Shown: one piece after another, positions 1-64,000 of the stretch | Layout of the letters: each line of letters opens with the position of its first letter | Position numbering within the stretch: the first letter of the stretch is position 1 | NCBI RefSeq assembly: GCF_003439925.1 | Contig: NZ_QQRR01000001.1 | Location: 248,001-312,000 of the forward strand | Length of the DNA stretch: 64,000 nucleotides | Direction: 5' to 3' | Origin: Haloprofundus halophilus | GTDB lineage: Archaea > Halobacteriota > Halobacteria > Halobacteriales > Haloferacaceae | Program-made: the position numbers and the translations under genes | Notes under the pieces: generated by a model | Told to the model about the DNA's origin: nothing | Seen by the model: the letters and a program-made list of their open reading frames with translations, nothing else | Databases searched by the model: none

Positions 1-9
1 AAGGCGTGT

Positions 10-219
10 ATGACGGAGTACACGACCGTCTCCATCCCGAAGGAACTCGCCGAACGCGTCGACGACACCATCGAGGGGACGAGTTTCTCCAGTACGAGCG
101 ATCTCGTCCGGTTCCTGCTCCGGAGCATCGTCATCCAACACCAGCGGCAGGGACAGCTCACCGAAGCCGAGTTCGAAGAGATCGCCGACCAGTTGACCGA
201 CCTCGGCTACCTGAAGTAG
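10..219 (+). CDS. ribbon-helix-helix (CopG/Arc-type) small DNA-binding protein
   Basis: A 69-residue protein. It opens with a short beta-strand segment (YTTVSIPKELAERVDD), then a loop rich in Ser/Thr, then an amphipathic helix (STSDLVRFLLRSIVIQH). This is the usual order of a CopG/Arc ribbon-helix-helix domain, which dimerises and places the first strand in the DNA major groove. The tail is acidic. The target is unknown. It lies at the window edge, so its upstream partner, if any, is not visible. The following genes run on the opposite strand. A role as a local regulator or antitoxin is inference. Confidence 0.75.
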   Translation: MTEYTTVSIPKELAERVDDTIEGTSFSSTSDLVRFLLRSIVIQHQRQGQLTEAEFEEIADQLTDLGYLK

Positions 220-274
220 CGTCGCGGTCGGAGACCCGACCGCCGCCCCGCCGGCGTCGCGCCGGTCGCCCGAC

Positions 275-760
275 TCAGGCGAACGATTCCTGCGGCGGTT
301 CGGCGTCGAGAATCGACAGTTCCAGTCGCGCCCCGGCCCGGTCGAACGCCCCGAGCGAGCGGTCTTCCCACGGCGGGACGGCGACGAGGACGACGCCCGC
401 GAGGTCGTCGCGCTTCGTCACTTCGAGTTTTCCCTGCGGGTGGCTGACGAAGCGAGCACGCCCCCGACCGGCGGGCGTCGCGAGGTCGACGCCGAAGATG
501 GCGTTGACCGACCGCCCGGCGTCCGGGAGGTAAAAGTGGGTCAGCACGGGCGTCTCGGGGTCCAATCCGAGCTCCGTCTCGAACTCGCCCGCGGGCGTCG
601 TCGCCAGCACGACGTTCGCTCGCTCCGGTTCGGCGTCCTCGGCGAGGCCGAAGAGCACGTCGACCAGTCCGCGGGTTGCGTAGACCACGCGCGGCCGTTC
701 CGGGTGCGGTGATATAACCTCGTTGACTCGGTGCGAGGGGGTGTTCGGTCGCTCCGTCAC
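275..760 (-). CDS. conserved halophilic protein of unknown function
   Basis: About 161 residues, starting with GTG at 760. That GTG overlaps the TGA of the upstream gene (stop 757-759), so the two are probably translationally coupled. The protein has mixed alpha/beta character, with a segment DPETPVLTHFYLPDAGRSVN and an acidic composition. It shows no signal peptide, membrane segment or cysteine motif. I do not recognise the family. Coupling to the metallo-beta-lactamase-like gene suggests that the two products act together. The frame also stays open far upstream on this strand, but that part is the non-coding shadow of neighbouring genes. Confidence 0.7.
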   Translation of the reverse strand: MTERPNTPSHRVNEVISPHPERPRVVYATRGLVDVLFGLAEDAEPERANVVLATTPAGEFETELGLDPETPVLTHFYLPDAGRSVNAIFGVDLATPAGRGRARFVSHPQGKLEVTKRDDLAGVVLVAVPPWEDRSLGAFDRAGARLELSILDAEPPQESFA

Positions 761-1440
761 CCGGAGACCATCGTCTTGAGCGTCTTCCCGTACAGCGACG
801 GCGTCCGCCTCCGCGAGTTCTCCAGCGCGTCGGCGAGCGCCTCGCTCGCGCTCTCGTGAACACCCTCGCCGTGGCCGACGAGAACCCGCTCGGGGTCGAG
901 ACCCGAGAGCGCGCGCGTCGGCGGGAACAGCCGAAGCATCGGGTGGACGCCGAGGCGTTCGCCTTCGGCGAGGAAGTACGGCGCCGTCCCGAGCGCCTCG
1001 GGGACGACGAGCGTCCCGGTCGACTCGTCGTAGAGGCCGACCTCCTGCCACGGCGGCACAGACGAGTCGCGGACGGTGAGCGCGCGGACGCCCGTGTCGC
1101 CGAGTTCGCGGCCGAACCGCTCGACCTCGGCGTTCAGTTTCTTCGCGACTCCGCTCATCCAGTCGGGGACGTACACGGGAACGCCGTGTCGACGGGCCAG
1201 CGCCGCGGCGTCGCGTTTGTGCCGGTCGAGGCCGACGACGACGCCGGCGACGTCGCCGAACTCGGCGAGCAGTTCGTCGACGCCGTCCGTGTCGACGGGG
1301 TCGACGACCCACACGCCGCCGTCGAGCTCCAGCGCGTGACTCGCGCGCTGCATCTCCTCGCCGGGGTGCGCCATCCATCCGACGCCGTGGTCCCACCGGT
1401 CTATCTCGCGGAGTTCCTCGCGGCCGCCTTTCATCGGCAT
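757..1440 (-). CDS. degenerate metallo-beta-lactamase-fold protein
   Basis: 227 residues. The strand pattern GGVWVVDPVDTDG, then GVVVGLDRHKRDAAALARRH, then late ERVLVGHGEGVHE follows the order of MBL-fold hydrolases. However, the canonical zinc motif HxHxDH is reduced to GLDRHKRD, so most metal ligands are missing. Homologues of this kind are common in haloarchaea and are often annotated as MBL-fold or hypothetical. It probably does not carry out the usual two-zinc hydrolysis; binding of a nucleotide or other ligand is possible but speculative. First gene of a two-gene minus-strand unit, overlapping the next gene by 4 nt. Confidence 0.6.
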   Translation of the reverse strand: MPMKGGREELREIDRWDHGVGWMAHPGEEMQRASHALELDGGVWVVDPVDTDGVDELLAEFGDVAGVVVGLDRHKRDAAALARRHGVPVYVPDWMSGVAKKLNAEVERFGRELGDTGVRALTVRDSSVPPWQEVGLYDESTGTLVVPEALGTAPYFLAEGERLGVHPMLRLFPPTRALSGLDPERVLVGHGEGVHESASEALADALENSRRRTPSLYGKTLKTMVSG

Positions 1441-1667
1441 GGACGCAGATTAGGGCGGAAGACGGATAAATGACGCTCCGGCCGCACCGCGGCGCGTCGT
1501 TCGGCTTCGTTCGCCCGACTTCGTTCGCCCGGTTCCGGCACGGTCTCCTCCCGCGTGGTTTCGTCCCGCGTGGTCTCGTCCCGAGGGGTCGAGTCCCCTC
1601 CGGCCGGTTCGAACTATCCGTTCTGCCGAACAGAACGTTCAAGTTCGACTGTCGATTTCTCCCGACT

Positions 1668-2138
1668 ATGGTCAGTCTCCGACGGCTGAAGCCGTTCATC
1701 GCCGGCGCGCTCGGGATGTTCATCGCCGGACTCGGCCACCTGTACCTGCGGCGGTGGCGACGCGCTATCGCGTGGATGGCGCTCGTCATCCTCGTCGGAG
1801 AACTGTTCTTCTCTCCGGAGACGGTCGCGTTTCTCGACTCGACGGTCTCGCAGGGGCCGCCGTTCGTCGCCGACCAGGCCCCGAGTTCACCGGTCGTTCT
1901 CGAAGAACTGCTGCTCGTCTCGTTCGTCATCGTAGCGAGCGCACTCGACGCCGTTCTCGTCGGCCTCCGCACACTCCGCGCCGAGGACGCGGCCGCCGCA
2001 GGCGAGGGTGACGACGGGCCGTCCGACGCCGAAGCCACGTGGAACTGTCCGAACTGCGGCAAAGCCGTCGAAGAGGAGATGGAGTTCTGCCCGTGGTGCG
2101 CGGAGCGCATCGACTCCCGCACCGACGCCGACGGCTGA
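1668..2138 (+). CDS. membrane protein with C-terminal zinc ribbon
   Basis: 156 residues from ATG 1668. An upstream in-frame extension exists but is Arg-rich and unlike the protein. There are two hydrophobic segments near the N-terminus (FIAGALGMFIAGLGHLYL and AIAWMALVILVGELFF) and a third around LLLVSFVIVASALDAVLVGL. An acidic linker follows, then a C-terminal zinc ribbon CPNCGK...CPWCAERI (two CxxC knuckles). This layout is a common haloarchaeal family of unknown function; the ribbon should face the cytoplasm. The stop codon lies inside the first copy of a 30-bp tandem repeat. Confidence 0.75.
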   Translation: MVSLRRLKPFIAGALGMFIAGLGHLYLRRWRRAIAWMALVILVGELFFSPETVAFLDSTVSQGPPFVADQAPSSPVVLEELLLVSFVIVASALDAVLVGLRTLRAEDAAAAGEGDDGPSDAEATWNCPNCGKAVEEEMEFCPWCAERIDSRTDADG

Positions 2139-2190
2139 CCGACGGACGCGAGGCACGGAGACGGCTGACCGACGGACGCGGGGCACGGAG
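2131..2190 (+). repeat. 30-bp tandem duplication (two copies)
   Basis: Copies at 2131-2160 and 2161-2190 differ at one base (A/G at unit position 21). The first copy contains the last codons and TGA stop (2136-2138) of the zinc-ribbon gene. The duplication therefore extends the gap to the TetR gene, which starts at 2233. Confidence 0.9.
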
Positions 2191-2232
2191 ACAGAAGATA
2201 TAAGCGACGCGTTCGACGAGTCAAACCGACTG

Positions 2233-2844
2233 ATGGGTGACACCGAGGAAACGGCGAACCAGCCGACGCGCGACGCCATCATGGAGGCGACGTTCCGCGC
2301 TCTGACCAGACACGGGTACGCGGGGCTGACGATGCAGAAAATCGCCGACGAGTTCGACAAGAGCAAATCGCTGCTGCACTATCACTACGACACCAAAGAT
2401 GAACTGCTCGTCGCGCTCCTCGACTACATGCTCGCGCAGCTCGACGAGCGGCTCGCGCTCGACGAGGAGTCGGATCCGCTGGACCGCTTGACGACGCTCG
2501 TCGACATGCTCCTCTTCGGTCCGGACCGCGAGGCGCACAAGGCGTTTCAGACGACGCTTCTCGAACTCCGCGCGCAAGCGCCCTACAACGAGGCGTTCCG
2601 CGAGCAACTGGCGACCAACGACGCCGCGATCCACGAACTGTTCGTCGACATCGTCGCCGACGGCGTCGAACAGGGAACGTTCCGCGAAGTCGACCCCGAC
2701 GCGGTCGCGACGCTCGTCCTCTCGGCGCTACAGGGCGCGCGGGTCCGCTGGGTGACGCTCGACGAAGACAGCGCGCCCGACGAACTCCGCGACGCGCTGT
2801 TCACGTATCTCGTCGACGAACTCCGCCCCGAGGGCGACGCGTAG
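2233..2844 (+). CDS. TetR/AcrR family transcriptional regulator
   Basis: 203 residues. The N-terminal helix-turn-helix reads RDAIMEATFRALTRHGYAGL then TMQKIADEFDKSKSLLHYHY, the classic TetR DNA-binding helices. A larger all-helical ligand-binding and dimerisation domain follows. ATG 2233 gives the standard TetR length. No efflux pump or divergent target gene is adjacent, so ligand and target are unknown. Autoregulation would be typical of the family. The short region between the 30-bp repeat and the start codon contains an AT-rich stretch (AGAAGATATAAG) that can serve as a TATA box. Confidence 0.9.
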   Translation: MGDTEETANQPTRDAIMEATFRALTRHGYAGLTMQKIADEFDKSKSLLHYHYDTKDELLVALLDYMLAQLDERLALDEESDPLDRLTTLVDMLLFGPDREAHKAFQTTLLELRAQAPYNEAFREQLATNDAAIHELFVDIVADGVEQGTFREVDPDAVATLVLSALQGARVRWVTLDEDSAPDELRDALFTYLVDELRPEGDA

Positions 2845-2925
2845 TCTCCTTTCGCCGTCGCCGACGCGCTCTTTCGCTACCTCCTCGCCGATGCGCTCTT
2901 GCCGGTCACGGGCGTACGACCCCAC

Positions 2926-3696
2926 ATGCTGGTCGGTCTCGCACACCTCGGCCTCGAAGTGAAGTATCTCGACCGAGCGCGGTCGTTCTACGGTGACCGC
3001 CTCGGTCTCGACGCCGCGAGCGACGGCGACGACGTTCTCGTCTACCCCGTCGGCCCCGTCGACCTCCGGATTCGACGCCCGACGGGCGTCCCGCGCGGCG
3101 GTCTCCACACTCACTACGCGTTCTCCGCGCCCGGCGACGAGTACGACCGATGGCTCGACCACCTCTCGAATCTGGCCCCTGAGGAGGTACAGTTCGGCTC
3201 CTACCGGTCGCTGTACGTCGACGACCCCGATGACCACTGCGTCGAAATCGGCGGCACCGACGACGAATCGAGGACAGACCGCGTTGACGGTGCCGACGAC
3301 GACGCCTCACTCTCGCTCACGGGCATCTTCGAGGTCGTTCTCGAAGTGACCGACCTCGACGCCGCGGAGCGACGGTACGGCGAACTCGGCTTCGAGGTGG
3401 TCGACCGCGGCGACGACCGACGGCGCGTCCGCCTTCGGGGACCCGGCGAGGCCCGGGAGCGCTCGTCGTACCGTCCGTTCGACCTCGAACTGTGGGAGCC
3501 GCAGTTGGGACTCGCGGACGCCCACGGCGGCGTCCACGTCGAACTGGGTCTCGCCGTCGACGACCCCGACGCGGCCGCCGAGACGTTCTCGGCGTTCGCC
3601 TGCGAGTCGCTACCGACCGGTAGCGGCGGTGACGAGCGGCGACTGCGCGACCCGGACGGGCACGTGCTGACGTTCGTCGGCGCAGAGAGCGAGTAA
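2926..3696 (+). CDS. two-domain VOC (glyoxalase/dioxygenase fold) protein
   Basis: 256 residues from ATG 2926. Two vicinal-oxygen-chelate repeats are visible: residues about 5-105 (AHLGLEVKYLDRARSFYGDRLGL ... DDHCVEIGG split over the domain) and about 125-255 (GIFEVVLEVTDLDAAERRY ... DPDGHVLTFVG). Family members use His/Glu ligands to bind a metal and act on dioxygenase, glyoxalase or epimerase substrates. Here both halves keep the fold pattern, but the substrate cannot be read from sequence. A possible upstream TTG start at 2899 would add nine residues and is less likely. Confidence 0.8.
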   Translation: MLVGLAHLGLEVKYLDRARSFYGDRLGLDAASDGDDVLVYPVGPVDLRIRRPTGVPRGGLHTHYAFSAPGDEYDRWLDHLSNLAPEEVQFGSYRSLYVDDPDDHCVEIGGTDDESRTDRVDGADDDASLSLTGIFEVVLEVTDLDAAERRYGELGFEVVDRGDDRRRVRLRGPGEARERSSYRPFDLELWEPQLGLADAHGGVHVELGLAVDDPDAAAETFSAFACESLPTGSGGDERRLRDPDGHVLTFVGAESE

Positions 3697-3748
3697 CAGT
3701 TCTGCCGCGGTCCGCGGACGTAAAGGTGAGAAGTGCGAACGCCGACCC

Positions 3749-4231
3749 ATGCCCGAGTACCGCAAGGTGTCCGTCGAGTCGGTGCCGAACACGCCGAACC
3801 CGACGCGCGAGAAGAGAGAGCTAGACGAGGCGGTCGGCGCGAGCGAGTTCGGGTTCAACGTGTTCACGGCCGACCCCGGCGAGCAGGTGCCGTGGGGCTA
3901 CCACCGCCATCCCGACCACGAGGAACTGTTCTACGTGCTCTCGGGCGAACTCCGGGTCGAGACGCCCGAGGGCAACTTCCTGGTCGAGGCCGACGAGGCC
4001 TTCTTCGTCCCCCGGAACGCGCCGAACCGCGCCGTCGCCGCGGGCGAGCAACCCTGTCGGTTCGTCGCCGTCGGCGCGCCGAAAGACGCCGACAGTGCGA
4101 TCATCGAGGAGGAGTGTCCGGCCTGCGCCGAGGAGACCGACCGGTCGTACGAGCAGGTCGAAGACGACGGTCGGACGGTGTACGTCCTCTCGTGTGCGGA
4201 ATGCGGTGTGGAGACGCGACGCTTCGAGTGA
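3749..4231 (+). CDS. cupin-domain protein with C-terminal zinc-knuckle extension
   Basis: 160 residues. Cupin motif 1 is clear (G50-Y-H52-R-H54 then E58/E59 and G66). Motif 2 (VPRNAPNRAVA) carries Arg where the metal-binding His usually sits, so metal binding may be altered. After the cupin barrel (about residues 35-112) there is a tail with C123-P-A-C126 and C149-A-E-C152, a likely zinc knuckle. Single-domain cupins of this size bind small metabolites or act as isomerases; the function here is unknown. It stands alone between a VOC gene and a convergent minus-strand gene. Confidence 0.75.
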   Translation: MPEYRKVSVESVPNTPNPTREKRELDEAVGASEFGFNVFTADPGEQVPWGYHRHPDHEELFYVLSGELRVETPEGNFLVEADEAFFVPRNAPNRAVAAGEQPCRFVAVGAPKDADSAIIEEECPACAEETDRSYEQVEDDGRTVYVLSCAECGVETRRFE

Positions 4232-4258
4232 GCCGCGCGCGACTCGACCCGGCGCTCG

Positions 4259-4549
4259 TTACCGAAGTCGGTCGGTGTCGATGTCGACGCCCGGCGGGGT
4301 GACGACGAGGAACTTCCGGAAGTGCATCAGCTGTCCGCCCATGTCCTTGACTTCGCGGGCGAACCCGGCGGCGAGTTTGTTCAGGTCGCCGTGCACCGAC
4401 AGCACCAACACGTTTCCTTCCTTGACGTTTCGGACCCACTCGGACGGGTCCGTCGACCCGTCGAGCACGCCGAGAACGACGTCGCCGCGAATCTCGGCGT
4501 TCTCGATGTGGGATTCCGCAGTTCGGAGGTCGAGGTCGAAATCGCTCAT
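4259..4549 (-). CDS. DUF5779-like conserved halophilic protein
   Basis: 96 residues from the internal ATG at 4549, chosen because the upstream GTG adds only three non-conserved residues. The sequence has a compact alpha/beta core (GDVVLGVLDGSTDPSEWVRN, GNVLVLSVHGDLNKLAAGF, KFLVVTPPGVDIDTDRL). From memory this matches a short haloarchaeal family annotated DUF5779; that name is unverified. No catalytic motif is evident. It is convergent with the cupin gene, and its start faces the leuA control region. Confidence 0.7.
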   Translation of the reverse strand: MSDFDLDLRTAESHIENAEIRGDVVLGVLDGSTDPSEWVRNVKEGNVLVLSVHGDLNKLAAGFAREVKDMGGQLMHFRKFLVVTPPGVDIDTDRLR

Positions 4550-4940
4550 ACGCGGCACTTGCGCGAGGGTATCAAAAATCCTCGCCTTCTCGGCGGGTCT
4601 CGAACCTCGCTGTTCTCTCGGCTCGCCCGTCTCCCCGAGCGCGTTCGGACCCGACTCGTTGTGACCGATCGGTCACCTGTCCCGTTCTGTGGCGCTCCCT
4701 TACGGACGCGCGTCCAGTTTTCGTCACCTCACGTGACAATCCGCGCGCGACTCGGTAGCACGGCGAATCGCCGCCGTTTGGTGGCAATTTTGTCCAGCCG
4801 GCGCGGGCTGTCGACCTCCGACAATATTATCGGATATAAGGAATGGGGTCGTATGAAAGGACGTTGCAGTCGTGCGATTCGCCGGTCGTTCACGAACGTT
4901 GATGTCGTCCTGATTTCGCCACGAATCTGTCTGAGAGGAA
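4550..4940. other. intergenic control region upstream of leuA
   Basis: About 390 bases without a convincing gene. They hold a perfect 16-bp palindrome (GTGACCGATCGGTCAC, 4661-4676), a GTCAC-N5-GTGAC inverted repeat (4723-4737), and an AT-rich stretch with a TATA-like element (ATTATCGGATATAAG, about 4826-4841). The TATA-like element could be a second, upstream promoter. The leuA-proximal promoter follows. Confidence 0.6.
4661..4676. promoter_or_regulatory. perfect 16-bp palindrome, operator-like
   Basis: GTGACCGATCGGTCAC is fully self-complementary. A related half-site pair, GTCAC-CTCAC-GTGAC, follows at 4723-4737. Repeated GTGAC/GTCAC half-sites between leuA and the divergent gene suggest a dimeric regulator site. 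The regulator is unknown. Confidence 0.5.
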
Positions 4941-4947
4941 CTTTTAT

Positions 4948-4948
<1 letters not shown>
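4934..4948 (+). promoter_or_regulatory. BRE/TATA promoter of the leuA transcript
   Basis: A purine-rich GAGAGGAA (BRE-like) is followed by TTTTATA at 4942-4948. The archaeal spacing predicts a transcription start near 4970-4973. That is just before ATG 4977 and downstream of ATG 4948. This matters for the leuA start (see leuA). Confidence 0.6.
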
Positions 4949-6201
<1,253 letters not shown>

Positions 6202-6376
6202 TGTCCCGGCGCGGCGTCGCAGGCTCCGAAGAGCCACGGGTGTACCACCCGGCGAGCAGTCGCGTTTACGATTCGTTCCGCGGGGCCGGAGCACCGCCCC
6301 GCGGGCGACCCACCGAGGAACTCCCGTCCCGTGCGAACGCGACCCGTTCGGGCAACGTTTGCACGGCGCGAAAGGG

Positions 6377-6382
6377 TTTTTA
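6377..6382 (+). promoter_or_regulatory. TATA box of the ilvB leader transcript
   Basis: TTTTTA lies about 28 nt before ATG 6409, preceded by the purine-rich GCGAAAGGG. This places the transcription start almost at the leader-peptide ATG, as expected for a haloarchaeal leaderless ORF. Confidence 0.6.
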
Positions 6383-6408
6383 CCCACCGGTGATACGGAG
6401 CGAACGAG

Positions 6409-6510
6409 ATGCGACAGTCAGTGACGCGCCGCACGTCCGCGACGGCTCCCGAGCCGTCGCTGCGCGGCGAGGCTGTCCTCGGTTCGCTCATTATTGTAGG
6501 GGCCGCCTAG
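6409..6510 (+). CDS. putative branched-chain leader peptide of the ilvBNC-leuCDB operon
   Basis: A 33-codon ORF directly behind a TATA box and 157 nt before ilvB. Residues 23-33 read VLGSLIIVGAA, so six of the eight residues 23-30 are Val, Leu or Ile. The codons ATT ATT GTA are unusual in this C/G-ending genome. A 9-bp inverted repeat lies inside the ORF (6440-6459). A 6-bp stem (AGGGGC/GCCCCT, 6498-6515) spans its last codons and stop, and another stem lies at 6560-6585. This matches the architecture of bacterial ilv attenuator leaders, which sense charged Ile/Val/Leu tRNAs by ribosome stalling. A downstream poly-T is weak, so control of ilvB translation or an unknown mechanism is as likely as termination. 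Not a known archaeal system to my knowledge. Confidence 0.6.
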   Translation: MRQSVTRRTSATAPEPSLRGEAVLGSLIIVGAA

Positions 6511-6515
6511 CCCCT
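6498..6515 (+). promoter_or_regulatory. hairpin overlapping the stop codon of the ilvB leader ORF
   Basis: AGGGGC-CGCCTA-GCCCCT forms a 6-bp GC stem with the TAG stop in the loop side. A ribosome stalled at the ATT-ATT-GTA codons (6490-6498) would sit on its 5' edge. No strong T-tract follows; short T runs appear only at about 6539-6552. Confidence 0.45.
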
Positions 6516-6559
6516 CACCACCCCCTCTTCCGACTCCGTTTCGCACCGTTTTCGAGAGC

Positions 6560-6585
6560 GAGCCGCGCGACCGGTTCGCGCGCTC
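6560..6585 (+). promoter_or_regulatory. second hairpin in the ilvB leader region
   Basis: GAG-C-CGCGCGA / TCGCGCG-CTC form about 10 bp with one bulged C around a CCGGT loop. It lies between the leader ORF and ilvB and is followed by a C/A-rich unstructured stretch and the ilvB Shine-Dalgarno sequence. It is a candidate alternative structure to the leader hairpin. Confidence 0.4.
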
Positions 6586-6667
6586 CGCGACACCAAGCCA
6601 CACGCACACCACCGATGCGACCGCACCCACCAACCACACACGACGCAGACCAGAGAGGAGGGACAGC

Positions 6668-8428
6668 ATGAGCGAACAACAGACCACCCCCGCCACCGAC
6701 GAGAGAACCGAGGACGACCGGACGGCCGAGACGACGCAGACGCCGATCACGACCGGCGCGTCGTCGGCCGTCCGCGCGCTCGAGAACGCGGGCGTCGAAA
6801 CCGCCTTCGGCGTGCAGGGCGGCGCGATAATGCCCATCTACGACGCGCTGTACGACTCGGACATCCACCACGTGACGATGGCGCACGAGCAGGGCGCGGC
6901 GCACGCCGCCGACGCCTACGGCGTCGTTCGAGGTGAACCGGGCGTCTGCCTCGCAACCTCGGGGCCGGGCGCGACGAACCTCGTCACCGGCATCGCCGAC
7001 GCCGACATGGATTCCGACGCGATGCTCGCGCTGACGGGACAGGTGCCGTCGACGATGGTCGGCTCCGACGCGTTCCAGGAGACCGACACCACCGGCGTCA
7101 CCGCGCCCATCACGAAACACAACTACTTCGCCAGCGACGCCGACACCGTCGGCGACACGGTGGGCGAAGCGTTCGCGCTCGCCGCGGAGGGACGACCGGG
7201 GCCGACGCTGGTCGACCTGCCGAAGGACACGACGATGGCCGAGACCGACCGCGAACCCGGTCCGGCCAGGCCGCCGGAGACGACGACGCCCCCGACGGAG
7301 GCCGACGCCGAATCGGTCGAAGCGGCCGCCGCCGCCATCGAGCGCGCGGAGAAACCGCTCCTCCTGTTCGGCGGCGGCGTCGTCAAGGCCAACGCCACCG
7401 AGGAGGCTCGGGCGTTCGCCGTCGACAACGGGATTCCCGTGGTGACGACGATGCCCGCCATCGGCTCGATGCCGGAGGACCACGAGCTCTGCCTGTCGTG
7501 GGCGGGGATGCACGGCACCGGCTACGCGAATATGGCGGTCACCCACTGCGACCTGCTCGTCGCCGTCGGCTGCCGGTTCGACGACCGCCTCACCGGCGGC
7601 GTCGACACCTTCGCTCCCGAGGCCGAAGTGGTCCACGTCGACGTCGACGAGGCGGAAATCTCGAAGAACGTCCACGCGGACTACCCGGTCGTCGGCGACG
7701 CGAAGGCCGTCCTCGACCAACTGGCCGGGGAAGTCGGCCAAGCGCCCGACGCCCGCGAGTGGCGACAGCAGTGCCAGACGTGGAAAGAGGAGTACCCGCT
7801 GGCGTACAAAACTCCCGAGGACGAGCCGCTGAAACCGCAGTTCGTCGTCGAGGCGCTGGACGAGGCGACGTCCGACGACACCATCGTCACCACCGGCGTC
7901 GGCCAGCACCAGATGTGGGCCGCGCAGTTCTGGACGTTCACGAACCCGCGCACGTGGGTCTCCTCGCACGGCCTCGGCACGATGGGCTACGGGCTGCCCG
8001 CGGCCATCGGCGCGAAACTCGCCGCACCCGACAAGGACGTGGTCTGCGTCGACGGCGACGGCTCCTTCCTGATGACGATTCAGGAACTCTCCGTGGCCGT
8101 CCGCGAGGAACTCGACATCACCGTCGCCGTCCTGAACAACGAGTACATCGGGATGGTCCGCCAGTGGCAGGACGCGTTCTTCGAGGGCCGCCGAATGGCC
8201 GCCGAGTACGACTGGTGTCCGGACTTCGCCAAACTCGCCGAGGCGTTCGGCGCGCGCGGTTTCAGCGCCGAGAACTACGACGAGGCCGCCGACGCCATCG
8301 AGAACGCGCTCGCCTACGACGGGCCGTCGGTCGTCGACTTCCGCGTCGACCCGGCGGAGAACGTCTACCCGATGGTCGCCAGCGGCGGTGCAAACGGCAA
8401 GTTCGCGCTCTCGGAGGACCAGCTATGA
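6668..8428 (+). CDS. ilvB: acetolactate synthase, large (catalytic) subunit
   Basis: 586 residues. A ThDP-dependent enzyme making acetolactate or acetohydroxybutyrate, the first common step for valine, leucine and isoleucine. The N-terminal PYR domain has the catalytic Glu in [14 protein letters not shown]. The C-terminal domain has the ThDP/Mg signature [12 protein letters not shown] followed by [12 protein letters not shown]. The FAD-type middle domain lies between. GGAGG at about 6656-6660 gives a clear Shine-Dalgarno, unlike the leaderless genes around it, so translation depends on the leader transcript. The stop overlaps the ilvN ATG (ATGA). A variable acidic N-terminal tail of about 35 residues precedes the domain. 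Confidence 0.96.
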
Positions 8429-9171
8429 GCGGCGAGGACTCGACGGACGCTCCGGAGTTCGAAACCGAGCGCGGATACGAACTCGACGGACCCGGCATGC
8501 CCGGTCCCGCTCCAGACGAGCGTCCCCACCCGGAGGGCCGACGCAACACCCACGGCGTCCGAATCGACCCGGAGGCGGAGGCGAAGCCGCGACACCGGAC
8601 GGCGGTCGTCTCGGCTCTGGTCGAACACGAACCGGGCGTGCTCTCGCGCGTCTCGGGACTGTTCTCCCGGCGGCAGTTCAACATCGAGAGCCTCACCGTC
8701 GGGAAGACGACCGTCGACGGCCACGCGCGAATCACGCTCGTGGTCGAGGAGACCGACGCCGGCATCGACCAGGTCAAAAAGCAGCTGGCGAAGCTCAAAC
8801 CCGTCATCCAGGTCGGCGAACTCGACGACGACGCCGTGCGCGCCGAACTGGTCCTGCTGAAAGTTCGGGGCGACGAACCCGACAAGGTCCACGCGATCAC
8901 CCAGATGTACGAGGGCCAGACGCTCGACGCCGGCCCGCGCACCATCACGGTCCAGATCACGGGCGACCAGCAGAAGATAGACGACGCCGTCGACGCGTTC
9001 CGACAGTTCGGCATCATCGAGATCGCGCGGACGGGACAGACGGCGCTCGCCCGCGGCGACACGCCGACGACGCCTGGCGAGGAGCCGGGGCACTCCACCG
9101 AGCCGAAAGACTCGACGTATCGCGACGAAACCGACGACGACGACGAAAACCAACTGACACACCAACCATGA
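8425..9171 (+). CDS. ilvN: acetolactate synthase, small (regulatory) subunit
   Basis: 248 residues, longer than the bacterial form (about 160-165). After a non-conserved acidic N-terminus of about 50 residues comes an ACT domain, [20 protein letters not shown] and [12 protein letters not shown], which binds valine for feedback control. The second half ([12 protein letters not shown] ... [16 protein letters not shown]) is the C-terminal domain that activates IlvB. It ends with an acidic low-complexity tail. The start overlaps the ilvB stop by 4 nt and its own stop overlaps ilvC by 4 nt, so the three are coupled. Confidence 0.94.
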
Positions 9172-10226
9172 CAGACGAACTCGACGCGACGATCTACTAC
9201 GACGACGACGCAGACGCAACGTACCTCGACGGCAAGACGGTCGCCGTACTCGGCTACGGCAGTCAGGGCCACGCCCACGCGCAGAACCTCGCCGACAGCG
9301 GGGTCGACGTGGTCGTCGGACTGCGCGAGGACTCGGCCTCCCGCGCCGCTGCGAGAGACGACGGCCTGGAGGTAGCGACGCCCGTGGAGGCGGCCGCCGC
9401 CGCCGACGTCGTCTCCGTACTGGTACCCGACACGGTCCAGCCGTCGGTGTACGAGGCCATCGAGGACGAACTCGAACCCGGCGACACGCTGCAGTTCGCC
9501 CACGGGTTCAACATCCACTACAACCAGATTCAGCCCTCCGAGGACATCGACGTGACGATGGTCGCGCCGAAGTCGCCGGGCCACCTCGTCCGCCGCAACT
9601 ACCAGGCCGACCAGGGCACGCCCGGTCTCGTCGCCATCTACCAGGACACGACCGGCGACGCGAAAGGCGAGGCGCTGGCGTACGCGAAGGCCATCGGCTG
9701 CACTCGCGCGGGCGTCGTCGAGACGACGTTCCGCGAGGAGACCGAGACAGACCTGTTCGGCGAGCAGGCGGTGCTGTGCGGCGGCGTCACCTCGCTGGTG
9801 AAGACGGGTTACGAGACGCTCGTCGACGCGGGCTACAGCCCCGAGATGGCGTACTTCGAGTGCCTCAACGAGCTCAAACTCATCGTCGACCTGATGTACG
9901 AGGGCGGGCTCGGCGGGATGTGGGACTCGGTCTCCGACACCGCCGAGTTCGGCGGTCTCACCCGCGGCGACGTCGTCGTCGACGACCACGCCCGCGAGCG
10001 GATGGAGGAGGTGCTCGAACAGGTCCAGAACGGGACGTTCGCCCGCGAGTGGATCGTCGAGAACCAGGCCGGCCGCCCGAGCTACGAGCAACTGCGCGAG
10101 TCCGAGAAGAACCACGACATCGAGGCCGTCGGCGAGGAACTGCGCGGCCTGTTCGCGTGGGCGGAGGAGGAACAGAGCGAGACGACGGACGAGGACGAAG
10201 ACGAGAAATCGCGAGTGAGAGCATGA
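9168..10226 (+). CDS. ilvC: ketol-acid reductoisomerase
   Basis: 352 residues, class I length plus an acidic tail. Converts acetolactate to dihydroxyisovalerate with NAD(P)H and Mg. The Rossmann motif is [17 protein letters not shown] with the cofactor-specificity loop [12 protein letters not shown]. The metal-binding knotted domain shows [12 protein letters not shown] and [17 protein letters not shown], with the conserved Asp/Glu ligands. The loop after VVVGLRE contains Ser residues typical of NADPH binding, but specificity needs a test. The halophilic C-terminal tail ([15 protein letters not shown]) is not part of the fold. Confidence 0.96.
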
Positions 10227-10525
10227 GCGAACGAAACCGACGAAGCGGACGAAACCAGAGCACGACCGAGAAACGAACGATGGCCGACGTGAGCCACACG
10301 CATCCGACCACGCGCGAGACGTTCGGCGCGGTGTTCCAGCGGGGGCCAGCGATGGCCGACGGCGGTGCGAAAGGCCGAACGGGTCGACGGGGCGAGACGA
10401 TGCGCGACGTGGACCACACGCCCCGACACGGCGAGGACGTCTCGGAGGTGTGGGCGCGCGGCGGCAACGAGCGACAGACCGTACGCGACCTACGACGGAG
10501 CGAGGGTGAACCGGTAGATGAGTGA
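10223..10525 (+). CDS. orphan small protein between ilvC and leuC, with an internal duplication
   Basis: 100 residues, unusually basic for this genome. The start overlaps the ilvC stop (ATGA) and the end overlaps leuC by 8 nt, so it is part of the operon. Two related segments are visible: residues 20-41 ([20 protein letters not shown] then RG) and 60-80 ([20 protein letters not shown] then GG), sharing M-x-DV-x-HT and V-[FW]-x-RG. The His/Asp content could bind metal or RNA. I do not recognise a family. Position suggests a regulator or assembly factor of the leucine enzymes. A start at M20 (10280) is also possible. Confidence 0.65.
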
Positions 10526-11939
10526 GGGCACGCTGTACGACAAGGTGTGGGACCGCCACGCCGTCGCCGAACTACCGACCGGCCAGACCCAACTGTTCGT
10601 CGGCCTCCACCTCATCCACGAGGTGACGAGTCCGCAGGCGTTCGGCATGCTGCGCGAGCGCGAGATGAAGGTCGCCTACCCCGAACTGACCCACGCGACG
10701 GTCGACCACATCGTCCCCACGGCGGACCAGTCGCGCCCCTACGGCGACGCCGCCGCCGAGGAGATGATGGCGGAACTGGAGGAGAACGTCCGCGAGGCGG
10801 GCATCGACTTCTCCGACCCGACGAGCGGCGACCAGGGTATCGTCCACGTCATCGGCCCGGAGCAGGGCATCACCCAGCCCGGCAAAACCATCGTCTGCGG
10901 CGACTCCCACACCTCGACGCACGGCGCCTTTGGAGCGTTGGCGTTCGGCATCGGCACCAGCCAGATTCGAGACGTACTCGCCACCGGCTGTGTGGCGATG
11001 GAGAAGCAGAAGGTGCGGAAGATAGAGGTCACCGGCGAACTCTCCGAGGGCGTCGAAGCCAAGGACGTCATCCTCGAAGTCATCCGCCGCCTCGGCACCG
11101 ACGGCGGCGTCGGCTACGTCTACGAGTACGCCGGCGAGGCCGTCGAGAACCTCGACATGGAGGGGCGGATGAGCATCTGCAACATGTCCATCGAGGGCGG
11201 CGCTCGCGCGGGCTACGTCAACCCCGACGAGACCACCTACGAGTGGTTGGCGGAGACCGACGAGTTCGCCGACGACCCCGAGAAGTTCGAGCGACTGAAG
11301 CCGTACTGGGAGTCGATCCGCTCCGACGACGACGCCGAGTACGACGACGTGGTCGTCGTCGACGGCGACGAACTCGAACCGGTCGTCACGTGGGGCACCA
11401 CGCCCGGTCAGGGCGTCGGCGTCACCCAGTCGATTCCCGCGCCCGAAGAGCTACCCGAGGAGAAGCGGGAGACCGCGAGAATGTCGCAGGAGCACATGGG
11501 CGTCGAACCCGGCGACACGATGGAGGGCTACGAGATCGATGTCGCCTTCCTCGGGTCGTGTACGAACGCCCGCCTGCCCGACCTGCGCCGCGCGGCGAAA
11601 ATCGTCGAGGGGCGGCAGGTCCACCCCGACGTCCGCGCGATGGTCGTCCCCGGCAGTCAGCGTGTTCAAGAACGAGCCGAGAGAGAGGGCCTCGCCGACG
11701 TGTTCCGCGAGGCCGGCTTCGACTGGCGCAACGCCGGTTGCTCGATGTGTCTCGGGATGAACGAGGACCAGCTGGAGGGCGACGAAGCCTGCGCGTCCTC
11801 GTCGAACCGGAACTTCATCGGCCGGCAGGGAAGCAAAGACGGCCGGACGGTTCTGATGAACCCGCAGATGGTCGCCGCGGCGGCGCTCGAAGGGAGAGTT
11901 ACCGACGTGCGGAACCTCTCGGAGGTGACGACGGTATGA
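10518..11939 (+). CDS. leuC: 3-isopropylmalate dehydratase, large subunit
   Basis: 473 residues, the usual length for bacterial-type LeuC. With LeuD it isomerises 2-isopropylmalate to 3-isopropylmalate using a 4Fe-4S cluster. The start [14 protein letters not shown] is typical. Substrate and cluster motifs include [20 protein letters not shown]. The cluster cysteines are in [13 protein letters not shown] and [15 protein letters not shown]. Overlaps the preceding small gene by 8 nt and leuD by 4 nt. The cluster makes the enzyme oxygen-sensitive. Confidence 0.96.
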
Positions 11940-12565
11940 GCGCCGATGCAGCGGACGGACCGGCCGACACCGTCCGGCACGTCTCCGGCGCGGGCGTCCC
12001 CGTCCGCGGCAACGACATCGACACCGACCAGATAATTCCGGCGCGCTTCATGAAGGTCGTCACGTTCGACGGCCTCGGACAGTTCTCCTTCTTCGACCAG
12101 CGGTTTGGCGACGACGACGAGGAGAAGGACCACCCGTTCAACGAGGACCGCTTCCGCGACTCCTCGGTCCTCGTCGTCAACGCCAACTTCGGCTGTGGCT
12201 CCTCCCGCGAGCACGCCCCGCAGGCGCTGATGCGCTGGGGTATCGACGCCATCGTCGGCGAGTCGTTCGCCGAGATTTTCGCGGGCAACTGTCTCGCGCT
12301 CGGTATCCCGACGGTCACCGCCGACTCCGAGACCATCGCCGACCTACAGGCGTGGGCCGACGAGAACCCCGACGGCGACATCGACGTCGACGTCGAAGCC
12401 GAGACCGTCACCTACGGCGGCAACGAGGTCGCAGTCGACGTCGACGACGCCCAGCGGAAGGCGCTCGTCGAGGGCGTCTGGGACACGACGGCGCTGATGA
12501 AGTCGAACAGGAACGCCGTACAGGAGACGGCCGACTCGCTGCCGTACGTGGAGACGGATGACTGA
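11936..12565 (+). CDS. leuD: 3-isopropylmalate dehydratase, small subunit
   Basis: 209 residues, bacterial LeuD length and longer than methanogen forms. It supplies the swivel domain that closes the active site on LeuC. Key motifs are [15 protein letters not shown] near the N-terminus and [20 protein letters not shown]. The last 60 residues are more acidic and variable. ATG overlaps the leuC stop and its own end overlaps leuB by 8 nt, which favours co-translation of a stoichiometric complex. Confidence 0.95.
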
Positions 12566-13541
12566 GCAGATAGTCGTCATCCCCGGCGACGGCATCGGTC
12601 AGGAGGTCGTCCCGGCGGCCGTCCGCGTGCTCGACGAGGTCGGCGAGTTCGAGTTCGTCGAAGCCGAAGCGGGCGACCGCGTGAAGGAGGAGACCGGCGA
12701 GGCACTGCCCGAGGAGACGTACGACCTCGTCGCCTCGGCGGACGCGACGCTGTTCGGCGCGGCGGGCGAGACGGCCGCGGACGTCATCCTCCCGCTCCGG
12801 AGAGCGGTCGACTCGTTCGTCAACGTCCGCCCGGCGAAGGCGCACCCCGGCGTCGACGCGCTCCGCCCGGAGACCGACCTCGTGTTCCTCAGAGAGAACA
12901 CCGAGGGTGTCTACGCGGGCCACGAGGACCGTCTCAGCGACGACCTCTCGACGCTCACCCGGGTCGTCACCGACTCCGCCTCCCGGCGACTCGCCGAGTA
13001 CGCCTGCGAGTTCGTCTCTACGGGCGAGTACGACGACAGCGGCTTCACCGTCGCTCACAAGGCGAACGTGATGCGCGAGACGGACGGTCGGTTCCGCGAG
13101 GCCGTTCTCTCGGTCGCCGACGAACGCGGCGTCGACACCGACGAGGTGCTGATGGACGCGTTCGCGACGCGGGTCTGTCTCGACCCGACGCAGTTCGGCG
13201 TCGTCGTCTGTCCCAATCTGGCGGGCGACGTGCTCTCGGACCTCGCGGCGGGTCTCGTCGGCGGGCTCGGACTGCTGCCGTCGGCGAACGTCGGCCCCGA
13301 GCGCGCGCTCTTCGAACCGGTCCACGGCACCGCGCCCGACATCGCGGGCGAGGGCGTCGCCAACCCGGCGGCGACGCTGTTCTCGTCGGCGATGCTGCTC
13401 GAACACCTGGGTTACGACGAGGCCGGGACGAACGTCCGGTCGGCCGTCGAGTCCGTCCTCGAAGACGGCCCGCGGACGCCCGACCTCGGCGGCGACGCGT
13501 CCACCGAGGACGTGACGAGCGCCGTCGTCGAACGGCTCTGA
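12558..13541 (+). CDS. leuB: 3-isopropylmalate dehydrogenase
   Basis: 327 residues. Oxidative decarboxylation of 3-isopropylmalate to 2-oxoisocaproate, the third leucine-specific step. A member of the beta-decarboxylating dehydrogenase family: [10 protein letters not shown] at the start, [16 protein letters not shown] for substrate binding, [15 protein letters not shown] with the catalytic Lys, and the [19 protein letters not shown] adenine loop. The family also includes isocitrate and tartrate enzymes; the operon context decides for LeuB. It is the last gene of the run. Confidence 0.95.
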
Positions 13542-13563
13542 GGCCACCCGTTCGGTCCGCTCG

Positions 13564-13641
13564 TCGGACGACCCCAAGCAACCCACGCGTCGGACGGCCC
13601 CGAGCTACCCACGCGCCGGACAGCCCTAAACCACCCACGCG
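13564..13641 (+). repeat. 26-bp tandem repeat, three copies, after leuB
   Basis: Units at 13564-13589, 13590-13615 and 13616-13641, each ending in ACCCACGCG (or CCACCCACGCG) with drift in the middle. A partial fourth copy starts at 13642. The repeat lies in the gap between leuB and the PTS genes. Confidence 0.85.
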
Positions 13642-13734
13642 CCGAACGGTTCAGAGATGTCCCCGGTCACGACCGGTCTCTTTCTCGACACGACCGACCA
13701 AAAGTAGCTTTCGCTGCGCGCCGTACACACTGGC

Positions 13735-13848
13735 ATGAGTCGAGACCACATCGACGACATCGAGCGGCTCCCGTCCGCGGAACCAACATTCGACGAGCGA
13801 ACCGGCGGCGGAGACGCCCGGCCGACAGGCGAGGAGGCGATGGCGTGA
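13735..13848 (+). CDS. 37-residue ORF coupled to ptsH
   Basis: Starts at ATG 13735, about 30 nt after an AT-rich AAAAGTAG element. Its TGA overlaps the ptsH ATG (TGATG at 13846-13850). It is acidic (MSRDHIDDIERLPSAEPTFD...) with no motif I recognise. It may be a real small protein, a coupling leader, or the remnant of a lost gene in a PTS operon. Its spacing to the promoter suggests that it is translated from a nearly leaderless transcript and delivers ribosomes to ptsH. Confidence 0.5.
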   Translation: MSRDHIDDIERLPSAEPTFDERTGGGDARPTGEEAMA

Positions 13849-14153
13849 TGGAGCGAACCGTCACCATCGTCCCCGAGGCGGGACTGCACGCGCGTCCGGC
13901 CTCGAAGTTCGTGCAGACGGCGAACGAGTACGACGCCGAGGTGACGATAGAGAAAATCGACGGCGACGGCGGACCGGTGAACGCCGCCAGCATGCTCTCG
14001 GTGACGAGCCTCAACGCGGCCCACGGCGACGAGGTGCGACTCGCCGCGGAGGGCGACGATGCCGAGGCGGCGCTCGACGCGCTCGAAGAGATACTGTCGA
14101 CTCCTGAAGCCGGCGACGACGGGGACGACGGGAACGACGGGGACGGGGAGTGA
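13848..14153 (+). CDS. ptsH: phosphocarrier protein HPr
   Basis: 101 residues. The phosphohistidine site is G12-L-H14-A-R-P-A near the N-terminus. The region around Ser48 (AASMLSVTSLNAA) corresponds to the regulatory Ser46 loop of bacterial HPr. The last 15 residues are a Gly/Asp-rich tail. HPr passes phosphate from enzyme I to a sugar- or dihydroxyacetone-specific acceptor. The ATG at 13848 overlaps the TGA of the 37-residue ORF; ptsI follows after 7 nt. Haloarchaeal PTS genes are thought to be of bacterial origin. Confidence 0.93.
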   Translation: MERTVTIVPEAGLHARPASKFVQTANEYDAEVTIEKIDGDGGPVNAASMLSVTSLNAAHGDEVRLAAEGDDAEAALDALEEILSTPEAGDDGDDGNDGDGE

Positions 14154-14160
14154 CCGCCCC

Positions 14161-15867
14161 GTGAGCGAACGAACGCTCTCCGGCGTCGGCGCGACGCCGC
14201 TGTCGGGCGTCGGCACCGTCGTCTGGTACCGCCCCGGCGAGGCGCTCGAACTCGACGACCCGCCGGAACCGGACGCCGTCGACCCGGCGACCGAGCGCGA
14301 GCGCTTCGAGGCGGCCAGAGACGCCGCCCGCGACGAACTGGAGGCCGAGCGCGAACGCGCCCGCGAGCGGGTCGGCGACGAGGAGGCCGCTATCTTCGAC
14401 GCGCACCTCCAGTTTCTCGACGACCCCCAGATCGGCGACGCCGTCGGGAACGAACTCGACGGCGGACTCCCGGCCGAACACGCCATCCGCGAGGGCTTCG
14501 CCGGCCCCATCGAGCAGTTCGAGGGGATGGAAGGCCGGATGGCCGAGCGCGCCGACGACCTCCGCGACATCCGCGACAGACTCCTTCGCCTCTTGGTCGG
14601 CGGCGAGCGGACCGACCTCTCGGCGCTGCCCGAGGGGAGCGTCGTCTTCGCCGAGCGGCTCACGCCGAGCGACACGGCGCAGCTCGACCCCGAGGTCGTC
14701 TCGGGGTTCGTCACCGCTACGGGTGGGAGAACGTCGCACGCGGCCATCTTCGCGCGGTCGCTCGCGCTCCCGGCGGTCGTCGGCGTCGGCGACGACCTGT
14801 TCGCCGTCGAGGAAGGCACGGAAGTCGTCGTCGACGGCGATACCGGCGACGTGGTTCTCGACCCGAACGAGGAGACGCGCGCGGCGGCCGCCGACACCGA
14901 CCGCGCGGAGGTTCGCCGCGAACCGGTGGCGACGACCGACGGCAAATCCGTCGAGGTGGCGGCGAACGTCGGCCAACCCGCCGAACTGGAAGGCGCGGTC
15001 GAGCAGGGAGCCGACGGTATCGGCCTCTACCGGACCGAGTTCCTCTTTCTCGAACGCGAGTCGTCGCCGGACGAGGAGGAGCAGTACGAGGCGTACGTCG
15101 AGGCGCTGGACGCTTTCCCCGATGGCCGGGTCGTCGTCCGGACGCTCGACGTCGGCGGCGACAAACCCATCCCGTACCTCGAACTGCCCGAGGAGGAGAA
15201 CCCGTTCCTCGGCGAGCGCGGCATCCGGCGCTCGCTCGGCGTCGACGCCGACCTCTTCGAGACGCAACTGCGCGCGCTCCTTCGGGCGGCCGCAGACGGC
15301 GCGGGCGACCTGGCGGTGATGGTGCCGATGGTCGCCACCGTCGAGGAGTTCGAGCAAGCGCGCGAGAGGCTCGACTCGGTCGCCGCCGACCTCGAAAGCG
15401 AGGGAATCGACGGCGAGACCCCGGAGTTCGGCCTGATGATAGAGACGCCGTCGGCGGCGTTCATGGCCGACGAGTTCGCCGCCCGAGCGGACTTTCTCTC
15501 CATCGGGACGAACGACCTCACGCAGTACGTGATGGCGGCCTCTCGCGGGAACGAACGCGTCTCGGAACTGCACGACCCGCAACACCCGCCTGTGCTGCGC
15601 GCCATCGCGCGGACCGTCGAAGGAGCGGAGGGAACCGACGCGTGGGTCGGCATGTGCGGCGAGATGGCGGGCGACCCCGACCTCACGGAACTACTCGTCG
15701 GCCTCGGCCTCGACGAACTGAGCATGAGCGCCGTCACGATTCCGGAGGTGAAGGCGAACGTCGCCGAGACGGACCGTGAGTCGGCCGGGGAACTCGCGGC
15801 GCGGACGCTCCGGGCGAGCACCAAGCGCGACGTCGAACGGCTGCTGGACGACGAGACAGCGGACTGA
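14161..15867 (+). CDS. ptsI: phosphoenolpyruvate-protein phosphotransferase (enzyme I)
   Basis: 568 residues from GTG 14161. It takes phosphate from PEP and gives it to HPr. The N-terminal swivel domain has the phosphohistidine in TGGRTSHAAIFARSLALPAV. The C-terminal TIM barrel binds PEP (IGLYRTEFLFLERES, RTLDVGGDKPIPYL, FLSIGTNDLTQYVMA, GMCGEMAGDP). All key residues are present, so the enzyme should be active. No enzyme IIA, IIB or IIC lies in this window, so the final acceptor must be encoded elsewhere or be a dihydroxyacetone kinase. Ends 97 nt before a separate small gene. Confidence 0.95.
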   Translation: MSERTLSGVGATPLSGVGTVVWYRPGEALELDDPPEPDAVDPATERERFEAARDAARDELEAERERARERVGDEEAAIFDAHLQFLDDPQIGDAVGNELDGGLPAEHAIREGFAGPIEQFEGMEGRMAERADDLRDIRDRLLRLLVGGERTDLSALPEGSVVFAERLTPSDTAQLDPEVVSGFVTATGGRTSHAAIFARSLALPAVVGVGDDLFAVEEGTEVVVDGDTGDVVLDPNEETRAAAADTDRAEVRREPVATTDGKSVEVAANVGQPAELEGAVEQGADGIGLYRTEFLFLERESSPDEEEQYEAYVEALDAFPDGRVVVRTLDVGGDKPIPYLELPEEENPFLGERGIRRSLGVDADLFETQLRALLRAAADGAGDLAVMVPMVATVEEFEQARERLDSVAADLESEGIDGETPEFGLMIETPSAAFMADEFAARADFLSIGTNDLTQYVMAASRGNERVSELHDPQHPPVLRAIARTVEGAEGTDAWVGMCGEMAGDPDLTELLVGLGLDELSMSAVTIPEVKANVAETDRESAGELAARTLRASTKRDVERLLDDETAD

Positions 15868-15964
15868 GTTCCGTCGCCGACACCGTCGTTTCGGAGGCGA
15901 TTTTCCCTCCGGTTCCGCTCACCGCGGGCCGATGCTTATACCCGTGGCCCGTGAAGATGCGACC

Positions 15965-16114
15965 ATGCCCGAGATCCACCTCGACGACGAAACCGTCAGC
16001 CGACTCGACAGCCTCCGCGAGGAGGACGAGGAGTACGACGAGATAGTCAACGAACTCATCAACATCTACGAAGCGGGCGAACTGACGCTGTTCCACGGCG
16101 GCGACGAGATCTGA
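15965..16114 (+). CDS. 49-residue DUF7557-like halophilic protein
   Basis: MPEIHLDDETVSRLDSLREE followed by DEEYDEIVNELINIYEAGEL and a short GGDEI end. The pattern is a short strand, then two helices, as in small antitoxin-like proteins. From memory it matches a short haloarchaeal family annotated DUF7557 (unverified). ATG 15965 lies about 30 nt after a CTTATACCC TATA-like element. No toxin partner is adjacent, so it stands as a solitary small acidic protein. Confidence 0.75.
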   Translation: MPEIHLDDETVSRLDSLREEDEEYDEIVNELINIYEAGELTLFHGGDEI

Positions 16115-16151
16115 GACCCCCGTCCTGTTTCCGTTCACGCGTCCGAACCGC

Positions 16152-16598
16152 TCACTCCTGGTAGGCGACGCGGACCTGCTGCCACTTTCCCTTCTGTTCG
16201 AGATGCGACTGTAGCTCGTCGGCGTACTCCTGGGTGAGCCGCTCGGCGCGTTCGAGTTTCTCCTGGTCGACACCGCCGCCGCCGCTCCCGAGTCCCAGTG
16301 CACCCTTTATCGAGTCGACGATGCCGCCACCGCCGCGGTTGCTCCGCTCGGGCGCGCCGCCCATCGACTGCATCTGCGAGCGGACGTTCTCCAGTTCGGG
16401 GATTATCTGCGGGACTTTCTCGGTGTTGGCGACGATGCGCGCGTTCTCGGGGTCGTCGGCGTTCTCGATTTCGAACTCGGTAGCGGTCATGACGAGCCCC
16501 CACTCCTGGCTCGTGAACGCCGAGTCCCGAATCCGCTGGTTGAACTCCCTGTCGACGGTCATCCGCTCGCCGACGATGCTGTCGGTCCAGTTCTGCAT
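16152..16598 (-). CDS. DUF5799-like conserved halophilic protein
   Basis: 148 residues from the ATG at 16598 (MQNWTDSIVGERMTVDREF); six further upstream residues are possible. An alpha/beta N-terminal part (SQEWGLVMTATEFEIENADD, ARIVANTEKVPQIIPELENV) is followed by a Gly-rich linker (GGAPERSNRGGGG) and a helical C-terminus. From memory it belongs to a haloarchaeal family annotated DUF5799; function unknown. No membrane segment or signal. Convergent with the DUF7557-like gene, with a gap of about 40 nt. Confidence 0.65.
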   Translation of the reverse strand: MQNWTDSIVGERMTVDREFNQRIRDSAFTSQEWGLVMTATEFEIENADDPENARIVANTEKVPQIIPELENVRSQMQSMGGAPERSNRGGGGIVDSIKGALGLGSGGGGVDQEKLERAERLTQEYADELQSHLEQKGKWQQVRVAYQE

Positions 16599-16773
16599 GC
16601 CCGACGTTTGGCACACCGCGAGTATCAGCGTTGTGTCCCGCCGCGAACCCGTCGGTTAGGAGCGCATCGGCGACGCGAACGCGCAGGGTTCACTACTCTC
16701 TCCCCGAGCGACGACGGTTTCGTCGGGGCGCGCTCGTCGTCGCGCTTATCACGCCGGCACACCCTCTCCGAGT

Positions 16774-18036
16774 ATGGAACGGTACGACCTGCTGTATCGA
16801 CTGTACGACGAGTTCGACACGAAGACGCTGCGGGAGTACCAGAACTTCGTCGACGTGTTCCCGCCGGTCGACTCCCGGGTCGCCCTCGACCACTGGCAGG
16901 AGGCCAACGACGAACTGGAGGAGCGAAAAGACGAGATTCGGTCGGCGTTCGCGATGGGTGCGACGTACGCCGAAGTCGCCGCGCGGGCGAGCAGAGAGCA
17001 GGCGTTTACGGCCCTCGACCTTCACTCGAAGTACGACCGGGCAGTGAACGCGCTGGTGTTGGACGTCGACGAGACGCTTCGCTCGGCGGGGCGCACCGAC
17101 AATGAGATCCCGCGCGACACGCTGCACATGCTCACCGAGTTCCACGACGCCGGCGTGCCCATCGTCATCTGCACCGGCCAGACGCTGGAGAACGTCAAGG
17201 GGTTCGCGATTCAGGGTCTCGGCAACGAACTCGTCCACTCCGGCGACGTGAGCATCGTCTACGAGGCCGGAACCGGCGTGTTCACGCCGGGCCACGGTTC
17301 CGACACCAAGCGGTTGCTGTACGAGGACCTCGACCCCGAGATTCAGTCGGTGTTCACCGAGATTCGCTCGCGGGTGCTGCCCGACGCCGCCGACGAACTC
17401 CGGCGGTCGGTCCACCTGCAGGGCAACGAGTTCAACGTCACGCTCAAGCCGAATTTCGAGACCGGGAGCAAGCGGGCCGCGGCGGTCATCGACGAGGGGC
17501 TCGTCTACCTGCTCGACCTGGTCGGCGAGGCGGTCGTCAACTCGTTGGACGCCGACGAGGGCGAACTGGGGGAGCCCGACCGCGGCCCGTCGTGGGCGCG
17601 GGCGTACTACGGGGACGCGGACAACGAGATCCGCGAGGTGCTCGAATCCGAACACGCCGCTCCCGAACTGTCGGTCGACGCCGTCCCCGAGGCCGTCGCC
17701 GCCCGGTTCGACCGAATCGACGTGGCGTACTACCACGCCGACGCCGCGGAAGTCGGGTCGCTCGAACTGAACAAGGCCGCGGGCGTCGAGTCCGCGCTCG
17801 ACGTGCTCGGCGTCGACGACCCGTTCGTTCTAGTGATGGGCGACAGCAAATCCGACCTCAGAGTGATGCGGTGGGCCGCCGACGCCGACGCCGGACTCGC
17901 CGCCGCCCCGGACCACTCCTCGCGCGACGTGCTCGCGCACGTGATGGACACCGACGAACTCGTCTTCGACCGAGGGCGCTCGGCGGAGATGCTCCAGACG
18001 ATATTCGTCCTCAACCTCCTGGCGAAACTGGAGTGA
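16774..18036 (+). CDS. HAD-superfamily hydrolase with a helical N-terminal extension
   Basis: 420 residues. The first 85 residues are helical and charged (ERYDLLYRLYDEFDTKTLRE). HAD motif I is ALVLDVDETLRSAG with both catalytic Asp. Motif II is VICTGQTLENVK. A cap domain fills the middle, and motif IV is VLVMGDSKSDLRVM. Such enzymes hydrolyse sugar phosphates or similar monoesters; with a cap insert the substrate is a small molecule. The specific substrate is unknown. A CTTATC element about 30 nt upstream fits a leaderless promoter. The layout (N-terminal helices plus C1/C2-capped HAD) is common in haloarchaea. Confidence 0.85.
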   Translation: MERYDLLYRLYDEFDTKTLREYQNFVDVFPPVDSRVALDHWQEANDELEERKDEIRSAFAMGATYAEVAARASREQAFTALDLHSKYDRAVNALVLDVDETLRSAGRTDNEIPRDTLHMLTEFHDAGVPIVICTGQTLENVKGFAIQGLGNELVHSGDVSIVYEAGTGVFTPGHGSDTKRLLYEDLDPEIQSVFTEIRSRVLPDAADELRRSVHLQGNEFNVTLKPNFETGSKRAAAVIDEGLVYLLDLVGEAVVNSLDADEGELGEPDRGPSWARAYYGDADNEIREVLESEHAAPELSVDAVPEAVAARFDRIDVAYYHADAAEVGSLELNKAAGVESALDVLGVDDPFVLVMGDSKSDLRVMRWAADADAGLAAAPDHSSRDVLAHVMDTDELVFDRGRSAEMLQTIFVLNLLAKLE

Positions 18037-18106
18037 ACGAGTCCTCGGACGAGAGTTTCACGGGCGTCGAAAGTACTATGTTCTCAACACGTATTCTGAC
18101 AGGACG

Positions 18107-18490
18107 ATGCGACTGCTCCCGTTCGCGTCGGCGTCCGCACTGGGTGACCGTCTCTCGCTCTCGGAGACGCCGTTCGACGAACGGGAGTTCACGAATCTCT
18201 GGTTTCTCGCCGCCCTCGGCTACGGCGTCGGCGACACCGTCACCACCATCGCGCTCATGGGCTACAGTCCGACCACCGTCGAGGGCAATCCGGTTCTCAG
18301 ATGGGCCGTCACCGAGTTCGGCCAGAGCGGCCTCGTCGGGCTGAAACTCGTCGCGTTCCTCGCGTGCCTCGCGCTCAGCCTCGACGCTGCTCGGGACGGA
18401 GACAGACTCTGGTACTACGCGCCGCCCATCGCGCTGACGCTCGTCGGGGCGTTCACCACCGTCTACAACGTTCGATTGATGCTCGGCTGA
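18107..18490 (+). CDS. small multi-pass membrane protein (DUF5658-like)
   Basis: 127 residues with three or four hydrophobic segments: LWFLAALGYGVGDTVTTIAL, GLVGLKLVAFLACLALSLDA and YYAPPIALTLVGAFTTVYNV. The motif GDTVTTIALMG...EGNPVLRWA, with EGNP after the first helix, is seen in haloarchaeal membrane proteins annotated DUF5658 (from memory). No transport or enzyme motif is evident. It stands alone, and the next gene is over 300 nt downstream. Confidence 0.7.
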   Translation: MRLLPFASASALGDRLSLSETPFDEREFTNLWFLAALGYGVGDTVTTIALMGYSPTTVEGNPVLRWAVTEFGQSGLVGLKLVAFLACLALSLDAARDGDRLWYYAPPIALTLVGAFTTVYNVRLMLG

Positions 18491-18800
18491 ACACCGGAGG
18501 TCACCAGCACCGCATTCGGACCCGGCACTCCGATTCCTGCTACCGATTTGCTGAGAGTTCGTCGTTGCGCGGGCGTTCGACCGCGTCCGGTCGTCCCGTG
18601 ACGCCTCACGCTGCCCCGGATACGAGGAGCGTCCGTTTACGCGCCGGACTGAGCGTCCACAACGTCGTTCAGAAGCCCGTTCGATACACTCTGCGGGCTC
18701 TACTGGCCCACCGAGATACCCCATATGCCGACCCAGATATGGACTGTGTCGCCGCAAAAATCCACGCTCCGAACACCCTTCTCTAGATACTGGTCGCAGA
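18491..18800. other. intergenic region with no recognisable gene
   Basis: About 310 bases with no ORF of typical codon use, no tRNA-like fold and no clear repeat. The region becomes AT-rich at the end, where the promoter of the next gene lies. Confidence 0.5.
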
Positions 18801-18810
18801 TTTTAAATAT
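18801..18810 (+). promoter_or_regulatory. TATA box of the winged-helix membrane gene
   Basis: TTTTAAATAT is centred about 27 nt upstream of ATG 18833, the standard distance for a leaderless haloarchaeal gene. It excludes the longer reading starting at 18725, which would begin before the promoter. Confidence 0.65.
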
Positions 18811-18832
18811 CATCCAAATTGACTACTCTGCG

Positions 18833-19411
18833 ATGGGTGTCACCGAAGTAGACGAAAACGAGCTCACACTGTCTCGGGAGGAGGCGTTCGAGACGTTGAG
18901 CAATCGGCGTCGACGATACGCGATACACGCGCTCCTCCAGGAAGACGCGCCGGTCGAACTCGGCGAACTCTCGCGGCAGGTCGCGGCGTGGGAGACGGGT
19001 CAGTCGCCGTCTGCGGTCTCCTCCGAGGAGCGTCGGCGAGTGTACAACGCCTTACAGCAGTCGCATCTCCCGAAGATGCACGACGTCGGCGTCGTCGAGT
19101 ACGACCGCGACCGGGGAATCATCTCGACGACGACGGAGGCGTCGAATCTCCACGTGTATCTCGAAATAGTCCCCGGAAACGACATCCCCTGGAGCGTCTA
19201 CTATCTGCTCTTGGGCGCGTTCTCGCTCTCGTTCGCCGGCGCGGTCGTCGGCGGTCTCCCGCCGTTCGGCGCGATACCGTCGCTCGTCGGCGCGCTCGTC
19301 CCCGGGTTACTGTTGGTCGCGTCGGCGGCGGTTCACACGCTTCACAGCCGGCGACAGCGCCTCGGTCGCGACGGGTTACCGCCGGAGCTCCGGCACCAGG
19401 ATAACGAATAA
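18833..19411 (+). CDS. winged-helix (DUF7344-like) regulator with C-terminal membrane anchor
   Basis: 192 residues. The N-terminal half reads LSREEAFETLSNRRRRYAIH then VELGELSRQVAAWETGQ and RRRVYNALQQSHLPKMHDVG, the standard haloarchaeal DUF7344 winged helix. Two hydrophobic segments follow (WSVYYLLLGAFSLSFAGAVV and LVGALVPGLLLVASAAVHTL), then a short basic tail. Membrane-bound regulators of this kind are very frequent in haloarchaea; ligands and targets are unknown. The TATA box at 18801-18810 fixes the start. Confidence 0.85.
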   Translation: MGVTEVDENELTLSREEAFETLSNRRRRYAIHALLQEDAPVELGELSRQVAAWETGQSPSAVSSEERRRVYNALQQSHLPKMHDVGVVEYDRDRGIISTTTEASNLHVYLEIVPGNDIPWSVYYLLLGAFSLSFAGAVVGGLPPFGAIPSLVGALVPGLLLVASAAVHTLHSRRQRLGRDGLPPELRHQDNE

Positions 19412-19497
19412 GGCCGGCCGACTGTCAGTTTCGAATCGACGAAAATCAGCGTCGGTCTCGCGTTCGGTTTTCGGCGCGTCCTCGGTTCTATCGGTAG

Positions 19498-20379
19498 TTA
19501 GGCGAAACCAGCGGCGAGTCCGTCGCTCCCGAGCGCGCTGGCGGTCGCGTCCGACTCGGCCGACACCCCGACGCTCGCCTCGACGTTCGTTACGTCGAAG
19601 GCGTACGCGCCGGTTTCGGTGACGCGGGCGACTTCTCGCTCTCCGTCGAAGAGAACGACGGTCACTCCGACGCGTCCGGTTCGCTCGACGGTCGTTCCGT
19701 CGTCGTCGTTCGCGAACGCCGCGGTGGTGTCGTCGTCGGCGTACGTGACTGCGTCGTCGCCGAACACGGTTCGGAGGTCGAGTTCGCGTTCGTCCTCGGT
19801 CGCGACGGTCTCTCTCGTCGCTTCTCGCCACGTGCCGTCGTCCGTCCGCGCACTCACGACGAAGACGACGGCGTCGACGTTGGCTCGCTCCCACGAGACC
19901 GTCCCGGACAGGTGTCCTCTCACGACGTCGACGGAGCCGTCGTCGCTTCGGACGTCGGCGGCGTCGCCGACCGAGAGCCCGAGGTCGGCGTCGCGCTCGT
20001 CGTTCCCGTTCGACCGGTCACTCCGGTCGTTCGAGCGTTCGGAGCGGTCGTTTTCGTCGTTCTCGTCGCTCTCGTCGGACTCGTCGGAGTTCGCCGCCTC
20101 CGCCGACTCTTCGGTGCTGTTAGACGGCGCTGCTGTCGTCGTCGGCTGCTGGTCGGACCCCTCGTCGTCGCCCGTCTCCGTCGGCGGCGGCGTGACGGTC
20201 GGGTCGGGCGTCGACGTCGCGTTCGTCAGGTCGGTCTGGTCGGTCGGCTGCGACGAATCGCCGCCGAACGGGGAGTCGAGGGCCCCGAACCCCGCCCCCA
20301 ACGCGACGGTCGAGACGAGGATGAGCGCGAAAATCGACTTCTTGGTCACCAGCGCCGCGACGGAGGATTTCAACGGCAT
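19498..20379 (-). CDS. membrane-anchored exported protein with acidic linker
   Basis: 293 residues. A single hydrophobic segment near the N-terminus (KSIFALILVSTVALGAGFGA) is a signal or anchor. It is followed by about 110 residues rich in Ser, Thr, Asp and Glu with DESDESDENDEND and RSERSNDRSDRSN runs. The C-terminal part (about 150-290) looks like a beta-rich extracellular domain (VVRGHLSGTVSWERANVDAV, RTGRVGVTVVLFDGEREVAR). No known family is recognised. The linker and surface location suggest a cell-envelope protein. It lies downstream of, and on the same strand as, a Tat-exported protein, separated by 251 nt. Confidence 0.65.
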   Translation of the reverse strand: MPLKSSVAALVTKKSIFALILVSTVALGAGFGALDSPFGGDSSQPTDQTDLTNATSTPDPTVTPPPTETGDDEGSDQQPTTTAAPSNSTEESAEAANSDESDESDENDENDRSERSNDRSDRSNGNDERDADLGLSVGDAADVRSDDGSVDVVRGHLSGTVSWERANVDAVVFVVSARTDDGTWREATRETVATEDERELDLRTVFGDDAVTYADDDTTAAFANDDDGTTVERTGRVGVTVVLFDGEREVARVTETGAYAFDVTNVEASVGVSAESDATASALGSDGLAAGFA

Positions 20380-20630
20380 CGATTACCCCTGGTTCTCGCC
20401 CGCCGCGGTCGACGGACCCCTCGTCGTCGGGGTTCGGTCGGTCGTCGCGCTGGCATTCGGCGAGCCAGTAACGGGTGTCGCTACCGTTCGTGATGGGTGC
20501 ATACGAGATACCCGCCGGCGGAGTCGAACCGCCGTACGCCAGCGCGGGAGTAGTTGTCGAGAGATGGGTGCGATGCGAGGCGGTTTCGGTGCGACGAGTG
20601 TCGCGCCGAAACGCCCGTTCGCGTCGGCGT

Positions 20631-21719
20631 CTACGACTGGACGATTTCCTCGGTGAGGAAGTACGTCGTGTCCGTCCCGTCCCACGCCGCCTTGCCGTCC
20701 GGGTCGTTCGAGATGGTGACGTGTTCGCCCTCGCCGCCGTAGCTGCTGTTGCAGACGAACTGGTAGGCGTCTCCCTCGCCGAAGCCGAGACCGCTGGCGT
20801 CGAATTCGATGTGGAAGGACTCTCCGTCCTTGTCGATAGAGACCATCTCGGGGATGGAAATGTCGTTCCACGATCCGTCCGTGACCGCTTTTGCGAACGT
20901 CCCGTTGGAGGCGTGCCATCCGATCTGGAACGCCGGGTGGCTGTCCGTCTTGATTCCGAGGGCCATGTTCGCAGACGGTTCGTCCTCGTCGGACCACGGT
21001 TCCTCCAGTTCCACGTCGAACAGGACCTTCGAGAGGTCGTTGCCGTCGTAGACGTAGGAGATGAACAGCTCCATCGCTCCCTCGGTGTACTCGGGGTCGA
21101 ACTTGTCGGGGTTCTTCAGGTCCTGATTCGCCCGCGAGATGTAGTGAGAGTCGTAGCCACCGGCCGAACCAGTAGCCTCACTCTCGGAAGCGACCGTCTC
21201 CTTCTCGTTCGTCACTTCGAGAGCCATCGTTCCGTCTTCGCTGGCCGAGACTGCCGAGCCGTTGCGGGGAGTCACTTCGATTCCCAGACTGAGTTTCAGA
21301 TTGGAAGTGACCGTCTCCCCGTCGTCCGAAACCGAAAACGCCTCGTCGCCGAACACGTCGGTCACGTCCTCCTCCAGCGAGAACGGGGCGCTACCGTGCG
21401 TGTTAGTGAGCCCTTCGAGTTTGACCGAATCGATCTCTTTGGATTCATCATCGCCCTCGACCTCGCCGCTGAGAGTGACCGTCGCGTAGTCTGCGGGCGA
21501 GTCGAACCCGTCCCAGGTGACGGTCCCCTCCACAGCGACGACGTAGCGCGTCACGGCGCCCTCGTCGTTGACGACCGGGTCCGGGTCGTTCACCGTGAAC
21601 GCTGCGTCAACGTTCTCCGCGGCCGCAGTGCTCGCGAATCCCGCGCCGACTCCGACCGCGCCGATTGCTCCGAGTGCCGATACGACTTTCCGCCGACTGA
21701 ACTTGTTCTGCTTGGACAT
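20631..21719 (-). CDS. Tat-exported protein of unknown function
   Basis: 362 residues from ATG 21719; longer upstream reading adds a basic non-conserved stretch. The N-terminus has a twin-arginine signal, KFSRRKVVSALGAIGAVGVG then AGFASTAAAEN, with a likely cleavage after TAAA. The mature protein is acidic and beta-rich, with repeated EVTNEKE and LSGEVEGDDE segments and a C-terminal half (SFHIEFDASGLGFGEGDAYQ). Only one Cys is visible. There is no lipobox. It is exported folded, as is usual in haloarchaea. No family recognised; the acidic beta-rich body fits an envelope or secreted binding protein. Confidence 0.75.
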   Translation of the reverse strand: MSKQNKFSRRKVVSALGAIGAVGVGAGFASTAAAENVDAAFTVNDPDPVVNDEGAVTRYVVAVEGTVTWDGFDSPADYATVTLSGEVEGDDESKEIDSVKLEGLTNTHGSAPFSLEEDVTDVFGDEAFSVSDDGETVTSNLKLSLGIEVTPRNGSAVSASEDGTMALEVTNEKETVASESEATGSAGGYDSHYISRANQDLKNPDKFDPEYTEGAMELFISYVYDGNDLSKVLFDVELEEPWSDEDEPSANMALGIKTDSHPAFQIGWHASNGTFAKAVTDGSWNDISIPEMVSIDKDGESFHIEFDASGLGFGEGDAYQFVCNSSYGGEGEHVTISNDPDGKAAWDGTDTTYFLTEEIVQS

Positions 21720-21949
21720 GGTTCGCGTCTTGCCGGTCCCTGCCGGCTTGCTTTCCACTCGGGGTGGTACCCACTTACTCATTAGCCAGGAGATATGTCT
21801 CACTGGTTGTCAGAATACCGTTCAACCGGTGTCAGAAGTCCAGTAATTGACCCCTACCGTCACGTTTAGGACCGCCGGACGGGGGATTGCCACTACCGTG
21901 TTCCGAAGCTCAGACGCTTACAGATGTGGCGTTCGTCGGCTTTCGATAG

Positions 21950-22078
21950 ATGGCATGTGGCACGGTGTGGCGAGTCGATAGCGAGAACGACGAGGTCCGC
22001 GTCTCGGTCGAAGGACAGTCGGTCGAAGCGGCCGTCGTCAGCGAGACGACGCCGTGCGGAGAGGCGACAACGGAATGA
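21950..22078 (+). CDS. 42-residue small protein
   Basis: MACGTVWRVDSENDEVRVSV followed by EGQSVEAAVVSETTPCGEAT and TE. Codon use is that of real genes here (GTC, GAG, ACG), and the reading stays acidic with two Cys near the ends. A CTTAC element about 28 nt upstream can act as TATA. Too short for most gene callers. No family known to me. The evidence is codon use and length only. Confidence 0.4.
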   Translation: MACGTVWRVDSENDEVRVSVEGQSVEAAVVSETTPCGEATTE

Positions 22079-22125
22079 ACGGGCAGAACGCTCATACTTC
22101 CGGGGCCGGAATCTGGTCACGATGC

Positions 22126-22155
22126 CCCTCTCGACAGCCGTACGCTTCGAGAGGG
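22126..22155. promoter_or_regulatory. inverted repeat next to the gnaD TATA box
   Basis: CCCTCTCGA and TCGAGAGGG are perfect 9-bp complements separated by 12 nt. The right arm ends 10 nt before the CTTTAC TATA element (22165-22170). That is the position expected for an operator or activator site. Confidence 0.5.
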
Positions 22156-22164
22156 TCTCAAAAC

Positions 22165-22170
22165 CTTTAC
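22165..22170 (+). promoter_or_regulatory. TATA box of gnaD
   Basis: AACCTTTAC lies 27 nt before ATG 22195, giving a near-leaderless transcript. It directly follows the 9-bp inverted repeat. Confidence 0.5.
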
Positions 22171-22194
22171 TTCACACCGAGTAAATACCAGACC

Positions 22195-23433
22195 ATGACA
22201 CGAAACTACGCAGAGCTCCACGACCCGAACGCGGAGTACACGATGCGGGACCTCTCCGCCGAGACGATGGGCGTCACCGGCGAGCGGGGCGGGACTCGCG
22301 ACGTCGAGATCACGGACGTTCAGACGACGATGATCGACGGCAACTTCCCGTGGACGCTCGTCCGCGTCTACACCGACGCGGGCGTCGTCGGCACCGGCGA
22401 AGCCTACTGGGGCGCCGGCGTCCCCGAACTCGTCCAGCGGATGACGCCGTTCGTCATCGGAGAGAACCCGCTCGACATCGACCGAATCACCGAACACCTC
22501 GTCCAGAAGATGTCCGGCGAGGGCTCCATCGGCGGTGTCACCGTCACCGCCATCTCCGGCATCGAGATCGCGCTGCACGACCTCGCGGGTAAGATTCTCG
22601 ACGTTCCCGCCTACCAGCTGCTCGGCGGAAAGTACCGCGACGAGGTCCGCGTCTACTGCGACTGCCACACCGAAGAGGAGGCCGACCCCGACGCCTGCGC
22701 CGACGAGGCCGAGCGAGTCGTCGAGGACCTCGGTTACGACGCGCTGAAATTCGACCTCGACGTTCCGTCGGGGCTGGAGAAGGACCGCGCGAACCGCCAC
22801 CTCCGCCCGGGCGAGATACGCCACAAAGCCGAAATCGTCGAGAAGGTGACCGAGCGCGTGAAGGACCGCGCCGACGTCGCCTTCGACTGCCACTGGACGT
22901 TCTCGGCGGGTAGCGCAAAGCGCCTCGCGCGGGCAATCGAGGACTACGACGTCTGGTGGCTCGAAGACCCCGTTCCGCCGGAGAACCACGACGTCCAGCG
23001 CGAGGTGACGCAGTACACCTCGACGCCGATCACCGCCGGCGAGAACGTCTACCGCAAGCACGGCCACCGCCGACTCCTCGAAGAGCAGGCCGTCGACATC
23101 ATCGCCCCCGACATGCCGAAGGTGGGCGGCATGCGCGAGACGCGGAAGATCGCCGACATGGCCGACACTTACTACGTCCCGGTGGCGATGCACAACGTCT
23201 CCTCGCCCGTGGCGACGATGGCCTCCGCGCACGTCGGCGCGTCCATCCCGAACTCGCTGGCCGTCGAGTACCACTCCTACGAGCTCGGCTGGTGGGAGGA
23301 CCTGGTCGAGGAGGACGTCATCGAGGACGGATACATCGAGATTCCGGAGAAGCCCGGCCTCGGCCTGACGCTCGACATGGACGTCGTCGAAGAGCGCATG
23401 GTCGACGGCGAAGAGCTGTTCGACGAAGCATAG
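22195..23433 (+). CDS. gnaD: gluconate dehydratase-like enzyme (enolase superfamily)
   Basis: 412 residues. Dehydrates an aldonic acid (D-gluconate, possibly D-xylonate or galactonate) to the 2-keto-3-deoxy acid, the entry of the semi-phosphorylated Entner-Doudoroff route in haloarchaea. The start MTRNYAELHDPNAEYTMRDL closely resembles the haloferax GnaD as I remember it. The capping domain is N-terminal. The barrel shows VAFDCHWTFSAGSAKRL, WWLEDPVPPENHD and TAGENVYRKHG for metal binding, and VAMHNVSSPVA with the catalytic His. The stop codon lies inside a 45-bp repeat. Upstream there is an operator-like inverted repeat. Confidence 0.85.
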   Translation: MTRNYAELHDPNAEYTMRDLSAETMGVTGERGGTRDVEITDVQTTMIDGNFPWTLVRVYTDAGVVGTGEAYWGAGVPELVQRMTPFVIGENPLDIDRITEHLVQKMSGEGSIGGVTVTAISGIEIALHDLAGKILDVPAYQLLGGKYRDEVRVYCDCHTEEEADPDACADEAERVVEDLGYDALKFDLDVPSGLEKDRANRHLRPGEIRHKAEIVEKVTERVKDRADVAFDCHWTFSAGSAKRLARAIEDYDVWWLEDPVPPENHDVQREVTQYTSTPITAGENVYRKHGHRRLLEEQAVDIIAPDMPKVGGMRETRKIADMADTYYVPVAMHNVSSPVATMASAHVGASIPNSLAVEYHSYELGWWEDLVEEDVIEDGYIEIPEKPGLGLTLDMDVVEERMVDGEELFDEA

Positions 23434-23561
23434 CTTCGTCGAGCCAGCGAATCTCTGATTTGCTCTGTTCGACTGAGCGAAGCGAAGTCGAGCACGTGAC
23501 GCCCTGCGTCACGACGTTCGACGAAGCATAGCATCGTCGAGCCAGCGAATCTCCGATTTGC
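23419..23561 (+). repeat. 45-bp direct repeat pair flanking two hairpins, at the gnaD 3' end
   Basis: Copies at 23419-23463 and 23517-23561 differ at two bases; the first includes the last codons and TAG of gnaD. The first copy holds a perfect 9-bp hairpin (CGACGAAGC-ATA-GCTTCGTCG). Between the copies are TCGACT...AGTCGA (23469-23491) and GTGACG-CCCTG-CGTCAC (23496-23512). It may end the gnaD transcript or be a relic of a small mobile repeat. Confidence 0.85.
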
Positions 23562-23806
23562 GGTCTGCAAGACGCTGTCGCGACGACAAATACGCTTCAA
23601 TCACGTTCGAACCGTCCGATTTCGCGCGTTCACCGTGCTATAGCCGGCTCAAATCCCGATACGGCGTCGAAGAAACCTATGAAACGCTCGATTCGGGGCC
23701 CCGCTCGTCGCTATAGTGCACATCCGTCGGCGGCGTCGCAGAACGGACAGGTGGTCTGAACGAATCCGGCCGTCCCTTCGCGGACACTGTCCCGATTCCC
23801 GGAGTG
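23562..23806. other. intergenic region, no gene seen
   Basis: About 245 bases after the repeat pair. Two CTATAG-containing segments (about 23638 and 23712) are the only notable sequence. No ORF with typical codon use was seen. Confidence 0.5.
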
Positions 23807-23815
23807 TATTATTTA
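23807..23815 (+). promoter_or_regulatory. TATA box of the formamidase gene
   Basis: TATTATTTA is centred about 29 nt before ATG 23840. It supports that ATG over the upstream in-frame start at 23804. Confidence 0.6.
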
Positions 23816-23839
23816 GCTGTCCGACGCTACTGTCACTGT

Positions 23840-24802
23840 ATGGCGCAGCACGACTACACCGTCGACTACGAACTGAGCGACGACGACGAGAACATCCACA
23901 ACGTCTGGGACAACAGCCTCGACCCGGTGTTGAGAGTCGAACCCGGAGAGGTCGTTCGATTCGAGTGCCGCGACGCCCTCGACGGACAGGTGACGCAGGA
24001 CTCGACGGCCGAAGACCTCGCCAACGCGAGTTTCGACCCGGTGCATCCGCTCACCGGTCCCGTGGCCGTCGAGGGCGCGGAACCCGGCGACGTGCTCGTC
24101 GTCGAACTGCTCGACTTCGAGCACAAGGGCTGGGGGTTCACCGGCTACATGCCCGGCGAGATGGGTCTCGGCCTCCTCCCCGAGGAGTTCGAGGAGGCGG
24201 GGTTGCACATCTGGGACCTCGGCGAGGAGACCGCCGAGTTCGTCGACGGCATCGAGGTACCGCTCGACATGTTTCCCGGTATCATCGGCGTCGCGCCGGG
24301 CGAGGCGGGTGAGCACGATACGCTTCCGCCGAGTGCCACCGGCGGCAACATGGACGTCAAGCACATGACCGCCGGGTCTACGGTGTACCTCCCCGTGGAA
24401 ACCGAGGGCGCGCTGTTCTCGACGGCCGACTGCCACGCGGCACAGGGTGACGGCGAAGTGTGCGTGACCGGCATCGAAGCGCCGATGTTCGTCACCGCCC
24501 GCTTCGACGTGCGTAAAGACATGGACATCGAGCAACCGCAGTTCGAGACCGACGGCCCGTTCACGCCGACGGGACAGGACGAACGGATGTACGGGACGAC
24601 GGGCATCGACAGCGACCTGATGGAGGCGACGAAGAAGGCGATTCGACACATGATAGAGCATCTCCACACCGAACGCGACCTGACGCGCGGCGAGGCGTAC
24701 ATCCTCTGCTCGGCCGCGGTGGACCTGAAGATAAGCGAAGTCGTCGACGCGCCGAACTGGACGGTGACGGCGTACCTGCCCGAGAGCATCTTCCCGCAGT
24801 AG
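23840..24802 (+). CDS. acetamidase/formamidase family protein
   Basis: 320 residues. Hydrolyses formamide or short amides to ammonia and the acid. Family landmarks are the N-terminal HNVWDNSLDPVLRVEPGEVV, LTGPVAVEGAEPGDVLVVEL, GGNMDVKHMTAGSTVYLPVE and the ADCHAAQGDGEVCVTGIE region with the proposed zinc/active-site residues. The C-terminal helix region (KKAIRHMIEHLHTERDLTRGEAYILCSAAVDLKI split across positions 265-300) is typical. The length and all blocks match the family. No amide transporter is adjacent; the gene is monocistronic. Confidence 0.9.
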   Translation: MAQHDYTVDYELSDDDENIHNVWDNSLDPVLRVEPGEVVRFECRDALDGQVTQDSTAEDLANASFDPVHPLTGPVAVEGAEPGDVLVVELLDFEHKGWGFTGYMPGEMGLGLLPEEFEEAGLHIWDLGEETAEFVDGIEVPLDMFPGIIGVAPGEAGEHDTLPPSATGGNMDVKHMTAGSTVYLPVETEGALFSTADCHAAQGDGEVCVTGIEAPMFVTARFDVRKDMDIEQPQFETDGPFTPTGQDERMYGTTGIDSDLMEATKKAIRHMIEHLHTERDLTRGEAYILCSAAVDLKISEVVDAPNWTVTAYLPESIFPQ

Positions 24803-24815
24803 AGCGGTTCTCCGG

Positions 24816-25322
24816 CTACAGACCCAACCGTTCGGCTATCTTCCGCCCCATCGTCCGGGGGTCCGCTTCGACGATTTCGAGGTCGTCGCCGGCGCGAATC
24901 GTTCCCGGCTGGACGACGTCGGCGCAGATTCCCCCGCGCTTGTTCTTCAGCGCCCGCGCGACGCCCTCCTCGCCGGCGACCTGCTCGACGTGCGCACACG
25001 GTGGTCGCGGGCGCGTCCCGCGGAGGAGCGCGTCGCCGACGCGGAACGTGGTGTGTAGCAGGTCGTGGACCTCCACGCCGCGGGTGACGACGTTTCGGCG
25101 GTGGCGGCCGTCGGTGAGGTCGATGCCGAACTCGTCGCGTATCTCGTCGACGGCCTCGGCTTCGATGAGGGTCACCTCGCAGACGTCGTACGGCGAGTAG
25201 TAGCCGCGGCCGGTCTGGTAGCGGTCGCCGCTGAGACCACCCTCGACGGCGTCGACGCTGTCGAGTTCCTCCATCGGTGCGCTGTCCTCGGGGGCGACGA
25301 AGACGCGTTCGACGTGAGCCAT
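24816..25322 (-). CDS. MOSC-domain protein
   Basis: 168 residues. MOSC domains bind the molybdenum cofactor sulfur through a conserved Cys and are found in Moco sulfurases and mARC-type reductases. Here GGLSGDRYQTGRGYYSP near the N-terminus, GRHRRNVVTRGVEVHDL in the middle and GTRPRPPCAHVEQVAGEEG with the conserved Cys are visible. It is a stand-alone MOSC domain (YiiM-like size), with no fused reductase. It may act in detoxification of N-hydroxylated bases or in Moco handling. Divergent from the SDR gene. Confidence 0.85.
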   Translation of the reverse strand: MAHVERVFVAPEDSAPMEELDSVDAVEGGLSGDRYQTGRGYYSPYDVCEVTLIEAEAVDEIRDEFGIDLTDGRHRRNVVTRGVEVHDLLHTTFRVGDALLRGTRPRPPCAHVEQVAGEEGVARALKNKRGGICADVVQPGTIRAGDDLEIVEADPRTMGRKIAERLGL

Positions 25323-25501
25323 ACGTTCGGTAGCGCCTCCACCGACAAAGCGGTTCGTCGGCGGCGACGTCTCGGCGATTCGCCGGCGAGCAGTGGACGA
25401 ATCTCGTCGTCGACGAGAATCGACTGCACGGAGAAGGCGCGAGTTGCACGCCGTGCCACCGCCCGTCGCGTTTTATGTGCCGCACGGGAGTATCGGGAGA
25501 C

Positions 25502-26332
25502 GTGACACGGGTCGTACTCATCACCGGTTGCGACGAGGGTATCGGACGACGGGCGGCGCGGACGTTCGCCGCCGCCGACTGGACCGTCTACGCGACGGGC
25601 CTCGACGAGGAGGCGCTCGAACCGCTCGAAGACAACGGCTGCGAGACGGCAGTGCTCGACGTGACCGACGAGGGTGCGGAGTCGGTCGTCGACGACGTCG
25701 TCGAGGAGGCGGGCCGACTCGACTGCCTCGTCAACAACGCCGGCGTCGGCCACGTCGGAGCCGTCGAGGAGACCGAGGCCGAGGACGTGGCCGCTCTCCT
25801 GGAGGTGAACGTCGTCGGGATGCACCGCGTCACGAGGGCAGCGCTCCCGCACCTCCGCGACTCCGAAATCGGCCGCGTCGTGAACCTCTCGAGCGTCGTC
25901 GGCCGCTACCCGCTGCCGGGGATGGCCGCCTACACCGCCTCGAAGTTCGCCGTCGAAGGGTGGACGGAGGCGCTCCGCGCCGAGCTCGAACCGTTCGGCG
26001 TCGACGCGATACTCGTCGAACCCGGCGTCGTCGGCACCGGATTCGTCGACGACCTCTTCTCGGACGTGGAGAACCGAGCCGCCGAGGGCGGCCGCTACGC
26101 CGACCTCTACCGGATGCTCGACTACTGGCTACCGGACCTCGAAGACCTCGGCGGCGACGCCGACGAGACGGCGAACACCATCGTCCGCGCGGCGAGTGCG
26201 CCGAAACCGCGCGAGCGGTACCCCGTGGGGACGCAGGGCCGCGCGCTCGTCCTCGGCGGACACCTCCCGGCGTGGGTGCGCGACGCCGGGTGGCGCGTCG
26301 CTCGCAACGTATCGCGCGTGTTCGGGAGGTGA
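25502..26332 (+). CDS. short-chain dehydrogenase/reductase
   Basis: 276 residues from GTG 25502. TTTTAT at 25471-25476 is 28 nt upstream and overlaps the alternative ATG 25475, which therefore cannot be used. Classical SDR motifs: cofactor loop LITGCDEGIGRRAART (TGxxxGIG), NNAG in DCLVNNAGVGHVG, the catalytic Ser in VNLSSVVGRY and Y-x-x-x-K in YTASKFAVEG. A C-terminal extension beyond the usual 250 residues is basic. Substrate unknown. It precedes the methylmalonyl-CoA epimerase gene by about 80 nt but probably has its own promoter. Confidence 0.88.
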   Translation: MTRVVLITGCDEGIGRRAARTFAAADWTVYATGLDEEALEPLEDNGCETAVLDVTDEGAESVVDDVVEEAGRLDCLVNNAGVGHVGAVEETEAEDVAALLEVNVVGMHRVTRAALPHLRDSEIGRVVNLSSVVGRYPLPGMAAYTASKFAVEGWTEALRAELEPFGVDAILVEPGVVGTGFVDDLFSDVENRAAEGGRYADLYRMLDYWLPDLEDLGGDADETANTIVRAASAPKPRERYPVGTQGRALVLGGHLPAWVRDAGWRVARNVSRVFGR

Positions 26333-26409
26333 GTTCGCGACTCCCGGAGAGTCTTCCACCGTCGAACTATCGTTCGGGGATTTATCTCTTCGTCCGACGA
26401 AGCGCGGGT

Positions 26410-26793
26410 ATGCAGTTCGACCACGCAGGCGTCGCCACCCGCGACGCAGACGCGCTCGCGGAGTTGTTCGGTCAGTTGTTCGACGCCCCGGAAGTCCACC
26501 GCGAGGAGTTCGACGGGATGACCGTCGTCTTCCTCGAACTCGACGGCGGCTACTTCGAGTTGCTCGAACCGCACGCCGACGGCGCTATCGCGCGCTACCT
26601 CGACAGCACCGGACCCGGACTCCACCACTTCGCGCTCGCGACGGAGGATATCGAATCGGCACTCGACACCGCGAGAGCGGCGGGCGTCGAACTCATCGAC
26701 GAGGAACCGAGACCGGGTGCGTGGGGCCATCAGGTCGCCTTCTTGCACCCGAAATCGACCGGCGGCGTCCTCGTCGAGTTCGTCGAGCACTGA
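26410..26793 (+). CDS. mce: methylmalonyl-CoA epimerase-like VOC protein
   Basis: 127 residues, one VOC unit in two beta-alpha-beta modules. FDHAGVATRDADALAELFGQ opens it with the metal His, GPGLHHFALATEDIESALD has the second His, and the C-terminal GGVLVEFVEH has the last Glu. This spacing and length are typical of methylmalonyl-CoA epimerase, which interconverts the (S) and (R) forms in propionyl-CoA metabolism. The mutase genes are not in the window. Another small VOC activity cannot be excluded. Confidence 0.82.
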   Translation: MQFDHAGVATRDADALAELFGQLFDAPEVHREEFDGMTVVFLELDGGYFELLEPHADGAIARYLDSTGPGLHHFALATEDIESALDTARAAGVELIDEEPRPGAWGHQVAFLHPKSTGGVLVEFVEH

Positions 26794-26931
26794 CGAACCG
26801 CTCGCTTCGTTTCGTCCGATTCGGTTCCGTCTCGCCGGGTTCCGGCTACGCGGCCGAACCGAGCGGTGCGACCGACGATACCGGGAGCGGCCGATGCAAA
26901 GACAGTTGTGCCCCGCCCGCCATCCCGAGGT

Positions 26932-28884
26932 ATGCGCGATTGGCTCTCGCACCGGGCACGGACGTCTCCGACGGCGACGGCGCTCGTCGTCGCCGACTCG
27001 GAGGCCGAGTGGACCGTCGCCGAACTCGACGCCGCCGTCGAGGAGACGGCGGGCCGTCTCGCGGCACTCGGCGTCGAAGCCGACGACCACCTCGGCGTCC
27101 TCATGGACAGTCGGGTGGCGTACGTGCTGTTCGTCCACGCCTCGATGCGACTCGGCGCGACGCTCGTGCCGCTGAACGACCGCCTCACCGCCGCCGAACT
27201 CGGACCGCAGATAGCGCGCGCCGACCTGACGACGCTCGTCTGCGGCGAGACGACGGAGGAGACGGCCGTCGACGCGGTCGAGCGGGCCGACTCGACGGCC
27301 TCGACTCCGCTGGTCTCCGTCGACGAACCGCAGCACGACGCCGTCACGTCGTTCAAGGACGTGACCGCCAGGGGGTTCGTCCCGGCCGAGTGGGAGCGCT
27401 CGGACCCGCTCGTGCTCCTCTTCACCTCCGGGACCACCGGCGACCCGAAGGCGGTGATTCTCCGGATGGGAAACGTGCTGTCGAGCGCCGTCGCCTCGGC
27501 GTTCCACCTCGGCATCTCGCCGGACGACCGCTGGCTGGTTCCGCTGTCGCTGTACCACATGGGCGGTATCGGCCCGATTCTCCGCGGCCCACTGTACGGC
27601 ATCACCGTCGTCCTCCGCGAGGAGTACGACCCGGGGTCGACCGCCGACGACATCGGCCAGTTCGACATCACCTGCGTCTCGCTCGTCCCGACGATGCTCA
27701 CACAGATGCTCGACACGCGCGGGACGCTCGCCGACTCGCTACGAGTCGTCCTCCTCGGCGGTGCGCCGGCCCCGCGGTCGCTCGTCGAACGCTGCCGCGA
27801 CTACTCGGTCCCGGTACACCCGACGTACGGGATGACCGAGACGGCCTCGCAGATAGCGACCGCTCGCCCGCAGGAAGCGTTCGACCACCCCGGAACCGTC
27901 GGCCGCCCGCTCTACTGGACGCGGCTGACCGTCGTCGACGAGGACGGTACCGAGCTTCCGCCGAACGAGGTCGGCGAACTGGTCGTCGACGGGCCGACCG
28001 TCTCGCCGGGCTACTACGGCGACGAGACGGCGACGAATGAGGCGTTCGGGCCGAACGGCCTCCACACCGGCGACGTCGGTTACCGCGACGAAGAGGGTCG
28101 CGTCTACGTGCTCAACCGCCTCGACGACCGGATCATCACCGGCGGCGAGAACGTCGACCCCGGCGAGATAGTCGAGACGCTCCGCTCGCACCCCGATGTC
28201 GCCGACGCCGCCGTCGTCGGCGTTCCCGACGACGAGTGGGGCGAACGAGTCGCGGCGCTTCTGGTGCCGAAGAACCCCGACCTCTCCGTCGAGGACGTCG
28301 ACGCGTTCTGTCGGGAGCGACTCGCGGGGTTCAAGCTCCCGCGAACCATCGAGTTCGACCACGAACTCCCGCGAACGGTCTCGGGCACCGTCGACCGAGG
28401 GGCGCTCCGTGACAGGTTGGACGACGGTATTCGCATCGAGGACGCCGAGTCGGCGGAACCGACGCGGAAACTCGACGACGCGACCGATGCGGAAGGTGAA
28501 ACCGACGCGACGGAAGTCGACGGGACGGTGACGCACGAGGGTGACGATTCGGTCGTCGAAGAAGCCGAATCGGTGGACGTCACTCCCGGCGACGATGGCG
28601 ACAGTAGCGACGAGAGCAGCGAGAGCGACAGTAGCGACGAGAGCAACAATGTCGGCGAAAGCGACGAGAGCGACAGTGGTGACGAGAGCGACAGTGGTGA
28701 CGAGAGCGACAGTGGTGACGAGAGCGACAGTGGCGACGGAAGCGATAACGGTCACAGCACCGACGACACCGACGAAACTGATAGCGGGAGCGTCGGTGAC
28801 GACGCCGACGACACCGACGAAGCCTCGTTCTGGGACGTAGACGACGACGCGGACGACGCTCGGGAGTCGGACCTCGACGAGTGA
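26932..28884 (+). CDS. menE: MenE-like acyl-CoA ligase with a long Ser/Asp-rich tail
   Basis: 650 residues. Adenylate-forming enzyme, most like o-succinylbenzoate-CoA ligase of menaquinone synthesis. Core motifs: LLFTSGTTGDPKAVILRMGN (P-loop), HPTYGMTETASQIA, GLHTGDVGYRDEEGRVYVLN, RLDDRIITGGENVDP and the C-terminal LPRTVSGTVDRGALRD with the adenylation Lys replaced by Thr or shifted (the usual GK is not visible at T-V-S-G-T-V). The fold ends near residue 500. The last 150 residues are Asp, Glu, Ser and Gly with four tandem DESDSG units. No other men gene is adjacent, so the substrate is inferred only. Confidence 0.75.
   Translation: MRDWLSHRARTSPTATALVVADSEAEWTVAELDAAVEETAGRLAALGVEADDHLGVLMDSRVAYVLFVHASMRLGATLVPLNDRLTAAELGPQIARADLTTLVCGETTEETAVDAVERADSTASTPLVSVDEPQHDAVTSFKDVTARGFVPAEWERSDPLVLLFTSGTTGDPKAVILRMGNVLSSAVASAFHLGISPDDRWLVPLSLYHMGGIGPILRGPLYGITVVLREEYDPGSTADDIGQFDITCVSLVPTMLTQMLDTRGTLADSLRVVLLGGAPAPRSLVERCRDYSVPVHPTYGMTETASQIATARPQEAFDHPGTVGRPLYWTRLTVVDEDGTELPPNEVGELVVDGPTVSPGYYGDETATNEAFGPNGLHTGDVGYRDEEGRVYVLNRLDDRIITGGENVDPGEIVETLRSHPDVADAAVVGVPDDEWGERVAALLVPKNPDLSVEDVDAFCRERLAGFKLPRTIEFDHELPRTVSGTVDRGALRDRLDDGIRIEDAESAEPTRKLDDATDAEGETDATEVDGTVTHEGDDSVVEEAESVDVTPGDDGDSSDESSESDSSDESNNVGESDESDSGDESDSGDESDSGDESDSGDGSDNGHSTDDTDETDSGSVGDDADDTDEASFWDVDDDADDARESDLDE
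28663..28734 (+). repeat. 18-bp in-frame repeat (four copies) coding DESDSG
   Basis: GACGAGAGCGACAGTGGT repeats at 28663, 28681, 28699 and 28717, the last with one change. It lies in the C-terminal tail of the MenE-like gene and shows no frame change. Confidence 0.9.
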
Positions 28885-29076
28885 CGCCAGCGCGGATATC
28901 GAGAAACCACCCGAGTCGGGTTTACTTCGTTTCCGGGGCTCGGGTTTCGACGTGAGACAGGTCCAATCCGGGAGCGTCGACGGATAAACCTCGCCGGCGT
29001 CGTTCCCCGAGTAAACCTCGCGCACGTTAGTTACCGTTCCACGAGCTATTTTACCACGTGCCACCGACGTGTCTCC

Positions 29077-30225
29077 ATGGACCTTCTGGACGACAGCGTC
29101 GTCCCGGAGCACGCCCGCGAGGTCAAGCGGGCGGCCCGGGAGTTCGCCGAGGAACACATCGAACCGAACGCGGAGGAGTACTTCCGCACGGGCGACTACC
29201 CGTGGGAGATTCTGGAAGCGGCCCAGGACGCCGGCCTCATCGCCCAGGACATCGGCGAGGAGTACGGCGGCAAGGGCTTCGACATGTACCAGGTGCTCGC
29301 GCTCGCCGAGGAGTTCTACCGCGCCGACGCCGGTATCGGCCTCACGCTCATGCTCGCCAGTTTCGGCTGTGAGATCGTCGAGCACTACGGCAGCGAGGAG
29401 CAGAAGGAGGAGTACCTCCGCCCCGTCGCCGAGTGCGAGCAGATTTCGGGACTCGCCGTCTCCGAACCCGACACCGGCTCCGACATGGCCGGCATGACGA
29501 CGACCGCCGAGAAGACCGACGAGGGCTACGTCCTCAACGGCGAGAAGTACTGGGTCGGAAACGCCGTCGAGGGCGACTGGCTCACCGTCTACGCGAAGAC
29601 CGGCGACGCCGAGGACCGCTACTCGAACTACTCGATGTTCATCGTCGAGACCGACACCGACGGCTACGAGGCCGAGCACATCCCCGAGAAGATGGGGATG
29701 CGCGCCTCCAAGCAGGGTCACATCGTCTTCGACGACTGCGTCGTCCCGGAGGAGAACCTCGTCGGCAGCGAGGGCGGCGGCTTCTACATGCTCGCGGACT
29801 TCTTCAACCACGGCCGCGTTGCCGTCGGCGGTCACGGGCTCGGCCTCGCCGCCGCGGCCATCGAAGAGGCGTGGGAGTTCGTCCACGACCGGGAAGCGTT
29901 CGGCCGCAACGTCTCGGAGTTCCAGGCCGTCCAGCACATCCTCGCGGACATGCGCATGGAGTTCGAGGCCGCCCGCGCGCTCAACTGGCGCGCCGCGCAG
30001 AAGGTCGCCGACAACGAGGACGCCGGCTTCTGGGCGGCGGCGACGAAGACGAAGTCGACCGAGGTCGCCAACTTCTGCGCCGAGCGCGGGATGCAGCTCC
30101 ACGGCGGCCGTTCCATCCTGACCGAGCGCCGCATCGCCCGCGTCTACCGCGACGTGCGCATCCCGGTCATCTACGAGGGCGCGAACGAGATTCAGCGCAA
30201 CCTCATCTACCGGCAGTCGAAGTAA
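29077..30225 (+). CDS. acyl-CoA dehydrogenase
   Basis: 382 residues. FAD-dependent alpha,beta-oxidation of acyl-CoA. The N-terminal helical domain (EEYGGKGFDMYQVLALAEEF), the middle beta domain with the signature SGLAVSEPDTGSDMAGM, and the C-terminal helices (DREAFGRNVSEFQAVQHILA) are all present. The C-terminal RDVRIPVIYEGANEIQRNLI carries the catalytic Glu and the FAD-binding end. The length is typical. Chain length or branched substrate cannot be read. No ETF gene is nearby. A T/C-rich stretch after the stop is a likely terminator. Confidence 0.94.
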   Translation: MDLLDDSVVPEHAREVKRAAREFAEEHIEPNAEEYFRTGDYPWEILEAAQDAGLIAQDIGEEYGGKGFDMYQVLALAEEFYRADAGIGLTLMLASFGCEIVEHYGSEEQKEEYLRPVAECEQISGLAVSEPDTGSDMAGMTTTAEKTDEGYVLNGEKYWVGNAVEGDWLTVYAKTGDAEDRYSNYSMFIVETDTDGYEAEHIPEKMGMRASKQGHIVFDDCVVPEENLVGSEGGGFYMLADFFNHGRVAVGGHGLGLAAAAIEEAWEFVHDREAFGRNVSEFQAVQHILADMRMEFEAARALNWRAAQKVADNEDAGFWAAATKTKSTEVANFCAERGMQLHGGRSILTERRIARVYRDVRIPVIYEGANEIQRNLIYRQSK

Positions 30226-30240
30226 GCGACCGTTTCGGTT

Positions 30241-30263
30241 CCTCTTTTTCTCTCTGTCTCTCT
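30241..30263 (+). terminator. T-rich terminator after the acyl-CoA dehydrogenase
   Basis: CCTCTTTTTCTCTCTGTCTC just after the stop codon is the oligo-T/C type that ends archaeal transcripts without a hairpin. It is the clearest such tract in this part of the window. Confidence 0.45.
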
Positions 30264-30334
30264 TCGCTACCTTCCAGCGAGCGCGACAAAACGCTTAGTC
30301 GCGTCCGTGTCGTCTCCGGCCTCGCCGAACGGAC

Positions 30335-31525
30335 GTGACTCCCCTCACGACCGACCTTCGGCGAAGGAATCCGACAGTGCCGCTCGAACTCACCGCCGCT
30401 GACGCCGCTCGCTACCGCCTCCGCTCGCAACGACTCGCGCCGCGCACCGACGACGAGACATCGGTTGCAGAACTGCTCGCGTCGGTCTGCGGCATCCAAG
30501 CTCAGGAGAAACCCGCGGCCGCGCTCGGCGTCCGCGCCCGAAGCGAGTCGCTGACCGAAGCGAACCTCGAACGCGCGCTGTACGAGGACCGGTCGGTCGT
30601 CAGGACGTGGTGCATGCGCGGGACGTTCCATCTCGTCGCCGCTGCGGATCTTCCGCTCTATCTCTCGCTGTTCGGCGAGACGTTCGCGTCGCGCGGGCCG
30701 GAACCGAAGCGACTCGAATCGATGGGACTCGACGAGAGCGATATCGCCCGGGCGATGGAACTGATTCGCGACGCCCTCCGCGAGGACGGGCCGCTCACCC
30801 GAGGGAAGATAGCGGGGCGGCTTCGACGGGGCGGCGTCGACCTCGACTCCGAGAGCCAGGCACCGTACTTCCTCGTTCGCCGGGCGGCGCTCTCGGGTAT
30901 CCTCTGCGAAGTCGCGCCGAAGGAGGGAAAGCCGGCTTACGACCTGCTCGACGAGTGGGTGCCGGTCGACGAGCCGCCGGACAGACAGGCCGCGCTCGTC
31001 GACCTCGCTCGCCGCTACCTGCGGGCGTTTCAACCCGCCTCCGTAGACGACTTCGCGGCGTGGTCGGGGTTGTACGTGCGCGACGTGAAACTCGCGTGGG
31101 GGCTCGTCGCCGACGAGACGACGGAAGTCGTCGTCGACGACCGCGACGCGGCGATGCTCACCGAAGACCTCGAAGCGTACGAGTCGGCGACGGAATCCAA
31201 CACCGAGACCGCCGACCGCGTCCGGTTGCTCCCCGGCTACGACTCCTACCTCCTCGGCTACGAGAAGGAGGTCCGGCCCATCCCGCGGGGGTACGAGTCG
31301 CAGATCTGGCCGGGTGCCGGAGTCATCCGCCCGACGCTCCTCGTCGACGGCGAAGTCGCGGGAACGTGGCGGCTCGACCGCGACCGAGCGACGACGGCGC
31401 TCGTCGTCGACCCCTTCGAGCGGTTCGACCCCGAACTCGAAGCGCCGCTCCGAGACGAAGCCGAGGCTATCGGACGCTTTCTCGACACCGCGGTCGAACT
31501 CCGGTTCGCCAACCGAGCGCCGTAA
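30335..31525 (+). CDS. winged-helix protein, AlkZ/HTH_42-like DNA glycosylase family
   Basis: 396 residues from GTG 30335 (a GTG at 30377 is also possible). The family shares the signature ASVCGIQAQEKPAAALGVRA, where Q-A-Q matches the QxQ catalytic motif of AlkZ/AlkX glycosylases. It also has VVRTWCMRGTFHLVAAADLP and a C-terminal LLPGYDSYLLGYEKEVRPIP. Three tandem winged helices are expected. Known bacterial members unhook crosslinks or remove bulky alkyl bases and often protect producers of genotoxins. No toxin cluster is nearby, so a house-keeping repair role is likely but inferred. Confidence 0.8.
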   Translation: MTPLTTDLRRRNPTVPLELTAADAARYRLRSQRLAPRTDDETSVAELLASVCGIQAQEKPAAALGVRARSESLTEANLERALYEDRSVVRTWCMRGTFHLVAAADLPLYLSLFGETFASRGPEPKRLESMGLDESDIARAMELIRDALREDGPLTRGKIAGRLRRGGVDLDSESQAPYFLVRRAALSGILCEVAPKEGKPAYDLLDEWVPVDEPPDRQAALVDLARRYLRAFQPASVDDFAAWSGLYVRDVKLAWGLVADETTEVVVDDRDAAMLTEDLEAYESATESNTETADRVRLLPGYDSYLLGYEKEVRPIPRGYESQIWPGAGVIRPTLLVDGEVAGTWRLDRDRATTALVVDPFERFDPELEAPLRDEAEAIGRFLDTAVELRFANRAP

Positions 31526-31538
31526 TCCGACGGACGCC

Positions 31539-32834
31539 TCAATCGGCCGTCGCCGTCGCGCCCGCCGCTCCGTTCTCGGCGGGCGTCACCCGACGCTCCA
31601 GCGCCAGCACGCCGACGGCGAGACCTACGCAGCCGAGCGCGAGCGTCGGCCAGAGCAGATGTCCGATACCGAAGTCGAAGAACGCGCCACCGAGCGCCGC
31701 GCCGATACCGAAGCCGAGCCGCTTGGCGATTTCGACGAGCGAGAGCCCCGACCCGCGCTCGGCTTCGGGGGAGATGTCGCTGGCGAGCGAGGAGACCAGC
31801 GGCGAGTGCAGAATCTCGCCGAGCGTCCGGAGGACGAGAAACGCGCCGACGAGTGCGACGCCCACGACGACCGGGATCGAGACGCCGACGAGCGGTCCGA
31901 GCGCGACGACCCAGACGGCGAGCATCGCCGCCGCCCAGAAGCCCGCCGAGGCGACCAGTCCCCGCGTGCGCCGCCAGTTGCCGATAGCAGCGACCAGCGG
32001 CAGCTGGAGCGTGACGATGACGAGCGGGTTCAGGACGTAGAGCGTGCCGAGTTCCGCCGACGTGAGACCGAGCGTCTCGGTGGCGACGACCGGAACCGTC
32101 GCCTGCATCTGCGCGTACATCACCGCGAAGCCGACGTTGAGAACGGCGAGAAAGACGATTCGCGGGCGCGTGACGGCGCGTCGCCAGTCGGCGAGCGCGG
32201 ACGCGAGCGACGATTTGGCGTTCGCCCCGGCTTCCGAACCGGCGTCGCCGCCCCGTCGAACGCGCGGAAGCGTCGCCCAGAGCAGCACGGCGACGACGCC
32301 GCAGGTGAGGCCGTCGGCGACGAAGACGGCCAACTCCGCGACGCTGTAGAGGACGCCGCCGACGACGAACCCGAGACCGAACCCGGCGTTGTTGGCGACT
32401 TTGAGGAGTGCGAACGCCCGGTCGCGCTCGCTGCCTTCGGTCAGGTCGGCTATCATCGCCTGACTCGCCGGGGGGAACAGACCCAAAGTGAGGCCCGCGG
32501 CCGTCGCGACGGCGACGAATCCGGCGCCATCTGTCGCCGCGGCGTAGGCGGCGAGCGTCACCGTCGACAGCGCCATGCTCGTCACCATCACCGGCTTTCT
32601 CCCCACTCGGTCGGCGGCGAACCCGCCGACTGCGGTGCCGACGGCGGTGGCGACGTTGTTGAGAAGCAGACCGAAGCCGACGACTCCGAGCGAGATGCCG
32701 ACTTCGAGGTGGAAGTGAACGGTTGCGAACGGGTAGACGAGGCCGGAGCCGAACAGGTTGACCAGTTGACCGAGCGCGACGAGATAGACGGGGCGACGAA
32801 AGCCGCGCACGGCGTCCAACGAGGGGGTTCGCAC
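31539..32834 (-). CDS. major facilitator superfamily transporter
   Basis: 431 residues, 12 predicted membrane helices. The MFS loop motif after helix 2 is GGFAADRVGRKPVMVTSMAL (G-x3-D-R-x-G-R-K). A central loop of about 30 residues (RRGGDAGSEAGANAKSSLAS) splits the two six-helix halves. The mid-protein segment ERDRAFALLKVANNAGFGLG is the second-half family motif. Substrate unknown; drug or sugar efflux type by general similarity. Convergent with the AlkZ-like gene (14 nt gap). Confidence 0.9.
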   Translation of the reverse strand: MRTPSLDAVRGFRRPVYLVALGQLVNLFGSGLVYPFATVHFHLEVGISLGVVGFGLLLNNVATAVGTAVGGFAADRVGRKPVMVTSMALSTVTLAAYAAATDGAGFVAVATAAGLTLGLFPPASQAMIADLTEGSERDRAFALLKVANNAGFGLGFVVGGVLYSVAELAVFVADGLTCGVVAVLLWATLPRVRRGGDAGSEAGANAKSSLASALADWRRAVTRPRIVFLAVLNVGFAVMYAQMQATVPVVATETLGLTSAELGTLYVLNPLVIVTLQLPLVAAIGNWRRTRGLVASAGFWAAAMLAVWVVALGPLVGVSIPVVVGVALVGAFLVLRTLGEILHSPLVSSLASDISPEAERGSGLSLVEIAKRLGFGIGAALGGAFFDFGIGHLLWPTLALGCVGLAVGVLALERRVTPAENGAAGATATAD

Positions 32835-32897
32835 GACGCCCGATTCTCCGGCGGCCCTCGTGAACGGTTCGGTGGCGGCCCGCGTTTCCGCGAGTTC

Positions 32898-33233
32898 TCA
32901 CTTCGCCGACGCGAACACGCGATAGCTCTCCAGCGTCGTCCGCATCTGTTCGTCCCCTTCGGTCCCTTTCTGCTCGGTTCCGTAGTCCATCCAGCGCGCG
33001 CCGTCGTTGTCGCGGGTGTAGCTGTACATCCGGTACTCGTCGTCGGTTTCGAGTACGAGTTCGATGATGGCCTCGTCGGGGCCGGGGTCGTCGTCTCGAA
33101 GAACTACGCCGCGCGTCGCGGGTTCGTGGTCCATCACGTGTACGGTGGTGACTTCGGCATCTACCAGATTTCGGGTCTCGTCGCCGGTCAGCGGGCGGTC
33201 GGGCCAGTCCTTCGCGACGGTGGGTTCGTCCAT
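32898..33233 (-). CDS. conserved hypothetical protein
   Basis: 111 residues with acidic, soluble character: DAEVTTVHVMDHEPATRGVV, DEAIIELVLETDDEYRMYSY, RTTLESYRVFASAK. Codon use is typical. No signal, membrane segment or Cys. The core looks like a small beta-rich domain. No family recognised. It lies upstream of the MFS gene on the same strand (63 nt gap) and divergent from the lactonase-like gene. Confidence 0.65.
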   Translation of the reverse strand: MDEPTVAKDWPDRPLTGDETRNLVDAEVTTVHVMDHEPATRGVVLRDDDPGPDEAIIELVLETDDEYRMYSYTRDNDGARWMDYGTEQKGTEGDEQMRTTLESYRVFASAK

Positions 33234-33318
33234 ACCTCCGTATTCGACGCGCGAGGGCTTGGCCGTTACATCTCCCGGCGTGCTGAACAGTTATCGCCGA
33301 GCCGACCCAACAGACGGT

Positions 33319-34122
33319 ATGGTTGACGCCAGCATCCACCTGCTCGACCGGGGTCGCGTCCGCGCGGACATGAACTACGTCGTCGACGGCTACGCGATGG
33401 GAAGCGCCGACAACCCCGACCCCGAACACGAGATGACGGAGTTCGTCGTCTGGAGCGCCGTCGTCGACCACCCCGAGGCGACGGTGCTGTGGGACACCGG
33501 CTCGCATCCGGAGGCGGGCGACGGCTACTGGCCCGCGCCGCTGTACGGCGCGTTCGAACACTACGACGCCGCCGACCACGACCTCGAATCCGACCTCGAC
33601 GCCGCGGGCTACGCGCTCTCGGACGTCGACGCCGTCGTGACGAGCCATCTCCACCTCGACCACGCGGGCGGCCTCTATCACTTCGCGGACACCGACGTTC
33701 CCGTCTACGTCCACGAGGAGGAACTGAAGTTCGCCTACTACAGCGCGAAGACGACAGAGGGCTCTGTCGCCTACCTCGCCTCTGACTTCGACTACGACCT
33801 GAACTGGGAGATAGTCCACCGCCACCGTACGACCCTCTTCGAGGACTTCGAACTCCTCCACCTGCCGGGTCACACCCCCGGCGTGATGGGCGCGAAACTC
33901 GACCTCCCCGGCGAAACCGTGCTCGTCGCCGGCGACGAGTGTTACGTCGACGCCAACTACGCCGACGAGGTGCCGCTCGGTCCCGGCTTGCTCTGGAGCG
34001 ACCGCGACTGGTTCGACAGCCTCCAACTCCTCAAGGAACTCCAGCGCCGCCACGACGCGGACGTGCTCTACGGCCACGACCTCGAACGGTTCCAGTCGTT
34101 CGACGGCGGGTGGAACCGGTAG
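33319..34122 (+). CDS. metallo-beta-lactamase-fold hydrolase, N-acyl homoserine lactonase-like
   Basis: 267 residues. The zinc motif is intact: SHLHLDHAGG at about residues 109-118. HLPGHTPGVMGAKLDLP supplies a third-ligand His, GDECYVDANYAD supplies the Asp, and the C-terminal VLYGHDLERFQSF supplies the last His. The order and length match the AttM/AiiA class of lactonases, which open homoserine-lactone rings. Whether the archaeal enzyme acts on AHLs or on another lactone is unknown. Monocistronic, with no LuxI/LuxR homologue nearby. Confidence 0.85.
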   Translation: MVDASIHLLDRGRVRADMNYVVDGYAMGSADNPDPEHEMTEFVVWSAVVDHPEATVLWDTGSHPEAGDGYWPAPLYGAFEHYDAADHDLESDLDAAGYALSDVDAVVTSHLHLDHAGGLYHFADTDVPVYVHEEELKFAYYSAKTTEGSVAYLASDFDYDLNWEIVHRHRTTLFEDFELLHLPGHTPGVMGAKLDLPGETVLVAGDECYVDANYADEVPLGPGLLWSDRDWFDSLQLLKELQRRHDADVLYGHDLERFQSFDGGWNR

Positions 34123-34283
34123 CGCGACCGACTGACCGACCGCGGCCGACGTATCTATCTCTGTAAATCTGTAAAGCTATCCAGAAATATTTCTGAATAG
34201 CCAAGCGGACCACGACTCGTGAATCGCCCACGCACTCCCCTCACCGTGGTGCTTACACGCCTTCGGCCCGAAGAGCACTCGCA

Positions 34284-34523
34284 ATGAAAAAGCAGGAACT
34301 CGTCCAGTTCCACTCCCTGCTCGTCCTCCTCGGCCAAGAGTACATCCGCCGCGGCGACGCCACGCGAGCGGACTTCGAACCGTACCGAAAACTCGGCGTG
34401 ACGCCGATGTCGCTGCAGTCCTCGCGTGCCGACCACGAGGAGGCGGTGATGACGTTGGCTCGCACCCTCGCTTCGCTCTCGGTGTCGGAGGCGACGAGAG
34501 AATCGACCGTCGCCTTCGACTGA
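34284..34523 (+). CDS. UPF0058 family protein
   Basis: 79 residues, the usual length. MKKQELVQFHSLLVLLGQEY and YRKLGVTPMSLQSSRADHEE then AVMTLARTLASL match this archaea-specific family of small helical proteins. Several copies per haloarchaeal genome are usual. The function is unknown. The region just upstream is AT-rich (about 34160-34200) and may hold promoters. Confidence 0.88.
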   Translation: MKKQELVQFHSLLVLLGQEYIRRGDATRADFEPYRKLGVTPMSLQSSRADHEEAVMTLARTLASLSVSEATRESTVAFD

Positions 34524-34582
34524 ACTCGCGTCTCCCGGCGGCGAACGGGTATCACTAAGGCGCGTCCGCGTCAGCCACGACC

Positions 34583-36331
34583 ATGCGACTGCAGGAGTAC
34601 TGGGGAGTCGGACCGAAGACGAGCGAGCGACTACAGGAGACGCTCGGCGTCGCCGCCGCCGTCGAGGCCATCGAATCCGCCGACGTGCGAGCGTTGACCG
34701 AAGCCGGAATCCCCGCCGGACGCGCGACGCGCATCCTCCGGCGTGCCAACGGCGACGCCGGGATGGCGACGCTCGGGACGCGCGACGCCCGCTCGGTCTA
34801 CGACGAGTTACTCTCGCTGGCGGGCGACCACGCCGTGACGCGCCACGCGGGTGACCGAATCCGCGTGCTCACGCCGCTGCCGGAGCGCGCCGCCCGCGAC
34901 GCGCGACTCGACGAAATCGAGGCCGCGCGGGAGGTGTGGGCCGAGTTGGACGCCGACGCCCGCGACCGGGTGCTCGCCGCCTTCGCCGCCTACGACGAGT
35001 CGGGCGGCACCGAGCGCGCCGCCGTCGAAACCGCGCTCGCCCTGCGCGACATCGGTCTCGACACCGGACCGTTCGCGCCGCTCGCCGACGTCGACGAAGC
35101 GGCGCTCTCGGAGGCCGTCGGCGCGCTCGGTCACGTCGACGGCGACGACGTGCTCGACGGTGCCGACGAGAAGCTCGACCGCCTCCGCGACCAGTTAGAC
35201 GCCGCAGAGCGCCTCGAATCCGGCGCGTTCGACCTCCTGGAGACGGTCAGAGAGGCGGGCGCGCGCAACCTCGACGACTTCGAGCACGCGGTGGCGGACT
35301 ACGTCGCCGCCGAGACGGAGCTCTCTCGCGAGGACGTCCTCGGCGCGGCGGCCGACGACCCCGTCGACGCCGCCGACTTCGTCAGCACCACCCTTCGCGC
35401 GCTCGCGGCGGACCTCCGCGAGCGGGTCGACGAGCGCGAGGAAACTGTCGCCGCCGACCTCCGCGAGACCATCGAGGCCGCCCGCGACGACATCGACGCC
35501 GCCGTCGAGGCGGTCGAGGACAGCGCGTTCGCTGTCTCGCTGGCGCGCTTCGCCGAGGCGTACGACCTCGTCCGCCCCGAACTGGGCGGGGACGACGGCC
35601 CCTTCGGCGTCGCCGCCGTCGACGCGCGGCATCTGTTGTTGGACGACGACGTGCAACCGGTGACGTACGCCGTCGGCCACCACACCCTCTCGGCGGAGCC
35701 GCAACCGCCCGCGGACGAACGGGTGACCGTCCTGACGGGTGCGAACTCCGGCGGGAAGACGACGCTGTTGGAGACGCTGTGTCAGGTGGCGCTTCTGGCC
35801 GCGATGGGCCTGCCCGTCCCGGCGAGTCGAGCGCAGGTCGGCGACTTCGACACCGTCGTCTTCCACCGCCGTCACGCGAGTTTCAACGCCGGCGTGCTGG
35901 AGTCGACGCTCAAATCTATCGTCCCGCCGCTGTCGGGCGAGGGGCGGACGCTGATGCTCGTCGACGAGTTCGAGGCCATCACCGAACCGGGTCGGGCGGC
36001 GGATCTGCTGGGCGGGCTCGTCGGACTGACCGTCGACCGAAACGCCGTCGGCGTCTACGTCACCCACCTCGCTGAGGACCTGAGTCCGCTGCCCGCGGCC
36101 GCGCGCATCGACGGCATCTTCGCGGAGGGACTGACGCCCGACCTGAAGCTCCGCGTCGACTACCAACCGCGGTTCGGCACGATCGGGAAATCGACGCCGG
36201 AGTTCATCGTCTCGCGACTCGTCGCGAACGCGAAGGACAACGTCGAGCGACAGGGCTTTCAGACGCTCGCGGCGGCCGTCGGCGAGGAGGCGGTCCAACA
36301 GACGCTGTCGGACGCGCGCTGGCGGGAGTGA
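34583..36331 (+). CDS. MutS-like ATPase with N-terminal helix-hairpin-helix
   Basis: 582 residues. Residues 1-55 form a helix-hairpin-helix (GVGPKTSERLQETLGVAAAV, EAGIPAGRATRILRRANG), a DNA-binding module. The middle is helical and charged, with a coiled-coil-like clamp. The C-terminal ABC-type domain has Walker A TGANSGGKTTLLETL (about residue 385), Walker B TLMLVDEFEAITEPG (about 454) and the following GVYVTHLAEDL. There is no mismatch-recognition domain or Smr nuclease, so it is not canonical MutS1 or MutS2. Likely a DNA-junction or recombination control protein. Family known in haloarchaea as MutS-related. Confidence 0.85.
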   Translation: MRLQEYWGVGPKTSERLQETLGVAAAVEAIESADVRALTEAGIPAGRATRILRRANGDAGMATLGTRDARSVYDELLSLAGDHAVTRHAGDRIRVLTPLPERAARDARLDEIEAAREVWAELDADARDRVLAAFAAYDESGGTERAAVETALALRDIGLDTGPFAPLADVDEAALSEAVGALGHVDGDDVLDGADEKLDRLRDQLDAAERLESGAFDLLETVREAGARNLDDFEHAVADYVAAETELSREDVLGAAADDPVDAADFVSTTLRALAADLRERVDEREETVAADLRETIEAARDDIDAAVEAVEDSAFAVSLARFAEAYDLVRPELGGDDGPFGVAAVDARHLLLDDDVQPVTYAVGHHTLSAEPQPPADERVTVLTGANSGGKTTLLETLCQVALLAAMGLPVPASRAQVGDFDTVVFHRRHASFNAGVLESTLKSIVPPLSGEGRTLMLVDEFEAITEPGRAADLLGGLVGLTVDRNAVGVYVTHLAEDLSPLPAAARIDGIFAEGLTPDLKLRVDYQPRFGTIGKSTPEFIVSRLVANAKDNVERQGFQTLAAAVGEEAVQQTLSDARWRE

Positions 36332-36465
36332 GCGTCGAACCCCGAAGCGGAGGCGAACGGACCCGAAAGCGGGAGCGGAACTAGCTCCGGAACAGAACGT
36401 GATCTGACTGCGACAGGACGTGAGACGGGGAAAACAACTATGAACCGGATAGCCCATTCTCGGCC

Positions 36466-37566
36466 ATGACCGCGTACGAACCGGTTGAATCACCGGACGA
36501 AACGACGGTGTTCTCCTACCACGACCTCACACCTCCGACGCTCGCGGACGTCTTCAGAGCGCGACGAGTCACCGACCGCCACCTCCCGAAGACCCCGCTC
36601 GTCCGAAGCGAGTACCTCTCCGACGAACTGGACGCGGACGTGTATCTGAAGCGGGACGATACCCTCCCGACGGGCGCGTTCAAAGTTCGAGGGGGTCTCA
36701 ACCTGTGCTCCCGACTCGACCCCGAGTTCCGCGACCGCGGCCTGATAGCGGCGAGTACGGGGAACCACGGTCAGTCCGTCGCGTACGCCGGACAGACGTT
36801 CGATATCCCCGTCGTCATCGCGGTTCCCGGTGAGCCGAACGAGGACAAAGTCGAGGCGATAGAGCGGTTCGGTGCGGAGGTTCACAGGGTGGGCCGCGAC
36901 TACGACGACGCCCGGGAGTGGGCCGAGCAGCAGGCCAGCGAACACGGCTATCGGTACGTCCACTCGGCCAACGAACCGCTCCTCGTCGCCGGCGTCGGTA
37001 CGGCGGGGTTGGAAGTTCTCGACGACCTCCCGGACGTCGACGCCGTCTTCTGTCCCATCGGCGGCGGGAGCAGCGCGTCGGGGTACTGCCTGACCGTCGG
37101 CGACGTGGCGGACGCCGACGTCGTCGGCGTCCAGTCGTCTAACGCGGACGCGATGTACCGAGCGTGGAAGGAGGGACATCTCGACCCCCAACCGACTGCG
37201 GACACCCTCGCGGAGGGGCTCCAGTCGCGCGTGCCGTTCGCGCTGACCTCCGAGATTCTCGGTGAGAAGCTCACGGACATGGTGACCGTCTCGGACGACG
37301 CGATACGGAGGGCCGTCCGGACCATGGTCGAACGAGAGCACATCCTCCTCGAAGGTGCCGGGGCCGCGAGCGTCGCGGGAGCGTTGGCGTCGGCCGACGA
37401 ACTCGCCGGGAAGACGGTCGTCCTCCAACTGTCCGGCCGAAACATCGCCAACGAGAAGTTAGCGTGGGCGTTCGACGCTGACGCCGACGCTGACGCTGAC
37501 GCCGACGCTGACGCTGACGCCGACGCTGACGCTGACGCCGATGCCGGGGAACTCGACGATGAGTGA
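36466..37566 (+). CDS. threonine/serine dehydratase-like PLP enzyme with Asp-Ala tail
   Basis: 366 residues. PLP Lys is K73 in LPTGAFKVRGGLN. The phosphate cup is PIGGGSSASGYCL and substrate-side TGNHGQSVAYAG is present. The enzyme should deaminate threonine or serine to 2-oxobutyrate or pyruvate; 2-oxobutyrate would feed isoleucine synthesis. There is no C-terminal ACT domain, so it is like catabolic or racemase-type members. After the fold (about residue 337) comes a (DA)n tail built by an 18-bp repeat. Its end overlaps the M20 hydrolase gene by 8 nt. Confidence 0.88.
   Translation: MTAYEPVESPDETTVFSYHDLTPPTLADVFRARRVTDRHLPKTPLVRSEYLSDELDADVYLKRDDTLPTGAFKVRGGLNLCSRLDPEFRDRGLIAASTGNHGQSVAYAGQTFDIPVVIAVPGEPNEDKVEAIERFGAEVHRVGRDYDDAREWAEQQASEHGYRYVHSANEPLLVAGVGTAGLEVLDDLPDVDAVFCPIGGGSSASGYCLTVGDVADADVVGVQSSNADAMYRAWKEGHLDPQPTADTLAEGLQSRVPFALTSEILGEKLTDMVTVSDDAIRRAVRTMVEREHILLEGAGAASVAGALASADELAGKTVVLQLSGRNIANEKLAWAFDADADADADADADADADADADADAGELDDE
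37474..37548 (+). repeat. 18-bp repeat coding the (Asp-Ala)n tail
   Basis: GACGCTGACGCCGACGCT is repeated about 3.7 times from 37474, giving about 12 Asp-Ala pairs. The units are perfect and in frame, so the tail can vary in length without loss of frame. Confidence 0.9.
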
Positions 37567-38839
37567 CGTGCCCGTTCGGAATCGACTGCGCGAGCTTCGC
37601 CGGCAGTTCCACCGGTACCCGGAGCCCGCGTGGTGTGAGTACTACACGACGAGTCGCATCGTCGACGAGGTGGAACGAATCGGCGTCGACCGACTCCACG
37701 TCGGAACGGAGGCGTACGCGAGCGAACACCGGATGGCCGTTCCGGACGACACGACGCTCCGAGAGTGGTACGACCGCGCCGCGGACGCCGGAGCACGGCT
37801 GGACGTTCTGGAATCGACGGCGGGCGGACACACGGGATGCATCGCGGTCCTCGAGAAGGGCACCGACGGCCCGACGGTCGCTCTCCGCGTCGACATCGAT
37901 GCGCTCCCTCAACGGGAAGCGGACGACTCGGAACACCTGCCCGCAGTCGAGGGGTTCCGGTCGACGAACGAGGGCGTGATGCACGCCTGTGGTCACGACG
38001 CGCACATCACGCTGGGACTCGGCGTGCTCGACGCCGTGAAGCGGAGCGACGAGTTCGACGGGACGTTCAAGCTCATCTTCCAGCCCGCCGAGGAGCGCGC
38101 CGGCGGCGGAAAACCGATGGCGCTCTCTCGACACGTCGACGACGTCGATTACTTCCTCGCGCTCCACGTCGGTCTGGGTCACCCGACGGGGGACGTCGTC
38201 GGTGGAATCGTGAAACCACTCGCCGTCGCGAACTTCGAGGCCCGATTCCACGGCGAGTCCGCTCACTCGGGAAAGAACCCGAATCGGGGGCGAAACGCCA
38301 TGCAAGCGGCGTCAGCGGCCGTCCAGAACTTGTACTCGATAGCCCGCCACGCCGAGGGGATGACTCGAATCAACGTCGGCCGCATCGACGGCGGAACCGC
38401 GCCGAACATCATCGCCGAGGAGGTGCGTATCGAAGGGGAGGTCCGCGGAGAGACGAACGAACTCCTCCAATTTCTGCGCGCGGAGACGGAACGAATCGTC
38501 GACGCGGCCGCCGAGATGCACTCCTGCGTCGGCGAGTTCGAGATCACGGGCGAAGCGCCACGAGCCGACAGCGACCCCGATTTTAGCCGGAGTATCGCCG
38601 ACGTCGCGCGGAAACACGACTCCGTCACGAACGCCACGGCGACGAGCGAGTTCGGGGCGAGCGAGGACGCCACCTACCTCATGAAGGCCGTCGAGGAACG
38701 GGGCGGGACGGCCTCGTACGCGATCGTCGGTACCGACCACCCCGCGCCGCATCACTCGAGCAGGTTCGACGTCGACGAACGAAGCTTGAGTATCGGCGTC
38801 GAGGTCGTCTCCGAGGCGGTGACGACGCTCGGTTCCTGA
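37559..38839 (+). CDS. M20-family amidohydrolase (aminobenzoyl-glutamate/aminoacylase type)
   Basis: 426 residues from ATG 37559. Metal ligands: NEGVMHACGHDAHITLGLGV with Cys/His, FQPAEERAGGGK with Glu, ALHVGLGHPTG and the C-terminal VGTDHPAPHHSSRFDVD. The lid dimerisation domain lies between. GTDHPAPHH is typical of AbgA/AbgB-like p-aminobenzoyl-glutamate hydrolases; an aminoacylase substrate is also possible. The 8-nt overlap with the lyase gene means that the two are made together, pointing to a pathway for an N-acylated or dipeptide amino acid that is cleaved and then deaminated (inference). Confidence 0.88.
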   Translation: MSDVPVRNRLRELRRQFHRYPEPAWCEYYTTSRIVDEVERIGVDRLHVGTEAYASEHRMAVPDDTTLREWYDRAADAGARLDVLESTAGGHTGCIAVLEKGTDGPTVALRVDIDALPQREADDSEHLPAVEGFRSTNEGVMHACGHDAHITLGLGVLDAVKRSDEFDGTFKLIFQPAEERAGGGKPMALSRHVDDVDYFLALHVGLGHPTGDVVGGIVKPLAVANFEARFHGESAHSGKNPNRGRNAMQAASAAVQNLYSIARHAEGMTRINVGRIDGGTAPNIIAEEVRIEGEVRGETNELLQFLRAETERIVDAAAEMHSCVGEFEITGEAPRADSDPDFSRSIADVARKHDSVTNATATSEFGASEDATYLMKAVEERGGTASYAIVGTDHPAPHHSSRFDVDERSLSIGVEVVSEAVTTLGS

Positions 38840-38884
38840 CGGTTCGGCGTCCGGTTCGAAACGCGCTGGCGCGGCGACGACCGA

Positions 38885-39103
38885 TTAGCGCATCTCTTCG
38901 AGGCCGACGAACGCGTCGCGGTCGGCGGTGAGCCAGACGGTCACTCGCTCTTCGACGGGCGTGTCGCGGGGGTAGATGGTACACCGGTCGGGGTCGTTTC
39001 CGTACCGAACGGTGACGCTGTGGAGGTCGAACGAGCGGCCGTCCAGTTGGTAGTCGTGCGCAGCGGGAACGTCGGACAGGTCGTCGCTCGTGTGTAGGCT
39101 CAT
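38885..39103 (-). CDS. DUF7511-like small protein
   Basis: 72 residues. The core LHSVTVRYGNDPDRCTIYPR then VTVWLTADRDAFVGLEEMR matches, from memory, the haloarchaeal DUF7511 family (RYE...DRCTI.P...W..AD..AFV.L..MR). No function is known. Convergent with the amidohydrolase gene. Upstream of its start is an AT-rich stretch (CTCTATAGTGAGC, 39168-39190) that could serve either strand. Confidence 0.75.
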   Translation of the reverse strand: MSLHTSDDLSDVPAAHDYQLDGRSFDLHSVTVRYGNDPDRCTIYPRDTPVEERVTVWLTADRDAFVGLEEMR

Positions 39104-39376
39104 GGAGAGGTTCCCCGTTACCGGGTGTCAAGAACTCCCACAGTCGGGTACATAACCGCTGCTAAGACCACTCTATAGTGAGCAATATCGGTGAATAGAG
39201 GCCCGGAGCGGTTCTCACGGGCGAGAACTCGACGACTCTTCCGTCGGCGTCGTCGAGACCGTCGTCTTCCGGCGCTGACTCGATATCTCCGCACGGGCGT
39301 CGGTACCCGACGCGCGTTCTCCGTTGAGCACTATCCACCGCGCTTCCGTTATCTCGGTCGCCGACGTATCGACGCT

Positions 39377-39823
39377 ATGAGTTCGACCACACCGTCTCGC
39401 GAGCAACTCGTCGACGAACTGACCGCCACCGCCGCGACGTGGCCCGGCATCGAAGTCGCCCCGCACCGCTTCGAGGGCAACGAGTTCACGCTCGGCCCCC
39501 GCGAGGTCGGTCACGTCCACCGATTCGGTATCCTCGACATCAACTACCCAAGACGGCTCCGCGACACCCTCATCGACGAGGGACGAACGGGCGAACACCA
39601 CGTCGTCCCCGACTCCGGGTGGACGACGTTCCGCATTCGGACCGGCGCTGACCTCGAACCCGCGCGGTGGCTCCTGCGACTCTCGTATCTGTACCACGTG
39701 GCGACGTTGCGTCGACGGCCCGAACTGGCCGGCGTCGTCGGCGACGTAGACGTCGAGGGCGAACTCGACGCGATGAGTCCGAGTCCACGCGTGCGAGAGA
39801 GCTTCGACCGCGTGCTGGACTGA
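39377..39823 (+). CDS. luciferase-domain (DUF5519) family protein
   Basis: 148 residues from ATG 39377; upstream in-frame residues are Arg-rich and not typical. WPGIEVAPHRFEGNEFTLGP, REVGHVHRFGILDINYPRRL and TGEHHVVPDSGWTTFRIRTG fit the family annotated 'luciferase family protein', named for a domain in bacterial Lux operons but without proven light function. The many His residues (H50, H66, H68 region) are conserved in the pattern. Soluble and monocistronic. Role unknown. Confidence 0.75.
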   Translation: MSSTTPSREQLVDELTATAATWPGIEVAPHRFEGNEFTLGPREVGHVHRFGILDINYPRRLRDTLIDEGRTGEHHVVPDSGWTTFRIRTGADLEPARWLLRLSYLYHVATLRRRPELAGVVGDVDVEGELDAMSPSPRVRESFDRVLD

Positions 39824-39913
39824 AGAGGGGGTGAATCGACGCCCGTCCCTCTGTCGACCCCCCGAAGACGGCGACGAGTTTCAACCTGACGACGACACTC
39901 CAGACCGTTCACT

Positions 39914-39919
39914 CTTATA
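39914..39919 (+). promoter_or_regulatory. TATA box of the FG-GAP/ASPIC gene
   Basis: CTTATA lies about 25 nt before GTG 39941, supporting a leaderless GTG start. Confidence 0.55.
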
Positions 39920-39940
39920 GCCGGACCCACTGAAACGGAT

Positions 39941-41305
39941 GTGTTCGAGGAGCGCTCCGACTTACTCGCGACTAATCCGTCGTTCAAGGGGTACGGCGCT
40001 GCGGTCACGGTCGGACCGCAGGGACCGCTCACGTACGTCACCTCCAGCAGCGGTGCGAACAGGCTGCTCAGATGGGACGCGGACGGGGGAGGCGACGGCG
40101 CGCTCGTCGATATCGCCACCGGCATCATCGCCGACAGAAAGCGACGCGGCATCGCCGTCGCCGCCGCCGACGTCGACGGCGACGGCCGCGAGGAGGTGTA
40201 CGTTCAGAACGCGGGCGGCTACGGCCGGATGGGCGGCGCGGTCGACCGCCTCTTCGACTGCGACGGCACCGAGTGGATCGACGCCTTCTCGCTGGAAGTC
40301 AACGCCGGACGGAGCAACCGACGAGACGGCTGGTCGGTCGCCGCCGTCGACCGGCACGGCACCGGTCGGTACGGGCTGCTCGTCGCGAGCGACGGATCGC
40401 CGATGCGCTGTTACGAACTCGGTGACGACGGGGAGGTGACCGACATGGCGGAGTCGGTCGGCCTGGACGTCGAAGCGAACGTCCGCGCGCTCGCGAGCGG
40501 GCCGCTCGTCACCGAGCGGATGGACGTGTTCGCGGCGACCGAACGCGGCCCGAACCGTCTGCTGCGAAACGACGGTGGTCAGTTCACCGACGTGGCCGCC
40601 GAGAGCGGCGTCGCCGACGCCACCTGCGACGCTCGCTGTCTCTCCTTCGTCGGGTCGGGTGCCGAGCCGACCGGTGAGTTCGTCTGCGGCAACTGGGAGG
40701 GACCGACGCGGCTGTTCGCTCGAACCGACGACCGATTCCGCGACGTCGCGCCGCCGGAACTCGCACAGCCGACCCGTACTCGTTCGGTCGTCGCCGCGGA
40801 CTTCGACAACGACGGGTCGCTCGAACTGTTCGTCAACGCCCTCGGCGCACCGAACCGGCTGTTCGAGCGGTCGGACGGCACGTGGCGACGCGTCGGCGCC
40901 GGCGAAGCGCTCGAACCGAAGGGACTGGGGACGGGCGCGACCGCCGCAGACTTCGACGGCGACGGGACGCTCGAACTGCTCGTCGTCCACGGCGAGGCCG
41001 GGGCGCAACCGCTCTCGATTTTCCGCGCGCCGAACGACAACGACTGGCTCAGAGTCCGACCGCTCACCGAGGCGGGCGCGCCCGCCCGCGGCGCGAGCGT
41101 CACGCTGGAGACGACCGACGGCGTCCAGTCCCGCCTCGTCGACGCCGGAAGCGGCGGCCACAGCCAGTCGGAACCCGTCGCGCACTTCGGTCTCGGCGAC
41201 GCGACGCCGTCGCGTCTCGTCACGCGGTGGCCCGACGGCCGCGTCCGCGTCGACGACGACCCCGTCCCACGTACCGAGCAAACCGTCGCGCACCCGGCCG
41301 GGTGA
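39941..41305 (+). CDS. FG-GAP repeat protein with C-terminal ASPIC/UnbV domain
   Basis: 454 residues. At least three FG-GAP/VCBS blades are visible: AVAAADVDGDGREEVYVQNA, SVVAADFDNDGSLELFVNAL and TAADFDGDGTLELLVVHGE, each with a Ca-binding D-x-D-x-D-G loop. The C-terminus (RGASVTLETTDGVQSRLVDA, HFGLGDATPSRLVTRWPDGR) is an ASPIC/UnbV domain. This pairing is known as CRTAC1-like. Members are normally exported, but no signal peptide is present from GTG 39941 or from an upstream start. Either it is cytoplasmic or exported in an unknown way. Monocistronic. Confidence 0.85.
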   Translation: MFEERSDLLATNPSFKGYGAAVTVGPQGPLTYVTSSSGANRLLRWDADGGGDGALVDIATGIIADRKRRGIAVAAADVDGDGREEVYVQNAGGYGRMGGAVDRLFDCDGTEWIDAFSLEVNAGRSNRRDGWSVAAVDRHGTGRYGLLVASDGSPMRCYELGDDGEVTDMAESVGLDVEANVRALASGPLVTERMDVFAATERGPNRLLRNDGGQFTDVAAESGVADATCDARCLSFVGSGAEPTGEFVCGNWEGPTRLFARTDDRFRDVAPPELAQPTRTRSVVAADFDNDGSLELFVNALGAPNRLFERSDGTWRRVGAGEALEPKGLGTGATAADFDGDGTLELLVVHGEAGAQPLSIFRAPNDNDWLRVRPLTEAGAPARGASVTLETTDGVQSRLVDAGSGGHSQSEPVAHFGLGDATPSRLVTRWPDGRVRVDDDPVPRTEQTVAHPAG

Positions 41306-41376
41306 TGCCTCCCGACGAGCGAGTCACGCGCCGCGGGGACGACGACCGTTCTGGACGTGTCTGCGACGGAACCGGC

Positions 41377-43773
41377 TCACCGCCCCGACCAGAACCGCTC
41401 TAACCCGAACCCGAGCATGTCGGGGCTCACCGGCTGAAACTCCTCGCGTTCGTACTCGGGGAAGTACTCGCGTACGCCGTTCCACGACTCGCGAGCGTAA
41501 CGCGCGTCGACGAACACGCGCACCCCGACTTCGTCGTCGCCGCGGATGACGCGGCCGACCGCCTGCCGCGCTTTCCTGACCGCCGGCACCGTCAGCGCCG
41601 TCTCGAAGCCCGACCCCTCGAAGGCGCGGTCGTACGCCGTCTTCACCGCCTTCGTCCGCGGACTCGACGTGTTCACGAGCGGAACGCCGCAGACGACCGC
41701 CGCCGAGAGGCGGTCGCCCCGGTAGTCGACGCCCTCCGTCAAGGTCCCGCGGAGGCTGGTGACGAGCACTTTCCCCCCGCCGCCGAAGAACTCCGCCTTC
41801 AGCGACTCGGTCGTCCCGTCGTCGCTCGACTCGTCGAGGAGCACGGGCTTGTCGACGCGGCGGTCGAGCACTCCGGCCATCCACTCGGCCTCGCCGTAAC
41901 TCGGCATCCCGACGAGGACGTTGCCCGGCGAGCGTGCGACCTCCGAGACGGCGTCCTCGTACGCCTGTCGCGTCGGATTCTCCTCGTCGGGTGCGCCGCG
42001 GTTCGCGTAGGTGAACTTCGGCGCGTCGACGGCGAAACTCGCCCGGTTCTCCTCGGGGAACGTCAGCCCGTACGTCCGCTCTTCGACCGGGCGGCCGGAC
42101 TCGGCCAGCGAGTCGAGTCCCGAGACGGTCCGAAAGATATCCATCGGCGCGAGCGTCGCGCTCATCAGGACGCCGCCGCCGAACTCGGCGAGTCGCTCGC
42201 CGATGGCGTCGGAGGGGACGCAGTTGTAGAGCGCGAGGCGCGCGTTGTACGCCCGCCGCCACGAGTCCGGCGGCTCCATCTCGTCCCACGTCCGCTCCAG
42301 TTCGAGTTCGCGGAAGTAGCGCTCGTGGTCGCAGCGGTACCACTCGCCGAGCACGCGGCCGACGCTCGGCGCGGCCCGCTGCTTGTCGTCTTCCTCGGCC
42401 GAGTTGAGGATGCGGCCGACGACGGCCCCCACGGTTTCGGCGCGCACCCACGTCCCGCCGTCGTAGCCGGCCTCCTGGGCCCACTCGCTTATCTCGTCGA
42501 CCGCAGGCGATTCGGGGTCTCGGAGCGGGATTTCGGCGTCGTCGAGCCTCGTGAGGTCCGCCCTCCAATCGGGCATCTCGCCGTCGAGGTGCTCGACGAC
42601 GCGGCGGTCGAGTTCCTCGCGCAGGTCGCGGAGGAACTCGCGCGTCTCTTTCAGCTCTCGAAGCGTCACGTCGCTCTTCTTCAGTTCGCCGCGGACGAGG
42701 TCGGCGTCGGCGGTCGACCCGCGCGTCTCTCTGCCCGCGTCATCGAACTCGACGGGTTGGATGACGCGCGTCACCTCGTTCTCGGCGTCGCGGAGGCTCC
42801 GGTCGCCGACGCCCGAACTGACGAGGTCGCGGACGCGCGGTTCGAGCATGTGCGCCTCGTCGCAGACGAGAAACGTCGTCTCGTCGATCAGGGAGGCCGT
42901 AAACGTCGCCACCGTCGTCGGGTCGAACGCGTGATAGTAGTTGCCGAGGACGACCTCGACGTGGGGGAGCACCGCGCCCATCGTCGAGTGGGGGCAGGTG
43001 CCGAAGCCCGCGGAGAGCGAGACGAGGTCGTCCGGCTCCAGCAGTCCGGCGTCCTCGAAGTCGAACGGCACCGCCTCGACCGGTTCGCCGTCCTCGGGCA
43101 GGTCGTCGAGGAACTGCGCGTAGAAGGGGCAGAACTCGGTGTCGCCGTGTTCGGGCAGCTCGGGGAGGTACGGCGTCGGTTCGTCCGCCGTCTGGAGGTA
43201 CGAGGGACCGCCCGCGCCGGTGTCGGCCAGGCCGGTCTGGGCGCGTCGCGCCTCGCCCGCCAACGCCGACGCGGTGGTCGGTCCGCTCTCTGCAGCGAGG
43301 TTTCTGGTTCGTTCGCGGAGGCCCTCGCAGCGCTCGTAGACGTTCGAGTCGTCGACGCCCGCGACGCGCTCTCGGCTGTACGGGCAGACGTCGGACTTGC
43401 CGACGAGCGTCAGCCCCGACACCGGTCGCCACTCGTCGGGGAGGTTCGCGTTGACGGTCCGGAGGTCGTCTTCGAACTGCCGGAGTTGCTGTTTGACGCT
43501 GGTGAGAACGACGACGCGCTCGAACGGCGAGTCGGGGTCGCGCACCCGGTCGATGCCCGCCGTCAGCGCGAGCATCGTCTTGCCAGTCCCGCAGGCGCCT
43601 TCGACGACGGTGAATCCGCCGTCTTCGGCCGTCTCGACGGCGGTTTCGATGCCGTCGGCCTGCTCGGGATACGGCTCGTCGTGTCCGAACACCTCGCGCC
43701 AGGTCACGTCCGACTCTCGCCGGGGCGGACGCTTATCGGTGTCGGAGGGAGGCTGTGAGTCTGGAGTCGACAC
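41377..43773 (-). CDS. XPD/Rad3-type Fe-S DNA helicase
   Basis: 798 residues from GTG 43773. ATP-dependent 5'-3' helicase for repair. Walker A VVEGACGTGKTMLALTAGID, DEAH box FLVCDEAHMLEPR, motif V/VI TLTEGVDYRGDRL and RQAVGRVIRGDDEVGVRVF. The four cluster Cys are in KSDVCPYS, VYERCEGL, TEFCPFYA and GFGTCPHS, so the 4Fe-4S domain is intact. Haloarchaea have several such helicases; the specific role (excision repair or DinG-like R-loop removal) is not fixed. The start lies in the spacer with the 14-bp repeat array. Confidence 0.92.
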   Translation of the reverse strand: MSTPDSQPPSDTDKRPPRRESDVTWREVFGHDEPYPEQADGIETAVETAEDGGFTVVEGACGTGKTMLALTAGIDRVRDPDSPFERVVVLTSVKQQLRQFEDDLRTVNANLPDEWRPVSGLTLVGKSDVCPYSRERVAGVDDSNVYERCEGLRERTRNLAAESGPTTASALAGEARRAQTGLADTGAGGPSYLQTADEPTPYLPELPEHGDTEFCPFYAQFLDDLPEDGEPVEAVPFDFEDAGLLEPDDLVSLSAGFGTCPHSTMGAVLPHVEVVLGNYYHAFDPTTVATFTASLIDETTFLVCDEAHMLEPRVRDLVSSGVGDRSLRDAENEVTRVIQPVEFDDAGRETRGSTADADLVRGELKKSDVTLRELKETREFLRDLREELDRRVVEHLDGEMPDWRADLTRLDDAEIPLRDPESPAVDEISEWAQEAGYDGGTWVRAETVGAVVGRILNSAEEDDKQRAAPSVGRVLGEWYRCDHERYFRELELERTWDEMEPPDSWRRAYNARLALYNCVPSDAIGERLAEFGGGVLMSATLAPMDIFRTVSGLDSLAESGRPVEERTYGLTFPEENRASFAVDAPKFTYANRGAPDEENPTRQAYEDAVSEVARSPGNVLVGMPSYGEAEWMAGVLDRRVDKPVLLDESSDDGTTESLKAEFFGGGGKVLVTSLRGTLTEGVDYRGDRLSAAVVCGVPLVNTSSPRTKAVKTAYDRAFEGSGFETALTVPAVRKARQAVGRVIRGDDEVGVRVFVDARYARESWNGVREYFPEYEREEFQPVSPDMLGFGLERFWSGR

Positions 43774-43834
43774 GGTACGAAGGGGTGGGCTCGTCTTCGC
43801 ACAAAAAGTCGAGGCGGACGTCGGCGGACGACAC

Positions 43835-43932
43835 GGTATCGACGCGGCGGTGTCGACGCGGCAGTGTCGACGCCACGATATCGACGCCACGGTATCGACG
43901 CGGCAGTATCGACGCCACGGTGTCGACGCCGA
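43835..43932 (+). repeat. 14-bp tandem repeat, seven copies, upstream of the XPD helicase
   Basis: Units start at 43835, 43849, 43863, 43877, 43891, 43905 and 43919 with consensus RRTRTCGACGCSRM. Each keeps TCGACGC. The array is between the helicase start (43773) and the subtilase stop (43940). Period 14 is not a multiple of three, so it is not a coding repeat. Confidence 0.9.
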
Positions 43933-43939
43933 CGTGGAG

Positions 43940-45379
43940 TCACTCGGTGTCGTGACACTGGAAGGAACGCCCGTCGGGACCGGGCCGCTCCGCGGCTTCG
44001 ACCGCTCTCGTCGCCTCGACGACGGCGAACGAGTCCGGCGTGTATCGGTCGTCGGTCGCAGAGTTCCGAAGCAGTTCGACGAGTTCGCCGGGTCGCCGTT
44101 CTCGCGTGCACGTCGAGGCGACGAGCGCCGCCGTCCCGGCGACGTACGGGGCGGCGGCCGACGTCCCTTCGAGCGTTCCGGACTCCGTTCTGACGGTCGC
44201 CGGCCCCCACACGTCGACGAGCGAGTCGCTCCGCGAACTGTACGGCGCGATTCGACCGCTGTCGGTGTCGACGGCGCCGACGGCGACGACGCCCTCGCCC
44301 GTCGCCGGGGCGACGACGCTCTCGTTCGAGACGGCGTGTTCGAGCGAGTGGCGACTCGACAGTAGCCGAAGACGGGTCGCGCTCGCGTTCCGACTCCGAT
44401 TTGCGCTCGCGTTCGAACGTCGGTCGACGCTCAGATTCGCACCCTCGTTCGCGTCGTCGACGGTGGTCGTTCGATTCGCGTCGTACGCGTCGACGGCGAC
44501 GTAGTACCGGCCGCGCGGCACCGACGCGTCGACGGCTTCCCACGCCTCCGCGGAGTCGTTCTGTCGGCGGACGGACTTGGCGACGACGGGGTCCGGACCG
44601 TTCGCCCGTTCGCGGTACAGATAGAGGTCGTAGTCGGCGGACGTGTTCCAGGAGAGCCGCAGCGACACCTCTCCGCCGGTGACCGCTCCGCCGGCCAATC
44701 GGTTGCCCTGCGTCTCGTTCGAGAAGTTCACCCAGCCGTCGGCCGGCCCGTCGCCGACCCACTGGCTGTTCGCGTAGTTGCCCGCCGAGGTGACGAACGT
44801 CGTCCCGTTGGCGGCGGCGCGCTCAGCCGCGGCGGTGATGCGCTCGTTGGTCTCCGGGTTCGAGGCGAAGTAGCTTCCGGCGTCGACCACGACGGTCACG
44901 TCGTTGGCGACCAGCCAGTCGATAGCCCGCTCGTACTCTTCGGGCGTCGGGTCGTCGCCGACGGCCGCGAGATACAGCTTGGCGTCCGGCGCGGTTTCGG
45001 CGACGACGGCGGCGACGGCGGTGTCGTGTCGGCCGTCGGCTCGTCGCTGCGGGCCGACGGGCACTTCACCGGTCCCGCGTTCGTCGGGCGCGCGTCGATG
45101 CCCGGCGACCTGACCGTCGAGAGACGTCCCCTCCGGTTCGAACGAGGCGCCGACGACGCCGACGGCGACGCCGTCGCCGGTGATACCCCGCTCGTGAACG
45201 CGTTCCGTCGAGACGATGTGACCGCCGGTCCGGCTCACCTGTCCGAAGGGGGCCGTCGTCGCCGAATCCTCTCCGGGAAGCAGCGGAACCGTCGCGGCGA
45301 CGGACCCGGCCAGTGGCGCGCTCGACGCGGTGACGAGCACGCAGACGGCCAGCACGCACGCGACGAGTCGTCGGTTCAT
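43940..45379 (-). CDS. exported subtilase-like protein, catalytic Asp apparently lost
   Basis: 479 residues. Sec signal LVACVLAVCVLVTASSAPLA. The S8 fold is recognisable: GITGDGVAVGVVGASFEPEG where the catalytic D-[ST]-G should be (Asp replaced by Gly), DGRHDTAVAAVVAETAPDAK with the His, and the Ser in LEGTSAAAPYVAGTAALVAS. An inserted P/CBM-like domain (GGEVSLRLSWNTSADYDLYL, PRGRYYVAVDAYDANRTTTV) splits the protease. With the Asp gone it may bind rather than cut. It follows a membrane winged-helix gene on the same strand (47 nt gap), suggesting a sensor pair. Confidence 0.8.
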   Translation of the reverse strand: MNRRLVACVLAVCVLVTASSAPLAGSVAATVPLLPGEDSATTAPFGQVSRTGGHIVSTERVHERGITGDGVAVGVVGASFEPEGTSLDGQVAGHRRAPDERGTGEVPVGPQRRADGRHDTAVAAVVAETAPDAKLYLAAVGDDPTPEEYERAIDWLVANDVTVVVDAGSYFASNPETNERITAAAERAAANGTTFVTSAGNYANSQWVGDGPADGWVNFSNETQGNRLAGGAVTGGEVSLRLSWNTSADYDLYLYRERANGPDPVVAKSVRRQNDSAEAWEAVDASVPRGRYYVAVDAYDANRTTTVDDANEGANLSVDRRSNASANRSRNASATRLRLLSSRHSLEHAVSNESVVAPATGEGVVAVGAVDTDSGRIAPYSSRSDSLVDVWGPATVRTESGTLEGTSAAAPYVAGTAALVASTCTRERRPGELVELLRNSATDDRYTPDSFAVVEATRAVEAAERPGPDGRSFQCHDTE

Positions 45380-45426
45380 CGGCCAGAGTCAGTGTGCACG
45401 CTCGCGGTGCCGGTCGCCGGGTCTGT

Positions 45427-46032
45427 TCACCTATCGACGACCTCCAGCACGAGGACTGCAGCGAGGACGAGTGCACCGCCGGCCAGAAACGCGACGCCGG
45501 GGGGCAGCGTCCCGAGAAGCGGGGCGATTCCGCCGGCGACGCTGTCGCCGACTCGCGGGGCCGTCCCCGGCCCGCCGGCGTCGGAGACGGTCACCGCCGC
45601 CCCGAACAGCCACTGGACGAGCACCGCGCCGACGGCCAACAACGCGGCGACGCCGACGAACTTCCGCAAGGAGTCGAGCACCGACGCGCGGTCGTCCTCC
45701 TGGCCGGCGCAGACGACGAGCGGGCTGTCGACGGGCGCGTAGACGTTCATCTCGCGTCCCTTCACGGAGTACTCCGTGTCGACGACTTCGACGAGGCCAG
45801 CGTCCTGTAAGTTCCCGAGGTGGTGCCGGACGTTCTGCAGAGACGTGTCGACGGCGTCGGACAGCTCCGAAGCCGTCGCGTCGCGCTCGTACAGCTCCGT
45901 GAGAACCGACCGAGCGGTCTCCGAGGAGAGCGACGAGATGAGCTGCTCCGCGTCGTCGTCGTCGAGCCACAGGACGCGGGGGGTTCGAGCCTCCCGCTCT
46001 GCGTCTCTGTCAGACGGGAGCAGACCTGACAT
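45427..46032 (-). CDS. ArsR-type winged-helix regulator with two membrane segments
   Basis: 201 residues. The winged helix is AEQLISSLSSETARSVLTEL, SELSDAVDTSLQNVRHHLGN and LQDAGLVEVVDTEYSVKGRE. Hydrophobic segments FVGVAALLAVGAVLVQWLFG and GVAFLAGGALVLAAVLVLEV follow, giving a membrane-tethered repressor. It is upstream of, and on the same strand as, the subtilase-like gene, so a surface signal may be passed to a DNA-binding partner (inference). The ATG at 46032 is within a short AT-rich segment. Confidence 0.85.
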   Translation of the reverse strand: MSGLLPSDRDAEREARTPRVLWLDDDDAEQLISSLSSETARSVLTELYERDATASELSDAVDTSLQNVRHHLGNLQDAGLVEVVDTEYSVKGREMNVYAPVDSPLVVCAGQEDDRASVLDSLRKFVGVAALLAVGAVLVQWLFGAAVTVSDAGGPGTAPRVGDSVAGGIAPLLGTLPPGVAFLAGGALVLAAVLVLEVVDR

Positions 46033-46132
46033 GGATTCTCATTCCATGGACAGGTTAGTAAACCCTTCGACAGATTCAGTTACGTGTTCCGGTCAATCGG
46101 TTCGACGGTCGGCGCCTCGAATCAGGCGGAAG

Positions 46133-47371
46133 TCAGTCGGTCACGACGTCGAGACGCCGCGTGTCGCTCGGGAGTCGCCCCGCGGCGTAGAGCGCCAGAA
46201 GTGCCGCGAGTTCGATGCCGAGCGCGAGCGCGAACAGTCGGAACACGCTGTCGAACGGGACGTCCGCCCCCGTGAGGAACCCGACCGCACCGCTCCCGCC
46301 CGACTCGATGAGGAGAGCGACGCCGCTGAAGACGGCGTAGGCGCTCCCGCGGTTCTCCGCCGGGAGCGCGCCGAGCATGTACGTGTCGAGCGCCGGAAAC
46401 AGACTGTGGACGACGTACCCGAGCGTCGCCGTCACGACTAACACTGGAACGAAGTCGGATACGAGCGTCAGGGCACCTAAGCACGCGCCGAACGCAGCGA
46501 CGATGCCGAGAACGTATGGCAGGTGCGGCAGACGGTCTGCGAGGCGGCCGCTGAACCAGAACGCGGGGACGCCGGCGGCGAAGACGACGGTCAGCATCGT
46601 GTTCGCCTGCGTCGGGGTGAACCCCTTCGTCGCCGTGAGATACGGGACGTAGAAGTTGAATAACCCCTGCCAGGCGAACCCCACGACGGCGACCATCGCT
46701 ACCCCCGTGAGGATGACGTGCCAGTGCGACAGCGCTTCGCGGAAGTTACGGTCGTCCCCGGCCGACGAGGGGACCGTCTCCCGCGTGCGGACGACCACGA
46801 CGAGGACGGCGGTGAGCATCGCAGTACACGCCGCGAGTAGCCAGAACACGTGTCGCCACTCGCCGGCGGCCAGAAGCGTTACGACGACGGGGGCGGCGAC
46901 GACGGCGGCGACCTGACTCGCCGTCCCGTGGATACCGACGGCCTGCCCGACGGCGTCCGGATACAGTTCGCCGACGAGCGGAACCGCGGCGACGAAGTAC
47001 GCGCCGGAGGCGATGCCGATGGCGAACGCGCCGACCTGGAGTGCGAGCAGGGTCGTCGCCGTCGCGGTGAACGCCGCGGCGGTCGTCAGCAGCGCTCCGG
47101 TTCCCAACACGACGCGGTGACGGGGGACGCGCGTGAGCAGGTAGCCGACCGGAATCCGGGGGACGGCGGTTCCGAACCAGACGAGCGAGGTGACGAGTCC
47201 GATGGCTGCTGGACCGACATCGAACGCCGCCTGCAACGGTTCGACTAACGGAGCGAACGCCGTCCGTCCGAGGTTGACGAAAAAGACGAGCCCGCAGAGC
47301 GTTCCGAACAGACGGCGTGTCACTGCCGCGGATTCGTCGGCTGCCGGGTCAAGCGTTACGAAAGCGGACAT
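46133..47371 (-). CDS. major facilitator superfamily transporter
   Basis: 412 residues from ATG 47371, with 12 membrane helices. The N-terminal helix is LFGTLCGLVFFVNLGRTAFA; the loop PRIPVGYLLTRVPRHRVVLG carries the MFS charge pattern. The central loop VVVVRTRETVPSSAGDDRNF divides the halves. The helix FWFSGRLADRLPHLPYVLGI repeats the G-R-x-A-D-R motif of the second half. Substrate unknown. Divergent from the NAD(P)HX repair gene, so their promoters lie between 47372 and 47444. Confidence 0.9.
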   Translation of the reverse strand: MSAFVTLDPAADESAAVTRRLFGTLCGLVFFVNLGRTAFAPLVEPLQAAFDVGPAAIGLVTSLVWFGTAVPRIPVGYLLTRVPRHRVVLGTGALLTTAAAFTATATTLLALQVGAFAIGIASGAYFVAAVPLVGELYPDAVGQAVGIHGTASQVAAVVAAPVVVTLLAAGEWRHVFWLLAACTAMLTAVLVVVVRTRETVPSSAGDDRNFREALSHWHVILTGVAMVAVVGFAWQGLFNFYVPYLTATKGFTPTQANTMLTVVFAAGVPAFWFSGRLADRLPHLPYVLGIVAAFGACLGALTLVSDFVPVLVVTATLGYVVHSLFPALDTYMLGALPAENRGSAYAVFSGVALLIESGGSGAVGFLTGADVPFDSVFRLFALALGIELAALLALYAAGRLPSDTRRLDVVTD

Positions 47372-47444
47372 CGAAGGTCTCCTCGGCGCCGTCGACAGCG
47401 GTTCGACCCTATCGCTTTTCGCCCGCGGCGTCGAACATCGACGC

Positions 47445-48893
47445 ATGATAACGTCCCGTCGAATGGCGGCCGTCGACGAGAACGCGGAGGCGCTCGGCGT
47501 CCCACGGAAACAGCTGATGGAGTCCAGCGGTAACGCCGTCGCCCGCGAAGTTCGCGCCCTCGTCGACGAGGGAGCGTTGGTGGCCATCGTCGCCGGCCGC
47601 GGCAACAACGGCGGCGACGCGTTCGTCGCCGCCCGATTTCTGCAGGCGTACGACGTGACGGTCCACCTTCTCGGTCGCTCGGAGACGATTTCGACCCGCA
47701 TCGCCCGCGAGAACTGGGAGGCGCTGCGGAACGCCGAGTACGACACTGAAGTCGTCTCCGACTCGACGACGCTGGACCTCGGCGAACCGGAGCTGGTCGT
47801 CGACGGGATGCTCGGAACCGGCGTCACGGGCGAACTCCGGGAGCCCGAGGCCTCGGCGGCGAGAGCCGTAAACGACGCCGATGCGACGGTGCTCGCCGTC
47901 GACGTTCCTTCCGGCGTCGACGCCGACACCGGCGAGGCCGAGGGCGTCGCCGTCGACGCCGACCGCGTGGTGACGTTCCACGACGCGAAACCCGGACTCG
48001 ACACCCTCGATTCGACCGTCACCGTCGCAGACATCGGGATTCCGGCGGCCGCCGAGCGGTTCGTCGGCCCCGGCGACCTGAACGTCGTCGTCCGCGACCC
48101 CGAGAGCCACAAGGGCGACAACGGCGACGTGCTCGTCGTCGGCGGCGGGCCGTTCTCCGGCGCGCCCGCGCTATCGGCGCACGCGGTGCTCCGGGCGGGC
48201 GCGGACCTCGTCAACGTCGCGTGTCCCGAGAGCGTCGCCGACTCGGTGCGCGGCTACAGCGAGAACTTCATCGTCCACGGCCTCGACGGCGACCACCTCC
48301 GTCCCGACCACGTCGACGAACTGCTCGGCCGCGCCGAGAGCAAAGACGCCGTCGTCCTCGGTCCCGGACTCGGCGGGGCGGACGAGACGCTCGACGCCGT
48401 CCGACAGTTCCTCTCGGCGTTCGACGGCACCGCCGTCGTCGACGCCGACGCCTTACAGGTCGTCCCCGAGGTCGACACCGACGCGACGCTCGTCTGTACG
48501 CCGCACCAGGGGGAGTTACAGAAGATGGGCGGCGAGACGGCCGACGACTGGGAAGCACGTGCCGACCTGGTCGAGGAGTTCGCAGCCGACCTCGGGCAGA
48601 CGCTTCTGGTGAAGGGAGCGTACGACGTGATATCCGACGGTGAGCGGACGAGAGCCAGTCGAACCGGCAACGCCGGGATGACCGTCGGTGGGACCGGGGA
48701 CGTGCTCGCCGGGGTGACGGGCGCGCTCGCGGCGACCCAGGACCCGTTCGACGCCGCGTGCGTCGCCGCGTGGGCCAACGGTCGCGCCGGTGACCTCGCC
48801 GCCGAAGAGCGCGGCTACGGCCTCGTCGCGACGGACCTCCCCGACCGCCTACCGAAAGCGATGAACCGCGGCGGCGAGGTTGGAGAGGTATGA
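47445..48893 (+). CDS. nnr: bifunctional NAD(P)H-hydrate epimerase/dehydratase
   Basis: 482 residues. The N-terminal YjeF_N domain (EALGVPRKQLMESSGNAVAR, GRGNNGGDAFVAARFLQAYD, DGMLGTGVTGELREPEASAA) epimerises damaged NAD(P)HX. The C-terminal ribokinase-like domain (DVLVVGGGPFSGAPALSAHA, GNAGMTVGGTGDVLAGVTGA) dehydrates it with ADP or ATP. Both active sites look intact. It overlaps moaC by 4 nt, an often seen haloarchaeal pair whose link is unclear. No alternative function is likely. Confidence 0.92.
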   Translation: MITSRRMAAVDENAEALGVPRKQLMESSGNAVAREVRALVDEGALVAIVAGRGNNGGDAFVAARFLQAYDVTVHLLGRSETISTRIARENWEALRNAEYDTEVVSDSTTLDLGEPELVVDGMLGTGVTGELREPEASAARAVNDADATVLAVDVPSGVDADTGEAEGVAVDADRVVTFHDAKPGLDTLDSTVTVADIGIPAAAERFVGPGDLNVVVRDPESHKGDNGDVLVVGGGPFSGAPALSAHAVLRAGADLVNVACPESVADSVRGYSENFIVHGLDGDHLRPDHVDELLGRAESKDAVVLGPGLGGADETLDAVRQFLSAFDGTAVVDADALQVVPEVDTDATLVCTPHQGELQKMGGETADDWEARADLVEEFAADLGQTLLVKGAYDVISDGERTRASRTGNAGMTVGGTGDVLAGVTGALAATQDPFDAACVAAWANGRAGDLAAEERGYGLVATDLPDRLPKAMNRGGEVGEV

Positions 48894-49519
48894 CCGAGAA
48901 AGGACGACCGACCGGGCCCGCCGACCACAGCGACCCGGCCGAGGCCGCCGGCGACGCAGACGCCGACCCTGCGGACCACAGCAACCCCGATGAAGACGAC
49001 CCCGAAGCCGAGACGTACCGAACGAGCAGCCGCTCCGAACTGACTCACACCGACGAAGGAGGCAACGTCCAGATGGTCGACGTCGGCGCGAAACCGGACA
49101 CCGCTCGGCGCGCCGAAGCGCGAGGAGTGATTCGACTGAGCGAATCGACTATCGACGCGATCGGCGGCGACGAAATCGAGAAAGGCGACGTGCTGGCGAC
49201 CGCCCGCGTCGGCGCGGTGCAGGCTGTCAAACACACCTGGGAGACGATTCCGATGTGCCACCAGATTCCCATCACGAACGTCGACACCGAGTTCGACGTG
49301 CGCGACGACCGGGTGGTGTTGACCGTCGGCGTCGAAACCACCGGCAAGACCGGCTGCGAGATGGAGGCGCTCGAAGGCGTCACCACCGGCCTGAACGTCG
49401 TCTGGGACATGGTGAAAGCCGCCGAGAAGGACGACGACGGGCAGTATCCCGACACCTCGATTCGTGACGTCGAAGTCGTTACGAAGGAGAAGCAGACGCT
49501 GGAGACACCAGACCAGTAG
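48890..49519 (+). CDS. moaC: cyclic pyranopterin monophosphate synthase MoaC
   Basis: 209 residues, of which the first 50 are an acidic, variable extension. Converts the MoaA product to cPMP in molybdenum cofactor synthesis. Conserved blocks: NVQMVDVGAKPDTARRAEAR, GDVLATARVGAVQAVKHTWE, IPMCHQIPITNVDTEFDVRD and TGCEMEALEGVTTGLNVVWD MVKA with the active-site Lys. ATG overlaps the preceding stop. The rest of the moa genes are not in the window. MoaC and the MOSC protein both point to Moco use by the organism. Confidence 0.93.
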   Translation: MTEKGRPTGPADHSDPAEAAGDADADPADHSNPDEDDPEAETYRTSSRSELTHTDEGGNVQMVDVGAKPDTARRAEARGVIRLSESTIDAIGGDEIEKGDVLATARVGAVQAVKHTWETIPMCHQIPITNVDTEFDVRDDRVVLTVGVETTGKTGCEMEALEGVTTGLNVVWDMVKAAEKDDDGQYPDTSIRDVEVVTKEKQTLETPDQ

Positions 49520-49679
49520 GCTAGCAGACGGCGTACCGGACTCTCGACCGTTCCGCGACCGGGTCGCCGTACTCCCGCCTCACCCGAATCGCGGCGCTAC
49601 TCAGCGCACGCGGCGGGATGGTTCCGTCTTCGGTGATAAACGCTCGGGACGGGAACAAACGGAAAACAACTCGACGCGA

Positions 49680-51005
49680 CTACGCCGGGTGCTCGTGTTC
49701 GCACTCGCGGCGTTCTTTCGTGACGTCGTACTCGTTGGCTCTCGCTCTAATCTCGTCAGCGTCGACGCGGACGTGCTCGCCGTCATCGTAGAGCACTTCG
49801 CCGTCGACCATGGTGAACCGCACGTCGTCGCCGTGCGCCGAGAAGACGAGGTGCGAGAGCACGTCGTGCAGCGGCGTCGCGCGCGTGAGGTCGGTGGTGA
49901 GGCCGACGACATCGGCTTTCCACCCCTTCTTCAGTTTCCCGACCCTCTCGAACCCGGCGGCCTTCGCGCCGTTTCGCGTCGCCATCTCGAAGATAACTTT
50001 TGCAGGCGTCGTCGTCGGGTCCAGCGTCTGCACCTTCTGGAGGAGGCTCGCTTGCCGCATCTCGGTGAACGCGTCGAGCGTGTTGTTGCACGGCGGGCCG
50101 TCGTTGCCGAGCGCGACGTTGATTCCCCGGTCGAGGTAGTCGACGATGGGCGCGATGCCCGAGGCGAGTTTCATGTTCGACGACGGGCAGTAGGTGACGT
50201 TCGTGCCCGTCCCTTCGAGGATTTCACGCTCGACTTCGTCGGTGTGGACGCAGTGCGCGAGGATGACGTCTTCGCCTGTCAGTCCGACCTCGTCGAGCCA
50301 CTCGATGTTTCGCATCCCCGTCTCGCGCTCGACGGTGGCTATCTCGTCGCGGTTCTCGCTTGCGTGTGTGTGGATGCGGACGCCGTCGTAGCGGTCGGCG
50401 AGTTCGCGCGACCCACGGAGGCACTCCTCCGTACAGCTGACAGCGAATCTGGGAGTCACCGCGTAGCGGATGCGGTCCCCGAAAGAGCCGTGGTACTTCT
50501 GGATGAGTCGCTCGGTTTCGTCGAGGGCGGCCTGCGTGTCCTCGACGAGCCCCGGCGGCGACTCCTTGTCCATGAGCACCTTCCCGATGCGGCCGCGGAT
50601 GCCGACCCGACCGGCGGCTTCGAACGCCTCCTCGGCGTGCCGAACCGAGAGGTGGTCGATGGCCGTCGTCGTTCCCGACTCGACGAGTTCGAGGTAGCCG
50701 AGTTCGGCGGCGGTGCGCATCCCCTCGGCGTCGAGGTTCGCCTCCATCGGGAGCACGTGGTCGAACAACCAGTCGAGAAGTGAGGTGTCGTCGGCGATGC
50801 CGCGGCCGAGCGACTGCACCGAGTGGATGTGACCGCCGACGAGACCAGGTAGCAGCACGTCGTACGACCGCCGCTCGTGGTCCGGGTGGGCGTCGAGGAG
50901 GGCCGCCCGCTCGCCGACGGCCGAGATACGGTCGTCGTCGACGACGATGGCCCCGTCCTCGATGACGGTCTCCGCGTCGACGACGACGGTTCCTGAGAGT
51001 AGCAT
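49680..51005 (-). CDS. amidohydrolase, 5'-deoxyadenosine/S-adenosylhomocysteine deaminase type
   Basis: 441 residues from ATG 51005. Zinc ligands: GLVGGHIHSVQSLGRGIADD (HxH), RIHTHASENRDEIA, ILAHCVHTDEVER and the Asp in NVALGNDGPPCNNTLDAFTE. The Cys-Asn pattern after it and the MtaD-like order indicate deamination of adenosine-type nucleosides in SAM recycling. Guanine or chlorohydrolase activity cannot be excluded. Monocistronic; start fixed by the lack of conserved sequence upstream of MLLSGTVVVDAETV. Confidence 0.9.
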   Translation of the reverse strand: MLLSGTVVVDAETVIEDGAIVVDDDRISAVGERAALLDAHPDHERRSYDVLLPGLVGGHIHSVQSLGRGIADDTSLLDWLFDHVLPMEANLDAEGMRTAAELGYLELVESGTTTAIDHLSVRHAEEAFEAAGRVGIRGRIGKVLMDKESPPGLVEDTQAALDETERLIQKYHGSFGDRIRYAVTPRFAVSCTEECLRGSRELADRYDGVRIHTHASENRDEIATVERETGMRNIEWLDEVGLTGEDVILAHCVHTDEVEREILEGTGTNVTYCPSSNMKLASGIAPIVDYLDRGINVALGNDGPPCNNTLDAFTEMRQASLLQKVQTLDPTTTPAKVIFEMATRNGAKAAGFERVGKLKKGWKADVVGLTTDLTRATPLHDVLSHLVFSAHGDDVRFTMVDGEVLYDDGEHVRVDADEIRARANEYDVTKERRECEHEHPA

Positions 51006-51157
51006 TGTCCCCGACAAGGGAGGGGAAGCCGAAACAATAAACCTCCGTTTCGTCGGTGTGGCGGACGAGTCGAAAACGCGAGCGACCGAGTGTGGACACG
51101 GGCCGACGCGAGCAGACTCGGACCGACGTAGGCTCACTCAGACCGACGGGAGCAGCC

Positions 51158-52444
51158 TCAGGCCGACTCGACGGCGGTCAAATCGGCGGCTTTCGCGCGC
51201 GCCTGCTCGACGATTGCGGGTCGCGCTTCGAACTCGACGAGCACGTGGTCGTCGTCGTACTCCTCGGTCTCGACGTGGCCGTGGTCGTGAATCCACGAGA
51301 CGACGCTCATCGTCTCGTCCACGAGGGGTATCATCAACCGCTCGCGCTCCCACGAGGGGAGTTCGGCCTCGATGCGCGTCTGCAGTGCTTCGATATTCTC
51401 GCCGGTCTGTCCCGACACGGCGACCGGGTTCGGCGCGAGCGCCGTCAACGCCGCTTTCTTCTCTTCGAGTTCGTCGTCGTCGATTCGGTCTATCTTGTTC
51501 AGTACCGTCACGATGGGCGCTTCGTTGCGCTCGTACAGCGTGTCGTGACTCGTCACGAGTTTCTCGCGCATCTCCTCGACGGGTTCGGAGGCGTCGACGA
51601 CCAGTAAAACGAGGTCGGCGCGGTACACCGAATCGAGCGTCGACTTGAACGACTCGACCAGCCAGTGGGGGAGGTCCGAGACGAAGCCGACGGTGTCGGT
51701 GAGGAGGACGTTCCGCTTTCCGGTTTCGGCGCGGCGCGTCGTCGTTCCGAGTGTCGTGAACAGGCGGTCCTCGGACTCTGCGGTCGCCTCCAAGTCGGGA
51801 TGGAGGTCCTCGTTCTCGTCGACGTCGAGTTCGGCGGCCAGTCGCCGAAGCAGCGTCGATTTTCCGGCGTTGGTGTAGCCAGCGAGCGCGACCAGGTCGA
51901 AGCCGGACTCGCGGCGCTGCTCGCGCCGCGTCTCCTCCTTGTCGGCGATAGAGTCCAGTTCGCGTTTGATGTTGGCTATCTGGGCCTTGATGTCCCGTTC
52001 GCGGCTCTCGTCGTACTCACCGAGGCCCATGAACCCGGGCCGTTCGTCCCGTTTGGCGAGACTCGCCTTCGCCTCCGCGCGCGGGAGTTCGTATCTGAGT
52101 TCTGCGAGTTCGACCTGCAGTTGGGCCTTGCGGGTCTGCGCGCGCTGGCCGAAGATGTCGAGGATGAGCGTGAATCGGTCGACGACTTCGACGCCGTCCG
52201 GGAGTTTCTGTCCGATGTTGTACGTCTGGTACGGTCCCAGTCGGTTGTCGACGATGACCGTATCGGCGTCGCTGCGGCGGACCAACGCCGCGAGTTCGTC
52301 GACCTTCCCCTCTCCGAACTCGTACGCGGGGTCCTCCTCGCGGCTCTGTGTGAGCTCACCGACCACTCTGTACCCGGCCGCGCGCGCCAGTTCCGTTATC
52401 TCTCCGAGGTCGGCGCTCCCGGAGTCGACGCGCTTTGCGACCAC
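51158..52444 (-). CDS. hflX: GTPase HflX
   Basis: 428 residues from GTG 52444 (VVAKRVDSGSADLGEITELA), matching the usual archaeal start; an in-frame GTG at 52513 would add 23 atypical residues. HflX binds the 50S subunit and splits stalled ribosomes. The N-terminal domain ends with GLGEYDESRERDIKAQIANI KREL. The G domain has G1 ALAGYTNAGKSTLLRRL, G3 LTDTVGFVSDLPHWLVESFK and G4 TVLNKIDRIDD. The C-terminal domain is typical. Divergent from the FUN14 gene. Confidence 0.92.
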   Translation of the reverse strand: MVAKRVDSGSADLGEITELARAAGYRVVGELTQSREEDPAYEFGEGKVDELAALVRRSDADTVIVDNRLGPYQTYNIGQKLPDGVEVVDRFTLILDIFGQRAQTRKAQLQVELAELRYELPRAEAKASLAKRDERPGFMGLGEYDESRERDIKAQIANIKRELDSIADKEETRREQRRESGFDLVALAGYTNAGKSTLLRRLAAELDVDENEDLHPDLEATAESEDRLFTTLGTTTRRAETGKRNVLLTDTVGFVSDLPHWLVESFKSTLDSVYRADLVLLVVDASEPVEEMREKLVTSHDTLYERNEAPIVTVLNKIDRIDDDELEEKKAALTALAPNPVAVSGQTGENIEALQTRIEAELPSWERERLMIPLVDETMSVVSWIHDHGHVETEEYDDDHVLVEFEARPAIVEQARAKAADLTAVESA

Positions 52445-52588
52445 GGCGGTCCCGTCTTCAGGGATGGGTGCTCTCCACCTCTGTTCGCATGTGCGGGTGT
52501 ATGTCGTGCGCACTTTTGTACTTTCCTGGGTCGGGGGTCGGTTCGACCCGAGGTTCGTCTCGCCGTGCCGACACGTATCCACAAAGGT

Positions 52589-52597
52589 AATAAGTTA
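52589..52597 (+). promoter_or_regulatory. TATA box of the FUN14 gene
   Basis: AATAAGTTA is centred 27 nt before ATG 52620. On the other strand the same AT-rich patch (TAACTTATTACC) can also drive hflX. Confidence 0.55.
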
Positions 52598-52619
52598 GTT
52601 GTGAGGACTGTCGGTCGTT

Positions 52620-52934
52620 ATGGAAATAGACGTACAACAACTCGCCATGGAAGCCGGTACCGGCACCGTTATCGGTGCGATAATCGGCTTCGCGGCGAAG
52701 AAGGTAGCGAAGATTATCGCCGTCCTCGTCGGTCTCGAACTCGCGCTGTTCAAGTTCCTCGAATCGCGTGGGATTCTCTCCGTCGACTGGGACAAACTGA
52801 GCGCAGGCTTCCTGAAGACCGGAGAAGCCGCGACGACGGGCACGCCGCCCGACTGGATGATGACGATTCTCTCGACACTCTCCATCTCCGCCGGGTTCAC
52901 CGGCGGCTTCCTCGTCGGCTTCAAGAAAGGGTAA
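52620..52934 (+). CDS. FUN14-domain membrane protein
   Basis: 104 residues. Two or three hydrophobic helices with small residues: GTGTVIGAIIGFAAKKVAKI, IAVLVGLELALFKFLES and LSTLSISAGFTGGFLVGFKK ending in KG. The Gly-rich first helix and C-terminal GFxxGFLVGFKKG are FUN14 family features. Eukaryotic relatives are mitochondrial outer-membrane proteins; the archaeal role is not known. Leaderless. Confidence 0.88.
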   Translation: MEIDVQQLAMEAGTGTVIGAIIGFAAKKVAKIIAVLVGLELALFKFLESRGILSVDWDKLSAGFLKTGEAATTGTPPDWMMTILSTLSISAGFTGGFLVGFKKG

Positions 52935-52977
52935 CCCAGTCGATTCGCCGCTTCTCGTCGGTTCGTCGTTCGAGCGC

Positions 52978-53703
52978 TCAGCGGGTCGCTAAATCGTCTT
53001 TATCCTTGATTATCTGCGTCTCCGCTTCGCCGCTCGTGTGTTCGTTGACGAGGTCGTAGAAGTCGTTCTGCATCCCCGCGGGGAACGTCATCACGCCGAC
53101 CCACGACCCGTCGTTCTGCCACTCTTCGCGCTCTAAGTCACCGAACTGCCGGACTCGCGCCTGCGCGCTGCCGGCGTACTGTGCGGGGATGTTGACCGCG
53201 ATGGTCACCTCGGCGAACCGAATCGGAATCACGGGCCGGAGCGCGTCGAGGGCGTCGTCGACCTGGGTCTCGACGGGTTCCATCGGGTCGACGCGGAAGC
53301 CCGCTTCCTCCAGCGCGCGCTCGATGCGCTCGGGCGGATGCGGCGCGTCGTCCATCTGCGGGTTGACCGCGTTGCGCGCGATGCGGTTGATGAGTTGGCG
53401 TCGCTTCTGTTCTTGCATCTCGCGGCGCTGTTCGGCCGTAATCTGTATCTCACCGCGTTCGACGACCTCCGGAATGATCTGCATCGGATCGGTCGTGTCG
53501 AACACCTTCTTCAGGTCCTCTTCGGCGGGTCTGTCGCCGCGGGAGGCGTCCTCGAAGACGTCTTCGGCGGCGATGACCTCCTCCAGGTCGCCGTCGAACT
53601 CGCCGCGTTTCATCGCAAGTGCGGCGTCGGGGTCGATGAGCACCTCGAAGCGCGCTCCGTGTGATTCGAGTCGCGCGGTCACGGCGTCGTCAAGCGAAAT
53701 CAT
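52978..53703 (-). CDS. ribosome maturation factor SBDS
   Basis: 241 residues from ATG 53703, the usual archaeal length. The N-terminal FYSH domain ([40 protein letters not shown]) and the helical middle ([20 protein letters not shown]) are clear. The C-terminal ferredoxin-like domain ([20 protein letters not shown]) is also clear. It releases aIF6/eIF6 in ribosome maturation with EF-2. Other archaeal genomes pair it with proteasome or exosome genes; here it is next to HflX and FUN14. Confidence 0.93.
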
Positions 53704-53875
53704 ACCACGGGATACTGCCTCTGGGGTTAAAAGCACTGCTTGCTTTCGGAACACGATTTCGCTTTATTCGTTACCCGCGCTGATTACGCGTGTCTCGTCT
53801 CTGGGATTCCTCAGCGGCCTCGACAGAATGTTAAATTGAAAATACACTGTTGTATTCCTACTTTTATTCTAAATA

Positions 53876-53881
53876 TTTATA
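53876..53881 (+). promoter_or_regulatory. TATA box of the secreted PKD operon
   Basis: TTTATA within a long AT-rich stretch (53835-53881), 33 nt before ATG 53914. The stretch is unlike the GC-rich spacers elsewhere. Confidence 0.5.
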
Positions 53882-53913
53882 ACCGGTATGGGGATTATGC
53901 TCGTCTCGTCACG

Positions 53914-56900
53914 ATGACTATACGACGACTCTTCGTTGCACTGCTCGTCGTTTCGGCGACGGCCCCGGTTCACGTCGTTGGAACGTCGTCGGAACCGCCG
54001 CTCGCCGACGCAGGGCTCGACCAGACCGTCGAACGCGGGTCGACTGTTCTCCTCGACGGGACCGGATCGCGAGACCCCGACGGAACGCTCGAAGCCTACC
54101 GGTGGTCGATTCGCGGTCCGGATGGGCGAACAGTGGTTCCGGAGAACGAATCGGCACCGCGCACGAGTTTCGTTCCCGACATGGTCGGGCGGTTCAACGT
54201 CACGCTCACCGTGACCGACGACGACGGGACGACCAGCTCCGATACGCTCTACGTAACGGTCGAACCAGGAGATGCACCGTCGGTAGACCTCACAGGTCCC
54301 GAGGACGGCTTCGTCGGTCAGGACCAGCGCTTCACCGTCGAAATAACACCTGGGTCGGCCCCGCTCGATAGAGCGGTCTGGCGCGTCGATGGCGCGGTCG
54401 TCTCCCGACGTTCACTATCACCCGATGCACGCACCGACACGCTCGAGATGCCGTTCGGTTCGACGGGGTCGCAGGACGTCTCTGTTACCGTCGTCGACGC
54501 GGACGACCGATCGAACACAGACTCGAAGTCAGTTCAAATTTCGTCTCAGGGTCCTGCTGGAGCCGACGAGACGACGGCACCGCCGGGGCTCGATTCGGAC
54601 CCAGCAATCGTGAGGGGTGACCGAGTTGTCACCGGTGAGCGACCGCTCGAAGGATCGTACCGCATCGACGCTCCGTCGTTCACGAACGTCGCCGACGTTG
54701 AGTGGTACAGTGAACGCGGTCTCGTCGGTCACGGCCATCGACTTCGGCAGCGATGGGAACCGGGGTCTCACACGCTGTATGCGGTTATTCACTACCAGGA
54801 TGGATATCGCAGTGTCGCCCGTTTCGAGGACGGCGAGACGTCAGTCGTCGCGGACCCCCGACCCAACGCTTCGGTCACTGGACTGAGTCTCGACCACGGG
54901 ACTGTCTCCGGAACTGCGGTCGGTAGTGACGAATTCGGAAACCTCCGTGCGATGACTGTGTCGCTCGATGGGCGACAGGTCGTTTCGTGGACTGACTCGG
55001 GGAGTGGTGTCTCGCAGAACGACCTCTCCTTCGAGGCGAACGCAACGCCGAACGAGGAACACCGACTCCGTGTGACAGCTATCGACGCACGGGGCCAAGA
55101 GCGGGTGTTTTCGCGAACCATCACTCCAACGGGTTCGCCAGAGATTGTCAGTTCTCAGTTTCTGAACACGCCTGTTGACTCCTATCACGAACGAATCGAT
55201 CCGGAGCGATATATCGCATACCACGAGATGAAGATTGATCTAAACGGGGCTGATCCGGAGGACGTTTCGTGGAGATTGAAACCTAAAAAGGAAAATTCCG
55301 TTCTAGTACTTGATTCGCACTCAAAAAACGAAAGTGGAGTATTGGTCATAGAATCAAGGATTGCTGGACGATATCCGGGTTCATATGTGGTTAATTCTGA
55401 AATTTGGTCTAACAATGGACCCAAATTAGACACGTTTGAAGAATCGTCAAACAAATTTAAAGTGGAGCAAAGCCCTCCAGAACTTCGTGTGAATATTAGC
55501 TACAACAATGAAAAACGGGTGAATGGGGACCGTCCAGTTACAGTTGACGCCACTGATTCTTTTGACCCTGACTATACGACAATTCGATATAAATGGAGAA
55601 ATGATATGGACCCAGTCTTAGATGGAACTCATCTCACGTCTCATACAGACCTTGGTAGTATGAGAGTGACAATTATAGATGGCTATGGAAACTCAATTAC
55701 GGAAACAACTGGACTAGAGGGTTACTATACTCCGAAAATTGCCGATGTGTCAATTTCTGATAGAAAGGAGATATATCTTCCTAATGAAACAGTGAGATTG
55801 GAAGTCGTCTCTGAAGAATACACTCGTATCGGAGACCCCAATCCGCTTAATATCCATGCTGAAACTACCGGACACGAAGCTGCAACAATAACGGATTGGT
55901 CTCGGGATGCTGGATTCGTTCATGACAATTACGACGGAGAGTACCGGTGGTCTGGAATAATCGAACTCCCCGCCTCAGCACTTCAGAGCGGAAAAAACAA
56001 CCCTTCAATCCAGATATACAACGCTGAAAACCCAGATATCACGATACGGTCTGAAAAGCTCCCATCAGTGACAGTGTATAAGACAACGAACACACAACTT
56101 ACCAATACCTCAGTCAACAACCTCCGCTATACAGTACTCAACGAAGAATACGACTGGCGGCAGGCGACTGACTATACGACTCTACAGAGATATCGGAACG
56201 ATGGATACGTAGTCGACAGTACCGACCGAAGAGGAATCGAATACAACGTACAACAGTACAAGAAAACCCAGTCCGCGAAATACAGGACAGAGAAGCGCCA
56301 CTTCGAGAGATACGATTCTCGTGAACTTCTCCTCGATGCTAACTCCGACTGGGTCTCCGCCGGGAGCGAAACGACGACCGACGTGTGGCACACAACCGAA
56401 ACTGAGTGGAGAGACAACAGAGCCGGAAAGGGAACCTTCACCGGAGACACACGAACTGTTCGAGTCGAACCAGCACGATACCGAACGGAAAAACAGTACG
56501 AATACGACCGTCGGGTCAGAAAAACCGGTACGCGAAGGGTCACTGAAACGAGAACTCGGACGACCACCGATGTCCGAGAACGCACTGTAACTCGATGCAC
56601 ACAGTGGGGATGTTTCGAGTCAACTGAGCGATACACCGTAACCGACCGTGAGACGTACACAGTAACAACGACCGAGACATACTCGTATTATACGACAGAG
56701 ACCGAGACTTACTGGTCGACACAACCATTTGGAAGTGACCACCGTCACACTGGAAACGTTCGGCGGGTACAGACGGCCCCCGCCGAGTACGAGAGACAGT
56801 ACCAGTACGAGTACCGCGAACGTCACGAAGAAACCACTACGACGTATATCGCCGAAAAACGTGAGCAGGTGCGTCCGGCACAGTACGACTGGGTCCACTA

Positions 56901-57255
56901 CGAAACGACAACCAGCGGCCCCCGTGTCGACCAGATCACTCGCCGCGACGGATTCCGTGTTGGTTCGACATCGAAGATTCGACGTTGGTTCATGAAAAAG
57001 AAGATTGGAGAGTCGAAAGAAACTTCAGATACATACGACGATGCAGATGACGTGATTCGAACGCGCGGGACAGTCACTGGGGAGATTAGACAGACGTTCA
57101 TGAATCCAGTAACAGGGGAGACGACCACTCAGATAACAGGTGAGTTTAAAGAGGAATTCATTAAATCTGGGTCGTATACAAAATCTGAGGTCTTTGACGA
57201 AATTACTTCGTCAAAGAGTAATGCAGAGTGTGGGAAATGTGGAGGCGTAATATGA
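53914..57255 (+). CDS. large secreted PKD-domain protein with Tyr/Thr/Arg-rich C-terminal region
   Basis: 1113 residues from ATG 53914. Sec signal RRLFVALLVVSATAPVHVVG. A PKD domain spans about 27-118 (PLADAGLDQTVERGSTVLLD, GRFNVTLTVTDDDGTTSSDT) and Ig-like beta domains follow. From about residue 410 the DNA becomes AT-rich (AAA, AAT, TTA and ATA codons). Residues about 770-960 are an unusual Tyr/Thr/Glu/Arg region (YRTEKRHFERY, VTTTETYSYYTTETETYW, TEKQYEYDRRV). The end has CGKCGG. There is no membrane anchor. It overlaps the next gene by 4 nt. Likely a surface or biofilm/adhesion protein; no enzyme motif. Composition suggests transfer. Confidence 0.75.
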   Translation: MTIRRLFVALLVVSATAPVHVVGTSSEPPLADAGLDQTVERGSTVLLDGTGSRDPDGTLEAYRWSIRGPDGRTVVPENESAPRTSFVPDMVGRFNVTLTVTDDDGTTSSDTLYVTVEPGDAPSVDLTGPEDGFVGQDQRFTVEITPGSAPLDRAVWRVDGAVVSRRSLSPDARTDTLEMPFGSTGSQDVSVTVVDADDRSNTDSKSVQISSQGPAGADETTAPPGLDSDPAIVRGDRVVTGERPLEGSYRIDAPSFTNVADVEWYSERGLVGHGHRLRQRWEPGSHTLYAVIHYQDGYRSVARFEDGETSVVADPRPNASVTGLSLDHGTVSGTAVGSDEFGNLRAMTVSLDGRQVVSWTDSGSGVSQNDLSFEANATPNEEHRLRVTAIDARGQERVFSRTITPTGSPEIVSSQFLNTPVDSYHERIDPERYIAYHEMKIDLNGADPEDVSWRLKPKKENSVLVLDSHSKNESGVLVIESRIAGRYPGSYVVNSEIWSNNGPKLDTFEESSNKFKVEQSPPELRVNISYNNEKRVNGDRPVTVDATDSFDPDYTTIRYKWRNDMDPVLDGTHLTSHTDLGSMRVTIIDGYGNSITETTGLEGYYTPKIADVSISDRKEIYLPNETVRLEVVSEEYTRIGDPNPLNIHAETTGHEAATITDWSRDAGFVHDNYDGEYRWSGIIELPASALQSGKNNPSIQIYNAENPDITIRSEKLPSVTVYKTTNTQLTNTSVNNLRYTVLNEEYDWRQATDYTTLQRYRNDGYVVDSTDRRGIEYNVQQYKKTQSAKYRTEKRHFERYDSRELLLDANSDWVSAGSETTTDVWHTTETEWRDNRAGKGTFTGDTRTVRVEPARYRTEKQYEYDRRVRKTGTRRVTETRTRTTTDVRERTVTRCTQWGCFESTERYTVTDRETYTVTTTETYSYYTTETETYWSTQPFGSDHRHTGNVRRVQTAPAEYERQYQYEYRERHEETTTTYIAEKREQVRPAQYDWVHYETTTSGPRVDQITRRDGFRVGSTSKIRRWFMKKKIGESKETSDTYDDADDVIRTRGTVTGEIRQTFMNPVTGETTTQITGEFKEEFIKSGSYTKSEVFDEITSSKSNAECGKCGGVI

Positions 57256-58172
57256 ATAGATACGTTAGTGTGACAACAATAATTTGCTTTATTCTGATAG
57301 TGCTATCCTTAGTCTCTCTGGGCGCTGCACAATCAGACCAACAGTTGAACACATCAAACTGTGTTAATCTTAATGATGTGGTTTCGACAAGTGATGTAGT
57401 TTATACATCCACATTTTGTCCAAATGGTTCAGTTGTTATAAAGGTGGAAAATGAATTTGGGGCAAAAGTACAGACAGGATTCGCAGTTACAGTTGATAAA
57501 TATGATGTATTGAACGAAGATTTTGTCATGAACCAAGGTTCAACAAGAACATTCACAGCAAACGTCACTAAATACGTCAAACCCAGTCAGACTAACCACA
57601 CAGTCACCATCTCAACCTTCGGCGACCACACAACCTACAACTTCACCCACAAGGTCAACAACACCGACTCCGGACCCGTCCCTACACCCGAAATAACAGA
57701 AGTCGAAGTCAAAACGGCCGTCATCGACGGCGAAGAGACGACAGTCATCAACGCAACTGTCTCGAACCCGACAATTCACCCGTATCCGATGGTACTTCTC
57801 GCGAGCACTGAGGAGACCTCGACCTACCAGCTCGCCTCGACCGGTCCGAACGACACCTCGACCATCCAGATCCCGGTCGACGAGGCACCCGGTACGAGAG
57901 TTAAAGGCGAACTGCGACTGAACGACGGAAACGTCTCGGAGGGATACGACCAGGTCCAGTTCAACGGTTCCGCAGACGGCCCCACCACGCACCGGAACGA
58001 GTCGTACACCGTCGTCCAAGCGTCGTGGGATGAGGATCCGTACCACTACGGCGAAGAGGATAACCTACTCCACGGCACGCTCCCCGCTGACCCACTCGAA
58101 TCTCCCGCCGGGCTCGCCGCACTCGCTGGCGGCGTTCTCGCGGCCGGGCTAGCGACGCGACGTGTCGTCTGA
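57252..58172 (+). CDS. secreted, C-terminally anchored partner of the PKD protein
   Basis: 306 residues. Sec signal SVTTIICFILIVLSLVSLGA. The ectodomain has many N-glycosylation sites (NGS, NVT, NHT, NFT, NNT, NAT, NDT, NVS, NES). A C-terminal helix (SPAGLAALAGGVLAAGLATR) ends in RRVV, a membrane anchor rather than a clear PGF-CTERM. The first half is AT-rich like the end of the PKD gene; the last third returns to GC-rich. That suggests a mosaic. ATG overlaps the PKD stop (ATGA), so the two are likely made together and may form a complex on the cell surface. Confidence 0.7.
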   Translation: MNRYVSVTTIICFILIVLSLVSLGAAQSDQQLNTSNCVNLNDVVSTSDVVYTSTFCPNGSVVIKVENEFGAKVQTGFAVTVDKYDVLNEDFVMNQGSTRTFTANVTKYVKPSQTNHTVTISTFGDHTTYNFTHKVNNTDSGPVPTPEITEVEVKTAVIDGEETTVINATVSNPTIHPYPMVLLASTEETSTYQLASTGPNDTSTIQIPVDEAPGTRVKGELRLNDGNVSEGYDQVQFNGSADGPTTHRNESYTVVQASWDEDPYHYGEEDNLLHGTLPADPLESPAGLAALAGGVLAAGLATRRVV

Positions 58173-58215
58173 CTCGGTACAAAACGCTATACCCCCTCAC
58201 CCCTTCTCCCATCGT

Positions 58216-58521
58216 ATGAGCACGATAGACGCCGAAAAGAGCCTCGAAGACCGCATCGAGTTGTTCATGATGCGCAACTTCCCACAGATTCAGATGCACG
58301 GCGGTAGCGCCGCTATCGAAGCCCTCGACGAGGAGAGCGGCGAAGTGTGGATTGCACTCGGTGGCGCGTGCTCGGGGTGTGGTATCTCGCCGATGACCGT
58401 TCAGGCGCTGAAGAGCCGGATGGTCTCGGAGTTCGACGAGATTAGTGCCGTTCACGCCTCCACGGGAATGGGTGGCTTCGGTTCGACTCCGGACGACGAC
58501 TTCTCCGACGTCCCGTTCTGA
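58216..58521 (+). CDS. NifU C-terminal-domain Fe-S scaffold
   Basis: 101 residues. The cluster-binding motif is GGACSGCGISPMTVQALKSR (CxxC), preceded by PQIQMHGGSAAIEALDEESG. This is the standard NifU/Nfu domain, which carries a labile 4Fe-4S cluster to client proteins. The Asp/Glu-rich tail is halophilic. GCTATA at 58186-58191 gives a promoter 27 nt upstream. It may serve LeuC and XPD among others (inference). Confidence 0.93.
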   Translation: MSTIDAEKSLEDRIELFMMRNFPQIQMHGGSAAIEALDEESGEVWIALGGACSGCGISPMTVQALKSRMVSEFDEISAVHASTGMGGFGSTPDDDFSDVPF

Positions 58522-58616
58522 GCATCCGGTAACGTGCCTCTACCGGGGCCACAGGCACTGCTCGGGAGTTGGAGCGAGACGGATAACTATGCAGTGGGTC
58601 GCAGACGACGCCGTAG

Positions 58617-58757
58617 ATGAACGAGCGGGCGTACCACGTCGTCTGTCGTGCCTGCCGAACCGAGCATCTCACCGCGAGTGAGTCCGCAGCGCCGAAACTG
58701 TCGGCCGAGCACGGCGCTCGTCTCGGTCATCGGATCACCTACTGGAGAATTGCATAA
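58617..58757 (+). CDS. 46-residue CxxC small protein
   Basis: MNERAYHVVCRACRTEHLTA followed by a helical region ending in GARLGHRITYWRIA. The order C-x-x-C, then a helix with EHGxRLGHR, then a strand, is common in small haloarchaeal zinc-finger-like proteins of unknown role. Codon use is typical. The second pair of ligands would be His (H17, H33, H39 area). Its TAA overlaps the TATA-like element of the IMPase gene. Confidence 0.6.
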   Translation: MNERAYHVVCRACRTEHLTASESAAPKLSAEHGARLGHRITYWRIA

Positions 58758-58787
58758 TCCTTTCACTCTCGCCTTCGACGGAACGAT

Positions 58788-59585
58788 ATGGACGACCTCG
58801 AAGTGCGCGAACGTCTCGTCGTCGATGTCGCACACGAAGGTGGCGAGCTCGCGCTCGATTCGTTCCGACAGGAACTCGCCGTCGAGACGAAGGCGGGACC
58901 GCTGGACGCCGTCACGGCAGTCGACCGAGACGTGCAACGCCACATCGTCGAGCGAATCTCCGAACGGTTCCCCGAAGACGACATCGTCGGCGAAGAAGAC
59001 GACGCGGCAAAACGCGTCCCCGAAGACGGTGTCGCGTGGGTGATCGACCCGATCGACGGAACGAACAACTACGTCGCCGGGGACAGACGGTGGGCGACGA
59101 GCGTCGCACTCGTGGAGGACGGTGAACCGCGTGCCGCAGTGAACTACCTTCCGGCGCTCGGAGAACGTTACGTAGCGACGGGCGACGAGGCGAGACGAGA
59201 CGGCGACCCGGTAGGCGTGAGTGGCGCGTCCGACTCGGAGACGCTCGTCATCGACCCTATCTTCGGGCTGAGCCGCCCCGAACGCCGGGCGCTCGCCCGC
59301 GTCGCGGAGAAAATCGTCACCGAGTTCGGCGACCTTCGACGAGTCGGGAGCGGCCAAACGACGCTGTCGATGGTTGCCAGCGGCGAGTTAGACGCCGCGG
59401 TTTCGACGGTCGAACTATCCCCGTGGGACACGATTGCGGGCGTCTTTCTCGTCCGGCAGGCCGGTGGCGTCGTCACCGACCCGTCGGGTGACCCGTGGAG
59501 ACACGACTCAGAGGGGTTGATAGCCTCGAACGGGGCCGCTCACGACGAACTCGTCGACGCGTTCGGAGCGCTCGGAAAAGTGTAA
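58788..59585 (+). CDS. inositol monophosphatase/fructose-1,6-bisphosphatase family phosphatase
   Basis: 265 residues. Mg-dependent sugar phosphatase. Motifs: DDIVGEEDD (Glu metal ligands), WVIDPIDGTNNYVAGDRRWA (DPIDGT signature) and ELSPWDTIAGVFLVRQAGG (WDxxAG). The fold and length fit. Archaeal members hydrolyse inositol-1-phosphate or fructose-1,6-bisphosphate; the latter would make it a gluconeogenic step. Substrate cannot be decided. CATAATCC about 30 nt upstream is the promoter. Confidence 0.92.
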   Translation: MDDLEVRERLVVDVAHEGGELALDSFRQELAVETKAGPLDAVTAVDRDVQRHIVERISERFPEDDIVGEEDDAAKRVPEDGVAWVIDPIDGTNNYVAGDRRWATSVALVEDGEPRAAVNYLPALGERYVATGDEARRDGDPVGVSGASDSETLVIDPIFGLSRPERRALARVAEKIVTEFGDLRRVGSGQTTLSMVASGELDAAVSTVELSPWDTIAGVFLVRQAGGVVTDPSGDPWRHDSEGLIASNGAAHDELVDAFGALGKV

Positions 59586-59605
59586 AGCTCGACTCGGCGG
59601 GCTCG

Positions 59606-59944
59606 TTACGACGAGAGCTGCGAAACCATCGATTCGAGCGAGGATTTCTCCTGGACGCCGACGACTCGTTCGGCAGCCTCGCCGTTCGCGTAGAACTCCA
59701 GCGTCGGCACGCTCCGAACGCCGGCCGACTGGGCGAGTTGCTGGTGTTCGTCGATGTCGAGTTTTGCGACGACGGCGTCCGTCTCGGCGGCCAACTCTTC
59801 GAGCGTCGGTTCGAGCATCTTGCACGGGCCGCACCAATCGGCGTAGTAGTCGACGACGACGACGTCGTTTTCGGCGACGAGCGATTCGAGGTGGCTCTGG
59901 TCCTCGACGTGTACTGGCTTCTCTGCGCTCTCTGGTGTACTCAT
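59606..59944 (-). CDS. trxA: thioredoxin
   Basis: 112 residues from ATG 59944. Active site VDYYADWCGPCKMLEPTLEE (WCGPC) and the cis-Pro loop GVRSVPTLEFYANGE are both intact. A short acidic N-terminal tail precedes the fold. General disulfide reductase. Convergent with the IMPase gene, separated by 20 nt. The haloarchaeal acidic surface is evident. Confidence 0.95.
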   Translation of the reverse strand: MSTPESAEKPVHVEDQSHLESLVAENDVVVVDYYADWCGPCKMLEPTLEELAAETDAVVAKLDIDEHQQLAQSAGVRSVPTLEFYANGEAAERVVGVQEKSSLESMVSQLSS

Positions 59945-60010
59945 CACCTCTGGTTAGCCGTCCACCGCTCATAAGCGTTGAGCAGTTTGTCTCGGAGTTC
60001 GCAATACCGT

Positions 60011-60673
60011 TCAGGGCACCGAGTATCGGAGCAGGACGCCGTCGTCGACGCGGTCGACGGAGTCGAGCGAGAGCGCGGGAAACTCGTCGACGAACCCGTC
60101 GCCGTCGGCGAGCGTCGGGGCGTCGCGGCCGCCGATTACCTTCGACCCGACGTAGACCGAGAGCTCGTCGACGAGCCCGGCCTCGAACAGCGAGAAGATG
60201 AGCTCGCCGCCGCCTTCGACCATCAGTCGGTCGACGCCCTCGGCTTCGAGTGTGTCGAACGCGGCCGAGAGGTCGACTCGGTCGTCGCCCGCGACGACGA
60301 TAGTCGCGCCTTGGGCGCGTAGATCGTCCAGACGACTCTTCGACGCTGCCTCGGAGACGAGTAGGTAGGTGCGAGCCTCGTCGTCGAGAATCCGGGCTTC
60401 GAGGGGCGTCCGCGCGCGCGAGTCGGCGACGACACGAGCAGGGTTCTCCGACCGACCGCTCTCACGGCGCTCGGTTCGGCGACGCTCGGCGTCGAGGACG
60501 AGATGCGGGTCGTCCGCGAGAACCGTGCCGACGCCGACCATGACGGCGTCGTTCTCGGCGCGGAGGCGGTCGACGCGGTCGAAGTCGTCTTCTCCGCTGA
60601 TGACGACCTGCTCGCGTCGCCGCGAGGAGAGTTTCCCGTCGACGCTCGTCGCCGCGTTGACCACCACGTGCAT
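60011..60673 (-). CDS. arfC: archaeal RibD-type reductase (2,5-diamino-6-ribosylaminopyrimidinone 5'-phosphate reductase)
   Basis: 220 residues, a stand-alone dihydrofolate-reductase-like domain. It opens with VVVNAATSVDGKLSSRRREQ, contains MVGVGTVLADDPHLVLDAER for NADPH, and ends with GVDRLMVEGGGELIFSLFEA (VEGGxxL). It reduces the ribosyl side chain in riboflavin and F420 precursor synthesis. It lacks the deaminase domain of bacterial RibD, as expected for archaea. Riboflavin neighbours are not in the window. Confidence 0.9.
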   Translation of the reverse strand: MHVVVNAATSVDGKLSSRRREQVVISGEDDFDRVDRLRAENDAVMVGVGTVLADDPHLVLDAERRRTERRESGRSENPARVVADSRARTPLEARILDDEARTYLLVSEAASKSRLDDLRAQGATIVVAGDDRVDLSAAFDTLEAEGVDRLMVEGGGELIFSLFEAGLVDELSVYVGSKVIGGRDAPTLADGDGFVDEFPALSLDSVDRVDDGVLLRYSVP

Positions 60674-60802
60674 GTCGTGTCACTGGGGTGGCCGATAAGA
60701 TGCTCCTTTCGATGCGCGTTTTCGACGCCTCTCAGACCCAGTCGACCGTCGACGCGCCGCATTCAGCAAAACACTAAGTATCGTCTCTGAGAATCGTGTA
60801 CA

Positions 60803-61846
60803 ATGCCACCACGCGTTCTCATGCTCGGTTGGGGATTTCCACCGAACGTCGCCGGCGGCCTAGACACCCACGTCGGTGCCTTGTTCAACGGCCTCGAGGA
60901 GACCGACATCGAGATCGAACTACTGCTCCCGGCGGAGTACGCCCCGGAGGGCCGCGAGAACATCGTCGGCGTGCCGACGGGCGACGGCGACATCGTCACG
61001 CGAATCGGTCGTATTAGCAAGCGCTTCGCCGAGCGCGCATCCGAGTTCGACATCGTTCACACCCACGACTGGTTCGGTTACGGTCCGGCCTCGCGTGCGA
61101 AACAGCAGACCGACGTGACGTGGGTGACGACCTTTCACTCGCTCTCGTCCGACCGCAACATCGACCCACCGCAGCGCGAACTGGAGACCGAACGCCGCGT
61201 CACCGACCGCTCGGACCACCTCCTGTCGGTGAGTCATCTCCTCGCTCGTAACCTGAAAGAGGAGTACGGCGGCGAGTCGACCGTCATTCACAACGGCTTC
61301 TCGACACCGGATACGACCGGCCGCGACTACAAACAGGAGTTGGGCATCGACGGGCCGATGCTGTTGTACGTCGGCCGCCACACGGACCAGAAGGGTATCG
61401 CTCACCTGCTTTACGCCATCAAGAAGCTCCGCGACCCCGAGGTGACGCTCGTCATCGGCGGAAAGGGTCACCTGACCGACCAACTGGAGCGGTTCGCCGA
61501 ACTGCTCGGCGTCGAAGACCAGGTGATATTCGCCGGTTACGTGCCCGAGGAGGCGCTCGGCGACTACTACGCGTCGGCGGACGTGTTCGTCTCGCCGTCG
61601 CTCGCCGAACCGTTCGGCATCACTATCACCGAGGCGCTGGAGGTGGGGACACAGGTCGTCGCCACCGAATGCGGCGTCGCCGAGATACTGCCCGACGACT
61701 GTCTCGTCGAGGTCGAACCGGACTCGGACTCCATCGCCGACGGCATCGAGGAGGCGCTCTCGCGCGACGGACCGCCGCAGTACGAGCGTCGCGGGTGGGA
61801 CGAGGTCGTCGAAGAGACCGCGGAGTACTACCGGGAAATCGCCTGA
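60803..61846 (+). CDS. GT4 family glycosyltransferase
   Basis: 347 residues. N-terminal LMLGWGFPPNVAGGLDTHVG and FDIVHTHDWFGYGPASRAKQ are the GT-B acceptor side. The C-terminal half has YVGRHTDQKGIAHLLYAIKK, SADVFVSPSLAEPFGITITE (the E-x7-E motif, donor binding) and a helical end. Retaining nucleotide-sugar transferase; acceptor unknown. CTAAGTA at 60774-60780 is the promoter. No other glycan genes are adjacent. Confidence 0.9.
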   Translation: MPPRVLMLGWGFPPNVAGGLDTHVGALFNGLEETDIEIELLLPAEYAPEGRENIVGVPTGDGDIVTRIGRISKRFAERASEFDIVHTHDWFGYGPASRAKQQTDVTWVTTFHSLSSDRNIDPPQRELETERRVTDRSDHLLSVSHLLARNLKEEYGGESTVIHNGFSTPDTTGRDYKQELGIDGPMLLYVGRHTDQKGIAHLLYAIKKLRDPEVTLVIGGKGHLTDQLERFAELLGVEDQVIFAGYVPEEALGDYYASADVFVSPSLAEPFGITITEALEVGTQVVATECGVAEILPDDCLVEVEPDSDSIADGIEEALSRDGPPQYERRGWDEVVEETAEYYREIA

Positions 61847-61895
61847 AACGGCTCCGAAACGCTCGAACGCTCGGTCGTCGCCGCGGCTTGGCTGC

Positions 61896-62270
61896 TCAGT
61901 CGCCGCCGCGGTAGAGTTCGACGTGGGTGACGGGTTCGGGGTGTCGAATCCGCAGTCCGTCGGCGGTCAACGAGACGCCCTTCTTCTTCGGCGCGCTACT
62001 CCGCTGGTACGGACTGTCGGCGCTGCTCTGGTAGGGGCTATCGCTGTCGGTGCTGCTCTGATACGGACTGTCGGCGCTACTCTGATACGGGCTATCGCGC
62101 GACTGGTAGGGGCTGTCGTCCTGTCGCGGTCGGTCGAACCCCTCGGGCGGGAGGTAGATACGCTCTCCCGACTCCGAGCGAACGACGACGGCGATGGCTC
62201 GGTCTCCGACCACGTCGATGGTCGTGTCGCCGTCCTCGTCGATGTGCGTCTCGAACGTGAACTCGTCCAT
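61896..62270 (-). CDS. DSPYQ-repeat protein
   Basis: 124 residues from ATG 62270. The N-terminal part (EFTFETHIDEDGDTTIDVVG, SGERIYLPPEGFDRP) and C-terminal part (GVSLTADGLRIRHPEPVTHV) are ordered. Between them are five DSPYQ units (DSPYQSR, DSPYQSSA, DSPYQSST, DSPYQSSA, DSPYQRSS). From memory a haloarchaeal family with such repeats is annotated DUF7510. A Pro/Tyr/Gln linker could bind partners. Convergent with the glycosyltransferase gene. Confidence 0.7.
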   Translation of the reverse strand: MDEFTFETHIDEDGDTTIDVVGDRAIAVVVRSESGERIYLPPEGFDRPRQDDSPYQSRDSPYQSSADSPYQSSTDSDSPYQSSADSPYQRSSAPKKKGVSLTADGLRIRHPEPVTHVELYRGGD

Positions 62271-62356
62271 AGCGCACACTCTCGGCGACGTTACTTAGGC
62301 GTTCGTCCGATTCCCGCTCCGTCAGCTCTCCTTCGTCGCTCCGGGCGGCCGTCGTT

Positions 62357-62452
62357 CATCGCGCCCGTGCGACCATCTAGTTCCATCGCGCCCGTGCGAC
62401 CATCTGGTTCCATCGCGCCCGTGCGACCATCTGGTTCCATCGCGCCCGCGCG
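62357..62452 (+). repeat. 27-bp tandem repeat (3.5 copies) upstream of RPA
   Basis: Units at 62357-62383, 62384-62410, 62411-62437 and a partial from 62438, near-perfect (one A/G change). The array ends 9 nt before the RPA TATA box (62461-62467). Confidence 0.9.
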
Positions 62453-62460
62453 TGCAACGG

Positions 62461-62467
62461 TTTTTAA
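62461..62467 (+). promoter_or_regulatory. TATA box of the RPA operon
   Basis: TTTTTAA is centred 28 nt before ATG 62492, giving a leaderless transcript. The 27-bp repeat array lies directly upstream, where BRE and operator sites are expected. Confidence 0.6.
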
Positions 62468-62491
62468 CACAGCGGGTCGAAACCTTCCCCG

Positions 62492-63787
62492 ATGCAAGTA
62501 GACGACCATGCCGAGGAGCTCGCCTCCGCTCTCGGCGTCGACAAAGAGGAGGTCACACGCGACTTGGAGAACCTGCTGCAGTACAGCGTCCCCATCGAGG
62601 AGGCCAAACAGAGCATCCGCCGAAAACACGGTGGCGGCAGCGGCGGTGGCGGCGCGGCGCCCACCTCGAAGAACGTCGCCGAAATCACCCCCGAGGACGG
62701 CAGCGTCACGGTTACTGCGAAAGTGCTCACCGTCGGCACGCGCTCGATTCGCTACCAGGGCAAAGACCAGACGATTCGCGAGGGCGAACTCGCCGACGAG
62801 TCGGGGAAAATCTCGTACACGGCGTGGACCGACTTCGGCTTCGAGGCGGGCGACACCGTCACCATCGGTAACGCGAACGTCCGCGAGTGGGACGGACGAC
62901 CCGAACTGAACCTCGGCGAGAGCAGCAGCGTCGCCGTGGCCTCCGAGTCGGTTTCGACCGACTACGAGGTCGGCGGCGACTCGACCCTGCTGGCGCTCGA
63001 ACCCGGCGACCGCGGCCGCAACGTCGAGGTACAGGTGCTCGAAGTCGAAGAGCGGACGATCGACGGACGCGACGGCGAAACCGAGATTCTCTCGGGCGTC
63101 CTCGCCGACGAAACCGCCCGACTGCCCTTCACCGACTGGAACCCCCGCGACGAGGTCACAGAAGGTGCGAACCTCCGCATCGAGGACGTGTACATCCGCG
63201 AGTTCCGCGGCGTTCCCTCGGTGAACCTCTCGGAGTTCACCACCGTCACCGAACTCGCCGACCCCGTCGAAGTCCGCGACGCGGCTCCCCGGCTCCCCAT
63301 CGACGAGGCCGTCGACGCTGGCGGCATGTTCGACGTCGAACTCGTCGGCAACGTCATCGCCGTCCGCGACGGCTCCGGCCTCATCGAGCGCTGTCCGGAG
63401 TGCGGCCGCGTCGTCCAGAACGGCCAGTGCCGCAGTCACGGTAACGTCGACGGCGAGGACGACCTGCGCGTGAAGGCGATTCTCGACGACGGCACCGACA
63501 CCGTCACCGTCGTCCTCGACGCCGAGGCGACGAGCGAGGTGTACGGCGGCGGTATCGACGACGCGAAGCAGGCCGCCCGCGACGCGATGGACAAAGAGGT
63601 CGTCGCCGACGACATCCGCGAGAAACTCGTCGGCCTCGAACACCGCGTCCGCGGCAACCTCTCGGTCGACGAGTACGGCGCGAACCTCGACGCCAGCGAG
63701 TTCGAGGAGACCGACGACGACCCGGCCGAACGCGCCCGGACGCTGCTCTCAGAGATTCCGGCCGCCGACGAGGAGGTGGCGCGATGA
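62492..63787 (+). CDS. rpa1: replication protein A (archaeal ssDNA-binding protein, Rpa1 type)
   Basis: 431 residues. A short N-terminal helix pair is followed by OB folds: ITPEDGSVTVTAKVLTVGTR, LLALEPGDRGRNVEVQVLEV and AGGMFDVELVGNVIAVRDGS. A zinc finger (RCPECGRVVQNGQCRSHGNV) lies in the third OB region. This multi-OB plus zinc finger design is the haloarchaeal Rpa1-like form. It coats ssDNA in replication and repair. Its stop overlaps the ATG of the RPA-associated gene, as in known rpa-rpap pairs. Confidence 0.92.
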   Translation: MQVDDHAEELASALGVDKEEVTRDLENLLQYSVPIEEAKQSIRRKHGGGSGGGGAAPTSKNVAEITPEDGSVTVTAKVLTVGTRSIRYQGKDQTIREGELADESGKISYTAWTDFGFEAGDTVTIGNANVREWDGRPELNLGESSSVAVASESVSTDYEVGGDSTLLALEPGDRGRNVEVQVLEVEERTIDGRDGETEILSGVLADETARLPFTDWNPRDEVTEGANLRIEDVYIREFRGVPSVNLSEFTTVTELADPVEVRDAAPRLPIDEAVDAGGMFDVELVGNVIAVRDGSGLIERCPECGRVVQNGQCRSHGNVDGEDDLRVKAILDDGTDTVTVVLDAEATSEVYGGGIDDAKQAARDAMDKEVVADDIREKLVGLEHRVRGNLSVDEYGANLDASEFEETDDDPAERARTLLSEIPAADEEVAR

Positions 63788-64000
63788 GCGCCGACGCCCC
63801 GGGGCGACGCGAGGTCGCCTACCGGCTCTTCGCGGCCGAGTACGACGACGCGTCGCTGTCGTACTCCGAGAGCGACGAGGAGCGCGCGCCGAACTACGTC
63901 GTCACGCCGACGGGGGCGCGGGTCAACCGCCTGTTCGCCGTCGGCGTGCTGACCGAAGTCGAACAAGTCAACGAAGAGGTGCTTCGGGGCCGCGTCGCCG
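63784..64000 (+). CDS. RPA-associated protein (Rpap, partial)
   Basis: Begins MSADAPGRREVAYRLFAAEY and continues past the window end (72 codons seen). The segment VAYRLFAAEYDDASLSYSES then YVVTPTGARVNRLFAVGVLT is typical of the haloarchaeal RPA-associated protein family (COG3390). It is co-translated with RPA by the 4-nt overlap. The two form a complex needed for DNA repair in Haloferax. The gene is cut by the end of the window. Confidence 0.85.
   Translation, partial: MSADAPGRREVAYRLFAAEYDDASLSYSESDEERAPNYVVTPTGARVNRLFAVGVLTEVEQVNEEVLRGRVA

Follow-up and report, generated by a model that had tools for sequence, protein, structure and literature searches.

Within the window, the entire 64,000-nucleotide stretch of Haloprofundus halophilus DNA that was analysed, two neighbouring genes, here termed P1 and P2, and the features associated with them are located as follows.

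53876-53882, + strand: TATA-like box TTTATAA 5′ of P1, from compared upstream sequences
53914-57255, + strand: P1, a secreted protein of 1113 aa with a PKD head, an Ig-like middle, a Tyr/Thr/Arg ribbon tail and a C-terminal Cys pair
53992-54261, + strand: PKD domain of P1, residues 27-116 (PF18911, E 1.1e-14, above cut-off)
55135-56058, + strand: family-specific middle of P1, residues 408-715, where the AT-rich part begins
56059-57198, + strand: Tyr/Thr/Arg tail domain of P1, residues 716-1095, of no known family (AlphaFold2 mean pLDDT 81.8)
56509-56715, + strand: long beta-hairpin with a Thr face, residues ~866-934, with arms that vary in register by 16 residues
56596-56613, + strand: hairpin tip C895-x4-C900, conserved in 31/35
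57229-57240, + strand: C-terminal Cys pair C1106, C1109, with a terminal C-x(n)-C in most orthologues
57252-58172, + strand: P2, 306 aa, with a signal peptide, two Ig-like beta-sandwiches and a C-terminal membrane helix
58104-58166, + strand: predicted C-terminal membrane helix of P2, residues 285-305

Both open reading frames of the original prediction are present, and the ATG at 53914 fits better as the start of P1 than 53835, being followed by a signal peptide (MTIRRLFVALLVV) and preceded by the TATA-like box at 53876. A side-by-side comparison of upstream sequences revealed that ~45 bases around this box are conserved across the three Haloprofundus copies. The start codon of P2 overlaps the 3′ end of P1, and an overlap of 4 bases between the two reading frames was found in several genomes. 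The neighbours of the pair are housekeeping genes, with SBDS upstream and a NifU-like gene and others downstream (downstream names assigned by eye). Haloarchaeal surfaces govern mating, virus entry and biofilm growth, and many large secreted proteins of haloarchaea carry just a PKD label; no description of the P1/P2 family was found in the literature by title or abstract. With its full-length P1 architecture and adjacent P2, the two elements that define the cassette, the window locus belongs to a genuine, strictly paired and old haloarchaeal envelope cassette, undescribed so far.

The head of P1 matches PF18911 at 54.6 bits, against a curated cut-off of 27. The middle includes a further PKD-like stretch at ~533-605, which a PDB sequence search matched to PKD-type chains of ColH (E 1.5e-4). 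P1 resembles the PKD-domain secreted proteins of haloarchaea (PF18911 and related) in its PKD head, its export and its Ig-like multidomain build, but differs from them in that its middle and tail fall outside every model and in its strict partnership with P2. The partner had been described as highly glycosylatable and C-terminally anchored, and both attributes were borne out: P2 carries 11 N-glycosylation sequons against 4.5 expected from composition, and its predicted helix occupies residues 285-305. Orthologues of P2 are sequon-rich family-wide, mostly with 7-14 per protein. A structural model of P2 comprised two Ig-like sandwiches and a helix (pLDDT 84.6), and no NCBIfam match to the PGF-CTERM signal of archaeosortase substrates was obtained for P2, whose C-terminus reads LAALAGGVLAAGLATRRVV.

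The Tyr/Thr/Arg segment, which the first reading of the DNA could match to nothing recognisable, indeed has no known family among the libraries searched: Pfam, NCBIfam, PHROGs and the PDB sequence search all left it unscored. Y, T and R make up 42% of P1 residues 760-960, and a strict two-residue alternation runs through the segment far above what composition predicts, with an identity of ~0.07 at odd lags and 0.18-0.37 at even lags; the repeat signal of the hairpin has maxima at 8 and 16 residues. By eye, this Tyr/Thr alternation is similar to that of the YTV domain (PF07639), a planctomycete Tyr-Thr-Val repeat, but the PF07639 profile had no match at the P1/P2 locus. It yielded two sub-threshold matches elsewhere in the genome of the window and none among 32 members of the P1 family. 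We ran AlphaFold2 on P1 residues 716-1113 with 32 family members and read the model as secondary structure and confidence; at a pLDDT of 81.8, the pTM was only 0.34, so the overall shape of the tail is uncertain. In this model, the Cys tip joins strands of 42 and 37 residues, and short helices lie between the other long strands. The Tyr/Thr/Arg block forms a long beta-hairpin of two strands, with a conserved C-x4/5-C closing it.

Lengths of the two predicted arms vary in concert. Between the FTG-x-TR anchor and the first Cys, the spacing is either 37 residues or 53, with 52 in three sequences; between the second Cys and YW it is 33 or 17. The combinations are 53/33 (52/33 in the three) or 37/17 and never mixed, both arms being shorter by 16 residues together (r 0.999). 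This length covariation shows that the arms pair. With the hairpin columns left out of the tree, the short form has three independent origins, one of which is a single Halorussus amid long-form relatives. Steps of 16 residues thus make strand pairing, and a length under selection, readable from sequence alone. Thr makes up 60% and 66% of one hairpin face in the two arms; the opposite face carries R/V/K in the first arm and Y/E/V in the second. The hairpin evolves under purifying selection, with a dN of 0.03-0.22 against a dS of 1.5-2.0, the latter near saturation. Within the genus, conservation is 76-78% in the tail domain versus 50-63% in the middle. The hairpin is missing from some members (L111, L042) and the terminal Cys from some, and the core role can therefore do without either. 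As a separate observation, the P1 frame ends in truncated or unrelated sequence in Haladaptatus litoreus (L087/L099) and Halorussus marinus (L106), which points to a frameshift or an early stop codon close to the 3′ end of P1 in these species.

To the extent sampled, the two genes share one distribution. At strong scores, P1 was present in 66/392 sampled genomes of the order, and 65 of these same genomes also had P2; in the sole genome with P1 and without P2, P1 is cut by a contig end and the assembly is 59% complete. P1 and P2 were adjacent in every case, with model ends -32 to 272 bases apart; the architecture of the pair and the linkage of its genes are established. Full-length relatives of P1 occur in other families of the order, and a phylum-wide sample added nothing outside it. 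Searching genome contigs beyond haloarchaea returned weak matches to the PKD-like part only, and relatives of the tail were found neither outside haloarchaea nor in phages, viral contigs or plasmids, the viral scan being queried with the window protein. In the P1 tree, each host family formed one group, with five changes, the minimum possible. When the hairpin columns were removed, up to three changes were needed for the f1 group, with the long-branch Haloparvum row of uncertain placement, and the other groups held. P1 and P2 are an old haloarchaeal pair that does not come apart; its position alone is young. A 43-residue P2 remnant with a stop codon, observed in a genome without P1 (G207:C2:67212-67343), has the appearance of a decayed cassette.

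The shift in base composition that was reported to begin inside the PKD gene and end late in the second gene is real: GC is 0.63 before P1 residue ~407, 0.47 after it and 0.52 in P2, with the recovery located in the second half of P2. At fourfold sites, the corresponding values are 0.65, 0.43 and 0.58, and ten neighbouring genes range from 0.74 to 0.90. We compared 35 orthologues from several haloarchaeal families and found GC to be lower after this point in all 35, and fourfold-site GC in 34 of them. Seven other PKD proteins showed a smaller fall, both in GC (0.053 vs 0.127 in the P1 family, p 2.5e-4) and at fourfold sites (0.070 vs 0.145, p 0.053). The step is therefore a trait of the P1 family, and its conservation within the gene cautions against deducing recent transfer from composition.

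Other haloarchaeal genera commonly carry the pair in a slot flanked by korA (divergent) and aroC (convergent). In this genus, aroC directly adjoins korA in all five genomes, at a distance of ~250 bases, and this slot is empty; comparison of sister species placed the pair in 3 of the 5 genomes, at a derived site next to the NifU-like gene, and two of these have SBDS on the opposite side. In the third pair-bearing congener, SBDS lies ~40 kb off and is inverted (G004:C1:1214773-1258789), an arrangement that would reflect a rearrangement with one end at the cassette locus. The two congeners without the pair hold unrelated AT-rich DNA of 40-44% GC in the SBDS-NifU interval, where neither P1 nor P2 has left a detected remnant. 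These inserts (L059, L060) carry small membrane-protein-like reading frames in place of the cassette, as at a variable site.

Two accounts of this position were weighed. A recently acquired AT-rich island, in which an operon from a low-GC donor retained the donor composition, would explain the GC step, the missing pair in two of five congeners, the unrelated low-GC DNA in its place and the emptiness of the usual slot. We nevertheless regard it as quite improbable, given that GC falls at the same point throughout the orthologues, that the P1 tree follows host families at or, for f1 without the hairpin columns, somewhat above the minimum of changes, and that our searches found no tail relatives outside haloarchaea or in phages, viral contigs and plasmids. 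The acquisition that the original prediction had read from composition was largely rejected, both the shared step and the host-family tree speaking against a foreign source, and searches for a phage or plasmid origin gave no relevant match. As for the prediction's own test of an ancient gene, the orthologues do share the composition, but the pair itself is absent from some relatives. An old haloarchaeal cassette was more probably relocated or transferred to the variable SBDS-NifU site within the genus and lost in some species, in keeping with a korA-aroC slot that is filled in other genera and empty in this one, and with the variable AT-rich content where the pair is missing. The change may have been a move or a loss with regain, and no mobile-element genes were seen at the junctions; a local move or a transfer within haloarchaea may have taken place in this genus. 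Relocation accounts for position rather than function and is compatible with a role of the pair as an envelope spike.

With regard to function, the earlier view of the two linked genes as a surface or envelope system is well supported by the signal peptides, the Ig/PKD folds, the anchored partner and the shared genome set. We modestly favour a modular envelope cassette in which P1 is a surface spike and P2 its membrane-anchored partner. P1 would be exported, its PKD/Ig-like domains lined up ahead of a rigid tail of very long antiparallel strands, from which the central hairpin would project as a two-stranded ribbon tied by the Cys pair at its tip. P2 would also be exported, would carry glycans and, fixed in the membrane through its C-terminal helix, would most likely tether P1 to the cell surface. 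On one face the ribbon would expose Thr residues in a flat array, as an O-glycan carrier or as a stacking or binding surface, and on the other R/E/Y, and the spike would contact neighbouring cells, surfaces or matrix. Binding between P1 and P2, the disulfides, glycosylation and surface display are what we infer from these features; the putative role in adhesion is a plausible guess.

The same Thr array and the family-wide sequons of P2 would also suit an envelope scaffold or glycoprotein layer, with a densely O-glycosylated Thr face and a structural rather than adhesive role; we consider this unlikely, though worth keeping in view, as the patchy occurrence of the pair argues against an essential scaffold. 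A membrane-inserting hairpin, through which oligomeric P1 would form a beta-barrel pore or conduit, was prompted by the best Foldseek matches of the tail, which were beta-pore proteins, lysenin and aerolysin among them (E 4e-4 to 2e-3). These proteins resemble the P1 tail in their long hairpins, but the matches covered pieces of such hairpins only, at TM-scores of 0.05-0.13 (~0.1) and an rmsd of >60 A, with no global fold match. Furthermore, the P1 hairpin offers no hydrophobic, lipid-facing stretch, since one face is Thr and the other charged or aromatic, and alternating hydrophobic runs without Tyr do not exceed 3; the pore was therefore rejected as very improbable. Viral structure models likewise gave no convincing match to the tail. 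A strictly paired cassette with a defined ribbon domain offers a testable unit of the haloarchaeal surface.

A sister arrangement, type B (L136-L140, L143), was found in other f1 genera without P1. Its members share with P1 the PKD head (~47-62% identical to P1-type heads), a korA-aroC setting, a Cys-bounded tail loop and a terminal Cys pair, and their tails are Trp/Tyr/Arg-rich. Type B adjoins korA in L136 and L138 and aroC in L139 and L140, in a P1-like orientation (gene names by eye). The next gene differs: where P2 stands beside P1, three type B examples (L137, L140, L143) are followed by a CAP-domain protein (PF00188), lipobox-like by eye. Type B occurred in 19/392 genomes, six of them weakly, and the strong matches and P1 genomes were disjoint. 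When the tails of P1 and type B were aligned by hhalign, the match was not significant (2.9%, E 0.016), with FTG-x-TR words and Cys pairs as the only common elements. Tentatively, both may belong to one haloarchaeal spike class in which a constant PKD head bears exchangeable aromatic/Thr-rich ribbon tails and membrane-anchored partners, in a korA-aroC slot whose content varies by lineage, like bacterial serotype loci; the Thr-faced ribbon would then be a new fold, its reach adjusted by 16-residue steps per strand.

In type B tails (L136:989-3703, L137, L138), two GHDHD motifs flank the Cys-bounded loop symmetrically (GDGHDHDR...C...C...SGHDHDG); if paired, the arms would oppose four His and four Asp, a possible candidate metal site. 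Some distance after two type B genes lies a thioredoxin-fold protein (L136:4435-5187, L138:4526-5239), whose start looks lipoprotein-like or Tat-like by eye, with a Pfam thioredoxin match in L138 only; these neighbours are of interest in that type B proteins carry conserved Cys pairs.
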